Part shown: piece after piece, positions 1 to 64,000 of the stretch
Layout: the number at the start of each line of letters is the position of its first letter
Numbering within the stretch: position 1 is the first letter of the stretch
NCBI RefSeq assembly: GCF_002007215.1
Contig: NZ_MUHX01000003.1
Coordinates: forward strand, 62,001 to 126,000
Source: Pyramidobacter sp. C12-8
Lineage (GTDB): Bacteria > Synergistota > Synergistia > Synergistales > Dethiosulfovibrionaceae
DNA length: 64,000 nt
Reading direction: 5' to 3'
Program-made: the position numbers and the translations under genes
Notes under the pieces: model-generated
What the model was told of the DNA's origin: nothing
What the model saw: the letters and a program-made list of their open reading frames with translations, nothing else
Databases searched by the model: none

Positions 1-345
1 GCAGCGCCGCGCCGAAAAACGGATCAGCCCGTCGTCGACCTCAAACAGGTGCAGCTTCCCCTTGACGGGAAAATATTCAACCGGCCGCGGATTTTTCAAA
101 ATCCAGCCCCAGATCCCCTCCGTCGGCTGGATGTCCGCCAGCGTTGCCACACAGACGGCCACGCCGGCAGGACACTGTTTCATGCCTTCGACCCCGAACT
201 CCTCGACGATCCCCGGCTCGCGGTTCGTCGAAGCGCAGATCAGCAGATCGCCCCGGTAATCTGTCTTCCACGTGCGATATTCCACCTCCTTTTCCCCGCT
301 CTCGATAAACCACGCGTACGGCTGGCGAACGGACAGAGCTTTCAT
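1..345 (-). CDS. ASCH-domain protein, C-terminus cut by window edge
   Basis: The reading frame is open from an ATG at 345 to the window edge (115 codons, no stop), so the 3' end is missing. The protein opens with MKALSVRQPYAWFIESGEKEVEYRTW, matching in order the start of ASCH (PUA-like) proteins: a hydrophobic strand, RQPxA, then a conserved Glu. ASCH domains are thought to bind RNA or modified nucleotides. A good ribosome site (GAAAGGAG) precedes the ATG. The gene is divergent from the defence cassette, so whether it belongs to that island is unclear. Family assignment is fairly secure; function is not. Confidence 0.75.
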   Translation of the reverse strand, partial: MKALSVRQPYAWFIESGEKEVEYRTWKTDYRGDLLICASTNREPGIVEEFGVEGMKQCPAGVAVCVATLADIQPTEGIWGWILKNPRPVEYFPVKGKLHLFEVDDGLIRFSARRC

Positions 346-403
346 GGCGAGACTCCTTTCGTTTCCCATTTTTGCCGCCGTTGCGATTATCCCGATTTTA
401 CGC

Positions 404-431
404 TTGCGGCGGTCGATTTTGCGTCTATAAT
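404..431 (+). promoter_or_regulatory. Candidate promoter of the restriction cassette
   Basis: TTGCGG (404-409) and TATAAT (426-431) are spaced by 16 bp, 68 bp upstream of the helicase start. It is the only good sigma-70-like match in the gap between the divergent ASCH gene and the cassette. Confidence 0.5.
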
Positions 432-498
432 AATACATAACCAATAAACGCGCATTCATTACGGATATTAAAATTATAGCAGACGGGAGCGTTCGCGC

Positions 499-3400
499 AT
501 GGCGATTATTATCGATAACGTCAACTCAACTTTGAAGAACGATTTGGAACGCACGATCAAAAAACATGAAAAAATTTCCATCGCCGCCGGATGCTTTTCC
601 ATGTACGCGTGGCAAGAACTGAAAAAACGGCTGGACGAAATCAGCGAGCTGCGCTTTATTTTCACCGAGCCGACGTTTATCGCCGAAAAAACGCCCGCCG
701 CCCTGCGCGAATTTTACATTCCCCGCCGCGACCGCGAGCGCAGCCTGTACGGCTCCGAGTTCGAGATCAAGCTGCGCAACGAACTGACGCAAAAAGCGAT
801 CGCCAAAGAGTGCGCCGATTGGATCAGGAGGAAAGCGACCTTCAAGTCCAACGCCACTCAAACGCGCATGCCCGGCTTTATGATCGCCGGCGAAACCGTT
901 TACGCGCCGCTCAACGGCTTCACTACCGTCGATCTGGGCTGCGAGCGCGGCAATGACGCTTTCAATCTGATCGCCAAACTCGACTCGCCGGAAAACGCCC
1001 GGCCGTACCGCCAAACCTTCGACGCCTTATGGAACGATCCCGCCAGGCTCCAGGACGTCACCGGCGTCGTCATCGACGCCATGTCCGCCGCCTACCGCGA
1101 AAACTCGCCCGAATTCATCTATTTTTACGCTCTCTACAATCTGTTCAGCGAATTTCTCGACGATATCTCCAACGTGGATAGCCTGCCCAACGAAGCTACC
1201 GGCTTCAAACAGAGTCAGATATGGAATCTGCTCTTCAACTTCCAGAAAGACGCCGCGCTCGGCGTCGTCAGCAAACTGGAAAAATACAACGGCTGCATCC
1301 TCGCCGACAGCGTCGGACTGGGCAAGACGTTTACCGCCCTGGCCGTGATCAAGTACTACGAAAACCGCAACAAAAACGTGCTCGTCCTCTGCCCCAAAAA
1401 ACTTTCCGCCAACTGGGAGACTTACAAGAGCAACTACAAAAACAATCCCGTCGCCGCCGACCGCCTGCGCTACGACGTGTTGTACCACACCGACCTGTCG
1501 CGCGACCGCGGCCGCAGCAACGGCATCGATCTGGAACGCCTCAACTGGGGCAACTATGATCTGCTCGTCATTGACGAGAGCCACAACTTCCGCAACGGCG
1601 GCTCCACGACCGAAGAAAAAGAAAACCGCTACCTGCGCCTGATGAATCGCGTCATCCGCGCCGGCGTGCGCACCAAAGTGCTGATGCTCTCCGCCACCCC
1701 CGTCAACAACCGTTTCGCCGATCTGCGCAACCAGCTTGCCCTCGCCTACGAAGGCGATCCCGACCAGATCGACGCAAAACTCGATACGGGCAAACCGATC
1801 GACCAGATCTTCAACGCCGCGCAGAAAGCCTACAACGAATGGGGACAGCTCCCCGCCGAAGAGCGCAGCGTGCAAAGCCTGCTCAACCGCCTCGATTTCG
1901 ACTTCTTCAAGCTGCTCGACAGCGTCACTATCGCCCGCTCGCGCAAGCATATCCAGAAATATTACGACACCGCCGCCATCGGCCGCTTTCCCGTCCGGCT
2001 CAAGCCCGTCAGCCGCCGCCCCGGCCTCACCGACCTGCCCGGCATCGCTTACGAAGAGATTTACAAGCGCCTCGAACTGCTCAACCTCGCCGTTTACATT
2101 CCCTCGAACTACATCCATCCCTCGCAGCGCGAAAAATACGCGCGACTGTATCAGGAAAAGAACGAAGGCCTCTCGCAGCTCGGGCGCGAAAAAGGAATTC
2201 GCCGCCTCATGGCCATCAACCTGCTGAAGCGCCTGGAAAGCTCCGTCAACTCCTTCCACATGACCCTCAGCAAAATCATGGACGCTATCGGCGAGCAGAT
2301 CGTCGCCGTACAGCGCTTTCAGGAAAGCGGCGGAGGCTGCGGCACGCGCCGCCTTTTCGAAGCCTCGCCTGCCGGCGGACTCGACGCCGACGACGAAAAC
2401 ACCGACTACTTCACCGCCGGGCGCACCGCCCAGATCGACCTCGGCGATATGGATTACGTTTCCTGGAGCCGCGACATGGAAAGCGACCTCGTGATCCTGC
2501 GCGATCTGGCCGCAATGACCAAAAAAATCACGCCGGAACACGACCTCAAACTACAGGCGCTTTTCGCCCAGATCGACGAGAAAATGGCCCGTCCCATCAA
2601 TCCCGGCAACCGCAAGATCCTTATCTTCACCGCGTTCGCCGATACCGCCGACTACCTTTACGATCAGGTCAGCGAGTACGTGCGCGGCGCATACGGGCTG
2701 TACGCCGCCGAGATCACCGGCAGCACCGAAGGCCGTTCCAACCTTCCCGGCCTTCGGGCCGACCTCAACCACGCGCTGTCCTGTTTCTCGCCGCGCTCCA
2801 AAGAACGCGATCTGCTCATGCCGGACAGCCCCGGCGACATCGACGTCCTTATCGCCACCGACTGTATCTCCGAAGGCCAAAATTTACAGGACTGCGATTA
2901 CGTGATCAACTACGACATCCACTGGAACCCCGTGCGCATCATCCAACGCTTCGGACGCGTCGACCGCATCGGCAGCCGTAACGACCGAGTCCAGCTCGTC
3001 AACTTCTGGCCCGATCTGAACCTCGACGAGTACATCAACCTCAAGGCCCGCGTCGAAGCCCGCATGCGCCTGACCGTCATGTCGTCCACCGGCGATTCCG
3101 CCGACGATCCCGTCAACGACGAAAAACAGGATCTCGAATATCGCAGCCGCCAGCTCAAGCGCCTGCAGGAAGAAGTCGTCGACATCGAAGACATGCAGAG
3201 CGGCGTCTCCATCATGGACTTGGGACTGAACGAATTCCGCCTCGACCTGCTCGAATACATGAAAAGCAATTCCGGCATAGAGAACGCGCCGCACGGCCTG
3301 CACGCCCTCGCCGCCGCGCGGGACGGACTGCCCGCCGGCGCCGTCTTCGTGCTGCGCAACGTCGACGAAAGCGTCAACGCAGGGCGCCGCAACCAGCTCC

Positions 3401-3732
3401 ATCCGTTCTACATGGTCTATATCGGCGCCGACGGCCGGGTCGTCTGCGACTACCTCAACCCCAAACGCCTGCTCGACGCCATGCGCCTCCTCTGCAAAGA
3501 CCGTTCCCAGCCCGACCGCAAGCTTTGCGCCCAGTTCAACGCCCAAACCGACGACGGCCGTAAAATGGATTCCATATCGAAGCTGCTCAACGACGCCATC
3601 CAGTCCGTCATCCAGACCAGGGAAGAGAGCGATATCGACAGCCTGTTCGCGGCGGGCGGAACGTCCGCGCTCGAATCCGAAATATCGGGACTCGACGACT
3701 TCGAGCTGGTATGCTTCCTTGTGGTCAGATAA
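499..3732 (+). CDS. PLD-like/SNF2-type helicase, first gene of extended type III R-M cassette
   Basis: A 1077-residue superfamily 2 helicase. Residues about 20-190 resemble the PLD-like domain at the front of this family, but no clear HxK(x)4D nuclease signature is visible. The motor follows: Walker A ADSVGLGKT near 269, DESH near 359, SATPVNN near 398, and in the second RecA lobe IATDCISEGQNLQ and QRFGRVDRIGS near 815-826. A long C-terminal region (about 850-1077) has no motif I recognise. The family couples ATP hydrolysis to DNA translocation in defence systems. Its TAA stop is followed directly by GGAGG for the next gene, so the two are translationally coupled. Role in defence is inferred from the neighbours. 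Confidence 0.85.
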   Translation: MAIIIDNVNSTLKNDLERTIKKHEKISIAAGCFSMYAWQELKKRLDEISELRFIFTEPTFIAEKTPAALREFYIPRRDRERSLYGSEFEIKLRNELTQKAIAKECADWIRRKATFKSNATQTRMPGFMIAGETVYAPLNGFTTVDLGCERGNDAFNLIAKLDSPENARPYRQTFDALWNDPARLQDVTGVVIDAMSAAYRENSPEFIYFYALYNLFSEFLDDISNVDSLPNEATGFKQSQIWNLLFNFQKDAALGVVSKLEKYNGCILADSVGLGKTFTALAVIKYYENRNKNVLVLCPKKLSANWETYKSNYKNNPVAADRLRYDVLYHTDLSRDRGRSNGIDLERLNWGNYDLLVIDESHNFRNGGSTTEEKENRYLRLMNRVIRAGVRTKVLMLSATPVNNRFADLRNQLALAYEGDPDQIDAKLDTGKPIDQIFNAAQKAYNEWGQLPAEERSVQSLLNRLDFDFFKLLDSVTIARSRKHIQKYYDTAAIGRFPVRLKPVSRRPGLTDLPGIAYEEIYKRLELLNLAVYIPSNYIHPSQREKYARLYQEKNEGLSQLGREKGIRRLMAINLLKRLESSVNSFHMTLSKIMDAIGEQIVAVQRFQESGGGCGTRRLFEASPAGGLDADDENTDYFTAGRTAQIDLGDMDYVSWSRDMESDLVILRDLAAMTKKITPEHDLKLQALFAQIDEKMARPINPGNRKILIFTAFADTADYLYDQVSEYVRGAYGLYAAEITGSTEGRSNLPGLRADLNHALSCFSPRSKERDLLMPDSPGDIDVLIATDCISEGQNLQDCDYVINYDIHWNPVRIIQRFGRVDRIGSRNDRVQLVNFWPDLNLDEYINLKARVEARMRLTVMSSTGDSADDPVNDEKQDLEYRSRQLKRLQEEVVDIEDMQSGVSIMDLGLNEFRLDLLEYMKSNSGIENAPHGLHALAAARDGLPAGAVFVLRNVDESVNAGRRNQLHPFYMVYIGADGRVVCDYLNPKRLLDAMRLLCKDRSQPDRKLCAQFNAQTDDGRKMDSISKLLNDAIQSVIQTREESDIDSLFAAGGTSALESEISGLDDFELVCFLVVR

Positions 3733-3744
3733 GGAGGAAGACCT

Positions 3745-4401
3745 TTGTTTGGCTTGCCCAGGACAACTGCGGTCGATAAACGAATCCCCAAGCGGAAATT
3801 TTACGAGAAGATCCCGATTTCCCCCGCCCTGAAACGGGACTTTATCGAACAGATCAGGAACGTTTATTGGCGCAACAAAATCGCGGCGGCAACGGTCAAC
3901 GTCGCCGCCGGCGCGACCGTGACGGAAGTGGAAGTGTTCGAGATCGAACTGAGCGGCGGCGCGCTGAACGAAGAACTCCTGCGGCAGATCGACCGCGAGA
4001 TCCCCTACCACATCGTTTTCGCGCTCGAGTACGGGGAACGGCACCAACTCTGGATTTCCTACAAAGAGCCGGCGGCCGCCGGACGCGTCGCCTTTAAAGT
4101 CGAGAACTGTTATCACACGGACTGGCTGCGCGAAGACGACTTTTCCCTGAAAATCGAAGGTCTCGACCTCGACGCCGTCTACGAGAACTTTGTCCGCCAA
4201 ATCGCCGGCAACGCCCTGCGCCGGGGACGCGACGCCGCCGAAAGCCTGAAACGTTCCGTGGAACGGGAAACGCGGCGACGCCGGCTCGAGAAACAGATCG
4301 ACGCGCTCGAAAACAAAATCCGCCGGGAAAAGCAGCTCAACCGGCGGGTGGAGATGAATGCAAAGCTGAAACAATTAAAAAATAAAACGGAGGTATCGTA
4401 A
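3745..4401 (+). CDS. DUF4391 protein of the defence cassette
   Basis: A 218-residue protein whose N-terminus (LPRTTAVDKRIPKRKFYEK, then LKRDFIEQI) matches my recollection of DUF4391. DUF4391 commonly sits between a large helicase gene and a type III methylase gene. Residues about 165-218 are rich in Arg, Lys and Glu and are predicted to form a coiled coil, suggesting contact with DNA or a partner subunit. The start is TTG at 3745, 7 bases after AAGGAGG; no in-frame ATG precedes the conserved block. The biochemical role of the family is unknown to me; a cofactor for the helicase or methylase is inference. Confidence 0.75.
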   Translation: MFGLPRTTAVDKRIPKRKFYEKIPISPALKRDFIEQIRNVYWRNKIAAATVNVAAGATVTEVEVFEIELSGGALNEELLRQIDREIPYHIVFALEYGERHQLWISYKEPAAAGRVAFKVENCYHTDWLREDDFSLKIEGLDLDAVYENFVRQIAGNALRRGRDAAESLKRSVERETRRRRLEKQIDALENKIRREKQLNRRVEMNAKLKQLKNKTEVS

Positions 4402-5460
4402 TTGAATCATGAAGAAGAAGTGCGAAAACTTTTGTCTTCTCTTACAGCTTCCGGCACATTAAAGAGCCGAGAGAGTACTACTGTTGAATTCAAAGAAGCA
4501 TTCAACAAAGCAAATACTCCTAAGTACGCAAAGACTATGGCGGCTTTTTCTAATAATCGAGGAGGCTACATCATTTTCGGTGTCACAGATAGCCCTCGGA
4601 CAATCAAAGGGTTGCAGAATAATAATTTCGAGAATCTCAATCAAGAGCAATTTACAGAAGCGATAAATTCTTTATTTGCTCCCGCAATTGAGTATGAATG
4701 TAACACATTGCAGTTGAAACCTATCGAAGGAGAAGAAACTGTAATGCAGAAAAAAATCGGATGGATTTATACCGAAAAATCGGAAGATAAACCAATCATT
4801 GCATTGAAAGCAAATAGCGGGGAAAAGATTTCCAGTGGAGATATTTATTATCGTTACCGCGCACGCAATGAAAAAATTAAATATGCAGAAATGCGACATA
4901 TTATCGACGAACATACTACCAAAGAGCGTGAACGACTTCTAAAGCTTCTCGAGGCAATCAAAGCAAGCGGTACAACTAAGCTTGGCATTGTGAACTATTC
5001 GGACAGCAAATTTTCAACCCCATATGGAGTTGACATTGCCTTTGATCGAAAATTAGTTGCTAAAGTACTGAAAAAGGCAAAATTCATCAAGGAAGGTAGC
5101 TTTAACGAGACAGAAGGTATTCCTGTAATTAAAGTGACCGGAAATATTGACCTAGCGGAAGAAGTTCCGGTGCCAGAGGGAAATCCTGATGATACGCATC
5201 CTTATATACAAAAACAAATGGCTAAAAAACTTAAGATTGATAGACAAGATCTATATGCTTTAATCTGGTATTACAAGATGAAAGAGGCTAATAAATACCA
5301 TCTTGAGATTACAACATCAGAGAGTAGCAAAACACATAAATTTTCCGAATTTGCACTTCAATTCTTACGAGAGAAACTGAAGGAATTAGATGAAAACCCA
5401 GAAGAATTCAATAGAATTCGTGAGTCCTTTTGTGAGTCCCGTAGAAATCGGAAGAGATAA
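4402..5460 (+). CDS. AlbA_2 (Schlafen-like) domain protein, AT-rich cargo gene
   Basis: A 352-residue protein. Residues about 18-160 carry the AlbA_2/Schlafen signature: ESTTVEFKEAF, KTMAAFSNNRGGYIIFGVTD (the invariant N-x-x-GG), and a YYRYRARNE strand. The rest (about 165-352) is charged and unassigned; it could be a DNA-binding or effector region. AlbA_2 domains bind nucleic acid and occur in regulators and defence proteins. The start is TTG at 4402, directly after the stop of the previous gene, with CGGAGG upstream. Base composition is much more AT-rich than both neighbours, and codons end mostly in A or T, so this gene probably entered the cassette separately. Confidence 0.8.
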   Translation: MNHEEEVRKLLSSLTASGTLKSRESTTVEFKEAFNKANTPKYAKTMAAFSNNRGGYIIFGVTDSPRTIKGLQNNNFENLNQEQFTEAINSLFAPAIEYECNTLQLKPIEGEETVMQKKIGWIYTEKSEDKPIIALKANSGEKISSGDIYYRYRARNEKIKYAEMRHIIDEHTTKERERLLKLLEAIKASGTTKLGIVNYSDSKFSTPYGVDIAFDRKLVAKVLKKAKFIKEGSFNETEGIPVIKVTGNIDLAEEVPVPEGNPDDTHPYIQKQMAKKLKIDRQDLYALIWYYKMKEANKYHLEITTSESSKTHKFSEFALQFLREKLKELDENPEEFNRIRESFCESRRNRKR

Positions 5461-5474
5461 GGAGGAACAATTAT

Positions 5475-7367
5475 TTGGATAAAATGCGAATGGAATCCCC
5501 GGATCTGACGGCGGGGAACGTTGAGAAGATCGGGGCGATGTTTCCGAACTGCGTTACGGAGACGATCGACGCACACGGCACGCTGAAAAAGGCCGTCAAC
5601 TTCAAGATTCTCAAGCAGATGCTCTCTGATGAAGTCATCGACGGCGACGAGGCGTATGAATTCACCTGGGTGGGCAAAAAGGCGGCGATCCTGGAGGCCA
5701 ACCGGCCCATTCGCAAGACCCTGCGCCCCTGCCCCGCGGAGAGCAAGAACTGGGACACGACGGAGAACCTCTACATCGAGGGCGACAATCTGGAAGTGCT
5801 GAAGCTGCTGCAGGAAAGCTACCTCGGCAAAGTCAAGATGATCTACATCGACCCGCCGTACAATACCGGGAACGACTTCGTTTACGCCGACGATTTCGTG
5901 CGGTCTCAGGACGAAGAAAACCGCCAGATGGGCGTATTTGACGAAGAAGATAACCGGCTGTTCAGGAATACCGATACCAACGGCCGCTTTCATTCGGACT
6001 GGTGTTCGATGATCTATCCGCGCCTGAAGCTGGCGGCAAGCCTGCTCCGCGACGACGGCGTGATCTTTATCAGCATCGACGATCATGAAGTCGCGAATAT
6101 GCGGAAAATATGCGAGGAGATCTTCGGCGCGCAAAACTTCGTCGCCCAGCTTGTCTGGGAACGCGCCTACTCTCCCAAAAACGACGCGCGTTTTATCTCG
6201 AACAGTCACGATTACGTGTTGATGTACGCGCGCAACATCAACGACTTCGTCGTCGGCCGCCTACCGCGGACGATCGAAGCCAATGCGCGCTATTCAAATC
6301 CCGACGACGACCCGCGCGGAATATGGATGTCTGATAATATGACAGTTAAAACTTATACGCCTGACTGCGACTATCCAATTACGACCCCTTCGGGGGTCGT
6401 GAGAGAGCCTCCAGCAGGTCGCTGCTGGAGGCTCTCCAAAAACGCGTTTTTGGAGAGACTCCGCGACAATCGAATCTGGTTCGGTCCTAACGGCAATGGC
6501 GTACCACGAATTAAACGTTTCTTGTCGGAGCTGAAATTTGACGGCATGGCGCCCACTTCGATCTTGTTCTACAAGGAGGTAGGGCACAGCCAAGAAGGCG
6601 CGCAGGAGGTAGGCAAACTGCTGGGCGGCGGTTATTTCAACGGCCCCAAGCCCGTCCGTTTGCTGAAACGTCTGCTCACCCTCGCCCATACGGAAAAGGA
6701 TTCTCTCGTTCTCGACTTCTTCTCCGGCTCAGCCACTACCGCTCACGCGGTGATGCAGCTCAACGCCGAAGACGGCGGACAAAGAAAATTTATCATGGTT
6801 CAGCTTCCCGAAGCGTGCAACGAGAAAAGCGAAGCCTTTAAAGCCGGTTACAAGAATATCTGCGAAATCGGCAAAGAGCGCATCCGCCGCGCGGGCGAGA
6901 AAATCAGGAATGAAAAAGCGGAGGCGGGCAATTCTTCGTTGGACGTCGGTTTCCGCGTCTTCAAGCTGGACGATTCCAACATGAAAGGCGTCTATTACGC
7001 CGCGGACGAGATCGACCAGCGTCGGCTCGAGGACATGATCTCCAACATCAAGGACGGCCGCGGCGATCTCGACCTGCTGTTCGGCTGCCTGCTGGATTGG
7101 GGGCTGCCGCTCTCGATGCCGTACCGTTCGGAGCAGATCGGCGGCTGCACGGTGCACACCGTGGGCGACGGCGATCTGATCGCCTGTTTTGCCGACAGAA
7201 TTCCCGAATCGGTCGTCAGGGAGATCGCCAAGCGCAAGCCGCTGCGCGCGGTGTTCCGCGATTCCTGCTTCGCCGACAGTCCGTCGAAGATCAACGCGTT
7301 CGAGATTTTCAAGTCGTACATGCCGGAGGATGCGGGCGACATCAGCAAGCGCGTCAGGGTGCTTTAA
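5475..7367 (+). CDS. mod: Type III restriction-modification methylase (Mod)
   Basis: A 630-residue beta-class N6-adenine methyltransferase. Motif IV DPPYNTGNDF begins at 126; the SAM-binding motif VLDFFSGSATTAHAV lies near 410-424. Between them is the target-recognition region, including the PPAGRCWRLSK and RIWFGPNGNGVPRIKRFLSE blocks typical of type III Mod proteins. Mod recognises the asymmetric site, methylates it, and joins Res for cleavage. Start chosen at TTG 5475, 8 bases after AAGGAGGA; an ATG at 5484 is too far from the ribosome site. The stretch 6381-6457 encodes conserved residues yet consists of three consecutive perfect inverted repeats. Confidence 0.92.
   Translation: MDKMRMESPDLTAGNVEKIGAMFPNCVTETIDAHGTLKKAVNFKILKQMLSDEVIDGDEAYEFTWVGKKAAILEANRPIRKTLRPCPAESKNWDTTENLYIEGDNLEVLKLLQESYLGKVKMIYIDPPYNTGNDFVYADDFVRSQDEENRQMGVFDEEDNRLFRNTDTNGRFHSDWCSMIYPRLKLAASLLRDDGVIFISIDDHEVANMRKICEEIFGAQNFVAQLVWERAYSPKNDARFISNSHDYVLMYARNINDFVVGRLPRTIEANARYSNPDDDPRGIWMSDNMTVKTYTPDCDYPITTPSGVVREPPAGRCWRLSKNAFLERLRDNRIWFGPNGNGVPRIKRFLSELKFDGMAPTSILFYKEVGHSQEGAQEVGKLLGGGYFNGPKPVRLLKRLLTLAHTEKDSLVLDFFSGSATTAHAVMQLNAEDGGQRKFIMVQLPEACNEKSEAFKAGYKNICEIGKERIRRAGEKIRNEKAEAGNSSLDVGFRVFKLDDSNMKGVYYAADEIDQRRLEDMISNIKDGRGDLDLLFGCLLDWGLPLSMPYRSEQIGGCTVHTVGDGDLIACFADRIPESVVREIAKRKPLRAVFRDSCFADSPSKINAFEIFKSYMPEDAGDISKRVRVL
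6381..6457. repeat. Three consecutive perfect inverted repeats inside mod
   Basis: Hairpin 1: 8-bp arms 6381-6388/6393-6400 with loop TTCG, giving the very stable C(UUCG)G tetraloop. Hairpin 2: 15-bp arms 6403-6417/6422-6436 with a 4-base loop. Hairpin 3: a perfect 26-bp palindrome at 6432-6457, sharing 5 bases with hairpin 2. All lie in the coding frame of the target-recognition region. Confidence 0.85.
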
Positions 7368-7378
7368 GGAGGGGCGAA

Positions 7379-8497
7379 ATGAAAAAGAATGCGGAACTGG
7401 CCCCAAAAACTTCTGCCGTTCCTGCCGTGGGGCTGGACACCTTGTGCCAGAATGCGATTCAGCTTATTCAGTACGCTCGCCACACTGCGGCACGGCAGAT
7501 CAACACGGTGCAGTTGATGACCTTTTACTCCATCGGCCGCTGGATTATCGAAGGGCAGCAGCATGGCGAACGGCGGGCAGAATATGGCAGGCAGATTATA
7601 AAAAATTTGTCCGACGTCTTGACGGAACGGTTCGGCAAGGGGTTCTCGGTTGATACGCTCGAGAACGCAAGGAAGTTTTATCTGAATTATCAGGATCGAA
7701 TTTCCGATACGGTGTTTCGGAAATTCGCAGAGGAAAAATCCGATGCGGTGTTTCGGTTTTTGGAGGAAGAACCGCCTTTTAGATTGTCGTTCTCCCATTA
7801 TCTGATCCTTTGCCGTATTCGCAACAATGACGAGAGACGCTTTTACGAGATAGAGGCGTACAAGGGAAACTGGAGCGTCAGAACGCTTCAGCGTCAGTAT
7901 GGCAGTTCGCTGTACGAGAGGCTGCTGTTGGGGGCGGAGAGGAAAAATATTCTCGCCTTGGCTGAAAAAGGGCAGAGCGTCGAGAACGCGGACGACCTGA
8001 AAAAAGACCCTTACGTTCTTGAATTTCTCGGTTTGCAGGATAAGCCGGAGTACGCGGAGTCGGAACTGGAGTCAAGAATCATCGGCCATCTGCAGGAATT
8101 CCTGATGGAAATGGGAAAGGGATTTACATTTGTCGGCAGACAGGTGCGATTCAGTTTTGACGAGGATCATTTCAGGGTAGATTTGGTACTTTATAACAGG
8201 CTTCTGAAGTGTTTTGTGCTGATCGATTTAAAGGTCGGGAAGCTGAAGCACCAAGACATTGGACAGATGCAGATGTACGTAAATTATTACGACAGATACG
8301 AAAAAACGGACGATGAAAATCCTACCGTCGGCATCCTTCTCTGCAGCGACAAAAACGACAGTATGGTCGAAATGACGCTGCCAAAGGACGCAAATATCTA
8401 CGCTTCCAGATACGAATTGTACCTGCCGGATAAAGAAGTCCTGCAAAAGAAACTGAAAGAATGGCTCAAAGAAGAAACCGGGGGCGAGGAACGATGA
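7379..8497 (+). CDS. DUF1016/YhcG-type PD-(D/E)xK nuclease
   Basis: A 372-residue protein of the YhcG family. The N-terminal DUF1016 helical part (about 20-180) contains QLMTFYSIGRWIIEGQQ and the LSFSHYLILCRI block. The C-terminal nuclease fold (about 225-360) has VDLVLYN (D268), FVLIDLKVGKL (D283-x-K285) and MQMYVNYYD, the expected catalytic core. These proteins occur as accessory nucleases next to type I and type III systems. Start ATG at 7379, with GGAGGGG directly after the mod stop; the stop overlaps the res start (ATGA). Residues about 108-130 contain a short near-duplication (ISDTVFRKF / KSDAVFRFL). Contribution to restriction is inferred from position. Confidence 0.85.
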   Translation: MKKNAELAPKTSAVPAVGLDTLCQNAIQLIQYARHTAARQINTVQLMTFYSIGRWIIEGQQHGERRAEYGRQIIKNLSDVLTERFGKGFSVDTLENARKFYLNYQDRISDTVFRKFAEEKSDAVFRFLEEEPPFRLSFSHYLILCRIRNNDERRFYEIEAYKGNWSVRTLQRQYGSSLYERLLLGAERKNILALAEKGQSVENADDLKKDPYVLEFLGLQDKPEYAESELESRIIGHLQEFLMEMGKGFTFVGRQVRFSFDEDHFRVDLVLYNRLLKCFVLIDLKVGKLKHQDIGQMQMYVNYYDRYEKTDDENPTVGILLCSDKNDSMVEMTLPKDANIYASRYELYLPDKEVLQKKLKEWLKEETGGEER

Positions 8498-11400
8498 AGC
8501 TGCGGTTCAAGCGTCAGAAGTTCCAGGCCGACGCGGCCAAGGCGGTCGTCGACGTTTTTGCCGGACAGCCGTATCTCACGCCTTCATATCTGATGGATCG
8601 GGGCGTAAATTATCAGCGGAGCCTGACGGAGGAGGAAGATTACACAGGCTGGCGCAACGAGCGTATTGTGCCGGGGCTTTCCGACGATCGTATTTTGGAG
8701 CAGCTGAACAAGGTTCAGCGGACGAACGGGATCGCTCCTTCCCGAAAGCTGGAAGGACGCTACAATCTGACGGTCGAAATGGAAACGGGCGTCGGCAAAA
8801 CGTATACGTACATCAAGACGATGTACGAACTGAACAAGCATTACGGCTGGAGCAAGTTCATTGTCGTCGTTCCCAGCATTGCGATCCGCGAGGGCGTTTA
8901 CAAGTCTTTCGACGTGACGCAGGAACACTTCGCCGAGGAGTACGGCAGGAAGATCCGTTTCTTTATCTACAACTCCGCACAGCTCACTGAAATCGACCGT
9001 TTTGCCTCGGACAGCGCGATCAACGCCATGATCATCAATTCGCAGGCGTTTAACGCCAGGGGAAAGGACGCGCGGCGCATTTACATGAAGCTGGACGAGT
9101 TCCGCTCCCGCCGGCCGATCGACATTATCGCCAGGACCAACCCTATCCTGATCATTGACGAGCCGCAGTCCGTCGAGGGCAAGCAGACGAAGGAGCGGCT
9201 GAAGGAGTTCAATCCGCTTTTGACGCTGCGCTATTCTGCGACTCACAGGGCCGACAGCGTCTACAACATGGTGTATCGTCTGGACGCGATGGAAGCTTAC
9301 AACAAGCGCCTGGTCAAAAAAATCTCCGTCAAGGGCATCGCCGAGTCCGGTAGCACGGCGACGGACGGATACGTCTATCTGGAGAGCGTCAATCTGTCCA
9401 AGGCCGATCCGACCGCGACGATTCAATTCGACTGCAAAGGCGCGTCCGCCCTCCGAAAGGTGAGCCGAACGGTGGGGATCGGCTTCAATCTCTTCGACCA
9501 CTCCAACGGGATGGAAGAATACAGGGACGGTTACGTGGTGAAGGCGATCGACGGGCGGGACAATTCCGTGGAGTTTCTGAACGGGATCAGGCTGCGCGCG
9601 GGCGACGTGATCGGCGCGGTCGGCGACGACCAGATTCGCCGCATTCAGATCAGGGAAACGATTCTCTCGCACATCGAGCGCGAACGCCGGCTTTTCTGCA
9701 AGGGGATCAAGGTGCTCTCCCTGTTCTTTATCGACGAGGTCGCCAAATACAGGCAGTACGACGCAGCCGGGCAGGCGCGCAACGGCGTTTACGCGGACAT
9801 GTTCGAGGAAGAGTACCGCGACGTCGTCGGCGCCGTACAGCGCGAGATCGGCGACGAACAGTACGTGAAGTATCTGGATTCCATCTCCGCCTGCGAGACT
9901 CACGCCGGATATTTTTCCATCGACAAAAAGGGGCGCATGACCGACGGCAAACTCGGCAACAAGTCGGAAAAAACTTCCGACGACATCGACGCTTACGACC
10001 TGATCATGAAGAACAAGGAACTGCTGCTCGACCGGGATCCAAAACGGTCGCCGGTGCGTTTTATCTTTTCGCATTCGGCTTTGCGCGAAGGCTGGGACAA
10101 TCCCAACGTCTTCCAGATCTGCACGTTGAAGCAGAGCGGCAGCGACGTGCGCAAGCGTCAGGAAGTCGGACGGGGTCTGCGCCTGTGCGTCGATCAGGAT
10201 GGGGAGCGCATGGATACGAACGCGCTCGGCGACGACGTTCACAACGTCAACGTGCTGACGGTCATCGCCAGCGAAAGCTACGACCGTTTCGCCAAAGGGC
10301 TGCAGAACGAACTTGCCGAGGCGGTCGCCGACCGACCGCAGGCAGTCGCGCCCGAACTGTTCAAGGGGCGGGTTCTGAGGGACGCCGACGGCAACGAGCA
10401 GATCGTGGACGGCGAGACGGCTCAGGCAATTTATTTCGATATGATCAAGAACGGCTACGTCGACAAGAGAGGGGCGCTGACCGACACATATTATCGGGAC
10501 AGGGCCAACGGAGAAGTGAAAGTCGCCGAAGAAGCGGCGGACTGCGCCGAATCGGTGATCGCCATCGTGGATTCCATCTACGACGCCAGGCGGATGCAGC
10601 CTGAAAACGCCCGCGACATAAACGTGGAGCTGCGCGTCGATCAGGAAAAACTGGCCATGCCGGAGTTCAAAGAACTTTGGAAGCGTATCAGCCCCAAATC
10701 CGCGTATGCCGTGGACTTCAATACGGACGAGCTGACGAAAAAATCGATCGACGCGCTGAACCGAAAATTGCGCGTGGCGAAAATATACTTCAAGGTCGAG
10801 AGCGGTTCTCTGACGGAAATCACGTCGAAAGAAGACTTGAAGAGCGGCGGCGCTTTTATCAGGGACGCTTCGGCCGTGTATGACGCTGGCAGGAGAATCG
10901 CCGTGAACGGCCGCGTGAAATACGATCTCGTCGGCAAGCTGGTGGAGGAAACCGGCCTGACCCGCAGAGCGATCGTAGAAATCCTTGCCGGCATCGAGAA
11001 AACCGTCTTCGATCAGTTCAGGGAAAACCCGGAGGAATTCATCATCAAGGCGGGGACTCTCATCAACGAAGAGAAGGCGACGGTCATCATTCAGCATATC
11101 GCGTACAACTTGTTGAACGACCGTTACGAAACCGACATCTTTACCGATCCGACCATCAAAGGCCGCTTGGGCGTCAACGCGATGAAGACTCGGAAGCATC
11201 TTTACGATCACATCGTCTACGACTCTTCCAACGAGCAAAAATTTGCCGAAGCGCTCGATACAAGCGGAGAAGTTGCAGTCTACGTTAAACTGCCGGACGG
11301 TTTTTACATTTCCACCCCGGTGGGGCGCTACAATCCCGACTGGGCGATCGCGTTCTATGAAGGCAACGTCAAGCACGTCTACTTCGTCGCGGAGACGAAG

Positions 11401-11547
11401 GGCTCCATGTCATCGATGCAGCTGAGACTGATCGAAGAATCAAAAATCCACTGCGCGCGGGAACATTTCAAGGCGATTAGCAGCGACAGCGTTATCTATG
11501 ACGTCGTAGACAGCTATCAGTCTTTGCTGGATAAGGTCATGAGATGA
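8494..11547 (+). CDS. res: Type III restriction enzyme Res subunit
   Basis: A 1017-residue helicase-nuclease. Walker A METGVGKT is at 96-103, the DEAD-like box IIDEPQS near 221-226, and SATH near 250; a second RecA lobe includes FSHSALREGWDNPNVFQIC and EVGRGLRL. The C-terminal endonuclease has PDW (D949) and AETKGS (E967-x-K969), a PD-(D/E)xK site. Res forms a complex with Mod, moves along DNA after ATP hydrolysis and cuts near the recognition site. Start chosen at ATG 8494, overlapping the previous stop, with GGCGAGGA upstream. It ends the cassette; no obvious terminator follows. Confidence 0.92.
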   Translation: MKLRFKRQKFQADAAKAVVDVFAGQPYLTPSYLMDRGVNYQRSLTEEEDYTGWRNERIVPGLSDDRILEQLNKVQRTNGIAPSRKLEGRYNLTVEMETGVGKTYTYIKTMYELNKHYGWSKFIVVVPSIAIREGVYKSFDVTQEHFAEEYGRKIRFFIYNSAQLTEIDRFASDSAINAMIINSQAFNARGKDARRIYMKLDEFRSRRPIDIIARTNPILIIDEPQSVEGKQTKERLKEFNPLLTLRYSATHRADSVYNMVYRLDAMEAYNKRLVKKISVKGIAESGSTATDGYVYLESVNLSKADPTATIQFDCKGASALRKVSRTVGIGFNLFDHSNGMEEYRDGYVVKAIDGRDNSVEFLNGIRLRAGDVIGAVGDDQIRRIQIRETILSHIERERRLFCKGIKVLSLFFIDEVAKYRQYDAAGQARNGVYADMFEEEYRDVVGAVQREIGDEQYVKYLDSISACETHAGYFSIDKKGRMTDGKLGNKSEKTSDDIDAYDLIMKNKELLLDRDPKRSPVRFIFSHSALREGWDNPNVFQICTLKQSGSDVRKRQEVGRGLRLCVDQDGERMDTNALGDDVHNVNVLTVIASESYDRFAKGLQNELAEAVADRPQAVAPELFKGRVLRDADGNEQIVDGETAQAIYFDMIKNGYVDKRGALTDTYYRDRANGEVKVAEEAADCAESVIAIVDSIYDARRMQPENARDINVELRVDQEKLAMPEFKELWKRISPKSAYAVDFNTDELTKKSIDALNRKLRVAKIYFKVESGSLTEITSKEDLKSGGAFIRDASAVYDAGRRIAVNGRVKYDLVGKLVEETGLTRRAIVEILAGIEKTVFDQFRENPEEFIIKAGTLINEEKATVIIQHIAYNLLNDRYETDIFTDPTIKGRLGVNAMKTRKHLYDHIVYDSSNEQKFAEALDTSGEVAVYVKLPDGFYISTPVGRYNPDWAIAFYEGNVKHVYFVAETKGSMSSMQLRLIEESKIHCAREHFKAISSDSVIYDVVDSYQSLLDKVMR

Positions 11548-11765
11548 GAAATACCGGCGGACGGCGAAAAGCTCCGCAAGCGCGGAAATTTCCATTGGGC
11601 AGAGCGCCCCGTTCCCAAAATAGTTTTCGTAACTTCGTTGAAATATGGATTCAGAGTCGGCGGCAATATGATAAACTGTCGTTCAGCGGCTGAAACGCAG
11701 CGGCTTTTTCTATTGGAGGCGGCCGCGGCGAAAGCTGGAATTTTTAGAGACGGACGGTGAATGGA

Positions 11766-13583
11766 ATGGCTTTGTCGGACACATTGCGCGGTTTGTGGCG
11801 TTGGTTTCTGGACGACGCCGGGCTTCTGGAGCCGGAGAATGGCGGCGAAGACGCGATGCCGGTTGGCGACGATACGCTCTTTGCCGCGCTCGTGGCGGCG
11901 GCGGAAGCGCAGAATGCCACGCTGCCAGCAGGAGACGAAACGCTTTTCGCCGCGCTGGTCGCAGCTGCGGAGGCGAAAAGAAACGAGCGCCCCGCAAGCG
12001 ACGATACGTTTTTCGCCGCGCTGAACGCGGCGGCAGAACTGGAGAGACCGCGCCGCGCGCTCTCCGGGGAAGGAGCGGCGAATGACCTGCCGACTTTGCC
12101 TGAAGAGCTGCCGGACGACCTTGACGGCTTCGCGGCGCCAGCCGTGTGTAAAAGAGGTGATGAAGCGGTTCAAGCGACGGTCATGCTGCCCGCGATGGCG
12201 GAAAATATCGCCGCGGGAGTTCCGGGGCAAGAAGGTACCGACGAGGATCTCGAGACGGCGGCAGCCGCGCCGCGAACCAAAGCTTCCGTCGCGACCAAGG
12301 AAGAGGAAGGCGGCGTTCTCTCCGTCGACGAGCCGCTTCTTTTCCAGTCCGCAGCGGATGATCTCCCGCGGGACGGTGCCGGCTTTTCGAAACCCGACGC
12401 GCGGGGCGCGGAAGGGGAGGAGCTTTTTGCCACCGCCGGCAAGGACGAAACGTTACAGGAGACCCGTGGGCGCCATATGTCGCCGCTCGGGCAGCTTGAC
12501 GGCGAGGAAACGATGAACGAAGAAACCGCTCATGACGGCATTCTGACGGGTATTGGCGAGACACCGTGCGGTCAGGTCGCCGTCAGCGATTCGGCGTGCA
12601 TCGTCCCCGGAGTCGAGCCGCAAGGCGAAGAAAAGGGCATACCCGCGAATATTTCCGCTTCCAGCGCCGAAGTGCGTGGGGCAAGCGATGGCCTCTGGGC
12701 TGCCGAGGCGGCGGAAGAGGCTGACACGCCTCTGGAGCCGCAGCCCGCCGACATTCGCCCGCAGTTGTCCGAGCCGGCGGCATCAACGCCCTTCCGTCAG
12801 AAGCGTATCGTCGTTTCGCTGCTCAAAGGGGGCGTCGGCAAGACGACGATCACCTGCTTTCTGGGCACCGCGATCGAGAAAATCTGGGATGAATACGGTT
12901 CCGAGCGGCGTCTGCTGGTCGTCGACACCGACCCGCAGGGGTCGAGTACCGATTTCTTCCTGCGCGACAAGAAGCCGGAGGAAGCGCGGACGCTGCGCGC
13001 GCTTTTCGAACCGTATCCTTTTCCGGGCGCGGCGAAAACGCTGTTCCACCCGACACGCTACCGCCATATCGACCTGCTGCCGGCGCATATATCCGTTTCC
13101 GACGTCATTCCTTCGCCCGAGGGCGATCGGGAGGCCCGTTTGGCGCAGTATCTGGCCGCGGCGGCCGACGATTATTCGCTGATCCTGATCGACACGCCGC
13201 CTTCCGATACGCTGGCGTTGAGAAACGCGCTGATGGCCGGATCGGGCGTTTTCGTCCCCATCGATCCCAGCCGTCAGGCCATCGCGACGCTGCCCCAGTT
13301 TATCAGCACATTTAGCCGTTACAGCCAGTACAACGCGCAGCTGAAACTTTACGGCGTCATCTTCTCGCGCTACGACAGGCGCCGCGCGCTCGACCGCGAT
13401 ATCCGCGACGCCGTTTCCAAACAGCTCGGTCAGAGCGGCATCCGCTGCCGCGAGGCGCCTAACCGCTCGGCGATCTCAAACTGCTATAACAGCTATCTCG
13501 GCTTCGAAGGACTCGATCCCGCTAAAGACAAGGACGCTTACGACTTTTTCCGCGATCTGGCGCTTCAGGTCCTGATCGCCTGA
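11766..13583 (+). CDS. ParA-type ATPase with long acidic repeat-bearing N-terminal extension
   Basis: The C-terminal 260 residues form a ParA/MinD-type ATPase: IVVSLLKGGVGKTTITCFLG (deviant Walker A, near residue 354), LLVVDTDPQGSSTDFF, and YSLILIDTPPSDTLALRNAL. Such proteins use ATP-driven dimerisation on DNA to move plasmids or chromosomes. Unlike ordinary ParA (about 260 residues), this one has about 350 preceding residues that are acidic, Ala-rich and low in complexity, with three tandem 22-residue repeats near residues 34-95 (core DDTLFAALVAAAEA). The start could be GTG 11757 or ATG 11766; neither has a strong ribosome site. The adjacent small wHTH gene is its likely DNA-binding partner (inference). 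No replication gene is visible nearby. Confidence 0.75.
   Translation: MALSDTLRGLWRWFLDDAGLLEPENGGEDAMPVGDDTLFAALVAAAEAQNATLPAGDETLFAALVAAAEAKRNERPASDDTFFAALNAAAELERPRRALSGEGAANDLPTLPEELPDDLDGFAAPAVCKRGDEAVQATVMLPAMAENIAAGVPGQEGTDEDLETAAAAPRTKASVATKEEEGGVLSVDEPLLFQSAADDLPRDGAGFSKPDARGAEGEELFATAGKDETLQETRGRHMSPLGQLDGEETMNEETAHDGILTGIGETPCGQVAVSDSACIVPGVEPQGEEKGIPANISASSAEVRGASDGLWAAEAAEEADTPLEPQPADIRPQLSEPAASTPFRQKRIVVSLLKGGVGKTTITCFLGTAIEKIWDEYGSERRLLVVDTDPQGSSTDFFLRDKKPEEARTLRALFEPYPFPGAAKTLFHPTRYRHIDLLPAHISVSDVIPSPEGDREARLAQYLAAAADDYSLILIDTPPSDTLALRNALMAGSGVFVPIDPSRQAIATLPQFISTFSRYSQYNAQLKLYGVIFSRYDRRRALDRDIRDAVSKQLGQSGIRCREAPNRSAISNCYNSYLGFEGLDPAKDKDAYDFFRDLALQVLIA
11865..12056 (+). repeat. 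Three tandem 66-bp coding repeats in the parA-like gene
   Basis: Units begin at 11865, 11931 and 11997, an exact 66-bp period, each encoding (G/S)D(D/E)T(L/F)FAAL(V/N)AAAE. The third unit is shortened. Codons differ between units more than residues do, so the repeat appears kept at protein level. Confidence 0.8.
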
Positions 13584-13605
13584 GGCAGAGGAGGAGCGAT
13601 TTTTA

Positions 13606-14028
13606 ATGGCAAAAAGCACGGATGAAAATTTTTTGGGCGCTGAGATCACTGACGCTCTGAATCTTTTGGGAAAAATCGTCCAAGGCGCTCCCGACGCGCC
13701 GCACCCTCCCGAGCCGACGCCTGCCCCCGTTCCTGCCGCGGCCGACGACGAGCCGTTGCTCGTATGGTACCGCGCCATGAAGCCGCGCACGATGTGCAGA
13801 CTGCTGTGGATGGTGCTGCTGCAATGGCAGGCGCGGCGCAGCGGCGGACGGATCCATTTCGAAGAATTCGCGGCGCTGCTTGGAGTGAAGAAGGAGAAGG
13901 TCGCCCAAGCGCTGCGCGACCTGAGCAAGCTCGGCTGGATCGAGATCACGGCTACGGAAACGGGACCGCGGCGGCGCATCATCAGCCGCACCGTCGCCGT
14001 CAAGACGTCGCGGCAGGAGCTCTCGTGA
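13606..14028 (+). CDS. Small winged-helix protein, likely ParA partner
   Basis: A 140-residue protein. Residues 1-45 are a flexible, Pro/Ala-rich arm that could stimulate the ATPase. Residues about 55-125 look like a winged helix: a helix with MCRLLWMVLLQWQARRSGG, then FEEFAALLGVKKEKVAQALRDLSKLGWIEI (helix-turn-helix), and a basic wing GPRRRIISRTVAVK. It starts 22 bp after the ATPase stop with GAGGAGG upstream, so it is surely in the same operon. By analogy with plasmid partition pairs, it would bind a centromere-like repeat; the iterons at 14211-14250 are a candidate. I recognise no named family. Confidence 0.65.
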   Translation: MAKSTDENFLGAEITDALNLLGKIVQGAPDAPHPPEPTPAPVPAAADDEPLLVWYRAMKPRTMCRLLWMVLLQWQARRSGGRIHFEEFAALLGVKKEKVAQALRDLSKLGWIEITATETGPRRRIISRTVAVKTSRQELS

Positions 14029-14200
14029 ATCACGCGTTTTTGCACGAGCGTTGAATGGCGAAAACGCGAGATTTCGTGAGCTTTCCTGTTTGTGTACAGA
14101 GCCTCTCTTTTTTTGCAAGCGCTTACTGCAGCTCCCCTCGTGTTTTTTCAGACCGGCAAGGACCCAACGGCAAATTTGCTTTCCACCCCGATTTTTGCGA

Positions 14201-14260
14201 TTGAATCGTCCCTATCCTTTCCTATTCAAGGCTATCGGGTCCTATCGCATTTGAATCTAT
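14201..14260 (+). promoter_or_regulatory. 10-bp-period iteron array upstream of the MATE promoter
   Basis: CCTATC, CCTATT, GCTATC and CCTATC begin at exactly 14211, 14221, 14231 and 14241, one helical turn apart, framed by TTGAATC at 14201 and 14251. The second TTGAAT is also the -35 of the following promoter. It could be an operator, or a centromere for the neighbouring ParA/wHTH pair. The rest of the gap 14029-14200 shows nothing recognisable. Confidence 0.6.
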
Positions 14261-14278
14261 TCGATTTTCATATATAAT
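14251..14278 (+). promoter_or_regulatory. Promoter of the MATE exporter gene
   Basis: TTGAAT (14251-14256), 16-bp spacer, TATAAT (14273-14278), about 125 bp upstream of the MATE start. It overlaps the iteron array, so a protein bound there would probably affect it. Confidence 0.6.
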
Positions 14279-14401
14279 GTAATCATGCGCATGAGGAATT
14301 CCATGAGGAATTTCCACACTCCACTTGAGAAGGAAAAAGTGAATGTAGACAAAAATTTTGTCCCGCGTTCGTGTCTGAATTCGAAATGAGGTTGATTTAT
14401 C

Positions 14402-15796
14402 ATGACTCAGACTTCCACGTTGACCAGCATGAGTCAGGGCTCCGTCGCCCGTTTGCTCTTCCGGTTTTCTGCGCCTGCCACGCTTGGCCTTGTGGCCAAC
14501 GCCTTTTACAACATCGTCGACCGTCTCTTCATCGGCCGTTTCACCGGCGCCGACGGTCTTGGCGCCGTCGGACTGACGTTTCCGCTGACGGTTTTCGTGA
14601 TCGCCGTCGGCTCGCTCGTCGGCGTCGGCGCCGCATCGCAGATGTCGCGCCTGCTCGGCGAGGGACGGCGTCGGGATGCCGAAACGGTCCTCGGTAACGC
14701 CGCGGCGGTCATGACGCTGTTCGCCGCGCTTTTCACGGCCGCGGGGCTGTTCTGCCTCGACGGGCTGGTGAAAGCGTTCGGCGCCTCGCCCCATCTGGCG
14801 CCGCAGACTCGCATTTACACGGAAATTTTGTTCTGGGGAATGCCCTTCAACCTGTTGGGATTCTCGCTGAACTATCTGATCCGCGCCGAGGGGCACCCCC
14901 GTTACGCCATGTGGACGCTGTGCGTCGGCGCGGGCATGAACGTGTTCCTGGACTGGCTCTTCATTGCGCGCATGCGCATGGGCATCGCCGGGGCGGCGCT
15001 GGGGACGTCGCTGGCCCAGATCGCCTCGTTCGTCTGGGTGGCGCTGTTTTATCTCAAGGGCGCGGGATCGCTGCGGATCAGCGCCGCGTCGCTGAAACCC
15101 AATGGGGACATCGTCAGGGAGATGCTCCTTGTGGGCGCCTCTCCCTTTTTAATGGAGCTCTTTTACACGGTCAGCATGATGCTCTTCAACAACGTTGTCA
15201 ACGATCTCGGCGGCGATCTGGCCATTTCGGCCGTGGGCATCTTCTTTTGCTTGGACAACCTGATCTATCTGCCCGTGTTCGGCGTCGGCGAAGGGCTTCA
15301 GCCCATTGTCGGCTACAACTACGGCGCCCAGCGGTCGGACCGCGTCAAACGCACGATTTTATGCGCGCTTGCCGTCAGCTCCGTCTATTTCGCGATTTCG
15401 TTCATCGGCGCCGAGTCTCTTACGCGCGCCATGGTCACGCTCTTCGCGGCCGACGACGAGGCCTTGATCCGCCTCACGGTGCGGGCCATGCGCATCGGCT
15501 ATCTTGGCATGCCTTTTGCGGCGGCAGGCATCGTCGCCTCGAACGCGTTTCTCGCCGTGGGACGTTCGGGCGTGAGTCTGTTCCTCAACTTCTGCCGCCA
15601 GGGGTTCCTTTTCCTGCCGGCGCTGTTGGTTCTGCCGCAGCTGATGGGCCTTGACGGCGCGTGGAGCTGTTTCATCGTCGTCGATGTCGGAGGCGGGCTG
15701 ATCGGCGCCATTCTGCTGTGGTATTTCTGGGAGAGCTTCAACGGCGGCGATCGCGACCTTCTCGGCACTCAGCTCGAAATCGCGTTCAATAAGTAG
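14402..15796 (+). CDS. MATE-family efflux transporter
   Basis: A 464-residue inner-membrane protein with about 12 hydrophobic segments and the two-fold repeated architecture of MATE exporters. The first repeat has LLFRFSAPATLGLVANAFYNIVDRLFIGRFTGADGLGAVGLTFP; the second has PFLMELFYTVSMMLFNNVV and GVGEGLQPIVGYNYGAQR. These proteins exchange Na+ or H+ for cationic drugs or metabolites, and this one is closest in layout to the MepA/NorM-like branch. ATG at 14402 with GAGGT upstream. It is a single-gene unit with its own promoter and terminator. Substrate cannot be told from sequence. Confidence 0.9.
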   Translation: MTQTSTLTSMSQGSVARLLFRFSAPATLGLVANAFYNIVDRLFIGRFTGADGLGAVGLTFPLTVFVIAVGSLVGVGAASQMSRLLGEGRRRDAETVLGNAAAVMTLFAALFTAAGLFCLDGLVKAFGASPHLAPQTRIYTEILFWGMPFNLLGFSLNYLIRAEGHPRYAMWTLCVGAGMNVFLDWLFIARMRMGIAGAALGTSLAQIASFVWVALFYLKGAGSLRISAASLKPNGDIVREMLLVGASPFLMELFYTVSMMLFNNVVNDLGGDLAISAVGIFFCLDNLIYLPVFGVGEGLQPIVGYNYGAQRSDRVKRTILCALAVSSVYFAISFIGAESLTRAMVTLFAADDEALIRLTVRAMRIGYLGMPFAAAGIVASNAFLAVGRSGVSLFLNFCRQGFLFLPALLVLPQLMGLDGAWSCFIVVDVGGGLIGAILLWYFWESFNGGDRDLLGTQLEIAFNK

Positions 15797-15851
15797 CGCG
15801 GAGGGGGCCTGCGGCTCTCGCATGTAGAAAACGCAGTTCATACAAACAAAG

Positions 15852-15885
15852 GGCGTGACGTTCGTTCGAGCGTCACGCCTTTTTT
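15852..15885 (+). terminator. Rho-independent terminator after the MATE gene
   Basis: GGCGTGACG (15852-15860) pairs with CGTCACGCC (15871-15879) and is followed by TTTTTT. Confidence 0.85.
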
Positions 15886-15946
15886 CGTCGGGAGTGCCTG
15901 CGCGGACCGCGAATCGTTTCTGCCGATTCCCGCGCCCTGATCCCGC

Positions 15947-15980
15947 TTTTCAATGATGCCTTTTTATTGGAAATCAGTAC
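15947..15980 (+). repeat. 34-bp dispersed palindromic repeat, copy 1
   Basis: Begins TTTTCAATGATGCC and contains imperfect arms TTTTCAATGA/TTATTGGAAA followed by TCAGTA. Near-identical copies lie at 19508-19541 (minus) and 55524-55557 (plus). It is non-coding, between two terminators. Confidence 0.65.
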
Positions 15981-16028
15981 GATATTCTGCGCAGGAAACG
16001 CTGCAACGGCATCGGGACGACGCGCGCA

Positions 16029-16065
16029 TACAAAAAAGCCGCCTCCCTCAGCGGGAAACGGCTTT
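16029..16065 (-). terminator. Terminator of the aquaporin gene
   Basis: On the minus strand GCCGTTTCCC pairs with GGGAGGCGGC (two G-T pairs) and is followed by TTTTTT, about 25 bases after the stop codon. Confidence 0.7.
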
Positions 16066-16087
16066 TCTTTGGGACGGAGCAAAAGAA

Positions 16088-16747
16088 CTATTCGGTCTCG
16101 GGCTCGATCGCCTTCCAGACGATCGCGGCGACGACCGCGCCGGCCAGAGGCGCGGCGATGAAGACCCAGAGGTCTGCCATGGCGGCTCCCTTGGCGAAGA
16201 AGGCGGGGCCGAAGCTGCGGGCGGGATTGACGCTGGTGCCCGTGAAGTGGATGCCGAAAATGTGGATCAGAATCAGCGTCAGGCCGATGGCGAGGCCGGC
16301 GAACTTGTTGTGGCCAGACTTGGAGGTGACGCCGAGAATCGTCAGCACGAACGTGGCGGTGAGCACGCCCTCGACGGCGAAGCTCTTCACCACGTCGCCG
16401 CCATACAGCGCGTTGGCGCCGAAGCCGCTGTCCCAGCCGCAGAGGTAGCCGAGCAGAGCCGCACCGGCCGTGGCGCCGGCGAACTGGGCGATCACGTAGC
16501 CGATAAAGTCGCCGAAGCTCATGCCGCCGGTCAGCAGCACGCCCAGCGAGACGGCGGGATTGACGTGGCAGCCGGAAACGTTGCCGATGGAATAGGCCAT
16601 GGCGACGATCGCCAGGCCGAACGCCAGCGCCGTGCCCAGATAGGCGGCGTTGACCTGCGCGCCGTTGCAGCCCAGCACGACGGCCGTGCCGCAGCCGAAG
16701 AGCACGAGCACAAAGGTGCCGACAAATTCAGCGAGATACTTCTTCAT
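16088..16747 (-). CDS. aqpZ: Aquaporin (AqpZ-like)
   Basis: A 219-residue, six-helix inner-membrane channel with the two half-helix motifs NPA at 63-65 and 174-176. Selectivity-filter residues Phe43, His162, Thr171 and Arg177 match the narrow, water-specific pattern of AqpZ rather than the wider glycerol facilitators (family knowledge). ATG at 16747 follows GAAAGGAAG. It is a monocistronic gene with its own terminator. Water permeation in osmotic adjustment is the expected role. Confidence 0.9.
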   Translation of the reverse strand: MKKYLAEFVGTFVLVLFGCGTAVVLGCNGAQVNAAYLGTALAFGLAIVAMAYSIGNVSGCHVNPAVSLGVLLTGGMSFGDFIGYVIAQFAGATAGAALLGYLCGWDSGFGANALYGGDVVKSFAVEGVLTATFVLTILGVTSKSGHNKFAGLAIGLTLILIHIFGIHFTGTSVNPARSFGPAFFAKGAAMADLWVFIAAPLAGAVVAAIVWKAIEPETE

Positions 16748-17062
16748 TCTTTTTGACTTCCTTTCAACATAGAAGAAATTTACAGCGCCCGTATTATATC
16801 CGAGTTTTTCGGTCTCGGCAAATCCGCATAAGTTTTTCTATTTATGTAATCGGGAAACGCGGAGGGTTTTTCAAAGCGCCGTCCGGCGCCGGACGGGCTT
16901 GTCCAAAACGTCTCCGCCGAGCTTGGCCGCGGCGGCCGTCAGGCAGGCGAAAAGCCGTTCGCGGTCGTGGGGCAGCCGTCCGCGCCTCGCGGGCAGCGCG
17001 GTTGGATCTCCGCAAGGTCTTTGCGCGCCTGCGCCGGAGCGCGCCGTGAAACGGCGTGCGGA

Positions 17063-17080
17063 ATGTTCCACGTGGAACAT
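17063..17080. promoter_or_regulatory. parS: parS centromere site 1
   Basis: A perfect TGTTCCACGTGGAACA at 17064-17079, within a 20-bp palindrome. It matches the conserved bacterial ParB-binding sequence and lies in the non-coding gap between aquaporin and the binding-protein gene. The rest of that 385-bp gap is GC-rich and I see no gene in it. Confidence 0.85.
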
Positions 17081-17132
17081 TGACGACGGGCATATACCGC
17101 GCGCTCTTCTTCGCATCGGAAAGGAACCGGAG

Positions 17133-17918
17133 TTACTTGACGTTCTTCTTCCAGTCGTCGAGGTCCCATTTGTCGCGCAGAGCCTGGAACTCGCCGCTCT
17201 GCTTCATCTCTTCCAGCGCCTTGTCCACGGCAGCCAGCAGTTCCGGATCGTCCTTGGCGGCGCCGAAGGCCGAGCCTTTCGATTCCGTGGCCACGTTGGT
17301 CACGGCACAGACGGCGATCTTGCCGGCGAAATCTTTGGCCTGACAGTACTTGTAGCCCACGGGGCCGTCCAGCAGCGCGGCGTCGGCGCGGCCGAAAAGC
17401 ACCTCGCGCAGACAGTCGTCGCTTTTCTGGTAGTTCTTGACGACGGCGTTCGGGATCGTGTGCGCGTAAGCGTCCTGGATCGTGCCCAGCTGCGTGGCGA
17501 TGGTCATGCCGGCAAAGTCCGCCGCCGCGGCCTTTTCGTGCCCGGGCAGGACGAAAAACGCCGAGTCGGAATGATTGGTCACGCCGGTGAAGGCGATCTT
17601 CTTCCGGCGCGCGGGCGTGGCCGACATACAGGCGGCGATCAGGTCGATCTTGTGCGTCATCACCGCGGGCAGCAGGCCGTCGAAAGCCATGTCCACCCAT
17701 TCGATCTTCTTGCCCAGCTTTGTGCCGATGCTTTCGATCAGGTCGATGTCGTAGCCCTGCGGCGAACCGTCGGGCGCGCGGAACTCGAACGGCGGAAACG
17801 TGCTCTCCGTGCCCACCGTCAGCGTTTCCTTCGTCATCGCGCCGGGCGTCGCCCAGGCCGCCGCGGCAAAAAACAAAGAAGCCGCCAGTCCGATCGCGCC
17901 GATGTGCCGTTTTTTCAT
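17133..17918 (-). CDS. Amino-acid ABC transporter substrate-binding protein (orphan)
   Basis: A 261-residue periplasmic binding protein of the polar amino-acid family (SBP_bac_3). Signal peptide about 1-24 with AWA-T cleavage; then LTVGTESTFPPFEF, QGYDIDLIESIGTKLGKKIEWVDMAFDGLLPAVMTHKIDLIAACMSATPARRKKIAFT, the usual ligand-contact region with Arg. Start ATG 17918, with AGGAGGGG upstream; an earlier ATG would put non-signal residues first. No permease or ATPase gene is adjacent, so it must work with a transporter encoded elsewhere or act as a sensor. There is no lipobox cysteine, consistent with a free periplasmic protein. Confidence 0.88.
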   Translation of the reverse strand: MKKRHIGAIGLAASLFFAAAAWATPGAMTKETLTVGTESTFPPFEFRAPDGSPQGYDIDLIESIGTKLGKKIEWVDMAFDGLLPAVMTHKIDLIAACMSATPARRKKIAFTGVTNHSDSAFFVLPGHEKAAAADFAGMTIATQLGTIQDAYAHTIPNAVVKNYQKSDDCLREVLFGRADAALLDGPVGYKYCQAKDFAGKIAVCAVTNVATESKGSAFGAAKDDPELLAAVDKALEEMKQSGEFQALRDKWDLDDWKKNVK

Positions 17919-18123
17919 GATAAACCCCTCCTGAATAAACTTATTTGTTGTTAAATGAGATGACAATAAACTTATGTTCGATGCCGTGAATGATACTTCG
18001 GTTCATTATATTTGTCAAGAATGCAATTAAATGAATAACAGTTTCGTTTCTTGCTCCATTTTTGTCCTGAAACTGCTAAAATAAAGACGCACGCAATTTC
18101 GATTCCCGAAGGAGGAATGCCGA

Positions 18124-18699
18124 ATGACACTTTCCGAGCTTTATGTGGGCTGCCGCACGTACCGCCGCTTCGAACAGCGGCCGCTGCCGGACGGGCTGCT
18201 TCGCGCCATGCTGGAAAACGCCCGCATCGCCAGCACGGGGGCCAACGCCCAAACGCTGCGCTTCGTCGCGGTGCAGAGCGCCGCGCTGGTGGCCAAAATG
18301 CAGCCGCTCGTCAAATGGGCGGCCTATCTGCCCAAAGAGATCGGTACGCCGGCCGAGGGCGAACAGCCCGTGGCTTTTGTCGTCATCGTCAAAAAGGCTG
18401 GTTCGGGCGCGTTCGCCGACGTGGATGTGGGCATCGCCGCCAACACGATCGCCACGACGGCGTGGGAGGCGGGCGTCGGCAGCTGTCTGATGGGCTCCAT
18501 TAACCGCGCCGAAATCGCCGCGCTGCTCGGCGTGCCCGCGGAGGATACCGTATTTCTCGTCGTCGCGCTGGGCTATCCGGCGCACAAAAGCACGCTTGTT
18601 CCCGTCGGCGCCGATGGCAGCGTCAAATACTTCGTGGACGAAAAACGCGACTACTTCGTGCCCAAACGCGCCTTTGACGACGTAGCGAAAATCGTTTAA
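18124..18699 (+). CDS. Nitroreductase-family flavoprotein
   Basis: A 191-residue protein of the FMN-dependent nitroreductase family: the N-terminal CRTYRRFEQRPLPDGLLRAMLENARIASTGANAQTLRFV (FMN phosphate-binding Arg/Arg and Ser-x-x-N-x-Q) and EAGVGSCLMGSINRAEIAALLGVP with LVVALGYPAH. Members reduce nitroaromatics, quinones or flavins with NAD(P)H; the true substrate is not readable from sequence. ATG 18124 follows GAAGGAGG. It is a single gene, followed by a dispersed repeat element and a strong terminator. Confidence 0.88.
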   Translation: MTLSELYVGCRTYRRFEQRPLPDGLLRAMLENARIASTGANAQTLRFVAVQSAALVAKMQPLVKWAAYLPKEIGTPAEGEQPVAFVVIVKKAGSGAFADVDVGIAANTIATTAWEAGVGSCLMGSINRAEIAALLGVPAEDTVFLVVALGYPAHKSTLVPVGADGSVKYFVDEKRDYFVPKRAFDDVAKIV

Positions 18700-18701
18700 G
18701 G

Positions 18702-18816
18702 CTATTTCTTGATAGAAAGCACTGATATAGTTTGCGGGGCGCTGCGGGGGAGTTCAGTCGCTTAGGACTACCTCGACCGCAGCGCCCTTGCGTTCGTCTC
18801 TTTAATTAAGAAATAG
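18702..18816. repeat. MITE-like structured repeat, copy 1
   Basis: A 115-bp element ending in inverted repeats CTATTTCTT (18702-18710) and AAGAAATAG (18808-18816). Inside, GGGCGCTGCGG pairs with CCGCAGCGCCC. The left part TTGATAGAAAGCACT...ATAGTTTGC and the right CAGCGCC..TGCGTTCG recur at 24092-24223. No coding capacity. Confidence 0.65.
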
Positions 18817-18876
18817 TATAAGGCCGGCGTGCCTGTTTTCGGTTGGCGGCGCCGGAAATGTCTCCCGAAGAACGCG

Positions 18877-18920
18877 AAAGAGCCTTGTAAAGCCCGGAGC
18901 ACGGCTTTACAAGGCTCTTT
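18877..18920. terminator. Bidirectional terminator
   Basis: 18-bp perfect arms at 18877-18894 and 18903-18920 with an 8-base loop; A-run on the left and T-run on the right, serving the converging nitroreductase and small minus-strand genes. Confidence 0.85.
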
Positions 18921-18944
18921 TTGCGCGCTTTCCGTCGGGGGCGC

Positions 18945-19214
18945 TTATCGCACCGGAATGACCCGGTTCACGGCAAGGCGGCTCATCTCGCGTCCCTGCG
19001 CGTCGAGTTCGACGTAATGGAGCGCGTCGTACTTGAAGCCCCACTCGTCGGCATAGTAGCCGTCGGCGTGGCGGACGAGCAGGCGGTCCTCCTCGCCGAC
19101 GAACGTGCAGATGTTTCCGCCTCGGTCGCTCATCACGGAGACGATGGGGCGGGACAAACGGTTGAACTGGTCGAGCGTGAAGGACACGCCGTGTTCGGAC
19201 ATGATCACGATCAT
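18945..19214 (-). CDS. Small protein of unknown function
   Basis: An 89-residue soluble protein without a family I recognise: an N-terminal MIVIMSEHGVSFTLDQFNRL, and a beta-rich middle (IVSVMSDRGGNICTFVGEEDRLLVRHADGYYADEWGFKYDALHYVELD). A good ribosome site (AAAGGAGCG) precedes ATG 19214. It follows another small gene by 31 bp and shares its ribosome-site sequence, so the two probably form an operon. Composition and acidic/aromatic balance look like a real protein rather than a shadow frame. Confidence 0.6.
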   Translation of the reverse strand: MIVIMSEHGVSFTLDQFNRLSRPIVSVMSDRGGNICTFVGEEDRLLVRHADGYYADEWGFKYDALHYVELDAQGREMSRLAVNRVIPVR

Positions 19215-19245
19215 GAAAATCGCTCCTTTCGGCCGGCGGGGTTCG

Positions 19246-19488
19246 TCAGGGAGCTTTCGCGCCGCCCCGTGCGGTTTCGACGGTATCGGCGCAGTCTTCC
19301 AGGATTTGGCGGTCGGCGGCGGAGGGGCGCCCTTCGGCGACGCGGCGGAGGAATTCCGAGGCCAGATCGTGCGGCAGGGACCAGAGGTCTTCCGGCGTTT
19401 TCAGGCGCATCCCTTCTCGCTCGTTCCACAGCACGGTGACGTGCGAACCGTCGGAAAAAGTTTTGCAGAAAGCCATCTCGTTGCTCAC
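19246..19488 (-). CDS. Small protein of unknown function, GTG start
   Basis: An 80-residue protein, upstream partner of the 89-residue gene. It has a strand-rich start (MAFCKTFSDGSHVTVLWNER) and a helical C-terminus (DLWSLPHDLASEFLRRVAEG..ADRQILEDCADTVETA). GTG 19488 lies 8 bases after AAAGGAGCG; an internal ATG at 19476 is the alternative. A dispersed palindromic repeat sits just upstream of the ribosome site and could form a hairpin in its leader. No function can be proposed. Confidence 0.55.
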   Translation of the reverse strand: MSNEMAFCKTFSDGSHVTVLWNEREGMRLKTPEDLWSLPHDLASEFLRRVAEGRPSAADRQILEDCADTVETARGGAKAP

Positions 19489-19507
19489 GGGACATCGCTC
19501 CTTTAGA

Positions 19508-19541
19508 ATACTGATTTTCGATGAGAAAGCATCATTGAAAA
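19508..19541 (-). repeat. 34-bp dispersed palindromic repeat, copy 2
   Basis: On the minus strand it reads TTTTCAATGATGCTTTCTCA.. then ..TCGAAAATCAGTAT, matching copies 1 and 3 at 29-30 of 34 positions by eye. It ends 3-11 bases before the ribosome site of the 80-residue gene. Confidence 0.65.
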
Positions 19542-19751
19542 TGTCGCCCTGGCGCGGCCGAAAAGCATGCGGCACGCGATTTCATGCGGTTTTCGGCGCG
19601 CCTTCGGCGCTCTAAAGGGCGAAGAACCTGCGCTTTTTTGACGAAAACAAGTCCGAGATAACGGGCCATGGCGGCGGGGTGATCGCAGGGAGACGGTTTC
19701 CGCGCCGGCGGACGGGAGCCTTTTGCCTGCGCAAAGAAAGTTATTTTTTCA

Positions 19752-19780
19752 TTCTCATTATAGGGATGCTGTCTTATAAT
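19752..19780 (+). promoter_or_regulatory. Candidate azlCD promoter
   Basis: TTCTCA (19752-19757), 17-bp spacer, TATAAT (19775-19780), 35 bp before the azlC start. The -35 is weak, the -10 perfect. Confidence 0.45.
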
Positions 19781-19814
19781 TGTCAATCATTTTACGGTGA
19801 AACGGGGGGTTTTT

Positions 19815-20528
19815 ATGAACGAGAAGGCGGTCATCTGCCGCGCTTTGCGAGCGGCTTTCCCTTTTACGATCCCGATTTTTGCGGGGTTCTGGTTCCTCGG
19901 CCTGACCTACGGCGTTTACATGAACGTGTCGGGGTTCAGCTTCTGGTATCCGCTGCTGATGGCGATGACGATCTTCGGCGGCTCGCTGGAATTCGTCGCC
20001 GTTTCCATGCTAACGGCACCTTTCGCGCCGTTGCAGGCGCTGGCGATGGCGCTGATCATCCAGGCGCGGCATCTTTTCTACGGTCTGGCCATGCTGGAGA
20101 AGTTCAAAGGCCTGGGCTGGAAGAAGCCGCTGCTGATCTTTCTCATGTGCGACGAGTCCTTCTCCATCAACTGCGCCGCTGCGGTTCCGGCGGGCGTCGA
20201 TCGCGGCTGGTTCATGCTCTTTGTATCGCTGCTGAATTACGCCTACTGGGTGAGCGGCTCGGCGCTCGGCGGCGCGCTCGGCTCGTTGGTACGCTTCAAC
20301 AGCGAAGGGCTGGAATTCGTGATGACGGCCATGTTCGTCGTCATCTTCGTAGAGCAATGGCTCAAGGAAAAAAGCCACCTGACGGCGCTGATCGGCTTGG
20401 GCGCGTCGATTGTGTGCCTGTTCTGCTGCGGCCCGGATTCCTTTATGATTCCATCGATGCTCGTCATTTTTGCCCTGCTGGCGCTCTGGCGTCGTCCCAT
20501 CGTCCGCCGAGGAGGCTATGAAGAATGA
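19815..20528 (+). CDS. azlC: AzlC, large subunit of branched-chain amino-acid exporter
   Basis: A 237-residue inner-membrane protein with the AzlC signature: a first helix [22 protein letters not shown], then [46 protein letters not shown], and a conserved D-E-S-F-S (CDESFSIN). With AzlD it exports branched-chain amino acids and analogues. Start chosen at ATG 19815 (GGGGGG 5 bases upstream) rather than the earlier in-frame 19797. The ATGA overlap with azlD shows coupling. Confidence 0.9.
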
Positions 20529-20851
20529 CTCTGTCGCAGCAAATCATCACCGTCGCTATGTGCGCTCTCGGCACGATGATTACGCGTTTTCTGCCGTTCG
20601 TGATCTTCTCTGCGTCGCGTCCAACGCCGCCGTTTGTGCGTTATCTGGGCAAGGCTCTACCCGGCGCCGTGTTCGGTCTGCTCGTTGTCTACTGCCTGAA
20701 GAACGTCAGTCTGCTCGGCGGCACTCACGGCCTGCCGGAGCTGATCTCGATCGCCGTCACCGTGCGGCTGCACTTGTGGAAGCGGCAGATGCTCCTCTCC
20801 ATCGCCGCCGGCACGATCTGCTACATGCTGCTCGTGCAGCTGGCGTTCTAG
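20525..20851 (+). CDS. azlD: AzlD, small subunit of branched-chain amino-acid exporter
   Basis: A 108-residue membrane protein of about four helices: [18 protein letters not shown], then [26 protein letters not shown] and [26 protein letters not shown], typical of AzlD. It overlaps azlC by 4 bp, and the pair is only functional together in known examples. No clear terminator follows. Confidence 0.88.
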
Positions 20852-20973
20852 CGGGGCGAAAACGGGGCTGGGAGCGGAATTTTTTACTGCCGTTGCCGAT
20901 CTGCAGCGGCACATTCCTGAAATATATCCTGTTTTATGCTAAAATGTTCTGGTAAAATCTCTGCACGGCGGAG

Positions 20974-21009
20974 CGCGGTTTTCCGAAGAAAGCCGCGTCG
21001 AATTTTTTT
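20974..21009 (+). terminator. Attenuator-like hairpin in the purF leader
   Basis: CGCGGTTTTC (20974-20983) pairs with GAAAGCCGCG (20988-20997; one G-T pair), loop CGAA, with seven Ts at 21003-21009, ending 35 bp before the purF ATG. It may attenuate purF transcription or end upstream read-through. Confidence 0.4.
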
Positions 21010-21044
21010 CGCGAACAGCGCGAAGCGATCAGGGGGAAGACATC

Positions 21045-22460
21045 ATGGGCGGCTTTTTTGCGGCGGCGCTGAGGGAAGACTGCGTTTTCGATCTGTTTTT
21101 CGGCACGGACTACCATTCCCATCTGGGAACGCGGCGCGCCGGTCTGGCGGTTTACGGCAAAAAGGGGTTCGACCGCGCCATCCACAACATCGAAAACTCC
21201 CCCTTCCGCACCAAGTTCGAGAAAGAGGCCAACGCCATGCAGGGCACCATGGGCATCGGCTGCATCTCCGACTACGATCCTCAGCCGCTGGTGGTGCGTT
21301 CGCATCACGGCACCTACGCGATCACGACCGTCGGCAGGGTCAACAACAAAGACCATCTGCTCGACGTGATCATGAAGAACACCGGCATTCATTTCTTCGA
21401 AATGACCTCCGGCGACATCAACTCCACCGAGCTCGTCGCCGCCCTCATCAACCAGAAGGACAGCCTCGTCGAGGGCATCCGCTCCGCGCAGGAGATGATC
21501 GACGGCTCCATGACGCTGCTCGTGCTGACCGCCGACGGCGTTTACTGCGCCCGCGACCGCTTCGGCCGCACGCCGCTGACCATCGGCCTGAAGGACGAGG
21601 GTTTCTGCGCCTCCTTCGAGCCCTTCGCTTATCTCAACCTCGGCTATCGCGACTACAAGGAGCTCGGCCCCGGCGAGATCGACCTGATGACTCCCGAAGG
21701 CGTGACCACCCTCGTGCCGCCGGGAGAAAAAATGCGCATCTGCACCTTCCTGTGGGTCTACTACGGTTATCCGTCCTCGCACTACGAGGGCGTCTCCGTC
21801 GAGCGGATGCGCTACAACTGCGGCCGCATGCTGGCCCGGCGCGACGGCATGAGCCGCGAGCGGATCGACACGGTGGCCGGCGTGCCCGACTCCGGCATCG
21901 CTCACGCCATCGGCTACGCCAACGAATCCGGCGTGCCCTTCTCGCGCCCGCTGATCAAGTACACGCCGACCTGGCCGCGCAGCTTCATGCCCACCGTTCA
22001 GTCCAAGCGCGACATGATCGCCAAGATGAAGCTGATCCCCGTTCATGAACTGATCGAAAAGCAGCGCATGCTCCTCATCGACGACTCCATCGTGCGCGGC
22101 ACGCAGCTGCGCAAGACCACCGAGTTCCTGTTCCGCACCGGCGCGCGCGAAGTCCACGCCCGCCCCGCCTGCCCGCCGATCATGTTCGGCTGCAAGTACA
22201 TCAACTTCTCGCGCTCCAATTCCGACATGGAGCTGATCGCCCGCCGCATCGTCAGCAAACTCGAAGGGCACGAACCCGAGCGCGCCGTCCTCGAAGAGTA
22301 CTGCGATCCCGAGTCGGAGCGCTACGCCGCCATGCTGGAAGGCATCCGCCGCCAGATGGGATTTTCCTCGCTCAAGTTCAACCGCCTCGACGACATGCTC
22401 GCCGCCGTCGGCGTCGAAGCCTGCAAACTCTGCACGTACTGCTGGAACGGCAGGGAATAG
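21045..22460 (+). CDS. purF: Amidophosphoribosyltransferase (PurF)
   Basis: A 471-residue protein for the first committed step of purine synthesis: PRPP plus glutamine to phosphoribosylamine. The N-terminus MGGFFAAALRED is probably a propeptide removed to expose Cys13 as the glutaminase nucleophile, as in the Bacillus-type enzyme. The PRPP loop LLIDDSIVRGTQL is near 343-355. The C-terminus CKLCTYCWNGRE carries cysteines like those of the [4Fe-4S] cluster in that class. Sequence in between is rather diverged, so a specialised homologue is possible. Its last 117 bp are duplicated at 23880-23996. Confidence 0.85.
   Translation: MGGFFAAALREDCVFDLFFGTDYHSHLGTRRAGLAVYGKKGFDRAIHNIENSPFRTKFEKEANAMQGTMGIGCISDYDPQPLVVRSHHGTYAITTVGRVNNKDHLLDVIMKNTGIHFFEMTSGDINSTELVAALINQKDSLVEGIRSAQEMIDGSMTLLVLTADGVYCARDRFGRTPLTIGLKDEGFCASFEPFAYLNLGYRDYKELGPGEIDLMTPEGVTTLVPPGEKMRICTFLWVYYGYPSSHYEGVSVERMRYNCGRMLARRDGMSRERIDTVAGVPDSGIAHAIGYANESGVPFSRPLIKYTPTWPRSFMPTVQSKRDMIAKMKLIPVHELIEKQRMLLIDDSIVRGTQLRKTTEFLFRTGAREVHARPACPPIMFGCKYINFSRSNSDMELIARRIVSKLEGHEPERAVLEEYCDPESERYAAMLEGIRRQMGFSSLKFNRLDDMLAAVGVEACKLCTYCWNGRE
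22342..22458 (+). repeat. purF 3'-end repeat, copy A (in intact purF)
   Basis: 117 bp ending one base into the stop codon. Copy B (23880-23996) differs at about 2 positions. A diverged short copy C lies at 26005-26037. Confidence 0.85.
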
Positions 22461-22478
22461 ACCGTCACTCCGCCGTGA

Positions 22479-22533
22479 ACAACAGAGCCGTCCTTCCGTC
22501 CGCACCGCGTGGACGGAAGGACGGCTCTGTTGT
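22479..22533. terminator. Long hairpin following purF (copy A)
   Basis: 23-bp perfect arms at 22479-22501 and 22511-22533. There is no strong T-run, but the position between converging genes suggests a bidirectional terminator. Confidence 0.65.
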
Positions 22534-22559
22534 ATGAACCGCAAAAGCGCGCGGGAACG

Positions 22560-23813
22560 TTACAGTTCGAGGCTGTTTTCCTTCGTCAGAAAATCGAAAA
22601 CGTTCATCGTCGTGATGCCGTTTGCGTCTCTCGTCACGTTGACGACGTCCTTGACGACGATGATCTTTTTGAAAGAATCGCCGAGACAGTTCAGCGGCGC
22701 TTTTTCTTGCGCGGTTTTTTCGACGCCGGCCAGACTGAACGCCGACTGAACGTAATAACGCCGACTCCCCAAATTGGCGACGAAATCGATTTCCAGCTGG
22801 CGGGCCAGCTGCTTCCCTCCGGCGTCGCGCTCCCTCTTCCGAACCATTCCCACGTCGACGGCGAAGCCCCGGCTTCTCAGTTCGTTATAGATTACGTTTT
22901 CCATAATGTGGTTTTCTTCCGTCTGCCGGAAGTCCAGCCGGGCGTTGCGCAGCCCTACGTCCTCGAAATAATACTTTAGCGGCGAGCCGACGTATTTCCG
23001 TCCCTTCACGTCGTAGCGCTGCGCCGCGCTGATCACAAACGCGTCTTCCAAATATTCGACGTACCGCCGGACCGTGTTCAGACTGATCTGCGAATGCAGC
23101 TCGCTTCGAAACGTCGCCAGGATTTTGCTCGGATTGGTCAGAGAGCCGACCGAGGACGCCAGAATATTGACGACGTCTTCCAACTCCTGCGTTTTTTCGA
23201 TGCGGTTGCGCTCGATGATGTCTTTCAAATACGTTTCCACAAAAAGGTCTGTCAGATACTTAACCTTCTGTGCTTCCGTCTTCATCGAAGCGACCAGAGG
23301 CAGCCCGCCGTAAACGACGTAGTCCGCCCAGCCCCGGTAAATATCGCCCTCGTATGATTCCATAAACTCTTTGAACGTCAGCGGATAAACGTGAATTTCG
23401 TACCCTCTGCCCCTGAATTCCGTAATTACGTCCTTCGACAAAAATTTTGAATTGCTCCCCGTCACGTAAATGTCGACGTTTTTGACATGAAGCAGCGAAT
23501 TGAGCGCCTCTTCGAACCCGTCGAGCATCTGCACCTCGTCGAGAAGGATATAATAATTCGCGCTGTCCTCGATCCGCGACTCGATATAATCCAGGATCGC
23601 GCCGGGATTCCGATATTGCCTGTTTTCCCAGACATCCAGCTCGATCGGGACGATATGTGATCCCGGCACGCCCGACTGCCGCAGATACCGCGTGAAAAGA
23701 TTGAACAGCAGGTACGACTTGCCGCTCCGCCGCATCCCCGTGATCACCTTGATCAACCCGTTGTGCATGCAATCGATCAACGTTTTTAGGTACTGTTCTC
23801 GTTTAAATTCCAT
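22560..23813 (-). CDS. AAA-14/DUF4143 ATPase
   Basis: A 417-residue ATPase: Walker A GMRRSGKS at 26-33, Walker B YYILLDEVQML, sensor YVTGSNSKFL, then a winged-helix part (TLTNPSKI-like, SLNTVRRYVEYLEDAFVI) and a C-terminal DUF4143 region with RQLEIDFVAN...YYVQSAFS, a degenerate PD-(D/E)xK-like fold. The family is widespread, often horizontally acquired, and of poorly known function. Start chosen at ATG 23813 (GAGG 8-9 bases upstream) instead of GTG 23843. It lies between two copies of the purF 3' end, in the opposite direction, so it arrived as cargo of an insertion. Confidence 0.85.
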   Translation of the reverse strand: MEFKREQYLKTLIDCMHNGLIKVITGMRRSGKSYLLFNLFTRYLRQSGVPGSHIVPIELDVWENRQYRNPGAILDYIESRIEDSANYYILLDEVQMLDGFEEALNSLLHVKNVDIYVTGSNSKFLSKDVITEFRGRGYEIHVYPLTFKEFMESYEGDIYRGWADYVVYGGLPLVASMKTEAQKVKYLTDLFVETYLKDIIERNRIEKTQELEDVVNILASSVGSLTNPSKILATFRSELHSQISLNTVRRYVEYLEDAFVISAAQRYDVKGRKYVGSPLKYYFEDVGLRNARLDFRQTEENHIMENVIYNELRSRGFAVDVGMVRKRERDAGGKQLARQLEIDFVANLGSRRYYVQSAFSLAGVEKTAQEKAPLNCLGDSFKKIIVVKDVVNVTRDANGITTMNVFDFLTKENSLEL

Positions 23814-23879
23814 GGTCGCGACCTCGTTGATAATTTTACGCACAAGTGCGCTTATTATTCAATATTATAGCCTCAAAAA

Positions 23880-23998
23880 GCATCCGCCGCCAGATGGGAT
23901 TTTCCTCGCTCAAGTTCAACCGCCTCGACGACATGCTCGCCGCCGTCGGCGTCGAACCCTGCAAACTCTGCACGTACTGCTGGAACAGCAGGGAATGA
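23880..23998 (+). pseudogene. Duplicated purF 3' end, copy B
   Basis: In frame it encodes RRQMGFSSLKFNRLDDML.. and ends EPCKLCTYCWNSRE-stop, about 115/117 identical in DNA to the end of purF. It has no start and no upstream purF sequence. It is immediately followed by its own terminator hairpin, different from that after the intact gene. Confidence 0.85.
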
Positions 23999-24033
23999 AT
24001 GTGCGGTCCGCGCGGCGAAATCCTTTCGCGAAA

Positions 24034-24082
24034 AAGAGCCCGTCTCTCGACTCGTGCCCCGCGAGACGAGAGACGGGCTCTT
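24034..24082. terminator. Hairpin following purF tail copy B
   Basis: 16-bp perfect arms at 24034-24049 and 24067-24082, 36 bases after the copy-B stop, with A-run left and TT right. Unrelated in sequence to the copy A and C hairpins. Confidence 0.7.
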
Positions 24083-24091
24083 ATCGTCATA

Positions 24092-24223
24092 CTATTTCTT
24101 GATAAAAAGCACTCACATAGTTTGCCGAGCGCTGCGAGGGGGCGGTCGCTCAGAACTTCCCCGACGGCTGCGCAGTCTGCGCGGCTCGCTTTGTGAATCT
24201 CCCTCGCAGCGCCTCTGCGTTCG
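24092..24223. repeat. MITE-like structured repeat, copy 2
   Basis: Begins CTATTTCTTGATA and shares left and right blocks with the element at 18702-18816. It has about 35 extra bases in the centre, including a small hairpin GCTGCGCA/TGCGCGGC. Outer stem GCGCTGCGAGGG/CCCTCGCAGCGC differs from copy 1 but still pairs. The right inverted repeat is missing; it abuts the radical SAM stop codon. Confidence 0.6.
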
Positions 24224-24226
24224 GCA

Positions 24227-25606
24227 TTACGAACCGCTCTCGACGCTGATGGCGACCTTTTCTTTCTCTTCCGCGCGGCGGCGCTGCCATAAATCGTCCG
24301 CCACGGGCGCCCAAAGACGGGCGTATTCGTCGCACTTGGCGCACAGGTGTTCCGCCGACTCGGGCGACTGCAGATCCGTGGAGCGCGCTCCCGTCGCCGA
24401 GACCATGGCGCGGAGTTTCTGCGGATTTTCCAGCATCGGGCAGGGCAGCAGCATGTTCTCGTTGAACGGCTGCCCCTTGTGGTAGGCCATCAGCAGCGGC
24501 GACTGCAGCGCTTCCAGCAGCGTCTTCTCGCGGATGTTGGAGTCGGAATAATGAACGAACACGCACGGGTCGATGTCGCCGTTGGCGTTGATGTGCAGGT
24601 AGCGGCGTCCGCCGGCGATGCAGCCGCCCACGTACTCGGCGTCGTTCTGGAAGTCGATCGAGAACAGCGGCTTGGTGCGGCGGTAGCGGCGGATGCGCTC
24701 GTAGATCCCCCGGCGCTGCTCGGCCGTCGGCAGCAGCTCCGGCACGGCGTCGTTGCCGACCGGCATGTAATGGAAATACCAGACGAAGAAGGCGCCCATG
24801 GCGATCAGGCTGTCGTAAAACGCTTCCGAGGTGACCGATTCGTAGTTGGCGCGCGTGTAACAGGTGGAGATCCCGTAGAACAGCTTCTTGCGGCGCAGAA
24901 GATCGACCGCCCGCATCGCCTTTTGGTAGACGCCACGGCCGCGCCGGCCGTCGGTCGCTTCTTCGCCGCCTTCCAGCGAGATGGCGGGGACGAAATTCTT
25001 CACGCGCCGCATCTCGTCGGCGAAAGCCTCGTCGATCAGCGTGGCGTTGGTGAAGCAGAGGAACACGCAGTCCGGGTGCCGTTCGCAGAGGCGGACGAGG
25101 TCGTCCCTGCGCACCAGCGGTTCGCCGCCCGTGTAGATATACATGTAAACGCCCAGTTCCTTGCCCTGCCGGATGACGCTATCGATCTCGTCGAGGCTCA
25201 AGTTCAGGCTGTTGCCGTATTCCGCCGCCCAACAGCCCGTGCAGTGAAGGTTGCAGGCCGACGTCGGATCCATCAGGATCGCCCAGGGAATATTGCAGCC
25301 GTACTTTCGGCGGCATCGTTCCTGAACAGGCCATCCGCTCAGGTTGGCGTTGACGAAGAAATTCACCGCCAGCGTCTTCAGAACGTCGGCATCCACGTCC
25401 GTCAGGAGCCGGCGGACGAGCGGATAATAAGGATCCCGCGGATTGGCGATCGCCTCTCTGACCGCCTGACGCTGCGGCGCGAACTCGCCGCGGTCGAACC
25501 GGTCGGCCCAGTCGATCAGCTTTCTGAGATTTTTCTCGGGCTCCCTGAACACGTACTTGAGAGCCTGTTCGATGCCCAACTTCTTGATCGTCGTCGAAAA
25601 ATCCAT
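24227..25606 (-). CDS. Radical SAM protein with SPASM-like C-terminus
   Basis: A 459-residue protein. The radical SAM cluster motif is ACNLHCTGC (Cys118, Cys122, Cys125), followed by YTGGEPLVRRDDLVRLCE. The C-terminal part has further cysteines (GDIDPCVFVHYSD, LLPCPMLEN, HLCAKCDEY) suggesting an auxiliary iron-sulfur site. An N-terminal 100-residue helical region precedes the barrel. It uses SAM cleavage to start radical chemistry; the substrate is unknown. Start ATG 25606 with AAAGGGG upstream. It occupies the interval between purF tail copies B and C, is preceded by a long leader, and lacks partner peptides I can recognise. Confidence 0.85.
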   Translation of the reverse strand: MDFSTTIKKLGIEQALKYVFREPEKNLRKLIDWADRFDRGEFAPQRQAVREAIANPRDPYYPLVRRLLTDVDADVLKTLAVNFFVNANLSGWPVQERCRRKYGCNIPWAILMDPTSACNLHCTGCWAAEYGNSLNLSLDEIDSVIRQGKELGVYMYIYTGGEPLVRRDDLVRLCERHPDCVFLCFTNATLIDEAFADEMRRVKNFVPAISLEGGEEATDGRRGRGVYQKAMRAVDLLRRKKLFYGISTCYTRANYESVTSEAFYDSLIAMGAFFVWYFHYMPVGNDAVPELLPTAEQRRGIYERIRRYRRTKPLFSIDFQNDAEYVGGCIAGGRRYLHINANGDIDPCVFVHYSDSNIREKTLLEALQSPLLMAYHKGQPFNENMLLPCPMLENPQKLRAMVSATGARSTDLQSPESAEHLCAKCDEYARLWAPVADDLWQRRRAEEKEKVAISVESGS

Positions 25607-25675
25607 CAAAAACGCCCCTTTCGTTCCTTTTCGAAATGCCGTGAATCTTGCGGGAATGCCGCTGTCCCCTCGGCC

Positions 25676-25722
25676 GGGAACGGGCGCGGCGCCTTCCGGA
25701 AAAGAGAAAAGCACCCGTTCCC
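25676..25722 (-). promoter_or_regulatory. Structured leader hairpin upstream of the radical SAM gene
   Basis: Arms 25676-25687 and 25711-25722 give a 12-bp stem (one G-T pair on the minus-strand RNA) with a 23-base loop. The leader from about 25880 to 25607 has no convincing gene. AT-rich sequence at 25885-25925 with TATAAT on the minus strand is the likely promoter region. Confidence 0.35.
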
Positions 25723-26004
25723 GCGAAGCGTGACGAACTTCGCCGGTGCGGATGCTCCCGATCATGCAGACAAAACCGTTTTCTTGAAGAGGCCTCGACC
25801 GGCGCCCTCGAACGAGCCCCTCGGGCCGACGCTTTGATTGTGCCCGAACGGGAGCGTTTGAGCGTTCCCAAACACGCGGAGTCATTTTCTATAAAATAAT
25901 TATATCATAAGTGAGTATATTCGTGGCCGGGAAACGGCGAGCCGAATAATAAAAGTATAAAATCGCAGCGAAGGTATCGCATGACGGCAGCTGAACGCTC
26001 TAGA

Positions 26005-26037
26005 CTCTGCATTTATTGCTGGAATGGAAGAGAATGA
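26005..26037 (+). pseudogene. Diverged purF tail remnant, copy C
   Basis: Encodes LCIYCWNGRE-stop, one residue different from the purF terminus, but at DNA level most third bases differ (TAT/TAC, AAT/AAC, GGA/GGC, AGA/AGG). It is therefore not a recent copy of the local gene. A terminator hairpin follows directly. Confidence 0.7.
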
Positions 26038-26047
26038 AAAACACGAC

Positions 26048-26094
26048 GGCGGCAGCCCCTTTCCCCGCGATGGGAAGGGGGCTGCCGCCATTTT
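26048..26094 (+). terminator. Terminator following purF tail copy C
   Basis: 18-bp arms 26048-26065 and 26072-26089 (one G-T pair), six-base loop, then ATTTT. It begins 11 bases after the copy-C stop codon. Confidence 0.75.
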
Positions 26095-26292
26095 GCTGTA
26101 CCGACTGGGCGCGGACAAGGGAAACACGCCGGCCGTTTTGCAGGCATGTCCGTTCGGAAAAAACAAAAAGACATGCTTGCATAATGATCGTTTCATCGTG
26201 CCGATGGCGGAAAAGCCCGCCCTGAAATAAGAGCTGTACAGTACGGAACGGATTTTGCGCGCGGTTTTGAGCGATAGGTAAGGGAAGATGTA

Positions 26293-26379
26293 ATGAAAAC
26301 AATTAGATATCTTTACGCGGGGGGGGGGTATGATAAGCTCACATTAATTGTCCAATTACAATTCGAATACATTGGTTGA
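26293..26379 (+). other. Short ORF or leader peptide containing a G10 tract
   Basis: ATG 26293 with GGGAAG upstream encodes 28 residues (MKTIRYLYAGGGYDKL...), reading through ten consecutive Gs at 26319-26328. Changes in tract length would shift the frame and end the peptide at another point. The tract also sits just before TATGAT, so it could instead alter a promoter. The remaining sequence to the adhesin start shows nothing definite. Confidence 0.35.
26319..26328 (+). repeat. Homopolymeric G10 tract upstream of adhesin
   Basis: Ten Gs in a row, unique in the window. Such tracts vary in length by slipped-strand mispairing in many surface-antigen genes. Confidence 0.8.
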
Positions 26380-26558
26380 ATTGATCCATTCCATCGCAGT
26401 GTGGATGAAATCTTTTATTTATCCCTGCGACGACAGGAACTTCAGGTATTCGAGGCGCGTCGTCGGAAGGAAAACAGACATTCCCGTTTTCCCCCGTCGG
26501 GGGACGCCTCTTGGGTGCGGCGTTCTTGATTCGTAAATATTCGAAAGGAGAATATCAC

Positions 26559-29500
26559 ATGGAAGAGCAAAGAAGGTTCTATTGGAAACGCGGCGCATCG
26601 GTTGCCGGCGCGTCGCTACTGGCGGCTGCGTGCTTGGGGCTGACGACGTTCCCGGGTACGGCCCTCGCTGCCCTGCAGAGCTGGGACGCTCAGATCGGCG
26701 GGGTCACGGTGAAGACTGTCGATGAAACCGATAACGTCTTGAACTTCAAGGCGGGCGAGATATCCAACATCGTTTTGACGAACAAGGGAGGCGCCATCGA
26801 TATCGCCACCAGCCGTAACGTGCAGTTCAACAGAGTCGGCATCGGCACGGGAACGGTCCTCGAAAACGGCGGGGCGATTATCGGCAACGTCAGCATCAAT
26901 AACCCCGAAGTCAGCTTGGGCACCGTGAACGGCCTGATCAACATCACACTCGACCCCGGCTGGGGCGAGGGCAACAGGCGCTTCCAGGCCGCCACCGAGG
27001 GACAGCTCAGAGAGATAGCCAACGCGGACATGTACTTCCACGTCAACCCCGGCGCGGCGGTCGATCCCGTCACCACCAACAAGGGCCCCATGACGGCCAC
27101 GGCGGGAGCCGGAGGTCAAAATTCTCTGGCGGCGGGCGCCAACGCCACGACAGCCAAAACGGCGGCAAACTCCGTAGCCGTGGGCTACAAGGCGACGGTC
27201 AACGGGAGCAACTCCGTCGCCGTAGGAACTAACAACACCACGAGCTTTGGAACGACGACGATCGTCGGCAGCAACTCTTCGGCGACTGGGACTCTCTCCG
27301 GCGCCGGCAGCGTCGCCATGATGGGCTATCAGAACATACTGAAGGACGCCTCCCGCGTCGTCATGCTGGGCAGCCAGAACAAATTGACCGGCAACGCGGC
27401 GAAGAACGAGGCCAACAAGAGCGTGCTCATCGGCGCGGACAACCAGGTCAACCAGAACGCCGGTAACACGATCCAGTACTTCAAGCATACCACGCTGATC
27501 GGCACGGAGAACAAGAACGTCGAAAATCCGGAAAATTCGATCATCCTGGGCAACCGCAATACCGTGAGGGGGACCGGGACCGAAAGTGTCCTGTTCAGAA
27601 CGCGGTCGACTCTGTCGGACACCATCGTCATCGGCGAGAGCAACTCCGCGATCGACACCCGCGTAGTCGGCGTTATGGGCGGCCTCAACGAAGCCTCAAG
27701 CAGCTACTGGTCCTCGGTCAACGGCGTTCAGAACAAACTGATAAACAGCAGCGCGTCGAACATCATCGGCATCAGAAACGTCATATCCATGGACGTCGCG
27801 CCGACGACGAACTTCTTCACGGGCGCGCCCAGCAGATACGTGCAGAACAACGTGATCGGCGTCGACAACAGCATTCTGAACGCGTCAGAGCAGAACAGCG
27901 TCATCGGCTCCGGGAACACTCTCTCCGGGACCAGCACGCAGAACTTCGTCGCCGGCTTCGGCAACACGCTGGGCGCGGACATTGCCGGCAGCCAGATCCT
28001 CTCCAGCGGCGGCACGGTGGCAGCTGGCGTCACCGACGGCGTGCTGATCGGCCGTGGTGGCAGCCTGACGGTGTCGGGCGGCGTGGCCCTCGGCAGCGGC
28101 TCCGTAGCCTCTGTCGACAAGGGCGCCGTCGGCTACGATCCGTCGACCGGCGCGGCTTCCACGGATACGTCGGCAACCTGGAAATCCACGGCAGCCGCCG
28201 TCTCCATAGGTTCTGCCGCCGGTACGGCGGGAGCGGTCACCCGCCAGATCGTCAACGTCGCCGCCGGTACGGACGACACCGACGCCGTCAACGTCGCGCA
28301 ACTGAAGAAAGTGGCAACCGGCGCGGCAGCCGGCTCCACCTACACCATCGGCGCCGACCCGGCCGGCGCGGCTGCGGGCATCGTGCTCGACAGCTCGAAC
28401 AAACGCCTCGACATCGTTCCCGACGGCAGCATCATCACCACCGCCGTGGTCGGACGCACCGTCAAGATCGGCGTGGATATGGATCAACTTTCCGGACAGC
28501 TGGATTTCTCTTCCAGATTCACTATCAGCGACAACGCGGCGACACCGGGAACGCATACCGTCGAACTCGGCAAGAACAAAAATCCCGAAATCAAGTTCGT
28601 CGGCGCCAACGGCGTCATTACCACCGTCGCGGGCGGCGTCGTCACGATCGGCCTCGATCCCGACGCGGGGCAGGGCGGCAAATGGAACCTTCAGACCAAT
28701 GGAGGACCATCGATCGTCGTCGCCAAGAACGATACCGTCCAGTTCAAGAACGGCAGCAACATTGAAATCACCCGCGACGAAAGAGACGTGACCGTGCGCG
28801 TCGTCGACGCGCCCACCTTCGCCGGCAAAGTCACCGCCAAAGGCTTCGACGCGACCGGCAGCAAGATCGTCAACGTCGCCAAGGGAGACGTCACTCAGAC
28901 CAGCGCCGACGCGGTCAACGGCTCGCAGCTCTGGGGCGTCTCGTCGAGCGTCTCCAATCACTTCGGCGGCGGCTCCACCGTCAACAACGACGGTTCCGTC
29001 TCCGCCCCCACCTACGTCATCCGCGGCGGCACGTACCATAACGTCGGCGACGCCCTCAGCGCCGTCGACACACAGTTCAACAACATCTACAACAACTTCG
29101 GTAACGTCTACAACCAGATGGGCGAACTGAGAAGCGAAATCAAGAGCACCGGAGCGCTCGGATCTGCCCTCGCCGGGTTGAAACCGATGCAGTACGACCC
29201 CGTCGAACCCAGCCAGATCATGGCCGGCTTCGGAGCGTACAGAGGCGAGTACGCGCTGGCCCTCGGCTTCGCGCACTATCTGAAAGAAGACTTCATGGTC
29301 CACGCCGGAGTGTCCGTCACGCACCACGGCGAGTCGATGGCCAACGCCGGCCTGACGTGGAAGATCGGTCGCAAGGAAGACAAAGACCAGATCCCCGAAC
29401 GCTACCGCTCCGGCCCGATCAGCAGCGTCTACGTGATGCAGAAGGAGAACGCCGAGCTGCAGGTCCAGGTGGCCTCGCTCAAGCACAAGCTCGCCGAGAG

Positions 29501-29591
29501 CCAGGCCGACCAGGCGCGCGAGATCGCCGAACTGAAGGCGGATATGGAAGACATGAGACGCCTGCTGCGCGCCTCCGGCAAGCTCAAGTAA
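26559..29591 (+). CDS. YadA-like trimeric autotransporter adhesin
   Basis: A 1010-residue surface protein. Signal peptide about 1-38 (hydrophobic [27 protein letters not shown]). The passenger has head repeats of the left-handed YadA type ([20 protein letters not shown] spaced about 14 residues), a neck [23 protein letters not shown] near 568-590, a second neck [17 protein letters not shown], and the YadA anchor near 860-938 ending [11 protein letters not shown]. Unusually, about 70 residues follow the membrane anchor, ending in a Lys/Glu/Leu coiled coil. The start ATG 26559 has AAAGGAG; earlier in-frame codons lack one. It likely mediates adhesion; expression may vary through the G10 tract upstream. 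Confidence 0.9.
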
Positions 29592-29616
29592 CGCCGGTTT
29601 TCGACGGGACGGAAAA

Positions 29617-29685
29617 CGGCGAAGAAACGCGAAGGGCCCCCGATCGTAGATCGTACGATCGGGGGCCCTTCGCGTTTCTTCGCCG
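29617..29685. terminator. Bidirectional terminator between adhesin and recA
   Basis: 32-bp perfect arms (29617-29648 and 29654-29685) with loop GATCG. Converging genes end on both sides, 26 and 23 bp away. Confidence 0.85.
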
Positions 29686-29707
29686 CGCTTTCGGAGAAAA
29701 CGCCGCG

Positions 29708-30868
29708 TTACTTTTTGCTCTCCTTCTCCGCTTCGGCCTGCATGGACTCGTCGGAGATGTCCAGATCGATCACTTCTTCGTCGATGTCCACGCCGTGGCC
29801 GCTGTCCACGGAATCTTCGTCGTCGCTTTTTTCCGGCGCCGTGTAGAAGCCAAGCCCTTCGGCGGCCTGATCGAGCACCGTCTTGCGGATCTCGGCCAGC
29901 ATCTCGGGATTTTTGTCGAGGAACTCGGCCAGGCGGTCCTTGCCCTGGGCGAGCGTCTCGCCCTTGTAGGTGAGCCACGAGCCCTTACGCTTGACCACGT
30001 TGGCGTCGATGGCCATATCGACGATGGACATGGTGAGGGGGATGCCCTTGCCGTAGATCAGCGAGCAGTGGGCGCTGCGGAACGGCGGCGCCTGCTTGTT
30101 CTTGACCACCTTGATGTAGAGTTCGTGGCCGATCACGTCGTCGCCCTTGGAGATCTGCTTGCCGCGGCGCACTTCGATGCGTACCGAAGTGTAGAACTTG
30201 AGGGCGCGGCCGCCCGTCGTCGTCTCCGTAGGGCCTTTGGAGTAGCCCGTGGGGATCGTGGCGCGCAGCTGGTTGATGAACACGACGACGCAGTTGCTGC
30301 GGGCGATCGAGGCGGTGAGCCGGCGCAGTCCGTAGGACATCAGGCGCGCCTGCAGGCCCACCTGGCTCTCGCCGATCGTGCCGTCGATCTCCGCCTGCGG
30401 CGTCAGCGCCGCCACCGAGTCGACGACGACGATATCCACGGCGCCGCTGCGCACGAGCGTCTCGAGGATGAAAAGCGCCTGTTCGCCGCTGTCAGGCTGC
30501 GACAGGTAGAGCGATTCGATCTGCACGCCCAGCGCCGCCGCGAGGCGCGGGTCGAGCGCGTGTTCGGCGTCGATGAAGGCCGCTACGCCGCCGGCCTTCT
30601 GCGCTTCGGCGATGGCGTGCAGCGCCAGCGTGGTCTTGCCGCTGCCCTCCGGTCCGAAGATCTCGACGATGCGGCCGCGGGGAAGGCCGCCGATGCCGAG
30701 CGCCACGTCCAGCGGCAGGATGCCCGTGGGGATCACTTCCACGTTCGCCGTGTTGCGCTCGCCGAGGCGCATGATCGAACCGTCGCCGAACTTGCTGCGG
30801 ATGTCGTCGAGCGCCTGCTCGAGAATGTCCTCGCGCGTCAGTTTTTTGCCCTTTTTTGTTTCAGCCAA
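29708..30868 (-). CDS. recA: RecA recombinase
   Basis: A 386-residue RecA: Walker A GPEGSGKT at 72-79, [20 protein letters not shown] (Walker B), the DNA-binding loop [29 protein letters not shown], and a long acidic C-terminal tail. RecA forms filaments on single-stranded DNA, pairs homologous strands and triggers LexA-type cleavage. Start codon is TTG at 30868, preceded by GAGGAG; the N-terminus [20 protein letters not shown] fits the family. It is the last gene of a long minus-strand operon starting near 38.7 kb. No LexA-type operator is visible upstream. Confidence 0.97.
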
Positions 30869-30904
30869 GGGAAACTCCTCCAGTCTCTGTGGTTTTGTCG
30901 AAAT

Positions 30905-31489
30905 CTATGCTCCGTCCGCCGCCGTTCCCAAACGGCAGACCGTCAACGGTTCGTAGCGCGGCCCCGCGGACGTCAGGCGGCTGCGCATGAAGATCGCGCG
31001 ATCGGCCGTCCAACCGCGCCCGGCAAGCTTCCATGGACGCAGAGCGTCCAGCGCCGCCGGGTCGAACCTGCGCGAAGCGTCCATACGGGCCAGCGTCAGA
31101 TGGGGCGAAAACTTTCTGCCGTCGGGCGGCAGCCCGGCTTCGCGGCAGGCGCCTTCGATCAGAGCGTTCAGCCGTTCGAGCGTTGCCGTGTCGCCGCCCA
31201 GCCCGGCCCAAAGCACGCGCGGCGGCCGGCCGAAGGTGCCCGTTTCCCGCAAAGTCAGCGTCGGCGGTGCGGCCCGACGTTCCGACAGCAGATCTTTCAC
31301 GCACTCGCCAAGAGCCCGTGCCGCGGCTTGCGGAATTTCGCCGCAGAAACGCAGCGTCACGTGCAGACCGGCCTCCGCCGCCCAGCGGACGCCCGAAACT
31401 GCGGCGCGATTTGCGGCGATCCAGGCAGCGATCTCTTTTTTCAGCTCGGGCGCGAGCGGCAGGCAAAAGAAGCAGCGCACGCGCTCCAT
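30905..31489 (-). CDS. thpR: RNA 2',3'-cyclic phosphodiesterase (ThpR/LigT)
   Basis: A 194-residue protein of the 2H phosphoesterase superfamily with the two signature tetrapeptides HVTL and HLTL, spaced about 85 residues apart. It opens 2',3'-cyclic phosphates on RNA ends and can show 2'-5' ligase activity in vitro. ATG 31489 overlaps the cinA stop (ATGA). The usual neighbours cinA and recA support the call; in many bacteria this trio is adjacent. Confidence 0.9.
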   Translation of the reverse strand: MERVRCFFCLPLAPELKKEIAAWIAANRAAVSGVRWAAEAGLHVTLRFCGEIPQAAARALGECVKDLLSERRAAPPTLTLRETGTFGRPPRVLWAGLGGDTATLERLNALIEGACREAGLPPDGRKFSPHLTLARMDASRRFDPAALDALRPWKLAGRGWTADRAIFMRSRLTSAGPRYEPLTVCRLGTAADGA

Positions 31490-31986
31490 CACTCCGCCTC
31501 CGTCAGCGCCTCGATCAGCATCGAGAGGGCGTGAACCGCCGTCTGCGCGCGCACCGCGGCGCGGCCGCCGGCGAAATGGCGCACGTGGGCTTCGACTCCG
31601 CCGGGGCCATACAGGCCGAACCACACGGTGCCGATGGGCTTTTCCGCGCTGCCGCCGTCGGGGCCGGCCACTCCGGTCACGGACACGGTCCAGTCGGCGC
31701 CGAGCGCTTTCGCCGCGCCCCGCGCCATGAAACGCGCGCACTCGCCGCTCACCGCCCCGGCCGTGCTCAGGATCTCCTCCGGCACGCCCAGCAGCTTCGT
31801 TTTCACCGCGTTGGCGTAACTGACGACGCCACCGAGAAAGTACTCGCTGCTGCCCGGCACCGCTGTGATCGCGCCGGCGATCAGGCCGCCCGTGCAGGAT
31901 TCCGCCGTGCCGACGGTGACGCGCCGCGCCAGCGCCAGTTCTTTGAGTTTCAGCGCCAGCGCCGCGATGTTTTCTTCCTGCGTCAT
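31489..31986 (-). CDS. pncC: CinA C-terminal-type nicotinamide-nucleotide amidase
   Basis: A 165-residue stand-alone CinA-C domain: RVTVGTAESCTGGLIAGAITAVPGSSEYFLGGVVSYANAVKTKLLGV and VSVTGVAGPDGGSAEKPIGTVWFG. It deamidates nicotinamide mononucleotide for NAD recycling. The N-terminal MoCF-like half of full CinA is absent, which is common. It is one gene in the recA operon. Confidence 0.92.
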   Translation of the reverse strand: MTQEENIAALALKLKELALARRVTVGTAESCTGGLIAGAITAVPGSSEYFLGGVVSYANAVKTKLLGVPEEILSTAGAVSGECARFMARGAAKALGADWTVSVTGVAGPDGGSAEKPIGTVWFGLYGPGGVEAHVRHFAGGRAAVRAQTAVHALSMLIEALTEAE

Positions 31987-32017
31987 GACGGACCTCCTTC
32001 GAAAATCGCCGCGTTTC

Positions 32018-32507
<490 letters not shown>

Positions 32508-32515
<8 letters not shown>

Positions 32516-33812
32516 GGATCGCCACTCCCGACAAATCATATTCCGACGAAGCGGTGATCTTCACCGCGATCACGTCGCCCGGCCGGGCGCGCTCCGCTCC
32601 CGTCACCGTGACGACGCCGTCGATCTCGGGCGCGTCGCGGAAGGAGCGGCCGACGCGCTCGCCCGTCTCCTCGTCGACCTCGTCGATCAGCACGTTCAGC
32701 TCATGCCCGACGAAATGCGCCTGCCGCGTCAGCGAGACCTGCTGCTGCAGTTCCATCAGTTCGTTGTAGCGCGCCGTCTTCTCCGCCTCGGGGATCTGGT
32801 CGGGAAACGCCGCCGCCGGCGTGCCGTCCTCGGGCGAATAGACGAACGCGCCAAGGCGGTCGAAGCCGATCTCCTCGACGAAGTCGAGCAGCTTGTCGAA
32901 CTGCGCCCGCGTCTCGCCGGGGAATCCCACCATCAGCGTGGTGCGGAAGGCGAAATCGGGATCGATCTCGCGCCCGCGCCGGAACAGCTCGCGGATGTGG
33001 CGCTCCACCGGCGGGCGGTTCATGCGCCGCAGCACGCCGTCGTCGACGTGCTGGATGGGGATGTCGAGCCACGGCAAAATCACGGGGCTGGCGGCGACGC
33101 GTTCGAGAAAGGCCGTGTCGACCAGAGAGGGATGCAGATAGAACAGACGCAGCCAGACGCCGCGCGGCAGCTCCTTCTCCAGCTCGTCGAGCAGGAACGG
33201 CAGCGAGGGACGGCCGAACAGGTCGGCGCCGTAGATGCTCAGCTCCTGGCCGACGAGGCACAGCTCCTTCGCGCCTTCATCGACGAGGCGGCGCGCTTCG
33301 CCGACGATCTGCGCTACCGGCACGCTGCGCAGGCGGCCGCGGATGCCGGGGATGGCGCAGTAGGAACAATGGCTGTTGCAGCCTTCGCTGATTTTCAGAT
33401 AGCGCGTCCAGGGCGTGCCCGACAGATCGGCGCGCAGGCAGCCGGACGCCGCCGCGGCCGGAACGTCGCGCCCCATCTCGCGGAGCAGCGCGCCCCAGTC
33501 CTCGGACTTCGCCCAGAAGTCGACCGTCGGGAACTCGGCCTTGAGTTCGTCGCCGTAACGGTTCAGCATGCAGCCGACGACGGCGATCCGGCTGACGACG
33601 CCCTCTTTTTTCAGCCGTTCCAGATCGAGGATGACCTGAATGCCCTCTTCCACGGCCGCCTGCAGAAAGCCGCAGGTGTTGACGAGCGCGACGTCGGCTT
33701 CCTCGGCGCGGCTGACGAGGCGGAATCCCGCCGCCTCGAGAACGCCGCCGAGGTGTTCGCTGTCGACGGCGTTCTTCGGGCAGCCGAGGCTGACGATGTA
33801 GAGGTTCTTCAC
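32508..33812 (-). CDS. rimO: Ribosomal protein S12 methylthiotransferase RimO
   Basis: A 434-residue radical SAM methylthiotransferase. N-terminal cluster cysteines are Cys11, Cys47 and Cys81; the radical SAM motif GCNSHCSYC uses Cys145, Cys149 and Cys152. The C-terminal TRAM-like domain (about 370-434) binds the substrate. It adds a methylthio group to an aspartate of S12. The motif IPGIRGRLRS favours RimO over MiaB. Start GTG at 33812. Part of the recA operon, directly after the RodZ-like gene. Confidence 0.92.
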
Positions 33813-33816
33813 AGGG

Positions 33817-34815
33817 TTATCTTCTCACTTTCAGGCTCGAGCCGTCGGGACGGTATTCGAGGCGCTGCACGCCGCCGCCGGGAGAACTGAAATCCGTCCC
33901 GTTCGTGGAGACCTGCACGTTCTGTCCGGCGCCGAAACGGACGGACAGCGTCCTGTCCAGCGGGAAGGTCTGTTCAAAACCTTCGCGCACCGTGGTCACA
34001 AGCAGGTCTTTGTCTCCCTCTCTGACGCGCAGCCAGCAGTCGCCGCTGGCGCGGATCGTCAGCGCGGCCTTGGCGGCGGCTTCGCCCGTTTTCTCCGGCA
34101 TGACGGCCGGTTTCTCCGCAGGGACGAGGGGAGGCTCGGCGTCCGGCTCCGCGCCGGCGTTTTCTGCCTGTCGGCGAGCCTGCATTTCGCGTTGCACCGC
34201 CGCTTCTTCGGCTTTCCGCATTTCGTCGTGGCGCGCCTGTTCCGCTTCGCGGCTCTTCATCTCGTCATAGGCCTGTTCCCGCTGCAGCTTGGAAACTTCG
34301 CCGCGGAGGCGGTCCCAGTTGAACCACAGTCCGCCAAGCGCTCCTACGATGAGCAGAACCAACAGAATCACGCCGTTGCGGCGCGTCGAGCTGTGCCGGA
34401 AGCCGCGGGCCGGCAGCCCCATGTTCGCGGCGCCGGCCCGCACCGAGGAAGGCGGCATCATGGAATGCCGTCTCCCCGCGCTTTCTGACCGGTCGGCGGA
34501 TTCCGACGCGCCCTGGGCCGGCCCGAAAGTGTCGATCGTCAACTGCTGGCGGTATTCGTTCCACAGCTCGGGAGCGCCGAGCAGCGTCGTGCAGGTGCGC
34601 ACGAAACCGCGGGCGTACACCAGCGCTTTGAAGCGGGCGAAATTCCCCGCCTCGATGTCCTCGAGAAAGTTCTTCCGGATGCAGGTCGCCGCCGAGATGT
34701 CGTCGAGCGTCAGATTTTTGCTTTCGCGCAGGCGCTGCAGCTCGGCTCCCAGTTCCTGAAGCGAACGGGGTTCATCCTTCCTGCGCTCGCTCGTAGGGGT
34801 GTTCGCGTCTTTCAT
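33817..34815 (-). CDS. rodZ: RodZ-like helix-turn-helix membrane protein
   Basis: A 332-residue protein with an N-terminal HTH_25 domain (about 18-90: LGAELQRLRESKNLTLDDISAATCIRKNFLEDIEAGNF), a single transmembrane helix (147-165), a charged coiled-coil segment (168-215), and a C-terminal DUF4115-type beta domain (about 252-332) beginning ALTIRASGDCWLRVREGDKDLL. This is the RodZ layout, which links MreB to the membrane in cell-shape control. The coiled coil after the membrane helix is longer than usual. ATG 34815 follows AGGAGGAA. Confidence 0.88.
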   Translation of the reverse strand: MKDANTPTSERRKDEPRSLQELGAELQRLRESKNLTLDDISAATCIRKNFLEDIEAGNFARFKALVYARGFVRTCTTLLGAPELWNEYRQQLTIDTFGPAQGASESADRSESAGRRHSMMPPSSVRAGAANMGLPARGFRHSSTRRNGVILLVLLIVGALGGLWFNWDRLRGEVSKLQREQAYDEMKSREAEQARHDEMRKAEEAAVQREMQARRQAENAGAEPDAEPPLVPAEKPAVMPEKTGEAAAKAALTIRASGDCWLRVREGDKDLLVTTVREGFEQTFPLDRTLSVRFGAGQNVQVSTNGTDFSSPGGGVQRLEYRPDGSSLKVRR

Positions 34816-34870
34816 CGTGGTTCCTCCTTAAAAATACATGAAACACCGCTCGCGCACGCGGGCGCTTCCG

Positions 34871-35554
34871 CTATTCTCCATCCGCCAACGCACGCATTTT
34901 CGCGACGGTCGCCGCCGGGTCGGGCGTGCCGAAAACGGCGCTGCCCATCACGGCCACGTCGACGCCGCAGCGGCGCACCTGCGCGACGTTGGGCGCGCCG
35001 ACGCCGCCGTCCATCTCGATCAGGAACTTCAGGCCGCGGGCTTCGCGCAGCTGACACAGCGTCACGGCCTTCTCCGTCACCTCGGGGATGAAGGACTGGC
35101 CGCCGAAACCGGGATCGACCGACATCAGCAGCACCACGTCGGCGATGTTCAGCACGGGCTTGATCAGTTCCACGGGCGTGGCGGGATTGAGCGCCACGCC
35201 GGAACGGACGCCGGCGGCGCGGATCTTCGAAAGGGCTCGGTGCAGGTGGCGGCACGCTTCCTGATGAACGACAAGGTAATCGGGGCGGGATTCGAGGAAC
35301 ATGTCGAGAAAATCCTCGCCGGGCTCGACCATCAGGTGAACGTCGATGACGGCGTCGGGATAGCGGCGGCGCAGCGCCTTGACGATCGCCGGACCGTAGG
35401 AGAGGTTGGGGACGAAATGACCGTCCATGACGTCCACGTGCAGCCAGTCGAAATCGCCTTTCAACGCGTCGACGGAGGCGCCGACCGCCAGAGGATCGGC
35501 GGAAAGGATCGAGGGCGCGATCAGAAACGGTTTCAATTGTAACGATCCTGCCAT
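34871..35554 (-). CDS. rpe: Ribulose-phosphate 3-epimerase
   Basis: A 227-residue TIM-barrel enzyme converting ribulose 5-phosphate and xylulose 5-phosphate. Diagnostic segments: APSILSAD, LHVDVMDGHFVPNLSYGP (metal His and Asp), DVHLMV, LLMSVDPGFGGQSFIPE, and EMDGGV. ATG 35554 with GGGAGG upstream overlaps the preceding PASTA gene. It belongs to the same operon, a recurring rsmB-PASTA-rpe order in anaerobes. Confidence 0.95.
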   Translation of the reverse strand: MAGSLQLKPFLIAPSILSADPLAVGASVDALKGDFDWLHVDVMDGHFVPNLSYGPAIVKALRRRYPDAVIDVHLMVEPGEDFLDMFLESRPDYLVVHQEACRHLHRALSKIRAAGVRSGVALNPATPVELIKPVLNIADVVLLMSVDPGFGGQSFIPEVTEKAVTLCQLREARGLKFLIEMDGGVGAPNVAQVRRCGVDVAVMGSAVFGTPDPAATVAKMRALADGE

Positions 35555-36618
35555 ACGAAATTGCCTCCCAGATAGATGGTGACGACGGCTTCGCCCACGT
35601 AGGGGGCGTTGATCTTGATGTACTCGCCGGCCTTGGCCTTGCGGTTCACGAGCGTGTGCTCGCCTTCTTTGTCGATCAGCTCGATGACCAGCGTCTGATT
35701 GCTCACGGGCGGCGCCTGATAACGGATCGAAGCGACTTTTTTCTTCGTTTCGGCAGGCGGCTGCTTCTTGTCGTCCGGCGACGTCTGCGCGGCGCCGTCG
35801 CCCTGCCGGTTCTGAACGGCTGCCGTGTCTGGATCGATGCCGGGCTCTACGACGATCACTTTCGCGCCGCCGCCGCTCTTTTCACCGCCGTCCTGCTGCG
35901 GCGCCAGTTTGCGGTCCCAGCTGGCGACGCGCAGATGAACGTCGGCGCCGCGGGCCACGCGCTGGCCGGCAGCGGGATTCATGGAGACGACCATGCCCTG
36001 CGGCGAGCTGTTGCTGTAAACGTACTCCACGCGGGGACGCAGCGAGCTTTCGCGCGCCAGAGCCTCGGCCGTCTTCTCGTCGCGCTGGACGAGATCGGGA
36101 ACGATCACCATGCCGGAAGCGGCGGCCGGCCCGAGGCTGATCAGCAGGCCGACTTCGCGGCTCTGGGAAATGGAGACGGGCGCCGCGGGATTTTGGGCGA
36201 TGACGACGCCGGCGGGACGCTCGTGATTGATCTTCTGCACTTCGCCGAGGACGAAACCCGCCTCTTCGAGACGCGCCACGGCCTGTTTCTCCGTCAGACC
36301 GCGCAGATCGGGCAGCGGGAGCTTTTCGGAACCGCGGCTGACTTTGAGGATCGCCACTTTGTCGGCGCGGAGCTTGACGCCCATCTCCGGCCACTGGCCG
36401 ATGACGGTGCCGCGGGGAAGCGCCGAGTCCTCTTCCTCGACGCGGGCTTTGATGCCCATGCGCTCCAGCGTCTGTACGGCCTCGATGACCGAACTGCCTT
36501 TCAGCAGCGGGATCGAACGGGCGGGATTGGAGAAGAAGACTTTATAACTGATAAAGGCCGCGCTGCCGATGATGCACAGCAGCACCACCAACAATGCCGC
36601 TCGAAAGGTTCTGCCCAT
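35533..36618 (-). CDS. PASTA-domain membrane protein
   Basis: A 361-residue protein with one N-terminal membrane anchor (about 7-28) and then three PASTA-like repeats (about 35-95, 98-165, 168-232; for example LPLPDLRGLTEKQAVARLEEAGF and MVIVPDLVQRDEKTAEALARE). A Pro/Gln-rich linker and a C-terminal beta domain (about 295-361) follow. PASTA repeats bind peptidoglycan or its precursors. Normally they end Ser/Thr kinases or PBPs; here no kinase domain is present. Between rsmB and rpe, where a PASTA kinase often sits. Confidence 0.82.
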   Translation of the reverse strand: MGRTFRAALLVVLLCIIGSAAFISYKVFFSNPARSIPLLKGSSVIEAVQTLERMGIKARVEEEDSALPRGTVIGQWPEMGVKLRADKVAILKVSRGSEKLPLPDLRGLTEKQAVARLEEAGFVLGEVQKINHERPAGVVIAQNPAAPVSISQSREVGLLISLGPAAASGMVIVPDLVQRDEKTAEALARESSLRPRVEYVYSNSSPQGMVVSMNPAAGQRVARGADVHLRVASWDRKLAPQQDGGEKSGGGAKVIVVEPGIDPDTAAVQNRQGDGAAQTSPDDKKQPPAETKKKVASIRYQAPPVSNQTLVIELIDKEGEHTLVNRKAKAGEYIKINAPYVGEAVVTIYLGGNFVWQDRYN

Positions 36619-36643
36619 GATGTTTGCCTCCGATAGAAAAAAT

Positions 36644-37939
36644 TTATTTCGAGAACGCGGCGAGATAAAAGCCGTCGGTCCAAGGATTTTCCGGCGTCAG
36701 CACGCGGCCTCTCCCGCGATCGATCCCCCCGAAATCCGCGGAAAGGGGGCGTTCGGAGATTTCCGGGAAGGCGCGCAGCGCTTTCTCCACCACTTCTTCA
36801 TTTTCCGCAGCGAGAAGGCTACACGTGGAATATACCACTTTACCGCCCTTTTTGACCAGCGAAAAAGCGCGGCACAGCAACCGATATTGGAGCTCCGCCA
36901 GTTCCGTCAGACTTTCCGGCGAGAGCCGCCATTTGCCTTCGGGGTGGCGGCGCCAGGTGCCGCTGCCGGAACAGGGCGCGTCGACGAGGATCGCGTCGGG
37001 GGCGGCCAGCGGCTCCAGCTCGAGGGCGCTTCCCGTCCGCATGACGACGCGGCCGCTCAGTTTCAGGCGTTCCATCTCGCGGACGCCGGCGGCGACGCGG
37101 CCTTTGGAGAGATCCCAGCCTTCGACGGCGATGTCGGGGCGGAGCTGGGCGATCTGGCCGGTCTTGACGCCGCGGCCGGCGCACATGTCGAGCAGGCGCG
37201 TTCCCTCGAAATCGGCGGCTTCCGTGCCGACGAGGATCGAGGACTCGCTTTGAGGGGTGAACCAGCCTTCTCCGTACCCCGGCAGCGCGCTGGGCAGCGC
37301 GGTGTCCGCCAGACGCAGCCCCTCGGGCAGCGGCGATTCCGCCACGATCTGTCCCGCTTCTTCAAGCCGTTGGGGCAGATCCCGCGGCGCACCCGGCGAC
37401 AGACGCAGCGACAGCGAGCTGCCGCCGGCGTTCTGTTCGACGAGCCGGCGCCCTTCGTCCGCGCCGTAGTCGCGGCGCCAGCGTTCGCCCACCCAGAGCG
37501 GCACGCCGCTGAGCAGGCACAGCGAATCCAGACGGCCGTCGTTCCGCAGGCGCGCCAGCTCCGCCGGGCCTTCCTCCAGCACGCGGCGCAGCACGGCGTT
37601 CACCACGCGGGCGCCGCGCGGATCGCGCGCCTTCGTCCACTCGATCAGCGACGAGATCAGCACGGCGGGCGCGAACTTTTCCAGCTCCGTCAGCCCGGCC
37701 GCGCCCGTCAAGACCGCCGCCCGCACCGGCTTGGAAAACTTTTCCGGACGCGGCAGCAGGAATCTTTCGCGCAGATGTTCCCACAGCGAAAGCCGTCGCA
37801 CGAGCGCATACGCCAGCGACGCCGCCAACGTGCGGTCCGGCGGCGAAACGCGGTCGCCCAGCGCCCGCAGCGACTCGCTGACGATGCCGCCTTTGCTCAC
37901 TTGGCGCCAAAGGTACATGGCCGCTTCCACTCCGCGCAT
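36644..37939 (-). CDS. rsmB: 16S rRNA m5C967 methyltransferase RsmB
   Basis: A 431-residue protein with an N-terminal NusB-like RNA-binding domain (about 1-145: AVNAVLRRVLEEG typical) and a C-terminal SAM methylase: LLDMCAGRGVKTGQIAQ, DAILVDAPCSGSGTWRRHPEGKWRL (catalytic Cys in PCSG), and VVYSTCSLLAAENEEVV (second Cys). It methylates cytosine 967 of 16S rRNA. Start chosen at ATG 37939; an in-frame ATG at 38002 would overlap the upstream gene by 32 bp and adds non-conserved residues. Confidence 0.92.
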   Translation of the reverse strand: MRGVEAAMYLWRQVSKGGIVSESLRALGDRVSPPDRTLAASLAYALVRRLSLWEHLRERFLLPRPEKFSKPVRAAVLTGAAGLTELEKFAPAVLISSLIEWTKARDPRGARVVNAVLRRVLEEGPAELARLRNDGRLDSLCLLSGVPLWVGERWRRDYGADEGRRLVEQNAGGSSLSLRLSPGAPRDLPQRLEEAGQIVAESPLPEGLRLADTALPSALPGYGEGWFTPQSESSILVGTEAADFEGTRLLDMCAGRGVKTGQIAQLRPDIAVEGWDLSKGRVAAGVREMERLKLSGRVVMRTGSALELEPLAAPDAILVDAPCSGSGTWRRHPEGKWRLSPESLTELAELQYRLLCRAFSLVKKGGKVVYSTCSLLAAENEEVVEKALRAFPEISERPLSADFGGIDRGRGRVLTPENPWTDGFYLAAFSK

Positions 37940-37970
37940 GGGCGCCGACGTCCTTTCCGCCGCTGGGGGC

Positions 37971-38672
37971 TTAATCTTCGACAATTTCGGCCTCGATGAC
38001 ATTTTCCGCCGCTGTGGACACCTCCACGCCGCGTTCGACGCTGCTGAAACGTCCGCCCAGCGCCGTTGCCGTGAGCACGCGGAACGCGGCGCCCTGCACC
38101 TGCAGCCCCGTCACGTCGCTGCCGCTCAGCGCGATCCCCTGCGCAAATGGAGCGACGTAAGGGGCGACGAACCACGACAGGACGACAGCCGCGACCACGC
38201 TGACCGCGTTCGCGCTCCCCGCGGCCGCCAGCAGAACGACCAGGGACAGGGCCGACAGCCCCATGGCGATGACGCGGAACAGCGGGCTTTCCGGAAGGAT
38301 CCGCAGCGATTTCTCGCCGTTTTTCAGACGCGCCAGCGCCTGTACCGAAGCCTCGTAGACGGCGTTTTCGTCGTCGATGCCGTCGATGAAAAATCCCGCC
38401 GCCGAAGCGCTGCCGGTCAGTCCCGGCCAGCCGTTCCGGCGGAGCACGTTACAGGCTGCGTGGCAGAGCGTCAGATTGGCGCGTACGCGGGCGTCGAACA
38501 ACATGTCCCAGATCTGCCGCGGCGCTTTCGTCAGCCCGCGCGCCGACGCGCCGGCAAGAAAGATCCCGCCGCAGAACACGATCATCATCAAAAAAAGCGG
38601 CATCAGCAGGATCCAGCCTCCGGAAAACAGAAACAGGAACAACAACATCAGCCATAAGGGATTAAATCTCAT
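37971..38672 (-). CDS. Membrane protein of unknown function, head of the recA operon
   Basis: A 233-residue protein with two N-terminal hydrophobic segments (about 5-40), a soluble middle (about 45-125, including NLTLCHAACNVLRRNG), and two more membrane segments (about 130-185), ending in an acidic tail VIEAEIVED. The resemblance to DUF6391-type proteins is only a suspicion. Two ATGs lie 6 bases apart; 38672 is better spaced from GGAGG. It is followed closely by rsmB, so it probably opens the operon. Confidence 0.65.
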   Translation of the reverse strand: MRFNPLWLMLLFLFLFSGGWILLMPLFLMMIVFCGGIFLAGASARGLTKAPRQIWDMLFDARVRANLTLCHAACNVLRRNGWPGLTGSASAAGFFIDGIDDENAVYEASVQALARLKNGEKSLRILPESPLFRVIAMGLSALSLVVLLAAAGSANAVSVVAAVVLSWFVAPYVAPFAQGIALSGSDVTGLQVQGAAFRVLTATALGGRFSSVERGVEVSTAAENVIEAEIVED

Positions 38673-38700
38673 CGTCATCCTCCCGAAGGCAGACAGTCAA

Positions 38701-38742
38701 AAAACGGGTGGCCTCCCCTTTCTCGGGGACCACCCGATTTTT
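38701..38742 (-). terminator. Terminator after the Zn-peptidase gene
   Basis: On the minus strand CGGGTGGTCCCC pairs with GGGGAGGCCACCCG (one bulge) and is followed by TTTTTT. It separates the peptidase gene from the recA operon. Confidence 0.8.
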
Positions 38743-38751
38743 CGACTATCG

Positions 38752-39447
38752 TCAGTCGCGGCTGCGCGAGTTGCGAAGCGCCAGGAGACGCACGAGCTGG
38801 AGCGCCGCCATCAGTGTGGCCGACACATACGTCATGGCCGCGGCGTTGAGGACTTTGCGCGCGCCGCCGACTTCGTCCCGAGTCATCATGCCGTTCGTGG
38901 AAAGCACCTTGAGCGCCCGGTTGGAGGCGTCGAATTCCACGGGCAGCGTGATCAGATGAAACGCCAGCACGCCGACGAACAGCAGGATGCCGATGTTCAT
39001 CAGCATGTTCGAAGCGCTCAGCAGACCGATGAAGAACAACGGCATGGCCGCGCTCGACGACAGCGACAGCAGCGGCACCACGGCGTTGCGGATCTGCAGC
39101 GGCGCGTAGCCCGTGGCGTGCTGCACGGCGTGCCCCACTTCGTGAGCGGCGACGCCGATCGCGGCGATGGACGTGCTGTCGTAAACGGGCTCCGAAAGGG
39201 ACAGGCTGCGGTCGCGCGGATCGTAGTGGTCGGTCAGCTGTCCGCCCACCTGCCGGATGGGCACGCCCGACAGACCGTAGCTGTCGAGAATCTGCCGCGC
39301 CGCTTCGCGGGCCGTCAGGCCGCTGCGCGAATGGACCCGCGAGTAAGTGGCGAAGGCGTTTTTCACGCGCGCCTGCGCCCACATCGCCAACAGGATCGCG
39401 GGAAACAGAATGATCATGGTCCAGTCAAGACCCAGCATAGGCATCAT
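38752..39447 (-). CDS. YugP-type membrane zinc metallopeptidase
   Basis: A 231-residue membrane protein of the zinc peptidase family 2 (YugP). N-terminal helix about 9-25, metal motif AAHEVGHAVQHA (HEVGH at 102-106), a further helix pair, and FDASNRALKVL with the third ligand region. The physiological substrate is unknown for the family. ATG at 39447, 9 bases after GGGAGG; TTG 39453 is an alternative. It is monocistronic with a strong terminator. Confidence 0.88.
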   Translation of the reverse strand: MMPMLGLDWTMIILFPAILLAMWAQARVKNAFATYSRVHSRSGLTAREAARQILDSYGLSGVPIRQVGGQLTDHYDPRDRSLSLSEPVYDSTSIAAIGVAAHEVGHAVQHATGYAPLQIRNAVVPLLSLSSSAAMPLFFIGLLSASNMLMNIGILLFVGVLAFHLITLPVEFDASNRALKVLSTNGMMTRDEVGGARKVLNAAAMTYVSATLMAALQLVRLLALRNSRSRD

Positions 39448-39540
39448 TTTCAAAGACCTCCCGTGTTTTAGGTTAGCCCTATTGAATCATGAACAGACGA
39501 TTTGGTCAATATTGGTAAAAACTACGATTTTACCGCCTGT

Positions 39541-40674
39541 CTACTTGTAGAATTTCGCGATCGCGTCGGCCACCCGCTGCTGCTCCTCCATGGTCAGCCC
39601 GGGGAAAACCGGCAGCGCCAGACACTCTTCGGCGAGCTTTTCGCTCTCGGGATAATCGCCCCGTGTGCCGCCGAGGAATGCGAAGCACTTCTGCAGATGC
39701 AGCGGCAGCGGGTAATAAACTCTCGAAGCGATCCCTTCGGCGCCGAGGAAGTCCATCAGCTCGTCGCGCTTTCGGGCGCGGACCACGTACTGATGATAGG
39801 TGTGGTAGTTGCCGGGAAGTTCGTAAGGCGCCGTCATGAATTCGCCCAGTTCTCGCTCGGCGAACAGCATCCGGTAGCGGTCGGCGATGCGGCGGCGCTC
39901 CTCGAGGCACTCGTCGAGATGGCGCAGGTGCACGCGCAGGATCGCGGCCTGCAGCGCGTCGAGACGGCTGTTGAGCCCCACTTCGTCGTGGAAGTAGGTG
40001 GTCCCGGCGCCGTGTACGCGCAGACGGCTCAAACGTTCCGCCCGGGCGTCGTCGTTCGTGGTCACCATGCCGCCGTCGCCGTAAGCGCCGAGGTTCTTGG
40101 TGGGGAAAAACGAAAAGGCGCCCAGATCCCCCCAGCCGCCGCAGCGGACGATTTTGCCGTCCGCCTTGCGCCACGTGCCAAAAGCCTGGGCGCAGTCTTC
40201 GACGATATGGATGCCGCGGCGTTTCAGCTCGGGCGCGATCTTCTCCATCTCCACCATCTGGCCGAACAGGTGCACGGGCATGAAAACCTTCGTGCGCGGC
40301 GTGATCTTTTCCAGCACCTTGGCGGGATCGAGGTTGTAGCTTTTCGGGTCGATGTCGGCAAAAACCGGCATAGCGCCGAGGCGCGTGATCGCGCTCACCG
40401 TCGCGAAGAACGTGAACGGCGTGGTGATCACCTCGTCGCCGGGCCCCACGTCGAGCGCCATCAGATCGAGCAGCAGCGCGTCGGAACCGGAAGCGCAGCC
40501 GACGGCGTGTTTGACTTCGAGATAATTGGCCGCCTCCGTCTCGAAGCTTTTCACTTCGGGGCCGAGCACGAAATATTGGTTCTCCACCACGCCGCGGATC
40601 GCTTCGTCGATTTCTTCCTTGATCTGCGCGTAATGCCTCTTCAAATCGAGCGTCGGAAGGGTTCTCTTTTCCAT
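39541..40674 (-). CDS. DegT/DnrJ/EryC1-family PLP aminotransferase
   Basis: A 377-residue sugar-aminotransferase-type enzyme. PLP lysine is K193 in SFFPTKNLGAYGDGG; SGSDAL (near 62-67) binds phosphate and VEDCAQAFG contacts the cofactor. These enzymes transfer an amino group to nucleotide-linked keto sugars for surface glycans or antibiotics. No sugar-nucleotide gene is adjacent, so the substrate is not predictable. ATG 40674; single gene. Confidence 0.9.
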   Translation of the reverse strand: MEKRTLPTLDLKRHYAQIKEEIDEAIRGVVENQYFVLGPEVKSFETEAANYLEVKHAVGCASGSDALLLDLMALDVGPGDEVITTPFTFFATVSAITRLGAMPVFADIDPKSYNLDPAKVLEKITPRTKVFMPVHLFGQMVEMEKIAPELKRRGIHIVEDCAQAFGTWRKADGKIVRCGGWGDLGAFSFFPTKNLGAYGDGGMVTTNDDARAERLSRLRVHGAGTTYFHDEVGLNSRLDALQAAILRVHLRHLDECLEERRRIADRYRMLFAERELGEFMTAPYELPGNYHTYHQYVVRARKRDELMDFLGAEGIASRVYYPLPLHLQKCFAFLGGTRGDYPESEKLAEECLALPVFPGLTMEEQQRVADAIAKFYK

Positions 40675-40900
40675 GGATGCATCTCCTCTGAGCTGGGACG
40701 GCGGCGTGAAAGGAGGCCGCCTGGATTATTCGTTCAAAAACGGGCCTTATCGATAAAATATTATCCCTCGGCGGCTCCGTTTTCTCTCAGGTCAGTTTAT
40801 TGTATCACGAGCCGCAGCATCGTGACACAGAGAGTGAAGAAACTGGTACAATACGTAGCAGGAAGTTCTTTCTATAATTCAGACAAAGGAGCCTTTTCCC

Positions 40901-41098
40901 ATGAGATTGATCGTCACGTTTCTTTCCGTCGGCACACTGATCGCTTACGGTTACGCGCTGGCCGGCCTGGGCGGCTATCTGATCGGCAAAGGGCACCTGA
41001 GCTACATCGTCTGGGGACTGCTGCTCGGCACGCTCAGCGCCGTCGCCGCGCTCTTCCTGTGGCGCAAACACGCCCGCGAATTCTACGTCGACGACTGA
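40901..41098 (+). CDS. Small two-helix membrane protein
   Basis: A 65-residue protein: helix 1 about 3-28 (TFLSVGTLIAYGYALAGLGGYLIG), a short loop, helix 2 about 32-54 (YIVWGLLLGTLSAVAALFLW), then a charged tail RKHAREFYVDD. It has AAAGGAG well placed before the ATG and is followed by a terminator, which supports a real gene. No family recognised. Confidence 0.6.
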   Translation: MRLIVTFLSVGTLIAYGYALAGLGGYLIGKGHLSYIVWGLLLGTLSAVAALFLWRKHAREFYVDD

Positions 41099-41123
41099 TC
41101 CGGCGGGCAGGGCATGATTTCAT

Positions 41124-41161
41124 GAAAAAAGCCGATGATCAAGCGATCACCGGCTTTTTTA
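41124..41161. terminator. Bidirectional terminator
   Basis: AAAAAGCCGATGATC pairs imperfectly with GATCACCGGCTTTTT around loop AAGC; A-run left and T-run right. It is shared by the small membrane gene and the superoxide reductase gene. Confidence 0.8.
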
Positions 41162-41191
41162 TCTTTGAAGATTTTGTGTTCCGCAGGCGGA

Positions 41192-41557
41192 TTACTCCAC
41201 CGCGATCTCGGCGCTGGATTCCCAGAGGCCGTGGATGTTGCAGTAGGAAACGGCGATGAGCGTGCCGCTCTCCTTGAGTTTGACGTGCAGGCATCCCTGA
41301 GGCGCCGTGGCGTTGTCGCCGTGGACGTCGAAGGTCAGCTCGCCGAGTTCGACCGCGAACTTGCTGGACGCGCCCTTGAAGTAGAGCTTGATCCAGGCGA
41401 TGTAATGCTCCATCGTGTTGGGATGGGCGATCTCCTTGCCCACCGAAAGCATCACGTGGGCCGTCTCCCCCGCCTTGACGGACGCCGGCGCTTCGATCAC
41501 GGGAACGTGCTTTTCGCCTTTCCAGTCGCCGCTTTGAATCAATTCACCAATTTTCAT
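41192..41557 (-). CDS. Superoxide reductase (neelaredoxin type)
   Basis: A 121-residue one-iron superoxide reductase. Iron ligands are visible: His17 (GEKHVP), His45 and His51 (HPNTMEHYI), Cys106 and His109 (CNIHGLW). The N-terminal desulforedoxin domain is missing, so it is the class II (neelaredoxin) form. It reduces superoxide to peroxide without making O2, typical of anaerobes. Start chosen at ATG 41557 after GGGGGGT; upstream in-frame codons lack a ribosome site. Confidence 0.92.
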   Translation of the reverse strand: MKIGELIQSGDWKGEKHVPVIEAPASVKAGETAHVMLSVGKEIAHPNTMEHYIAWIKLYFKGASSKFAVELGELTFDVHGDNATAPQGCLHVKLKESGTLIAVSYCNIHGLWESSAEIAVE

Positions 41558-41726
41558 CGTATTACCCCCCATGGATAGATTTGGTTCTTGTACTCCGACC
41601 AATTATATCATGTATCTCCCGGAAGGGCAAAAATTATCGCCCGCTCCGCTCAAAGAACGTATAAAATCCCCCGCGCCTCCGGCAGATGTCGTTCGCCCGA
41701 CTCCCTTCGCCGCAGAAAAGCGAGCG

Positions 41727-42665
41727 TCAGGCGTGCAGCGCCCTGATCTGTTCCCACAGTTCCCGTTCGCGGGAAGAGACGTTCTGCGGCACGCTGATCC
41801 CGATCACGGCGTAAAGGTCGCCGCGCAGGCTGCCGCCGCGCATGGGCAGTCCCTTGCCGTGCAGCCGCAGGCGGGTTCCCGACTGGGAGCCGGCGGGAAC
41901 TTTCACTTTCAGCGCGCCTTCGGGAGACGGCACGCTTACGGTCCCGCCGAGCACGGCGTCCCACGGCGCCACGGTCACGGCGGTGACGAGGTCGTAGCCG
42001 CTGATCTCGAAGCGGCTGTCCGTCTCGATGTGAACGACGACGTAGAGATCGCCGTTCTCGCCTCCGCCCCGGCCGGGCGCGCCCTGGCCGCGCAGTTTCA
42101 GGCGCGAGCCTTCGCGGATGCCGCGGGGCAGGTTCACCTCGATGGTACGGGGCCCCGCTGCGCCGCTGAGGGTCATGTTCCGTTTCAGCGGCGCGGCCAT
42201 CACGTCGGCCAGCGAAAGCGTGATCCGCACTTCGCTGTCTTCGCCGCGGGCCGCGCGGCCGCGGCCGCCGAAGAGGTCGCTGGCGCTGAAGCCCCGCGCG
42301 GGGCCACCCATGTTGCCGAAGATGGTCTGGAAGAACTCGCTGAAGCCGCCGCCGTCGCCGAACTCCATGTGCACGCCGCCGCCGGGGAATCCGCCGAAGC
42401 CCTGGAAACCGCCGCCCTGTCCGCCGAACTGCTGCGCGGCTTCCCAGTTGGGGCCGAGGGCGTCGTACTTCTGGCGCTTTTCCGGATCGTGCAGCACTTC
42501 GTACGCTTCGTTCACGTCCTTGTACTTCCGCTCCGCGCCGGGGGTCTTGTTCACGTCGGGATGGTACTTCTTCGCCAGCTTGCGGTACGCGCTCTTTATT
42601 TCCTGTTCCGTGGCGGTCTTGGACACGCCGAGAATTTCGTAATAGTCTTTGTAGGCTACGCTCAT
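41727..42665 (-). CDS. cbpA: DnaJ-class co-chaperone, CbpA type
   Basis: A 312-residue Hsp40. The J domain (about 5-70) has HPD at 35-37, a Gly/Phe-rich linker follows (about 80-135), then two C-terminal substrate-binding beta domains (about 140-305). There is no Cys-rich zinc domain, so this is the CbpA/type II layout rather than DnaJ. It stimulates DnaK ATPase and delivers unfolded proteins. It has its own promoter and no dnaK beside it. Confidence 0.9.
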
Positions 42666-42723
42666 AGCCGGACACCTCCACTGGTCAGAGCGATTCTTTT
42701 ATCGTCTAACCAAAGCTGACCAT

Positions 42724-42752
42724 ATTATATATTACTGGATTTCCTTTGTCCA
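42724..42752 (-). promoter_or_regulatory. Promoter of the cbpA-like gene
   Basis: On the minus strand TGGACA (42752-42747), 17-bp spacer, TATAAT (42729-42724), about 60 bp before the start. No CIRCE element is seen. Confidence 0.6.
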
Positions 42753-42792
42753 GAGGAGGAAAACGAGACGTCGCGGAGCGAAACGGAAAGTT

Positions 42793-42822
42793 TTGGACAG
42801 AGCGCGCCGCTTGAGGTAAAAT
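42793..42822 (+). promoter_or_regulatory. Candidate dapF promoter
   Basis: TTGGAC (42793-42798), 18-bp spacer, TAAAAT (42817-42822), 38 bp before dapF. Confidence 0.5.
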
Positions 42823-42860
42823 GAGAATGGAAAAATAAAGCGCCTCGCGGAGGAATGAGC

Positions 42861-43676
42861 ATGGAGTTTTGGAAGATCAACGGCAACGGCAACGATTTCA
42901 TCACGCTCGACATGCTGGCCGCGCAGAAATCGTCGGCCGAGCTGGCGAAACTGGCGCGACGCCTCTGCCGCCGCCGCGCCTCCATCGGCGCCGACGGGCT
43001 GCTGATCGTGGAGCCGTCCGCGAACGCGCATTTCCGCATGAGGCTGTTCAACGCCGACGGATCGGAGGCCGAAATGTGCGGCAACGGCGCGCGCTGTATC
43101 GCGCGCTTCGCCTGCGAGCGCGGCGTCGCGCCGGCCGAAATGACGTTCGAGACGCTGGCGGGCGTGATGCGCGCGCGCGTCGAGGGCAGCTTCGCCGAGA
43201 TCGACCTGGGCGAGCAGTCGTTCGCGCCGGGCTGGATCGACCGGCCGCTGACGATGGACGGTGCGACGTTCCGCAGCTGTTTTCTGTGGGTGGGCGTGCC
43301 CCATCTCGTGCTGTTCGCATCGGAGGAGCTGAGCCGCGAGGACTGCCGGCGTATCGGCCGCGCGTTTCGTGCGGACGCGTCGCTGTTCCCGCAGGGCTGC
43401 AACGTGAACTTCGCGCGCCCCGTCGGACGCGGCGAGCTGACGGCCGTCACCTACGAGCGCGGCGTCGAGGACCTCACCGATTCCTGCGGCACGGGCGGCG
43501 TGGCGGCGGCGCTGTCGGCCAGTCTGCTGTTCGGCATGGACGGCCCGATCGAGGTGCACAATCCCGGCGGCACGAACCGCGTCGCTTTCGAACGGCTTGA
43601 CGAGACGCGCTTCCGCGCCGCTCTGGGCGGGAACACCGCCGTTGTCGCCAAGGGGGAACTTGGCCCCGATGCCTGA
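42861..43676 (+). CDS. dapF: Diaminopimelate epimerase
   Basis: A 271-residue PLP-independent epimerase converting LL- to meso-diaminopimelate for lysine and peptidoglycan. Catalytic cysteines are Cys73 (EMCGNGARC) and Cys209 (DSCGTGG), with GNGNDF at the N-terminus. Start chosen at ATG 42861, 7 bases after GGAGG; the ATG at 42855 sits too close to it. Presence of meso-DAP synthesis agrees with a Gram-negative-type wall. Confidence 0.93.
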   Translation: MEFWKINGNGNDFITLDMLAAQKSSAELAKLARRLCRRRASIGADGLLIVEPSANAHFRMRLFNADGSEAEMCGNGARCIARFACERGVAPAEMTFETLAGVMRARVEGSFAEIDLGEQSFAPGWIDRPLTMDGATFRSCFLWVGVPHLVLFASEELSREDCRRIGRAFRADASLFPQGCNVNFARPVGRGELTAVTYERGVEDLTDSCGTGGVAAALSASLLFGMDGPIEVHNPGGTNRVAFERLDETRFRAALGGNTAVVAKGELGPDA

Positions 43677-43704
43677 TCATACCAGTGAAGGGGGAGAAGA
43701 GTTC

Positions 43705-43911
43705 ATGAAGGACAAACGAGAGCTTTCCAAGGACGAGCTGGAGCTGCTCCGCGACGAAGCGCTGCCTCCGGCGGAAGACGAAGAGATCATCGAGGACGAC
43801 GATTGGGCGGAGTTCCGCAAGATGAGCCCCGAAGAGCAGAAGTGGGCTCTGATTCAGCTTCAGCTCGATCAGGAACAGAAATACATCGAGAGTATTTTCA
43901 CTCCCGAATAG
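43705..43911 (+). CDS. Small acidic protein of unknown function
   Basis: A 68-residue, highly acidic, helix-rich protein (KDELELLRDEAL, EDEEIIEDDDWAEF, SPEEQKWALIQLQLDQEQKYIESIF). No family recognised. ATG 43705 follows GGGGAGAAG; an earlier in-frame ATG inside dapF lacks a ribosome site. Its place between dapF and dgkA, with short gaps, suggests co-transcription. Confidence 0.6.
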   Translation: MKDKRELSKDELELLRDEALPPAEDEEIIEDDDWAEFRKMSPEEQKWALIQLQLDQEQKYIESIFTPE

Positions 43912-43972
43912 GGAATAAAAAAACGCGGAACGGCGTTCCGCTCCGCGGCAGAATCTTTCAGGACGTGGTGTG

Positions 43973-44305
43973 ATGAGACATTTTTTCAAAGCGCTGGCGT
44001 ATTCCTGGAGCGGCTTTCTCGTGCTGCTCAAGGAAGCCGCGTTCCGTCAGGAGCTGGTCATGCTGCTTGCCGCGCTGTCGGTCGTGTGCTGGCGGCGCGG
44101 CCTTTCCGCCCTCGGCGCCGCGCTGCCCTGGGGGCTGCTGGTGCTGGTCGCGGAAGCGCTCAACACCGGCATCGAAAAGACGGTGGATCTCTGCACGCCG
44201 GAACGGCATCCGTTGGCCAAAGCCGCCAAGGACGCGGCCAGTTTCGCCTGCGGCACGGCGATCCTGGCGTTCGCGCTGGTCTGCGCGCGGGAACTTTTCC
44301 TTTAG
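43973..44305 (+). CDS. dgkA: Diacylglycerol/undecaprenol kinase (DgkA family)
   Basis: A 110-residue membrane kinase with three helices and the catalytic signature EALNTGIEKTVDL. It also has FRQELV near residue 25. It phosphorylates diacylglycerol or undecaprenol, feeding lipid turnover or the wall-carrier pool. ATG 43973; an overlapping GTG is possible. Downstream of dapF and a small acidic gene, then a terminator. Confidence 0.9.
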   Translation: MRHFFKALAYSWSGFLVLLKEAAFRQELVMLLAALSVVCWRRGLSALGAALPWGLLVLVAEALNTGIEKTVDLCTPERHPLAKAAKDAASFACGTAILAFALVCARELFL

Positions 44306-44341
44306 ATCGTTTCGGTCGGGAGGCCGTTGTCTTCCGGCCGC

Positions 44342-44378
44342 AAAATGCCGGAAGTCCGAGAGCTTCCGGCATTTTTTT
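44342..44378 (+). terminator. Terminator after dgkA
   Basis: AAAATGCCGGAAG (44342-44354) pairs with CTTCCGGCATTTT (44363-44375), then more Ts. Good T-run. It closes the dapF unit, 16 bp before the next gene. Confidence 0.85.
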
Positions 44379-44393
44379 GAAAGGCGGGATGTG

Positions 44394-45446
44394 ATGCGTT
44401 TCCTTCGCGTTTTACTGCTGCTGGCCGTATGGTCAGTGAGCGCCGCGCCGCTTCAGGCGCGCCGCCCTCTGCCGATCGGAGTCGTTTTTTCCTGCGGTCC
44501 CGAGGACTCGATGTTCCGTTCGTCGTTGAGCGGTATCAAGCGCGCCCGATCGGAACTGGACGTTAAGATCACCAGCTATCTCTGCAACTACAACAGCGCC
44601 GAATACGAGTCGACTGTCGCGGAGGCCGCCCGGCGGAACCGGCTGGTGCTCGCCGTCGGCAGTCCTCTCGCCGAAGCGGTCGACAGGGCGGCCCGCGCGC
44701 ACGAAAGCGCCGATTTCGTGCTGTTCGACGCGAAATCCGTCAATCCCGGGGTCTCGTCGGTGCTGTTCCACCAGAGCGAAGCCAGTTATCTGGCCGGCGT
44801 GCTGGCCGTCCGTCTGGCGGCGCGCCGAAATTCCCGGAAGATCGGCATCATCCTCGGCGAGCGCGGCGAAAAAACGCCGGCGATGCTGGATTTTCTGCTC
44901 GGCTTTGAGCAGGGGGCCAAGGACGCCGACGGACGGACGACGCTGCTGAAACGGAGCGTCCAGTCCTGGAACGCCCCTCAAAAAGCGAAGGCCATTGCCC
45001 GCGCCATGCATGACGAGGGCGCACAGGTGATCTTCCAGGCGGCGGGGTTGTCGGGGAACGGCGTCGTCGAAGCCGCCATCGAAGAGGGTTTCTACGTGAT
45101 CGGCGTGGACGAACCGCAGGAGCGCCTTGCTCCCGGCGTCGTGCTCACGGCGGTGTTGAAGCGCTTCGACCTGGCCCTCTTCGACGTGATCAGCGCCCGC
45201 GTGGGCGGTCATCTCCGGCGCGGCGCCACGCTTCATTATCGGCTGTGGAACCGCGGCGTCGAACTTTCGTGGACTTCCAACGCGCTGATCCCCGACGAAC
45301 TGCGCCGCGAGCTCGAAGGGCTCTCCTACCGCATCGTTGACCGCGCGATCCGCGTCGCCAGCTGTTATAACGACGACGGCACCTTCAAGGCGACGCTGAA
45401 ACCGCTGCCGCCGGAGTTTTCCGCCTCGGGATCGGGGAAAAAATAA
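44394..45446 (+). CDS. Bmp-family (basic membrane protein) binding protein
   Basis: A 350-residue periplasmic protein with a signal peptide (about 1-22, LLLLAVWSVSAAPLQA). Fold segments match PF02608-type nucleoside-binding proteins: LPIGVVFSCGPEDSMFRSSLSGI, LVLAVGSPLAEAV, SEASYLAGVLAV, KIGIILGERGEKTPAMLDFLLGFEQGAK, and VIFQAAGLSGNGVVEAA. There is no lipobox cysteine, and no ABC permease or ATPase nearby. Ligand probably a nucleoside or similar; the binding residues cannot be checked here. Confidence 0.75.
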   Translation: MRFLRVLLLLAVWSVSAAPLQARRPLPIGVVFSCGPEDSMFRSSLSGIKRARSELDVKITSYLCNYNSAEYESTVAEAARRNRLVLAVGSPLAEAVDRAARAHESADFVLFDAKSVNPGVSSVLFHQSEASYLAGVLAVRLAARRNSRKIGIILGERGEKTPAMLDFLLGFEQGAKDADGRTTLLKRSVQSWNAPQKAKAIARAMHDEGAQVIFQAAGLSGNGVVEAAIEEGFYVIGVDEPQERLAPGVVLTAVLKRFDLALFDVISARVGGHLRRGATLHYRLWNRGVELSWTSNALIPDELRRELEGLSYRIVDRAIRVASCYNDDGTFKATLKPLPPEFSASGSGKK

Positions 45447-45539
45447 CGTTTTCGCCACGGGGTTCCCATCGGCACCTTGAAGCGAAGAAACGTCTGCTTC
45501 ATCGAAGGGACGGCTTTTCATGAGAAACGGGGGGAACGA

Positions 45540-47183
45540 ATGAATCTGAGCACTTTGTTCCAGATCATGGGCGGCGTCGGGCTGTTTCTGTACGGCATCA
45601 AACTGATGGGCGACGCCCTGCAGGACTTGACGGGCGACCGCATGCGCACGCTCATCGCGTCGCTGACGAGTACGCCGCTGAAAGGCGCGCTGGTTGGCAC
45701 GCTGGTGACGATGGTGATCCAGTCGAGCGCCGCCACGACGATCATGTCGGTGAGCTTCGTGCAGGCGGGGATGATGACGCTGAAACAGGCGCTCGGCGTG
45801 ATCATGGGAGCCAACATCGGCACCACCGTCACGGCGCAGCTGGTCGCTTTCAACATGAAAGAGCTGGCGCTGCCGCTGCTGGGCATCGGCATGCTGTTGG
45901 CGGTGTTCGGCCATTCCAAAAAGCGCCGCTACGTCGGCAACGGCATCTTCGGCTTCGGCCTGCTTTTCATCGGCATGAACACGATGGAGCACGCGCTCGG
46001 CTTTCTCGCCGCCAACAAACAGTTTTTCCTCAGCTTCGCCTCTCGGCCGCTGCTCTGCGTGGCTGCCGGTACGCTGCTGACCATGGCCGTGCAGTCAAGT
46101 TCGGCCACCGTCGGCCTGACGATCGCCATGGCCGTGCAGGGACTGCTGCCGCTCCAGTCGGCCATCGCCATCCTGCTGGGCGACAATCTTGGCACGACGA
46201 TCACCGCCGTCATCGCCGCACTGGGATCGAGCCGCTCGGCCAAGCAGGCGGCGGCGGGACACGTGCTCTTCAATCTGCTCGGCGTGGCCATCTTCCTGCC
46301 GCTGCTTGTCCCTTACTCGGCGCTGATCTCGCACACGTCCGGGAATATCGCCCGTCAGCTGGCCAACGCCCATACGCTCTTCAACGTCGTCAACACCATG
46401 TTCCAGCTGCCCTTTGTGAGCCTGCTCGCCCGGCTAATCCAGAAACTGCTTCCGGTCAGGGATGAAAAAGTTTACACCGGCGCCCGTTATCTGAACGAGA
46501 GCCTGCTGAACACGTCGCCGGCCGCCGCGCTTACGGCGGTGCGCAATGAACTGCTGAACATGGGCGGCATGGCGCTGGAAATGCTCGACCTGGTAAAGCA
46601 GGCCTTCGCCGCCAAGGACCCGTCCGCCGCAGCCAAGCTGAACCAAGTGGAGGACGGCCTCAACGACCTGACGCGGCGCGTCGCCTCTTTCGCCGCTAAG
46701 CTCTGGCAGCGCCACATCTCCGATCATCTTTCCTCGCTGCTCGAATCTCTCGTCAACGGCTCCAGCGACATCGAGCGCATCGGCGACCATGCCCAGAACA
46801 TGATGGAGCTTTACGAATACCTTCAGGACCACAATCTCGAATTTTCGCCGTCGGCCGTCCAGGAGTTTTCCGCCATGATGGCTCTGGTCCGCGAGATGGT
46901 GCAGAAGGCGCTCGAAGCCCTGCGCGCGGAGAACGTCGAACTGGCCCGCGAGGTGTCGGTGACGATGGAAGACCGGGTCGACGCCATGGAGAAGCAACTG
47001 CGGCACATGCACATGCAGCGCCTCAACGACGGGACCTGTACGCCCTCGTCCGGCGTACTCTTCATCGACCTGGTCAGCAACATGGAGCGCATCGGCGACC
47101 ACGCCACCAACGTCGCGGAAATCATTCTGGAAACGTCCGGTCTGCAGGCACGCCGGGAAACGGGCAAAAAGTTCGAGCTGTGA
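45540..47183 (+). CDS. Na+/phosphate cotransporter, NptA type with PhoU-like tail
   Basis: A 547-residue membrane protein. Two inverted repeats carry QSSAATT and QSSSATV, the phosphate/Na+ binding motifs of the PF02690 family, across about 8-9 helices (1-310). Residues about 340-535 form two PhoU-like helical bundles, each with a SxxIERIGDHAxN motif, which likely regulate transport. ATG 45540 after GGGGGAACG. A single gene with a strong terminator. Confidence 0.92.
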   Translation: MNLSTLFQIMGGVGLFLYGIKLMGDALQDLTGDRMRTLIASLTSTPLKGALVGTLVTMVIQSSAATTIMSVSFVQAGMMTLKQALGVIMGANIGTTVTAQLVAFNMKELALPLLGIGMLLAVFGHSKKRRYVGNGIFGFGLLFIGMNTMEHALGFLAANKQFFLSFASRPLLCVAAGTLLTMAVQSSSATVGLTIAMAVQGLLPLQSAIAILLGDNLGTTITAVIAALGSSRSAKQAAAGHVLFNLLGVAIFLPLLVPYSALISHTSGNIARQLANAHTLFNVVNTMFQLPFVSLLARLIQKLLPVRDEKVYTGARYLNESLLNTSPAAALTAVRNELLNMGGMALEMLDLVKQAFAAKDPSAAAKLNQVEDGLNDLTRRVASFAAKLWQRHISDHLSSLLESLVNGSSDIERIGDHAQNMMELYEYLQDHNLEFSPSAVQEFSAMMALVREMVQKALEALRAENVELAREVSVTMEDRVDAMEKQLRHMHMQRLNDGTCTPSSGVLFIDLVSNMERIGDHATNVAEIILETSGLQARRETGKKFEL

Positions 47184-47280
47184 CGAGCGCGGGGAGACGC
47201 GCGCGTCGCCGCGAGGACGTCCCAAAAAGCAACCGGCTGAACGTCTACCGCGCCGCTTCGTGGTGTAGCTTTTTGACTCA

Positions 47281-47321
47281 AACGACGAACGAGTTGCCTT
47301 CCAACTCGTTCGTCGTTTTTT
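47281..47321 (+). terminator. Terminator after the Na/Pi cotransporter gene
   Basis: 16-bp perfect arms at 47281-47296 and 47302-47317, five-base loop and six Ts. Confidence 0.88.
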
Positions 47322-47383
47322 ATCGGGAGTTAGTGTGAAATTGCCCTCGGAATGTAACAAAGTCAAACTTTCAATGCAGGATA

Positions 47384-48937
47384 TTATTCGGCTGCTCTGG
47401 CGTTGATCAGCGTACGGCGTTCGCGTTTGATGGAGCCGTCGGGCTGGCGCCAGAATACGCCGATACCGAGGTAGATGATGGCGATCGCGACGAACGGGCA
47501 GAGCCAATTCAAGAGGGCATAAGGAGCGTAATCGAGCGTGGCGACGCCGAGGACGCCCGCCGCGTAACCGGCGCAGACGTTCCATGGGATCAGCACGGAA
47601 GTCAGCGTGCCGCAGTCTTCCAGCGAACGGGAAAGCATGCGGGGTGCGAGCCCGCTCTCCGCGAATTTTTCCTTGAACATGCGCCCGGGGATGATGATGG
47701 AAAGATACTGGCTGCCTGTCAGCAGATTGCCGATAAAACAGGAGGCGATCGTCGTGGCGATCAGGCCGCCGGCACGGCGCACGCCGCGAGTGATGGCGCT
47801 GAGCAGAACGCGCAGGAAACCGCCCGCTTCAAGAAAACCTCCCATGGCCATCGCGGCGATAGCCAGCTCGACGGACCACATCATCGGGAACATGCCGCCG
47901 CGCCCCACAAGACGAGAGATCATGGCGGACACGTCCTTGGCCAGTTCGGGCGCAAGCGTGATCCCCCTTTCGGCCAGGAGCCCGGCAACGGCCGTCATGT
48001 CAGCGGCGCCGGCGACCTGAGCCGTCAGCTGAGGTTTGTAGCCGCTCTGCCCAAGGGACCAGATCTCGCCGATGGAAACGCCCTGGGTAAAGGCCATGAT
48101 GACGGACACGAGAATACCGAGGCAGATGCCGGGCATGGCGGGGACTCTCAGCGCCGAAGCGACGATAACCACAAGCGGCGGCACGACGCAGAGCCAGCTC
48201 ACGTTGAACTCGGCGGCGATCATGGTCTGGATGGCCTTGATGCGCTCGGCATCCAGCGTCTGACCGGCAAAACCGCGCCCCCAGAAGATGTACACGGCGA
48301 AGCAGATCAGCAGTGTCGGCAGAGTGGTCCAGAGCATGGCGCGGATGTGATCGAACAGGTCGTTTCCGGCCACGGCCGGAGCCAGATTCGTGGTATCCGA
48401 AAGGGGCGACATTTTGTCGCCGAAGTAGGCTCCCGAGACCACGCAGCCGGCGGTCATGGCGGCGGGGACGCCCAACCCGTTGCCGATGCCCATCAGCGCG
48501 ACGCCGATCGTTGCCTCGGTGGACCACGAAGAACCGGTGCAGAGAGCGATGATCGAACAGATCACCATGGTGGCCAGCGGGAAGTACGCGGGGCTGAGGA
48601 TGTCCAGACCGTGATAGATCAGGCCGGGGATGATGCCGGCACGCATCCAGATGCCAATGAGAATGCCGACGAGCATCAAGATCATGCACGAGGGCAGCGA
48701 GGCCATAATGCTGTTCAGCGCCGCCTGCATGACGTCGTCGTATTTCAGCTTCAGCCACCAGCAGTCGACCAGAGCCACTACCATGGCCAGCATGGCGATG
48801 GGCACGTGCACGTCGACGCCGTATTTCAGCGTTGCCAGCGAGACGACGGCCGTGATCAGGGCGATCAGCAGAAGCGCCGCTCCCAGCGTCGCTTCGCGTT
48901 TTGTTTCGTGCGGAACTCTCTTTTCTTCTTCCAACAT
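47384..48937 (-). CDS. nhaC: Na+/H+ antiporter, NhaC family
   Basis: A 517-residue transporter with about 12 helices. Family signatures: CTGSSWSTEATIGVALMGIG, VVSGAYFGDKMSPLSDTTNLAPAVAG, and near the C-terminus TGSQYLSIIIPGRMF and LIPWNVCAGYAAGVLG. NhaC relatives exchange Na+ for H+, and some exchange organic acids or amino-acid products. Start ATG 48937 with AAGGAGG 8 bases upstream. Located 152 bp downstream of the amidohydrolase, so the two may be co-transcribed and the antiporter may exchange the enzyme's substrate and product (inference). Confidence 0.9.
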   Translation of the reverse strand: MLEEEKRVPHETKREATLGAALLLIALITAVVSLATLKYGVDVHVPIAMLAMVVALVDCWWLKLKYDDVMQAALNSIMASLPSCMILMLVGILIGIWMRAGIIPGLIYHGLDILSPAYFPLATMVICSIIALCTGSSWSTEATIGVALMGIGNGLGVPAAMTAGCVVSGAYFGDKMSPLSDTTNLAPAVAGNDLFDHIRAMLWTTLPTLLICFAVYIFWGRGFAGQTLDAERIKAIQTMIAAEFNVSWLCVVPPLVVIVASALRVPAMPGICLGILVSVIMAFTQGVSIGEIWSLGQSGYKPQLTAQVAGAADMTAVAGLLAERGITLAPELAKDVSAMISRLVGRGGMFPMMWSVELAIAAMAMGGFLEAGGFLRVLLSAITRGVRRAGGLIATTIASCFIGNLLTGSQYLSIIIPGRMFKEKFAESGLAPRMLSRSLEDCGTLTSVLIPWNVCAGYAAGVLGVATLDYAPYALLNWLCPFVAIAIIYLGIGVFWRQPDGSIKRERRTLINARAAE

Positions 48938-49037
48938 CGTTGTTTCCTCCTTCACGATTTCAAATTCGCATACGAGCGTCTCGCGGATGCCCGGTAAAAC
49001 ACCCCGTTAACCGAGCCGTAGCGCGGCTTTCAGCCTC

Positions 49038-49081
49038 TGCGCCGGAGCGGATGTTCCACGTGGAACATCCGCTCCGGCGCA
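49038..49081. promoter_or_regulatory. parS: parS centromere site 2 within a 44-bp perfect palindrome
   Basis: TGTTCCACGTGGAACA at 49052-49067 is centred in a 44-bp perfect palindrome whose outer arms are GCCGGAGCGG/CCGCTCCGGC. It lies 7 bp after the amidohydrolase stop, so the RNA could also form a terminator-like hairpin. Confidence 0.85.
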
Positions 49082-49088
49082 AAAATTT

Positions 49089-50660
49089 TCAGCGCGACCA
49101 AACCTTTCTTCCCTCCAGATACGTGGCCAGATGCGTCGTGCGGCGCAGTTCCATGGCAGGCTTTTCAAAAGGATTGCCGTCGGTCACGGTGAAGTCGGCG
49201 CGATAGCCGGGATGGATGCGACCGAACTCGTTTCCTCTGCCGACGGCGCGCCACGGATTGATCGTATAGGCCGTCAGGGCTTCGTCCAGCGTCAGCGTCT
49301 GCGAGGGATCGTACTTGAGCGGCGAGCCGTCGTCGTCGCAGCGGCACACTGCATTCCAGATGCCGATCCACATGTTCTCCAGTTCCATCGGCGCGTCGGT
49401 GCTGCCCACGACAAGCAACCCCGTGTCCCAGAGCGCGCGGAAGGGATACGCGTCGAGGGCGCGCTGCGCGCCGAGGCGCAACGGCGCCATGACGCGATCG
49501 GTGTAGCATTGACAAGGCTGCAGGTCGAGCACGACGCCAAGGCGGGCGAGTCGTTCGCGCAGGTCTTTGGGACAGCAGATCACGTGCACGAAGCGATACG
49601 GCAGTCGCGGCCGTCCCTCTTCCCCGATGACGCGTTCCACGGCGCCGGCGGCCTGTTCGACGGCCGCGTCGCCGATCATGTGCGCCTGCACCTGAATGCC
49701 GCGGCGGTGAGCCGCGCGGATCAGCCGATCAAGCTCTTCGTCGGTGTGATTGGGTACGCCGCGGCTCCCGGGCATGTCGTCGAAGGGCTCGCGCATGGCG
49801 CAGGTGTGTCCGCCCAGCGTGCCGTCCATGAAGATCTTCAGGCCGCCGTACATGATCTGATCGTTGCCGATGCCGGAGCGGAAGGTGAACTCCGGCAGCC
49901 GGTCGTGATAGCAGATCACGCGCACGGGCAGTTTGCCCCGCTCGTACAGATTCTGCCAGGTGAAGATTTCCTCGCCGAGAGCGTATTTGGGCGCGTCGCA
50001 GGCATGCCCGCACGTGACGCCCCGAGAGGCCATGCACAGCGCGGCTTCCTCCATCGCGTCCGTAAGCTTTTGCGGCGTCTCGTATTCCGCTGCCACCGCT
50101 TCGATGATGGGAGCTGCGCCGCCTTCGGTCATGACGCCGGTGACTTCGCCCCTTTCGTCGCTCAGCACGTAAGGATCGGCGCTGTTCCACAGGCCGCTTT
50201 CCTTCATGGCGCGGGTGTTGGCGATGTGGCGATGGCCGCAGTAACGGCTCATCACGACGGGATGGTCGAAGTTGAAAGAGTCAAGCCATTCCCGCGTCGG
50301 CGGCGTCGTGTCGGCCCAGGCCATCTCGTTGAAGTTAATGGCGCGGATCCATGCGCCGGGCTTGAGCTGCGCCGCTTTTTTGCGAAGCATCTCGCCGGCT
50401 TCCGCAAGAGATTTGACCGACAGCAGGTCGACGTAGAGACGTTGACGGGCAAAAGCGGTCAGATGCAGATGCCCGTCGCTCATGCCGGGCATGACCATGT
50501 TGGCGCCATAATCCTCCACGTCTGCGCCGGGACAGGCAGCGCGAGCGCTGGCCCAATCGCCCACGTAAACGAAACGACCGTTCTCGACTGCCGTCGCCTC
50601 GGCCCAAGGGCGGTCTTTGCATCCCGTCCAGATCTTGCCGCGAATCACAAGGCTTTTCAT
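49089..50660 (-). CDS. YtcJ-like metal-dependent amidohydrolase
   Basis: A 523-residue amidohydrolase 3-family enzyme. Metal ligands start with DGHLHL (His64, His66); further ligand regions are QAHMIGDAAVEQA and GSTDAPMELENMW. An N-terminal beta sandwich closes with the C-terminal GYRADFTVTDGNPFE strand, as usual. It is a cytoplasmic hydrolase of amide or formyl bonds with unknown substrate. Upstream of nhaC and divergent from a GntR regulator, which suggests induced catabolism of an imported compound. Confidence 0.88.
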   Translation of the reverse strand: MKSLVIRGKIWTGCKDRPWAEATAVENGRFVYVGDWASARAACPGADVEDYGANMVMPGMSDGHLHLTAFARQRLYVDLLSVKSLAEAGEMLRKKAAQLKPGAWIRAINFNEMAWADTTPPTREWLDSFNFDHPVVMSRYCGHRHIANTRAMKESGLWNSADPYVLSDERGEVTGVMTEGGAAPIIEAVAAEYETPQKLTDAMEEAALCMASRGVTCGHACDAPKYALGEEIFTWQNLYERGKLPVRVICYHDRLPEFTFRSGIGNDQIMYGGLKIFMDGTLGGHTCAMREPFDDMPGSRGVPNHTDEELDRLIRAAHRRGIQVQAHMIGDAAVEQAAGAVERVIGEEGRPRLPYRFVHVICCPKDLRERLARLGVVLDLQPCQCYTDRVMAPLRLGAQRALDAYPFRALWDTGLLVVGSTDAPMELENMWIGIWNAVCRCDDDGSPLKYDPSQTLTLDEALTAYTINPWRAVGRGNEFGRIHPGYRADFTVTDGNPFEKPAMELRRTTHLATYLEGRKVWSR

Positions 50661-50779
50661 ATTCTGCGCCCCGCCTTTCCTTCGATTTTCTGTTTTGGTC
50701 CTGCAGAAAACGCATACGAATTTCAGCCGACATCACATAAGCAATCGACGCAAAATTCTGTCTCGTCGGATATTTATTA

Positions 50780-50805
50780 TAATTCAGTATTGTATACGTC
50801 TTTGC
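50780..50805. promoter_or_regulatory. Candidate operator in the amidohydrolase/GntR gap
   Basis: TATTGTATACGTC around 50788-50800 contains palindrome GTATAC, the typical half-site core (T-x-GTATAC-x-A) of FadR/FCD-type GntR operators. A second related stretch GTGTATAATTG lies at 50951-50961, overlapping a TATAAT -10 for the regulator gene. The whole gap (50661-51035) is AT-rich. Confidence 0.35.
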
Positions 50806-51035
50806 GTTTTTTTCATCTGCCCAAAATCACTCATTTGTTCCCATCCGATGAGACAAAATTACAGCAATAAAATGCAAAAATCGTATTTTGCAAAAATTTA
50901 GCTGCGATATATCTCGAAAAATCCGCACAGAAACGGCTCGCGGCGATGTGGTGTATAATTGTGAAGATCGTTCCGACAGCGACGGGAGTCAACGGCCGAC
51001 CGTCCATTCAGCCCAGCTTGCAGGAGGCTCTGAAA

Positions 51036-51710
51036 ATGAAAGAACCGGAAGCTTACGCCCCGACTGCCGCGGATTTCGTCTACCGACATCTGCGCGCCCA
51101 GATCTTCGCCAAAAAGCGCCAGCCCGGCGACCGGCTCACCGAGGAGGCGATCGCCCAGGAGCTCGACGTCAGCCGCACGCCCGTGCGCGAGGCGATCCGC
51201 CGCCTCACCGCCGAGGGATTGGCGACGCTGATCCCCAACGCCGGCGCCCGTCTGGCCAATCCGACCAAGAAAGAAATCATGGATACCTACGAGCTGCGCG
51301 AATATTTGGAGTGTCTGGCGGCGCGCAAGGCGGCTCTCAACATCACGGGCGCGCAGGCGAACACGCTTCAGCAGACGATCGACGAAGAAGAGCAGATTTT
51401 CGCCGCCCGCAATTTCGAGGCCTATCTCGACGTGAACAACCGTTTTCACCGCACGCTGGCGGAGTGTTCCGGCAACGCCGTGCTGGCGGAGTTCGTCGGC
51501 AATCTGCTGGCGCGCACCTGCGTGTACATGATCTTTTACGATTCGTTCTTCGACATGAGCACCAACCCCAGTCTCGACGAGCACCGCGCCCTGCTCAAGG
51601 CGCTGCTGGCGCACGACTCCGACAAGGCGGAGCAGCTCATGAAAGTCCATTTGATGCTGTCGGCCACGTCGCTGAAAAGCAACGAAGGACTGCGCGTTCG
51701 CAGCGAATAA
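51036..51710 (+). CDS. GntR-family transcriptional regulator (FCD/FadR subfamily)
   Basis: A 224-residue regulator: winged helix about 12-80 (DRLTEEAIAQELDVSRTPVREAIRRLTAEGLATLIPNAG) and an all-helical FCD effector domain about 90-215 (YELREYLECLAARKAA, NNRFHRTLAECSGNAVL, DEHRALLKALLAHD) with the usual metal-binding His/Asp positions. Start ATG 51036, after CAGGAGG. Being divergent from the amidohydrolase/nhaC unit it probably controls it and itself. Ligand unknown. Confidence 0.9.
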   Translation: MKEPEAYAPTAADFVYRHLRAQIFAKKRQPGDRLTEEAIAQELDVSRTPVREAIRRLTAEGLATLIPNAGARLANPTKKEIMDTYELREYLECLAARKAALNITGAQANTLQQTIDEEEQIFAARNFEAYLDVNNRFHRTLAECSGNAVLAEFVGNLLARTCVYMIFYDSFFDMSTNPSLDEHRALLKALLAHDSDKAEQLMKVHLMLSATSLKSNEGLRVRSE

Positions 51711-51928
51711 ACGTAGACCGCCATGAAGAGGACGCGCTACCTTGGAAGGATCGCTCAACCGGTTTTATCGTCTCCGTTAACAGAGTTACCGTTATCTAAA
51801 CATCAAAGATACAGTTCCGTCGAAAATATGCTATGCTGAACGTACGCAGCTGGAGCCGCAAGGAGAAGAGCCGTAGAAATGCTCGTTCAGGATGCGACGC
51901 CTGATCCAAATGGAAGGGAGCGATTTTC

Positions 51929-52585
51929 ATGAGACTGACGTTTTTGGGACATGCCTGTTTTGATCTGTGCGACGGAAAATACCACGTGCTCACCGATCCC
52001 TATCTGAGTGGCAACGACCTTGCCGCCGCGAGAGCCGGCGAAGTTCCCGCCGACTTCATCCTCGTCAGCCACTGTCACGGCGACCATCTCGGCGACACGC
52101 TGGACATCGCCCGGCGCACGGGGGCGACGGTGGTCGGCGTGGCCGAGCTGCGCGGCATGCTGACGGAGGCGGGGCTGAAAAACTGTCTCGGCAACATCGG
52201 CGGCTGGGGGCCGATGCCGTTCGGGCGCGTCAAGCTGCTTCAGGCGATCCACGGCAGCGGCCTGCCGGGAGCGCTGGCCTGCGGCTTTCTGATCGAGATG
52301 GGCGGCAAAAAAGTTTATTTCGCCGGCGACACGGCTTTTTACGGCGACATGGCGCTGCTGGCCGAGGAAAAACTGGACGCGGCGCTGCTGCCGATCGGCG
52401 ATTTCTACACGATGGGGCCGGACGACGCGGCCCGCGCGGCCCGCGCCATCGGCGCGAAGATCACCGTGCCCATGCATTACGACACGTTCCCGGCCATCAG
52501 GCAGGATCCGCAGGCGTTCAAGGCGCTCTGCGAGCCGGCCAGCAGGGTCGCGGTGCTGCGGCCCGGCGAATCTCTCGAGCTGTAA
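51929..52585 (+). CDS. UPF0173 metal-dependent hydrolase
   Basis: A 218-residue metallo-beta-lactamase-fold protein. Metal motif SHCHGDHLGD (His48, His50, Asp52, His53), then YFAGDTAFYGDMALLAE and VPMHYDTFP with the other ligands, the UPF0173/UlaG-like pattern. Substrate is unknown for this family. ATG 51929 after GGAAGGGAG. It precedes the met operon but is separated from it by a promoter and a riboswitch. Confidence 0.9.
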   Translation: MRLTFLGHACFDLCDGKYHVLTDPYLSGNDLAAARAGEVPADFILVSHCHGDHLGDTLDIARRTGATVVGVAELRGMLTEAGLKNCLGNIGGWGPMPFGRVKLLQAIHGSGLPGALACGFLIEMGGKKVYFAGDTAFYGDMALLAEEKLDAALLPIGDFYTMGPDDAARAARAIGAKITVPMHYDTFPAIRQDPQAFKALCEPASRVAVLRPGESLEL

Positions 52586-52630
52586 ACTCTTCCGCGAAAA
52601 CGTTCTGTCGGCCGGATCCGCGGCGCTCTC

Positions 52631-52659
52631 TTGCGCTTCGCGGAAGATTGTGTTATCAT
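52631..52659 (+). promoter_or_regulatory. Promoter of the metNIQ operon
   Basis: TTGCGC (52631-52636), 17-bp spacer, TATCAT (52654-52659), about 25 bp before the riboswitch. Confidence 0.55.
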
Positions 52660-52684
52660 ACCCGTCAATCAAACAGCGCAACTT

Positions 52685-52785
52685 TTATCAAGAGTCAGGG
52701 GAGAGAGTCAGCTCGATGATCCTGCACCAACCTGCCCGCACGGGGAAAGGTGGTCCTGCTGACAGCGATGAGGGGAAGCCTCAAA
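52685..52785 (+). ncRNA. SAM-I (S-box) riboswitch aptamer
   Basis: Key conserved parts appear in order: TTATCAAGAG, GGGGAGAGAG, CGATGAT, GCACCAACC, then GGTG and a closing segment. They match the S-box layout of aptamer stems P1 to P4. Its place before a methionine transporter operon fits. SAM binding should favour the terminator that follows. Confidence 0.85.
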
Positions 52786-52793
52786 GAGGGATT

Positions 52794-52826
52794 TGAGCCG
52801 CCTTGCCATCGCAGGGCGGCTTTTTC
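52794..52826 (+). terminator. Riboswitch-controlled terminator
   Basis: GAGCCGCCTTGC pairs with GCAGGGCGGCT around a short loop and is followed by TTTTT, 43 bp upstream of metN. It is the expression platform of the S-box. Confidence 0.8.
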
Positions 52827-52868
52827 GTTCTTCCCGGCACGACGCGCGCTTTTCAGGAAGGTGAAATC

Positions 52869-53888
52869 ATGATCCAGCTCCGCGGCATCAAAAAAATCTA
52901 TCGCGCGCCCGACGGCCGTTCCGTCGAGGCGCTGTCGGGCATCGACCTGGACATCGCCGACGGCGAGATCTTCGGCATCATCGGCCTCTCGGGCGCGGGC
53001 AAATCGACGCTGCTGCGCACGATCAACCGCCTCGAAGAACCCAGCGGCGGACAGGTCGCCATCGACGGGCAGGAGATCACGGCGCTCGACGCGGGCGGAC
53101 TGCGGCTGGCGCGGCGCAAGATCGGCATGATCTTTCAGCACTTCAACCTGCTGGCCTCGCGAACGGTGGCGGGCAACGTCGCCTTTCCGCTGGAACTGGA
53201 AGGCTGGAAGCCGAAAGACATCAAAGACCGCGTCGCCGAAATGCTCGACGTCGTCGAGCTTTCCGACAAGGCCGGCAGTTACCCGTCGCAGCTTTCCGGC
53301 GGGCAGAAGCAGCGCGTCGCCATCGCCCGCGCGCTGGCGAACCGGCCGCACGTGCTGCTCTCCGACGAGGCCACCAGCGCTCTCGATCCCCGCACCACCA
53401 AATCGATCCTCGGCCTGCTGGCCGGCATCAACCGTCTCATGGGGCTGACGATCGTCGTCGTCACCCACGAGATGAACGTCATCCGCGAGATCTGCTCGCG
53501 CGTGGCCATCATCGAGTCGGGGCGCATCGTCGAGCAGGGAACGGTGAAAGAAATATTCCTGAACCCGCGCTCGAAAACGGCGCGCGAGTTCCTCGCCAAA
53601 CTGCCGCGCACCGGCTACGACGAAGGCGCGGGACTGCCCCGCGAGAGCGGCAAGCCGGTGGCGGTGCTGACCTTCGACGGCTCGGCGGCGGAAGCGCCCC
53701 TGATCTCGCAGACGATCAAGGCCACGGGGGCCGACGTCAACATTCTCGCCGGCGCTATCGACAGCCTCTACGTGTCGCGCGTCGGCACCCTCACGGTGCA
53801 GTTCGGCGGCGCGCCGCAGGTGATCGCCGCGGCGATGGACATGATCCGCGCCCATAACGTGCAGGTGGAGGTGGTCTGGAATGGCTAA
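52869..53888 (+). CDS. metN: Methionine ABC transporter ATP-binding protein MetN
   Basis: A 339-residue ABC ATPase: Walker A GLSGAGKST at 39-47, signature LSGGQKQRVAIARAL, Walker B VLLSDEATSALDP, and a C-terminal NIL domain (about 262-339) that senses methionine and inhibits transport. It drives D/L-methionine import with MetI and MetQ. ATG 52869 after GGAAGGTG. It overlaps metI by 8 bp and is under S-box control. Confidence 0.95.
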   Translation: MIQLRGIKKIYRAPDGRSVEALSGIDLDIADGEIFGIIGLSGAGKSTLLRTINRLEEPSGGQVAIDGQEITALDAGGLRLARRKIGMIFQHFNLLASRTVAGNVAFPLELEGWKPKDIKDRVAEMLDVVELSDKAGSYPSQLSGGQKQRVAIARALANRPHVLLSDEATSALDPRTTKSILGLLAGINRLMGLTIVVVTHEMNVIREICSRVAIIESGRIVEQGTVKEIFLNPRSKTAREFLAKLPRTGYDEGAGLPRESGKPVAVLTFDGSAAEAPLISQTIKATGADVNILAGAIDSLYVSRVGTLTVQFGGAPQVIAAAMDMIRAHNVQVEVVWNG

Positions 53889-54534
53889 AATCTTCGACCT
53901 ATTGGCCGGACCGACGCTGCAGACGCTCTACATGGTCGGCCTGTCGAGTCTGTTCGCGATCCTGCTGGGGCTGCCGCTGGGCATCGCCCTCACGCTGACC
54001 GAAAAGGGCGGCCTGTGCGAAAGCCGCTTTGCCGGCAAAGCGCTCGACGTCTTCGTCAACGTCTTTCGCTCCTTCCCGTTCATCATCCTCATGATCATCC
54101 TCTTCCCGCTCTCGCGGCTGATCGTGGGCACCACCATCGGCACCACGGCCGCCATCGTGCCGCTGTCGATCTCGGCCGCGCCGTTCGTGGGGCGCGTCGT
54201 GCAGAGCGCCCTCAAGGAAGTGGACCGCGGCGTGATCGAAGCCGCGCAGGCCATGGGCGCCGACGTCAGGACCATCGTCCTGAAAGTGATGATTCCCGAA
54301 GCGCTGCCCTCGCTGGCCGCGGGCGCGACGCTGACGGTCATCGCCATCGTCGGCAGCTCCGCCATGGCCGGGGCCATCGGCGGCGGCGGGCTGGGCGACG
54401 TGGCCATCCGCTACGGCTTCCACCGCTTCCGCAGCGACGTGCTGATCGCCGCCGTCGTCGTTATTATCGCCATTGTTCAAGGGATCCAATGGCTCGGTAA
54501 TAAAATCGTCCGGAATCTGAGCCGGAATCGATAA
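53881..54534 (+). CDS. metI: Methionine ABC transporter permease MetI
   Basis: A 217-residue inner-membrane permease with five helices: TLYMVGLSSLFAILLGLPLGIAL, VNVFRSFPFIILMIILFPLSR, and the coupling (EAA) loop EAAQAMGADVRTIVLKVMIPEALPSL. Forms the channel of the MetNIQ importer. Overlaps the end of metN. Confidence 0.95.
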   Translation: MAKIFDLLAGPTLQTLYMVGLSSLFAILLGLPLGIALTLTEKGGLCESRFAGKALDVFVNVFRSFPFIILMIILFPLSRLIVGTTIGTTAAIVPLSISAAPFVGRVVQSALKEVDRGVIEAAQAMGADVRTIVLKVMIPEALPSLAAGATLTVIAIVGSSAMAGAIGGGGLGDVAIRYGFHRFRSDVLIAAVVVIIAIVQGIQWLGNKIVRNLSRNR

Positions 54535-54560
54535 TTTATTTTTCGGGAGGTTTTGCTGCA

Positions 54561-55355
54561 ATGAAAAAAATCTGTGTTCTCGCTCTTACCGTTTCTCTGT
54601 GCTTCGCCGGCGCGTCCTTCGCCGGCACGCTGCGCGTCGGCGCCACGCCCACGCCTCACGCCGAGATCCTCGCCCAGGTCAGGGACGACCTCAAAGCCCA
54701 GGGCGTCGACCTGCAGATCGTGGAGTTCACCGACTACGTCACGCCCAACCTGGCGCTCAGCGACGGCGAACTCGACGCCAACTACTTCCAGCACCTGCCC
54801 TACCTGCAGAGCTTCTGCAAAGACCGCGGCCTCGATCTGGCCTCCGCCGCCACCATCCACGTAGAACCCATGGGGCTGTTCTCGAAGAAGTTCGCCACGC
54901 TCGAAGGGCTCAAAGACGGCGCGCTCATCGCCGTCCCCAACGATCCCACCAACTGCGGGCGCGCCCTGCTGCTGCTCCAGTCCGCCGGACTGATCAGGCT
55001 GGCGGCGGACAGCGGTCTCACCGCCACCGAGCTGGACGTCGAAGAGAACAAACACGGCTTCAAGTTCCGTTCGCTCGAGGCGGCCCAGCTGCCGCGCTCG
55101 CTCGACGACGTGGACGCGGCCGTGATCAACGGCAACTACGCACTGCCCGCCGGTTTCAACCCCGCCAAGGACGCCCTGCTCGTCGAAGGCGCCGATTCGC
55201 CCTACGCCAACGTCATCGCCGTCAAGGCCGGCAACGAGAACAACGCCGACGTGCAGGCGCTGATCAAAGCCCTGCAGAGCGACAAAGTTTCCAAGTACAT
55301 CCTCGGCGCCTACGCCGGCGGCGTACTGCCCGCGTTCGGCGGCCCCGCCAAGTAG
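54561..55355 (+). CDS. metQ: Methionine-binding protein MetQ
   Basis: A 264-residue binding protein of the NlpA/MetQ family: LRVGATPTPHAEIL, VEFTDYVTPNLALSDGELDANYFQHLPYL, IHVEPMGLFSKK, IAVPNDPTNCGRALLLL, and AAVINGNYALPAG. The signal peptide (1-21, cleavage SFA-G) lacks a lipobox Cys at the usual place, so it may be a free periplasmic protein rather than a lipoprotein. ATG 54561 after GGGAGG. It ends the metNIQ operon. Confidence 0.95.
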   Translation: MKKICVLALTVSLCFAGASFAGTLRVGATPTPHAEILAQVRDDLKAQGVDLQIVEFTDYVTPNLALSDGELDANYFQHLPYLQSFCKDRGLDLASAATIHVEPMGLFSKKFATLEGLKDGALIAVPNDPTNCGRALLLLQSAGLIRLAADSGLTATELDVEENKHGFKFRSLEAAQLPRSLDDVDAAVINGNYALPAGFNPAKDALLVEGADSPYANVIAVKAGNENNADVQALIKALQSDKVSKYILGAYAGGVLPAFGGPAK

Positions 55356-55437
55356 AAAAAAGGCAAACTGTTTTTTCGGCCATGCTGTTCCGCATCTTGC
55401 AGATCGGCATGGCTGCTTGTTTTCCGCCGCCTCAGCG

Positions 55438-55465
55438 CAAAAATGTTCCACGTGGAACATTTTTG
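55438..55465. promoter_or_regulatory. parS: parS centromere site 3
   Basis: TGTTCCACGTGGAACA at 55444-55459, within a 28-bp perfect palindrome with A5/T5 flanks. Non-coding, downstream of metQ. The A/T flanks could also let it serve as a terminator. Confidence 0.85.
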
Positions 55466-55523
55466 AAAAAGCGCCCGCGACAGTCTGCCGTACTGCGCTG
55501 ATGATGGAATACGAGGCGCGGCG

Positions 55524-55557
55524 TTTTCAATGACGCCTTTTCATTGAAAATCGGTAT
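55524..55557 (+). repeat. 34-bp dispersed palindromic repeat, copy 3
   Basis: TTTTCAATGACGCC with opposite arm TCATTGAAAA; perfect 10-bp arms, followed by TCGGTAT. The best-preserved copy of three. Confidence 0.7.
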
Positions 55558-55584
55558 CACAGAATCGAGCGGCAGTATTAAAGA

Positions 55585-55615
55585 GAGACGCGCCGAGTGC
55601 GGCGCGTCTCCTTTT
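55585..55615 (+). terminator. Rho-independent terminator
   Basis: GAGACGCGCC (55585-55594) pairs with GGCGCGTCTC (55601-55610), then CTTTT. It may end metNIQ transcripts. Confidence 0.75.
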
Positions 55616-55619
55616 ATGG

Positions 55620-55960
55620 GGGGGACAAAACGCGTCCGGCATGGGAAGTTATGGAGATCTTCTCCATCCACAACTTTTATTTTAAGAGTTTAAAATAAAA
55701 TCTTGCCTCTGACCCTTCATCACGTCACTTGAATCAAATAAGACAAAGCACATCATGTTTCTCTCGGAGAAGAAGGGAATGGGGATCTGATTCGTCAGAA
55801 ATAAAAGTCTCAAATTCAGTTTTCATCGCGTCACGCCGCAACTATAATTTATTCTGTATGCACGGAGCGTTTTCCCGTCTCATGGAATGAGGCATTTTGG
55901 CTCAAAACTATCATTTCTTAATTTTATTATTTTTTATAGCAATTTTTCCTTGCGCGCCGC
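55620..55960. other. AT-rich non-coding segment
   Basis: About 340 bp clearly more AT-rich than its surroundings with no credible gene. It contains a perfect A/T-only hairpin (11-bp arms at 55675-55685 and 55690-55700) and a small ATGGAGA/TCTCCAT hairpin at 55650-55666. No DnaA box cluster is seen. Confidence 0.5.
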
Positions 55961-55989
55961 TTGGTAATCTGATCGCTCCATGATAGAAT
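55961..55989 (+). promoter_or_regulatory. Promoter of the alpha/beta hydrolase gene
   Basis: TTGGTA (55961-55966), 17-bp spacer, TAGAAT (55984-55989), 115 bp before the start. Confidence 0.5.
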
Positions 55990-56103
55990 TAAATTAGTTA
56001 ATCACAAAGAAATACTTTCAAGGCTGTCTTCTTCATTTTCAAAAGATCGGTTTTTCTCTTTTGGAAGGATTCTCCGATCACGGGCAAAGGAGGTCGGGCG
56101 GAA

Positions 56104-57024
56104 ATGAACGCTGAAACGAAAATCACAGATGTCATCGCAAACGAAAATTTCAAGGGATATGGCCATCTCCTTTTTCCCGGGCGTCTGAGCGAATCCGACA
56201 AAAAACGCACGCTGGCGCAGATCGCGCCGCTGTTCCCCTATCATAGGCATTTGAGCGTCGACGTCACGTTGAACGTCCTCAACTCCATGCTCGCGCGGGA
56301 AAAGAACGGCGAGAAGATCTTCTACGACCTTTATTCCGACGAAGAGAAAGGCAGGGATCCGGCCAAGGCGGAGACGGGGCTGTTCTCTTTCCGCGGCGTC
56401 AAAAAAGCGCCGTTTGCCGTTATCTGCGCGGGAGGCAGCTTCCAATATGTCGCGTCGCTCCACGAGAGCCTGCCGCACGCGCTGGAGCTGAGCCGCATGG
56501 GATTCAACGCCTTTACGCTCCACTATCGGACCGAAAGTCTCGAAGCCGCCTGCGAAGATCTGGCGGCGGCGATCACGCAGATCTTCGCCCATGCGGAAGA
56601 GCTCAACGTCGGCACGGAGTGTTATTCGCTCTGGGGCAGCTCGGTCGGCGCCCATATCGCCGCCTATCTGGCCTCGTACGGGCCGCACGGTTTCGGCGGC
56701 GCGCAGCTGCCGCGCCCCGGCACGCTGGTGCTGCAGTACACCGGGCACACCAATCACACCCGCCGGGAACCGCCCACCTACGTCTGCGTGGGCGAAAACG
56801 ATCCCGTCTGCGACTGGCGGGTGATGAAAAAGCGTCTCGACGCGCTGGCGGCCTGCGGCATCGACACGGAATTCCACAAGTACCCGCATCTCGGACACGG
56901 CTTCGGCCTCGGCATCGGCACGGAAGCCGAGGGCTGGATCGCCAGCGCCGCCGCGTTCTGGAAGCGCCATCTGCCCCGGCGGATGCTGCGCGTGCTCAGC
57001 CGCTTCGAAGCCGCGGCCGTCTGA
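56104..57024 (+). CDS. Alpha/beta-hydrolase, esterase/lipase-like
   Basis: A 306-residue protein with the alpha/beta-hydrolase core from about residue 100. FAVICAGGSFQYVAS resembles an oxyanion HGGG region, LWGSSVGAHIAAY holds the nucleophile elbow (Ser180), GENDPVCDW supplies the acid, and HLGHGFG the catalytic His. It resembles acetyl-esterases of the xylan-esterase/Aes type. The N-terminal 95 residues are an unassigned cap. Divergent in function from its convergent IclR neighbour; no signal peptide, so cytoplasmic. Confidence 0.8.
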   Translation: MNAETKITDVIANENFKGYGHLLFPGRLSESDKKRTLAQIAPLFPYHRHLSVDVTLNVLNSMLAREKNGEKIFYDLYSDEEKGRDPAKAETGLFSFRGVKKAPFAVICAGGSFQYVASLHESLPHALELSRMGFNAFTLHYRTESLEAACEDLAAAITQIFAHAEELNVGTECYSLWGSSVGAHIAAYLASYGPHGFGGAQLPRPGTLVLQYTGHTNHTRREPPTYVCVGENDPVCDWRVMKKRLDALAACGIDTEFHKYPHLGHGFGLGIGTEAEGWIASAAAFWKRHLPRRMLRVLSRFEAAAV

Positions 57025-57027
57025 TCG

Positions 57028-57082
57028 GCGACAAAAAAATCCGGCGCTCCTGTCGTGCGGGAGCGCCGGATTTTTTTGTCGC
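57028..57082. terminator. Bidirectional terminator
   Basis: 23-bp perfect arms at 57028-57050 and 57060-57082 with A7 and T7 runs; separates the converging hydrolase and iclR genes. Confidence 0.88.
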
Positions 57083-57098
57083 CGGAAATTTCTTCGGT

Positions 57099-57839
57099 TC
57101 ACGAATCGAGGATACTTTTTCGCAGTCGGGCGGCGGCTTTCTGAAGGACGCCGCGAAACGCCTCGAACTGCGGCACCACGGAATTTTTCGCGCCGCCGAT
57201 GGCCAACACCGCCATGACCGTCCCATCGGGGTTCAGGATCGGCGCCGCCGCTTCGGCGGTTTCCGGCACCAACTCTTCGACGCTGACGGCATAACGCTTC
57301 TCTCTGATCTTCTCGATCTCCGCCAGCAGCTCTTTGGAGCCGGTGATCGTCGCGGACGTGTAGCTTTTCGGCTCGGAATAGACGATGTACTTCTGCAGCG
57401 GCTCGGGCGCGAAAGCCAACAGCGCCTTGCCCGCCGCGCCGGCGTGCAGGTCGAACAGCTTCGCGCGACGGCCCGCGAGCGCGGGCGCGTCTTCGGGCAA
57501 AGACGCGGCGACGCTGAGACCGCTGAACCCGTCGAGCGTGCACAGAGACACGCTTTGCCCGGTCTGATTGCACAACGCCTTCAGCAGATCCTGGGACTGG
57601 TTGACCAACGCCAGACGAAGCGCCCAGCCGTTCGACTGGCCGAGCAGCTTGTAACCGATCCGATAGCCCTGCGTCCTCTTGTCCTGCGCGACCCAGCCGT
57701 TCTCTTCCATTCCTGACAGAAAACGCTGGACCGTGCTCTTGGGAATACCCGTCCGCATCCCCAGCTCGCGGACGCCGAGCTCGCCGCCGTCGGCGAGCAG
57801 CGTCTCGATGAGCGCCATGATGTTGCGCGTAGAATTCAT
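57099..57839 (-). CDS. IclR-family transcriptional regulator
   Basis: A 246-residue regulator: N-terminal winged helix (about 5-65: LGVRELGMRTGIPKSTVQRFLSGMEENGWV) and a C-terminal IclR effector domain (about 75-240; DLHAGAAGKALLAFAPEP, VAVSVEELVPETAEAAAPI-like core, MAVLAIGG). ATG 57839 after GAGAGAGGAG. Control target is unknown; a tandem 9-bp repeat overlapping its transcription start suggests autoregulation. Confidence 0.9.
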   Translation of the reverse strand: MNSTRNIMALIETLLADGGELGVRELGMRTGIPKSTVQRFLSGMEENGWVAQDKRTQGYRIGYKLLGQSNGWALRLALVNQSQDLLKALCNQTGQSVSLCTLDGFSGLSVAASLPEDAPALAGRRAKLFDLHAGAAGKALLAFAPEPLQKYIVYSEPKSYTSATITGSKELLAEIEKIREKRYAVSVEELVPETAEAAAPILNPDGTVMAVLAIGGAKNSVVPQFEAFRGVLQKAAARLRKSILDS

Positions 57840-57879
57840 GGAACCTGCTCCTCTCTCGCTCTGAAAATTGCTGTGAACA

Positions 57880-57930
57880 TTCTATGATTTCTATGATCAA
57901 AATATAGCATTTCGCAGACATAACTGTCAA
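57880..57930 (-). promoter_or_regulatory. iclR promoter with tandem operator
   Basis: On the minus strand TTGACA (57930-57925), 18-bp spacer, TATATT (57906-57901). Two perfect TTCTATGAT repeats (57880-57888, 57889-57897, plus-strand reading) lie at the expected start point. Confidence 0.6.
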
Positions 57931-58115
57931 GCGCGCCGCAGGAGCTTTTCAGCGTCGGGCAGCCGACGTGCGGCAAAGATTTTTACATTATAGAACTTTT
58001 GGGAGCGATTTCCATAAGATATATCAATTTCTGTCCCTTTTTCAACATTATGCGCATCTTACGAAAATATAAAAATGAAAAATCCGTTTAAAAGGAGCGA
58101 CGGTTGAAGCGGTTT

Positions 58116-59063
58116 TTATTCGTCGTGATTCCGTGGCGGCAGGATCGCGAAGCGCACTTCGCCGCCGATCTCGCGCGCCGGTTCGGCGGCGCTGGGCATG
58201 GAGGCGCGCAGCGTCTGCCCCTGCCAGTCGATGATCCAGTCCGTCGAGGCGCCGAGGAACGCGCGCGAGACCAGCGTTCCGACCAGCGGACCGTCTTCCG
58301 CGATGGCGATCTGGTCGGGGCGGAGCAGCTCGCGCTTCCCTTCCAGGATCACGGGGAACGCGTCGCCGATAAAATCGGCGGCGAAATCGCTGCGCGGCGA
58401 AAAATAGACTTCTTCGGGCGTGCCCACCTGCATGAGCCGCCCTCCCTGCATCAGCGCCACGCGGTCGGAGATCGACAGCGCTTCCTCCTGGTCGTGCGTG
58501 ACGTACAGCGCCGTGATGCCGAACGCCTTTTGCAGCGAACGGATCTCGGCGCGCATGCGCACGCGCAGCCGCGCGTCGAGACTCGAGAGCGGTTCGTCGA
58601 GCAGCAGCACCCGCGGGCTGAGGATCAGCGCCCGGGCGAGAGCCACGCGCTGCTGCTGGCCGCCCGACAGTTCCTGCACGCGCGCCCTTTGATAGCCGTC
58701 CAGACCGACGCGCTCCAACATTTCCGCCGCGCGCCGCAGCCGCTCCGCGCGGGGCGTTCCGCGCACGCGCAGGCCGTAGGCGACGTTTTCCTCCACGCTC
58801 AGGTGCGGAAACAGCGCGTGACTCTGAAACACGGTCGCCGTAGGACGTTTCTCCGGCGGCAGCGCCGAAACGTCGCGCCCGTCGAGCATGACGCGCCCCG
58901 AATCGGGAAACAGGAATCCGCCGGCGATCTGCAGCGTCGTCGTCTTGCCGCAGCCCGAAGGTCCCAGCAGCGTCAGCAGTTCGCTTTTTTCCAGCGCCAG
59001 CGTCAAACCGTCGAGAGCTTTCGCTTCGCCGTAACTGAACGACACGTTCTCGAATGAAAGCAT
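58116..59063 (-). CDS. ABC transporter ATP-binding protein, iron(III)/phosphonate type
   Basis: A 315-residue ABC ATPase: Walker A GPSGCGKT at 34-41, signature LSGGQQQRVALARAL, Walker B VLLLDEPLSSLDA, switch His in VTHDQEEAL, and a C-terminal TOBE-like domain (about 235-315). The closest families are FbpC/PotA-type ATPases. One base separates it from the permease gene. Completes a SBP-permease-ATPase operon. Confidence 0.92.
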   Translation of the reverse strand: MLSFENVSFSYGEAKALDGLTLALEKSELLTLLGPSGCGKTTTLQIAGGFLFPDSGRVMLDGRDVSALPPEKRPTATVFQSHALFPHLSVEENVAYGLRVRGTPRAERLRRAAEMLERVGLDGYQRARVQELSGGQQQRVALARALILSPRVLLLDEPLSSLDARLRVRMRAEIRSLQKAFGITALYVTHDQEEALSISDRVALMQGGRLMQVGTPEEVYFSPRSDFAADFIGDAFPVILEGKRELLRPDQIAIAEDGPLVGTLVSRAFLGASTDWIIDWQGQTLRASMPSAAEPAREIGGEVRFAILPPRNHDE

Positions 59064-60686
59064 TCAACCTCTCCTTTCGCTGATTTTCCAGGCCAGCGCG
59101 TTGACCGCCAAAATCGCCGCGATCAGCAGCGAGGCCATCGCCGAGGCGTCGCCGTACTTGCCGCTGTTGATCGACTCGAACAGCTCCACCGCCGCCACGC
59201 GCGCGTAGGGGCTGACCAGGAAGATGATCGGCCCCGTACTGGTCATGGCGGCGCTGAAAGCGTTGATGAACGACACCAGCATAAACGGACGCAGCAGCGG
59301 CAGTAGCATGTCGCGCAGCACGCGCCCCTGGCCGCCGCCGAGGTCGCGCACGGCCAGTTCCAGCTCGGGATTGATTTGAGCCAATCCCGCCTGCGCCGAC
59401 CACGTCGACGGCGAAAGCTGGCGGAACAGGCAGTTCATGGCGATCAAAAAGCCGGCGGGAACCTCCCACGGTAGCGACGACGACACCAGCAGATAACCCA
59501 CGCCGAAAAACGTTCCCGGCACGAGGTAGGGCAGTTCGATCAGCACGCGCGCGCCGCGCCGCAGCGCCTCGGGGGCGCGGTCCAGCAGCCGCGCCAGCGC
59601 CGCTCCCAGCACCGCGCCGCCCAGCCCCGCCGCAACGGAACAGGCCAGGCTGCGCGCGAAACCGTTGCCGCTGAAGTTCCACAGGCTGCGCAGATGCGCC
59701 GTCGTCAGCGTGAAGTCGGCTCCCCACGTCTTTGTGACGCTGCCGGCGAAGATCAGGCCGTAGACCGCCGTTTCCAGAGCGACGAACCCCCACGCCGCCG
59801 CTTCCGGCAGCCAGCCGGACGGGCCGCGCAGGCGCAGCGAGCGCGTTCCCGCCAGCCGCAGCGAAAAGTTCCGCCCGCGCGCCTCGCGCCGCACCGCCAA
59901 CAGCAGCAGCGACGGCAGCACCAGCAGCGCGTTCATGGCGCAGGCCAGCGGGAAATCGCCGACGCCGATCAGCGTGTTGTACGCCTTCGACGCCAGCACC
60001 TGAAACCTCCCGCCCACGAACAGCGGCGTGCCGAAATCGGAGAGCGAGCGCACGAAGACCATCAGCGCCGCGGCGGCCAGCCCGGGACGCGCCAGCGGCA
60101 GGCTGACGCCCAGCAGCGTGCGCAGCGGCGAAGCGCCCAGATCGAGCGAGCCCCGCTCCAAAGCGCCGTCCACCTGATGGAACGACGCCGCCGCCAGCAG
60201 CGTGGCGACGCCCAGCTGCGACAGCGCTTCCATCATCACCACGCCGTGAAAGCCGTAGGGATTCCATTCCAGCCCCAGCAGCCGCCAGGTGATCAGCCCG
60301 CGGCGTCCGAAGAGCATCAGATACGACATCGAACCGACGAACGGCGGCGAGATCGTCGACAGCACCAGCACCGCCGTCAGCAGTTTGCGTCCCGCCGCCG
60401 CGCCGTACAGCAGCTTCACGGCCAGCAGCGACGCCAGCGGCAGCGTGACCGCCGTCACGGCGGCGGCCACGCCGAAGCTGTTCAGCACCAGCGGCCAGTT
60501 TTTTCCCAAAAGCCCGCGCCACGCCGAAAGCGACCACTGCCCGTCCGCCAGCAAACTTTCGCGCAGCACCGCCGCCACGGGCCACAGCGCAAAAAGGAGG
60601 ACGCCGCCCCCCGCCAGGAGCCAGAGTGCCAGCTCCGCGCCGGAGAGCGCGCGTCCTCTTCTTTGCGCCGGATTATTTGGAGCCAA
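59064..60686 (-). CDS. ABC transporter permease, two-module (FbpB-like)
   Basis: A 540-residue permease formed from two fused BPD_transp_1 modules, about 12 helices, as in FbpB/SfuB-type iron transporters. Coupling loops are ERGSLDLGASPLRTLLGVSLPLARPGL and ELAVRDLGGGQGRVLRDMLLPLLRPFM. Start TTG at 60686 overlaps the upstream binding-protein gene by 14 bp, with AGGAG just upstream; a later start would cut off the first helix. Confidence 0.9.
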   Translation of the reverse strand: MAPNNPAQRRGRALSGAELALWLLAGGGVLLFALWPVAAVLRESLLADGQWSLSAWRGLLGKNWPLVLNSFGVAAAVTAVTLPLASLLAVKLLYGAAAGRKLLTAVLVLSTISPPFVGSMSYLMLFGRRGLITWRLLGLEWNPYGFHGVVMMEALSQLGVATLLAAASFHQVDGALERGSLDLGASPLRTLLGVSLPLARPGLAAAALMVFVRSLSDFGTPLFVGGRFQVLASKAYNTLIGVGDFPLACAMNALLVLPSLLLLAVRREARGRNFSLRLAGTRSLRLRGPSGWLPEAAAWGFVALETAVYGLIFAGSVTKTWGADFTLTTAHLRSLWNFSGNGFARSLACSVAAGLGGAVLGAALARLLDRAPEALRRGARVLIELPYLVPGTFFGVGYLLVSSSLPWEVPAGFLIAMNCLFRQLSPSTWSAQAGLAQINPELELAVRDLGGGQGRVLRDMLLPLLRPFMLVSFINAFSAAMTSTGPIIFLVSPYARVAAVELFESINSGKYGDASAMASLLIAAILAVNALAWKISERRG

Positions 60687-61665
60687 AGCGCTCCTGCCAG
60701 GCGGCGAGCACGCGCTTGCGCTGCGCCCCGCCCTCGACCACGTCGGCCTTGACCAGGTTGGAATCGCGCATCGCCTGCACCGCGGGAGCCAGCTTCACGC
60801 CGGGACGGATCGGAGCCTGCGTGGTGTACTTGGCCAGCGTCTCCTGCCCCTTCGCCGACAGCACCCAGTCGATCAGCGCCTTGCCGGCCTCGGGATTGCG
60901 CGCGCCCTTGAACAGCGCCACGGGCGCGATGTACCACGGCACGCCGTCGGCCGGGAACGCCGTCTCGATCGTGTAGCCCTCGCCCTTCAGCTTTTCGCCG
61001 GTGTCGAACGGAGCCACGGCGATCGCCGCTTCGCCCGTACTGACCTTGTTGGCCGGCTCGGCGCCGCGTTTGGAGTAGTAGGGCACGTTGGCGTCGATGC
61101 CCTCGAGCAGCTTCCAGCCCTCTTCCTCTCCCTTCGCGGAGAGGATCGCCCAGACCATGGCGTAAAACGTGCCGCTCACGGCCGGCGTGGCCATCAGCAC
61201 TTCGCCCTTGTAGACGGGGTCCGTCAGATCCTGCCAGCTGCGCGGCATGGGCAGGTTCTTCTTGGCCATGATCTCGCTGTTGACGACGAAGTCGACCGCG
61301 CCCAAAGAAATGCCGCTCCAATAGCCATCGGCGTTATAGAACATCGGGTCGTACGCGGCGCGTTCGGGCGACGCGTACGGTTTGAGGAACCCCTCGCCGG
61401 CCGCCGCCACGTAGCTGTCCAGACCGCCGCCGAACCACACGTCGGCCTGCGCCTTGCCCTTGGCCGCGCGCAGGCGGGTCAGGACCTCTCCCGACGACAT
61501 GGCCAGATACTCCACTTCGATGCCCGTGTCCTTCGTGAACTCCTGAAGGATGCCGTCAACGCCCGTGTAGGCGATGAAGATGCTGAGTTTCTTCTCCTCG
61601 GCGCCGACGGCCGGGACCGCCAGCATCATCACAGCCGCCGCCAACGCTCCAAACTTTTTCGACAT
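60673..61665 (-). CDS. ABC substrate-binding protein, Fe(III)-type family
   Basis: A 330-residue periplasmic protein with signal peptide 1-22 (VPAVGA-E). KLSIFIAYTGVDGILQEFTKDTGIEVEYLAMSSGEVLTRLRAAKGKAQADVWFGGGLDSYV and AYDPMFYNADGYWSGISLGAVDFVVN are typical of the AfuA/FutA iron and 2-aminoethylphosphonate-binding group. The paired tyrosines (YYSKRG) could bind iron, but the ligand is uncertain. First gene of the transporter operon, 55 bp after the PHP gene. Good AAGGAGG ribosome site. Confidence 0.9.
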   Translation of the reverse strand: MSKKFGALAAAVMMLAVPAVGAEEKKLSIFIAYTGVDGILQEFTKDTGIEVEYLAMSSGEVLTRLRAAKGKAQADVWFGGGLDSYVAAAGEGFLKPYASPERAAYDPMFYNADGYWSGISLGAVDFVVNSEIMAKKNLPMPRSWQDLTDPVYKGEVLMATPAVSGTFYAMVWAILSAKGEEEGWKLLEGIDANVPYYSKRGAEPANKVSTGEAAIAVAPFDTGEKLKGEGYTIETAFPADGVPWYIAPVALFKGARNPEAGKALIDWVLSAKGQETLAKYTTQAPIRPGVKLAPAVQAMRDSNLVKADVVEGGAQRKRVLAAWQERFGSK

Positions 61666-61720
61666 GCAGAGACCTCCTTAAACTGATACGCGCCGCTTGC
61701 CGCGGCGCGGAAAAACCGTT

Positions 61721-62371
61721 TTATCCCGCCAGGTGCGCGCGGCAGAACGCCTCCGCGTCGGTGAACTTCGCGCCGTCCCAGGCCAGCGGACGGCAGCGCC
61801 CGGCCCGCACGGCGCGGATCAGGTCGCGCTCGTCGCGCAGCTCGTCGGCGAATTCCGTCACGAACAGCCCGACCCGCTCGCGCCAATGCGCGTCGGCCGC
61901 TCCCAGCAAAGCGCGGCCGGAGGCGCGCGCCAGTTCCAGCGCGCGCAGGTTGGCGGCCGGGTCGGTGCTGCCGTTGAAACATTCCACGCCGTGCAGCCCC
62001 GGCAGCGTGCCGATCAGATCTTCGAGACCGCGGTTGTTGTCGCGGAACGGATGAGCCGCCGTCGCGCAGCCGCCGCAGGCCGCCACGCGCGCCATCAGTT
62101 CTTCCGGCGTGAGCGAAGCGGGCGGCGGCGCTTCGTCGAGGCCGAAACAGACCACGTCGCCTTTCGTCGTCAGCACCTCGACGCCGAGAAAAAGCGGAAA
62201 ATCGAAATTCCTCCGCCATTCGGCGGCGACCTCTCGCGCGCCCAGCGTGTCGTGATCGGTGACGCAAAGCCCGTCGATGCCCATCTCCCGGGCGCGGGCG
62301 ACCGCTTCGGCGATGGGCAGAAAGCTGTCCGGCGAGTACTCCGCCGTGTGCATGTGCGTATCCAGAATCAT
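61721..62371 (-). CDS. PHP-domain metal-dependent phosphoesterase
   Basis: A 216-residue stand-alone PHP protein. Metal ligands: DTHMH (His6, His8), DGLCVTDHDTLG, GVEVLT, AAHPFRD, and GAADAHW. Members hydrolyse small phosphate esters such as nucleotides. Start chosen at ATG 62371 with AAAGGTG upstream; the earlier in-frame start lacks one. Placed just before an ABC importer operon on the same strand, so a common substrate (for example a phosphonate or phosphate ester) is possible. Confidence 0.88.
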   Translation of the reverse strand: MILDTHMHTAEYSPDSFLPIAEAVARAREMGIDGLCVTDHDTLGAREVAAEWRRNFDFPLFLGVEVLTTKGDVVCFGLDEAPPPASLTPEELMARVAACGGCATAAHPFRDNNRGLEDLIGTLPGLHGVECFNGSTDPAANLRALELARASGRALLGAADAHWRERVGLFVTEFADELRDERDLIRAVRAGRCRPLAWDGAKFTDAEAFCRAHLAG

Positions 62372-62596
62372 CGGGAATACACCTTTCGTTTGTCGATAAC
62401 TGAAAATCATAATATAGTTAACCTTCTTGAAAGACGATTATCCCCCAAAGAAGGGCAAAGGTCAAGACGCGCCGAAACGGACAAGGGGCGGCAAAACGGC
62501 CGCGGGACGCGGGCGATTTCCCCCTTTCGCCGCCGCGGCAAAGATGCGACAATGGAGCGGATTTCAATCGGATTTTTTCGGGAGAGGACTTTTTTC

Positions 62597-63874
62597 ATGA
62601 GAAGACCGCTGCTCGCGGCGCTGCTGGCCGCGTTTCTCTGCGGGACGGCGCGCGCGGGAGCGCCGCTTCCCGACGATTCGGCGTCGCTGTTCAGCGCCGA
62701 CGCCGACGCCCTGCGTCCCCGGCGCGCCGCGCTGCTTTTCGTCGGCGACCTGATGGCCCACGCCCCGCAGCTGACGACGGCGCGGCGCAAAAAAGGCTAC
62801 GACTTCGCGCCGTCGTTCGCGCGCGTCAAACCGCTGCTTTCCGCCGCCGACCTGGCCGTCGGCAACCTCGAGACCACGCTCGGCGGCGCCAAGCGCGGCT
62901 ACACGGGCTACCCGTGCTTCAACACGCCCGACGAGTACGCCGACGCCCTCAAAGACGCCGGTTTCGACGCTCTGACCACGGCCAACAACCACTGCCTGGA
63001 CCGCCGCGCCGCCGGGCTGTTCCGCACGCTGAAAGAGCTGCGCGGCCGCGGCTTCACGACCTTCGGCACGTACGCCGCCTCCGCCGACCGCGAGACCGTC
63101 GCCGTCGAGAACGTGAACGGCATCACAGTCGCCTTCCTGTCGTGGACCTACGGCACCAACGGCATCCCCGTGCCGGCCTCGCAGGACTGGGCGGTGGCGC
63201 GCGGCGCTTCGTGGGAAGAAGTCAGCGGCGACGTCGCCCGCGCCAAAGCGCTCAGGCCCGACTTCATCGTCGCCATGCCGCACATCGGCGTCGAATACGC
63301 GCTGACGCCGCCGCGCTTCGTCGTCGCCTTCGCCGAAAAGCTGCTGGAAGCCGGCGTCGGCGCGGTGATCGCCTCGCACCCGCACGTCGTGCAGCCGCTG
63401 GAACTGCGCGCCGCTTCGGGCGACCGCGCGCCGGCGCTGATCGCCTGGTCGATGGGCAACTTCATTTCCAACCAGCGCGCCAGGCCGCGCGACATGGGCG
63501 TGATCGCGCGCCTGACGCTGGAAAAAGAAAACGGCGTCACGCGTCTCGTCAGCGCCGACGCCATCCCCACCTGGGTGCAGACGCGCACGAAAAAAGGCGC
63601 CCGCGTCTCGCGCGTGCTGCCGCTGCTGGACGCACTCGCAAACGCCGAAACGCTGCAGATCTCCGCGGGCGACCTCAAGCGCCTGCGCGGCGCGCACGCC
63701 GATTTCACCGGGCGCGTGCTGGGGCGCGCCGTCCCGCTGGCAGAAGCCCAGCTGGCCTACGAACTGGAACCGTCCTCGCAGGATCGTTTTTCGACGGCCG
63801 CATTCGACGAAATCGCCCGCCGCGCCGCTGCAAAAAAACGCGGCGCGCGGAAGAAAAACGCGGTAAAACCGTGA
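62597..63874 (+). CDS. CapA-family (poly-gamma-glutamate synthesis-like) protein
   Basis: A 425-residue secreted protein: signal peptide 1-20 (LLAALLAAFLCGTARA-G), then the CapA metallophosphatase-like fold with LLFVGDLMAHAPQL, DLAVGNLETTLGG, TTANNHCLDRR, DFIVAMPHIGVEY, GAVIASHPHVVQPLEL, and ALIAWSMGNFISNQ. In CapA proteins these residues bind metal; the family is linked to capsule or surface-polymer processing. No capBC genes are adjacent. ATG 62597 after GGAGAGG. C-terminus is basic (AKKRGARKKNAVKP). Confidence 0.88.
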   Translation: MRRPLLAALLAAFLCGTARAGAPLPDDSASLFSADADALRPRRAALLFVGDLMAHAPQLTTARRKKGYDFAPSFARVKPLLSAADLAVGNLETTLGGAKRGYTGYPCFNTPDEYADALKDAGFDALTTANNHCLDRRAAGLFRTLKELRGRGFTTFGTYAASADRETVAVENVNGITVAFLSWTYGTNGIPVPASQDWAVARGASWEEVSGDVARAKALRPDFIVAMPHIGVEYALTPPRFVVAFAEKLLEAGVGAVIASHPHVVQPLELRAASGDRAPALIAWSMGNFISNQRARPRDMGVIARLTLEKENGVTRLVSADAIPTWVQTRTKKGARVSRVLPLLDALANAETLQISAGDLKRLRGAHADFTGRVLGRAVPLAEAQLAYELEPSSQDRFSTAAFDEIARRAAAKKRGARKKNAVKP

Positions 63875-64000
63875 TTTTCGTTCATATTTTTTTCATATCC
63901 GCCTTTAAAACGACGAATTTCCGGCATTTCACGCAAGCGGAAACAAAAACGCCAGAGTACAATCGGTTCAGAAGAAAAAACTTTATTCGAGGAGGAATAC
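63875..64000 (+). promoter_or_regulatory. Leader of a gene starting beyond the window
   Basis: TACAAT near 63957 resembles a -10, and GAGGAGG at 63990-63996 is a strong ribosome site ending 4 bp from the window edge. A gene almost certainly starts just outside. Confidence 0.5.

What the first reader, a model, noticed from the sequence alone, without database searches (positions are those of the whole stretch)
14201..14260. Exact 10-bp-period iteron array next to a ParA/winged-helix pair
CCTATC-like hexamers start at 14211, 14221, 14231 and 14241, framed by TTGAATC at 14201 and 14251. All six lie in one 10-bp phase, so a protein array could bind one DNA face. It sits 170 bp after the wHTH gene and covers the promoter of the MATE gene. 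It may be the centromere/operator of an undescribed chromosomal partition-like module that also controls an efflux gene.
Basis: partly seen in the sequence, partly recalled or inferred. Interest (0 to 1): 0.65.

Follow-up and report, generated by a model that had tools for sequence, protein, structure and literature searches.

The report
Tandem operator of an efflux-pump gene
The evenly spaced DNA repeats are a conserved control element in front of a drug-efflux-type (MATE) gene, probably the landing site of an unidentified regulatory protein, and are not a DNA-partition centromere, because relatives that lost or never had the neighbouring ParA/wHTH genes keep the repeats.

Summary
The repeats are real: four SCTATY hexamers at 14211, 14221, 14231 and 14241, exactly 10 bp apart. 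The array occurs once in the genome. It is present in 5 of the 6 genomes of the genus, always in front of the orthologous MATE gene, and in none of the other 182 genomes of the phylum that were searched. It abuts a sigma-70-like promoter (TTGAAT 14251, TATAAT 14273). Between species, 2 of 24 hexamer positions vary against 7 of 12 spacer positions, and alignable conservation starts at about 14190. That is the footprint of a protein-binding site.

Two relatives carry independent deletion scars of the ParA/wHTH genes and keep the array and promoter. A third has an unrelated gene upstream and no detected wHTH, yet keeps the array. Paralogous ParA/wHTH pairs elsewhere lack the repeats. The outer TTGAATC motifs are not a conserved frame: one is the -35 element and the other drifts.

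Best reading: a tandem-half-site operator, probably for an activator binding head-to-tail just upstream of -35, devoted to the MATE gene. The binding protein was not identified. The mRNA leader also has a conserved hairpin. This is a new instance of a known kind of promoter architecture.

The parts
14211..14246 (+). Core array: four SCTATY half-sites (14211-14216, 14221-14226, 14231-14236, 14241-14246), 10-bp period, direct orientation
   Evidence: conserved in five genomes with variable spacers
14190..14208 (+). Conserved block GATTTTTGNGATNNAATCG immediately upstream of the array; possible extension of the binding site (the 14201 TTGAATC lies inside it and is itself not conserved)
   Evidence: Alignment of five genomes; alignable conservation to G002 begins about here
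14251..14278 (+). Sigma-70-like promoter: -35 TTGAAT (14251-14256), 16-bp spacer, -10 TATAAT (14273-14278); inferred start near 14285
   Evidence: 10 of 12 matches; 0.7 expected by chance in the scanned region; -10 and spacer almost invariant in five genomes
14285..14401 (+). Inferred 5' leader of the MATE mRNA (about 117 nt)
   Evidence: Inference from the promoter position; 79% identical to G002, against 45% upstream of the array
14295..14314 (+). Leader hairpin 1 (GGAATTCC-ATGA-GGAATTTC); explains the 12-bp tandem repeat reported at 14290-14312; could also be a DNA inverted-repeat operator
   Evidence: 8 pairs, all kept in 4 distinct sequences, one compensatory change (T-A to G-C), two pairs with one-sided changes
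14348..14362 (+). Leader hairpin 2 (GACAAA-AAT-TTTGTC); the stem is invariant although the loop region is 4 nt longer in G002
14339..14389 (+). Possible 16-codon leader ORF (GTG...TGA) behind a conserved GAGAAGGA, stop overlapping the MATE ribosome-binding site; weak, because its codons are not conserved in G002
   Evidence: Direct reading
14402..15796 (+). MATE-family efflux transporter, 464 aa; the gene that the array travels with
   Evidence: PF01554 1.8e-44; TIGR00797 above cut-off; orthologues at 70-98% identity carry the array
11757..13583 (+). ParA-like ATPase gene with long N-terminal extension; a neighbour, judged not part of the element
   Evidence: deleted or absent in three array-bearing genomes
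13606..14028 (+). 140-aa winged-helix protein gene; a neighbour, judged not part of the element

Best explanation
The array is a cis-regulatory operator of the MATE gene. A DNA-binding protein places subunits head-to-tail on four SCTATY half-sites, one per helical turn and so on one DNA face, at about -74 to -39. From there it most likely recruits RNA polymerase to the adjacent promoter, which has an imperfect -35 (TTGAAT or TTGGAT) and a perfect -10, switching on the transporter in response to an unknown signal. Shown here: the array, its single occurrence, its strict linkage to the MATE promoter, conservation of hexamers over spacers, and its independence of the ParA/wHTH genes. Inferred: protein binding, head-to-tail assembly, activation rather than repression. 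Unknown: the protein and the signal.
For: One array per genome, in five of six genus genomes, always in front of the MATE orthologue; none in the other 182 phylum genomes searched, nor in the sixth genus member, which has no close MATE orthologue. Hexamers vary at 2 of 24 positions, spacers at 7 of 12 (Fisher P 0.0025; the sequences are related, so indicative only); identity to G002 jumps from 45% upstream to 80% across array and promoter. The array ends 4 bp before a -35/-10 pair that is the only promoter match in the scanned region. Unlinked from ParA/wHTH in G001, G003 and G002. Predicted static curvature of the array is ordinary (about 16% of window stretches bend at least as much), which favours sequence-specific recognition.
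Against: No binding protein identified and no binding or expression data. The sequences represent in effect two lineages (four genomes at 97-98% and one at 70% MATE identity). Activation is inferred from position only; a repressor or roadblock is not excluded. A regulator with a single target is usually encoded next to it, and none is conserved beside this gene.
Confidence: 0.72

Rival explanations
1. Partition module: the wHTH protein binds the array as a centromere/operator, ParA acts on the complex, and the MATE gene is controlled as a by-product.
For: The pair lies directly upstream in this genome and in G131; small centromere-binding proteins of type Ib partition systems do bind direct repeats and act as repressors (PMC5016525). 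Paralogous pairs in G000, G001, G003 and G004 could in principle act in trans.
Against: Array kept after two independent deletions of the pair and present without any trace of it in G002. Paralogous pairs have no such array. G004 has a pair but no array; G002 has the array but no detectable wHTH (both assemblies are only 82-83% complete). The array lies downstream of the pair at another gene's promoter.
Confidence: 0.06
2. Repressor operator: the same tandem sites are occupied by a repressor that blocks RNA polymerase at -35 and is released when a transported compound is present.
For: Many drug-efflux genes are under local repressors (general knowledge); the -10 is perfect and the -35 moderate; an inverted repeat at 14295-14314 could be a second operator.
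Against: The array stops upstream of -35 rather than covering -35/-10, and spans about -74 to -39, the usual activator zone.
Confidence: 0.2
3. OmpR/PhoB-type response-regulator boxes: the array is a run of half-sites of such a regulator, as at torCAD or ArcA sites.
For: Closest architecture: decameric tor boxes (PMC9239176); ArcA sites with three to five direct repeats at 11 bp (PMC3798270).
Against: The genome has one protein with a Trans_reg_C domain, in the pst-phoU operon, i.e. PhoB-like. The pst promoter shows TTTAC repeats 11 bp apart and no CTATC array.
Confidence: 0.08
4. Chance array or mere tandem-repeat DNA without function.
For: On a generic four-hexamer score several other stretches of the window reach the same value; decamer tandem repeats containing CTATC are common in unrelated genomes.
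Against: Unlike most of those repeats, the spacers here differ from each other and drift while the hexamers stay.
Confidence: 0.06

Closest known systems
tor boxes of the torCAD promoter (TorR, OmpR/PhoB-family response regulator)
   Same: Several direct decameric repeats (CTGTTCATAT) in a regulatory region bound by an activator (PMC9239176)
   Different: Other sequence; no TorR-like regulator here, the only protein of that family is PhoB-like; binder and signal unknown
ArcA multi-repeat sites (E. coli)
   Same: Three to five direct repeats one helical turn apart (PMC3798270)
   Different: 11-bp spacing and a global regulon; here 10 bp and a single site in the genome
BldC-type operators (MerR-like, Streptomyces)
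   Same: Head-to-tail cooperative binding to a variable number of direct repeats (PMC5859096)
   Different: BldC repeats are 9 bp with consensus AATTxxxx(C); BldC has a large regulon; no BldC homologue was tied to this array (one or more MerR-family proteins exist in all six genomes)
Type Ib plasmid centromeres (e.g. pSM19035 parS, pCXC100 centromere)
   Same: Tandem direct repeats bound by a small DNA-binding partner of ParA (PMC5016525)
   Different: Those sites belong to their par system; this array stays with the MATE gene when the par-like genes are lost

Membership tests
ParA-type partition centromere | Site is genetically linked to, and inherited with, the ParA and centromere-binding protein genes | tested here: not met
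   Array kept in G001 and G003 after deletion of the pair and in G002 without it; paralogous pairs lack it
ParA-type partition centromere | Site is bound by the centromere-binding protein encoded beside ParA | not testable with these tools
   Needs a binding assay
ParA-type partition centromere | A ParA-family ATPase and a small DNA-binding protein are encoded nearby | tested here: met
   (ParA-like); wHTH only a weak Crp-type HTH match; true in G000 and G131 only
OmpR/PhoB-family response-regulator operator | Direct repeats 10-11 bp apart upstream of -35 | tested here: met
OmpR/PhoB-family response-regulator operator | A cognate Trans_reg_C regulator plausibly linked to the gene | tested here: not met
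   Only one such gene in the genome, the PhoB-like one in pst-phoU; its own pst promoter has a different repeat
LytTR- or AraC-regulated promoter | Such a regulator present in the array-bearing genomes | tested here: inconclusive
   LytTR in none of G000, G131, G001 or G003, one in G002; AraC in those four but none in G002, which is 82% complete
Conserved cis-regulatory operator (general) | Positional conservation at an orthologous promoter with half-sites more conserved than spacers | tested here: met
Conserved cis-regulatory operator (general) | Specific protein binding that changes transcription | not testable with these tools
   Needs an experiment

The most novel reading that the evidence does not exclude
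A genus-specific regulator of a not yet described family assembles head-to-tail on the decamer array, and together with a structured mRNA leader (conserved hairpins, possible leader ORF) gives two-layer control of a MATE pump.
Probability: 0.12. Interest if true: 0.5.

Novelty: new member of a known kind. Interest (0 to 1): 0.27.

Why it matters
It corrects a tempting misreading (ParA plus repeats taken as a centromere) using natural deletions as the test. It also gives a well-delimited, conserved operator from which the regulator of an efflux gene in a little-studied bacterial group can be fished out. If a new regulator family binds it, that would add to the short list of proteins that use tandem direct repeats.

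Tried and rejected
Partition centromere: rejected by natural deletions and by array-free paralogous loci. Known RNA element: no Rfam match in or near the leader; the weak ones (E 1.5 or worse) are meaningless. Single-strand hairpin of the array: z about -1, nothing. PhoB: the pst promoter has a different repeat. Other tandem sites in the genus: the few other exact pairs of half-sites lie in coding DNA (including a coding start shared by G000 and G131), in one case between genes in G002, and in one case (G004 C374) in front of a gene but downstream of a -10-like sequence; none recurs across species at a promoter. Collection scans for four CTATY at 10 bp gave mostly exact decamer repeats and Bacteroidales intergenic repeats. 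One viral contig (L238) has a similar four-copy array in front of a gene, but its neighbours have only unknown-function or weak HTH matches and nothing ties it to this locus. wHTH relatives on plasmids or phages: none. A 16-codon leader ORF was considered; its codons shift frame in G002, so it is weak.

Full report
OBSERVATION. The four-copy pattern is unique in the window, and no other three-copy array with up to 2 mismatches exists in the own genome apart from one weak chance hit. On a generic score, 3 of 2000 shuffles of the intergenic region do as well at any period from 7 to 24 bp. This alone is suggestive, not overwhelming; conservation decides.

COMPARISON. A search of 188 genomes of the phylum for the four-copy array (up to 3 mismatches) found it in five, all of one genus, once each. 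All five carry it in front of the orthologue of the MATE gene: own, G131 (98%), G001 (98%), G003 (97%) and G002 (70% identity). The sixth genus member, G004 (83% complete), has neither the array nor a close orthologue. More distant MATE relatives (47-50%) in the sister genus lack it (for three of them; for the genomes). Aligned, identity between this window and G002 is 45% upstream (14029-14189), 80% from 14190 to 14284 and 79% in the leader. Within the array, 2 of 24 hexamer positions vary against 7 of 12 spacer positions. In the second half-site CCTATT becomes TCTATC, so its core is kept.

PROMOTER. A sigma-70-like promoter (TTGAAT, 16 bp, TATAAT) begins 4 bp after the last hexamer. The start site inferred from it is about 14285, placing the array at about -74 to -39. 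The TTGAATC at 14251 is therefore the -35 element. The one at 14201 is not conserved as a heptamer, although the block GATNNAATCG around it is.

PARA/wHTH. The pair is intact beside the array only here and in G131. G001 keeps fragments of parA matching 11961-12117 and 12487-12585, then resumes at 13994. G003 keeps 32 bp matching 12380-12411, then resumes at 14010. The different end points indicate two separate deletions, both removing the ATPase domain and nearly all of the wHTH gene while sparing the array and promoter. G002 has a lactate-racemase-like gene (named from recall of its sequence, not tested) upstream and no trace of the pair. Paralogous pairs (about 40-48% identity in the wHTH) exist at other loci in G000, G001, G003 and G004 without any such array. 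The proposed refutation is thus met.

WHO BINDS. Not established. Direct repeats one turn apart just upstream of -35 are typical of OmpR/PhoB-family regulators (TorR, PMC9239176; ArcA, PMC3798270), but the genome has a single such protein, PhoB-like by its pst-phoU neighbourhood. The pst promoter contains TTTAC-N6-TTTAC, a different, 11-bp repeat. LytTR is absent from four array-bearing genomes and AraC from the fifth (G002 is incomplete). A BldC-like or other head-to-tail binder (PMC5859096) is possible; MerR-family proteins exist in all six genomes but nothing links them to the array. No second promoter with even two exact half-sites at this spacing was found conserved across species, so the element appears to serve one gene.

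LEADER. The 117-nt leader has two hairpins kept in all sequences. Hairpin 1 shows one compensatory and two one-sided changes, but only four distinct sequences exist and shuffles reach the same score in 116 of 500 cases, so this is a lead. The leader of G002 folds better than shuffles (z -3.2), that of this genome does not (z -0.9). No Rfam family matches. Leader-mediated control of a multidrug transporter is known for bmrCD (PMC4191407).

ORGANISM. From memory of its features the genus looks like Pyramidobacter (Synergistota); this was not tested and nothing rests on it.

VERDICT. A conserved tandem-half-site operator of a MATE gene, probably for an activator. The partition interpretation is not supported. 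Ordinary in kind, new as an instance, regulator unknown.

Noticed in passing
11757-14028: ParA-like ATPase with a long Ala/Glu-rich N-terminal extension plus a 140-aa wHTH protein; the wHTH was found in genus members, plus one weak hit elsewhere among 41 genomes, with a paralogous pair elsewhere in the own genome (C144); no plasmid or phage relatives of the wHTH. Function open.
   Followed up: partly
14028-14073: Long inverted repeat just after the wHTH stop (AATCACGCGTTTTTGC / GCGAAAACGCGAGATT), kept also in G001 and G003 where the wHTH gene is deleted; no T-run follows.
   Followed up: partly
14285-14401: MATE mRNA leader with two conserved hairpins and a possible 16-codon leader ORF whose stop overlaps the MATE ribosome-binding site.
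   Followed up: partly
8461-11547: Type III restriction enzyme subunit gene directly upstream of parA; the stretch of G131 compared here matches the window only from 11625 onward, so the upstream neighbourhood differs within the species.
   Followed up: no
52682-52774: SAM riboswitch (RF00162, 48.7 bits against a gathering score of 44.4).
   Followed up: no
L238:2708-2743: Viral contig with a four-copy CCTATC-type 10-bp array near a TATAAT, in front of a gene of unknown function (phrog_6948 match); resembles this array without detectable kinship.
   Followed up: partly
L065, L069, L071, L089, L137 and others: Exact decamer tandem repeats containing CTATY occur in intergenic DNA of many unrelated bacteria and in a Methanosarcina MAG, several with ten or more copies.
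   Followed up: no
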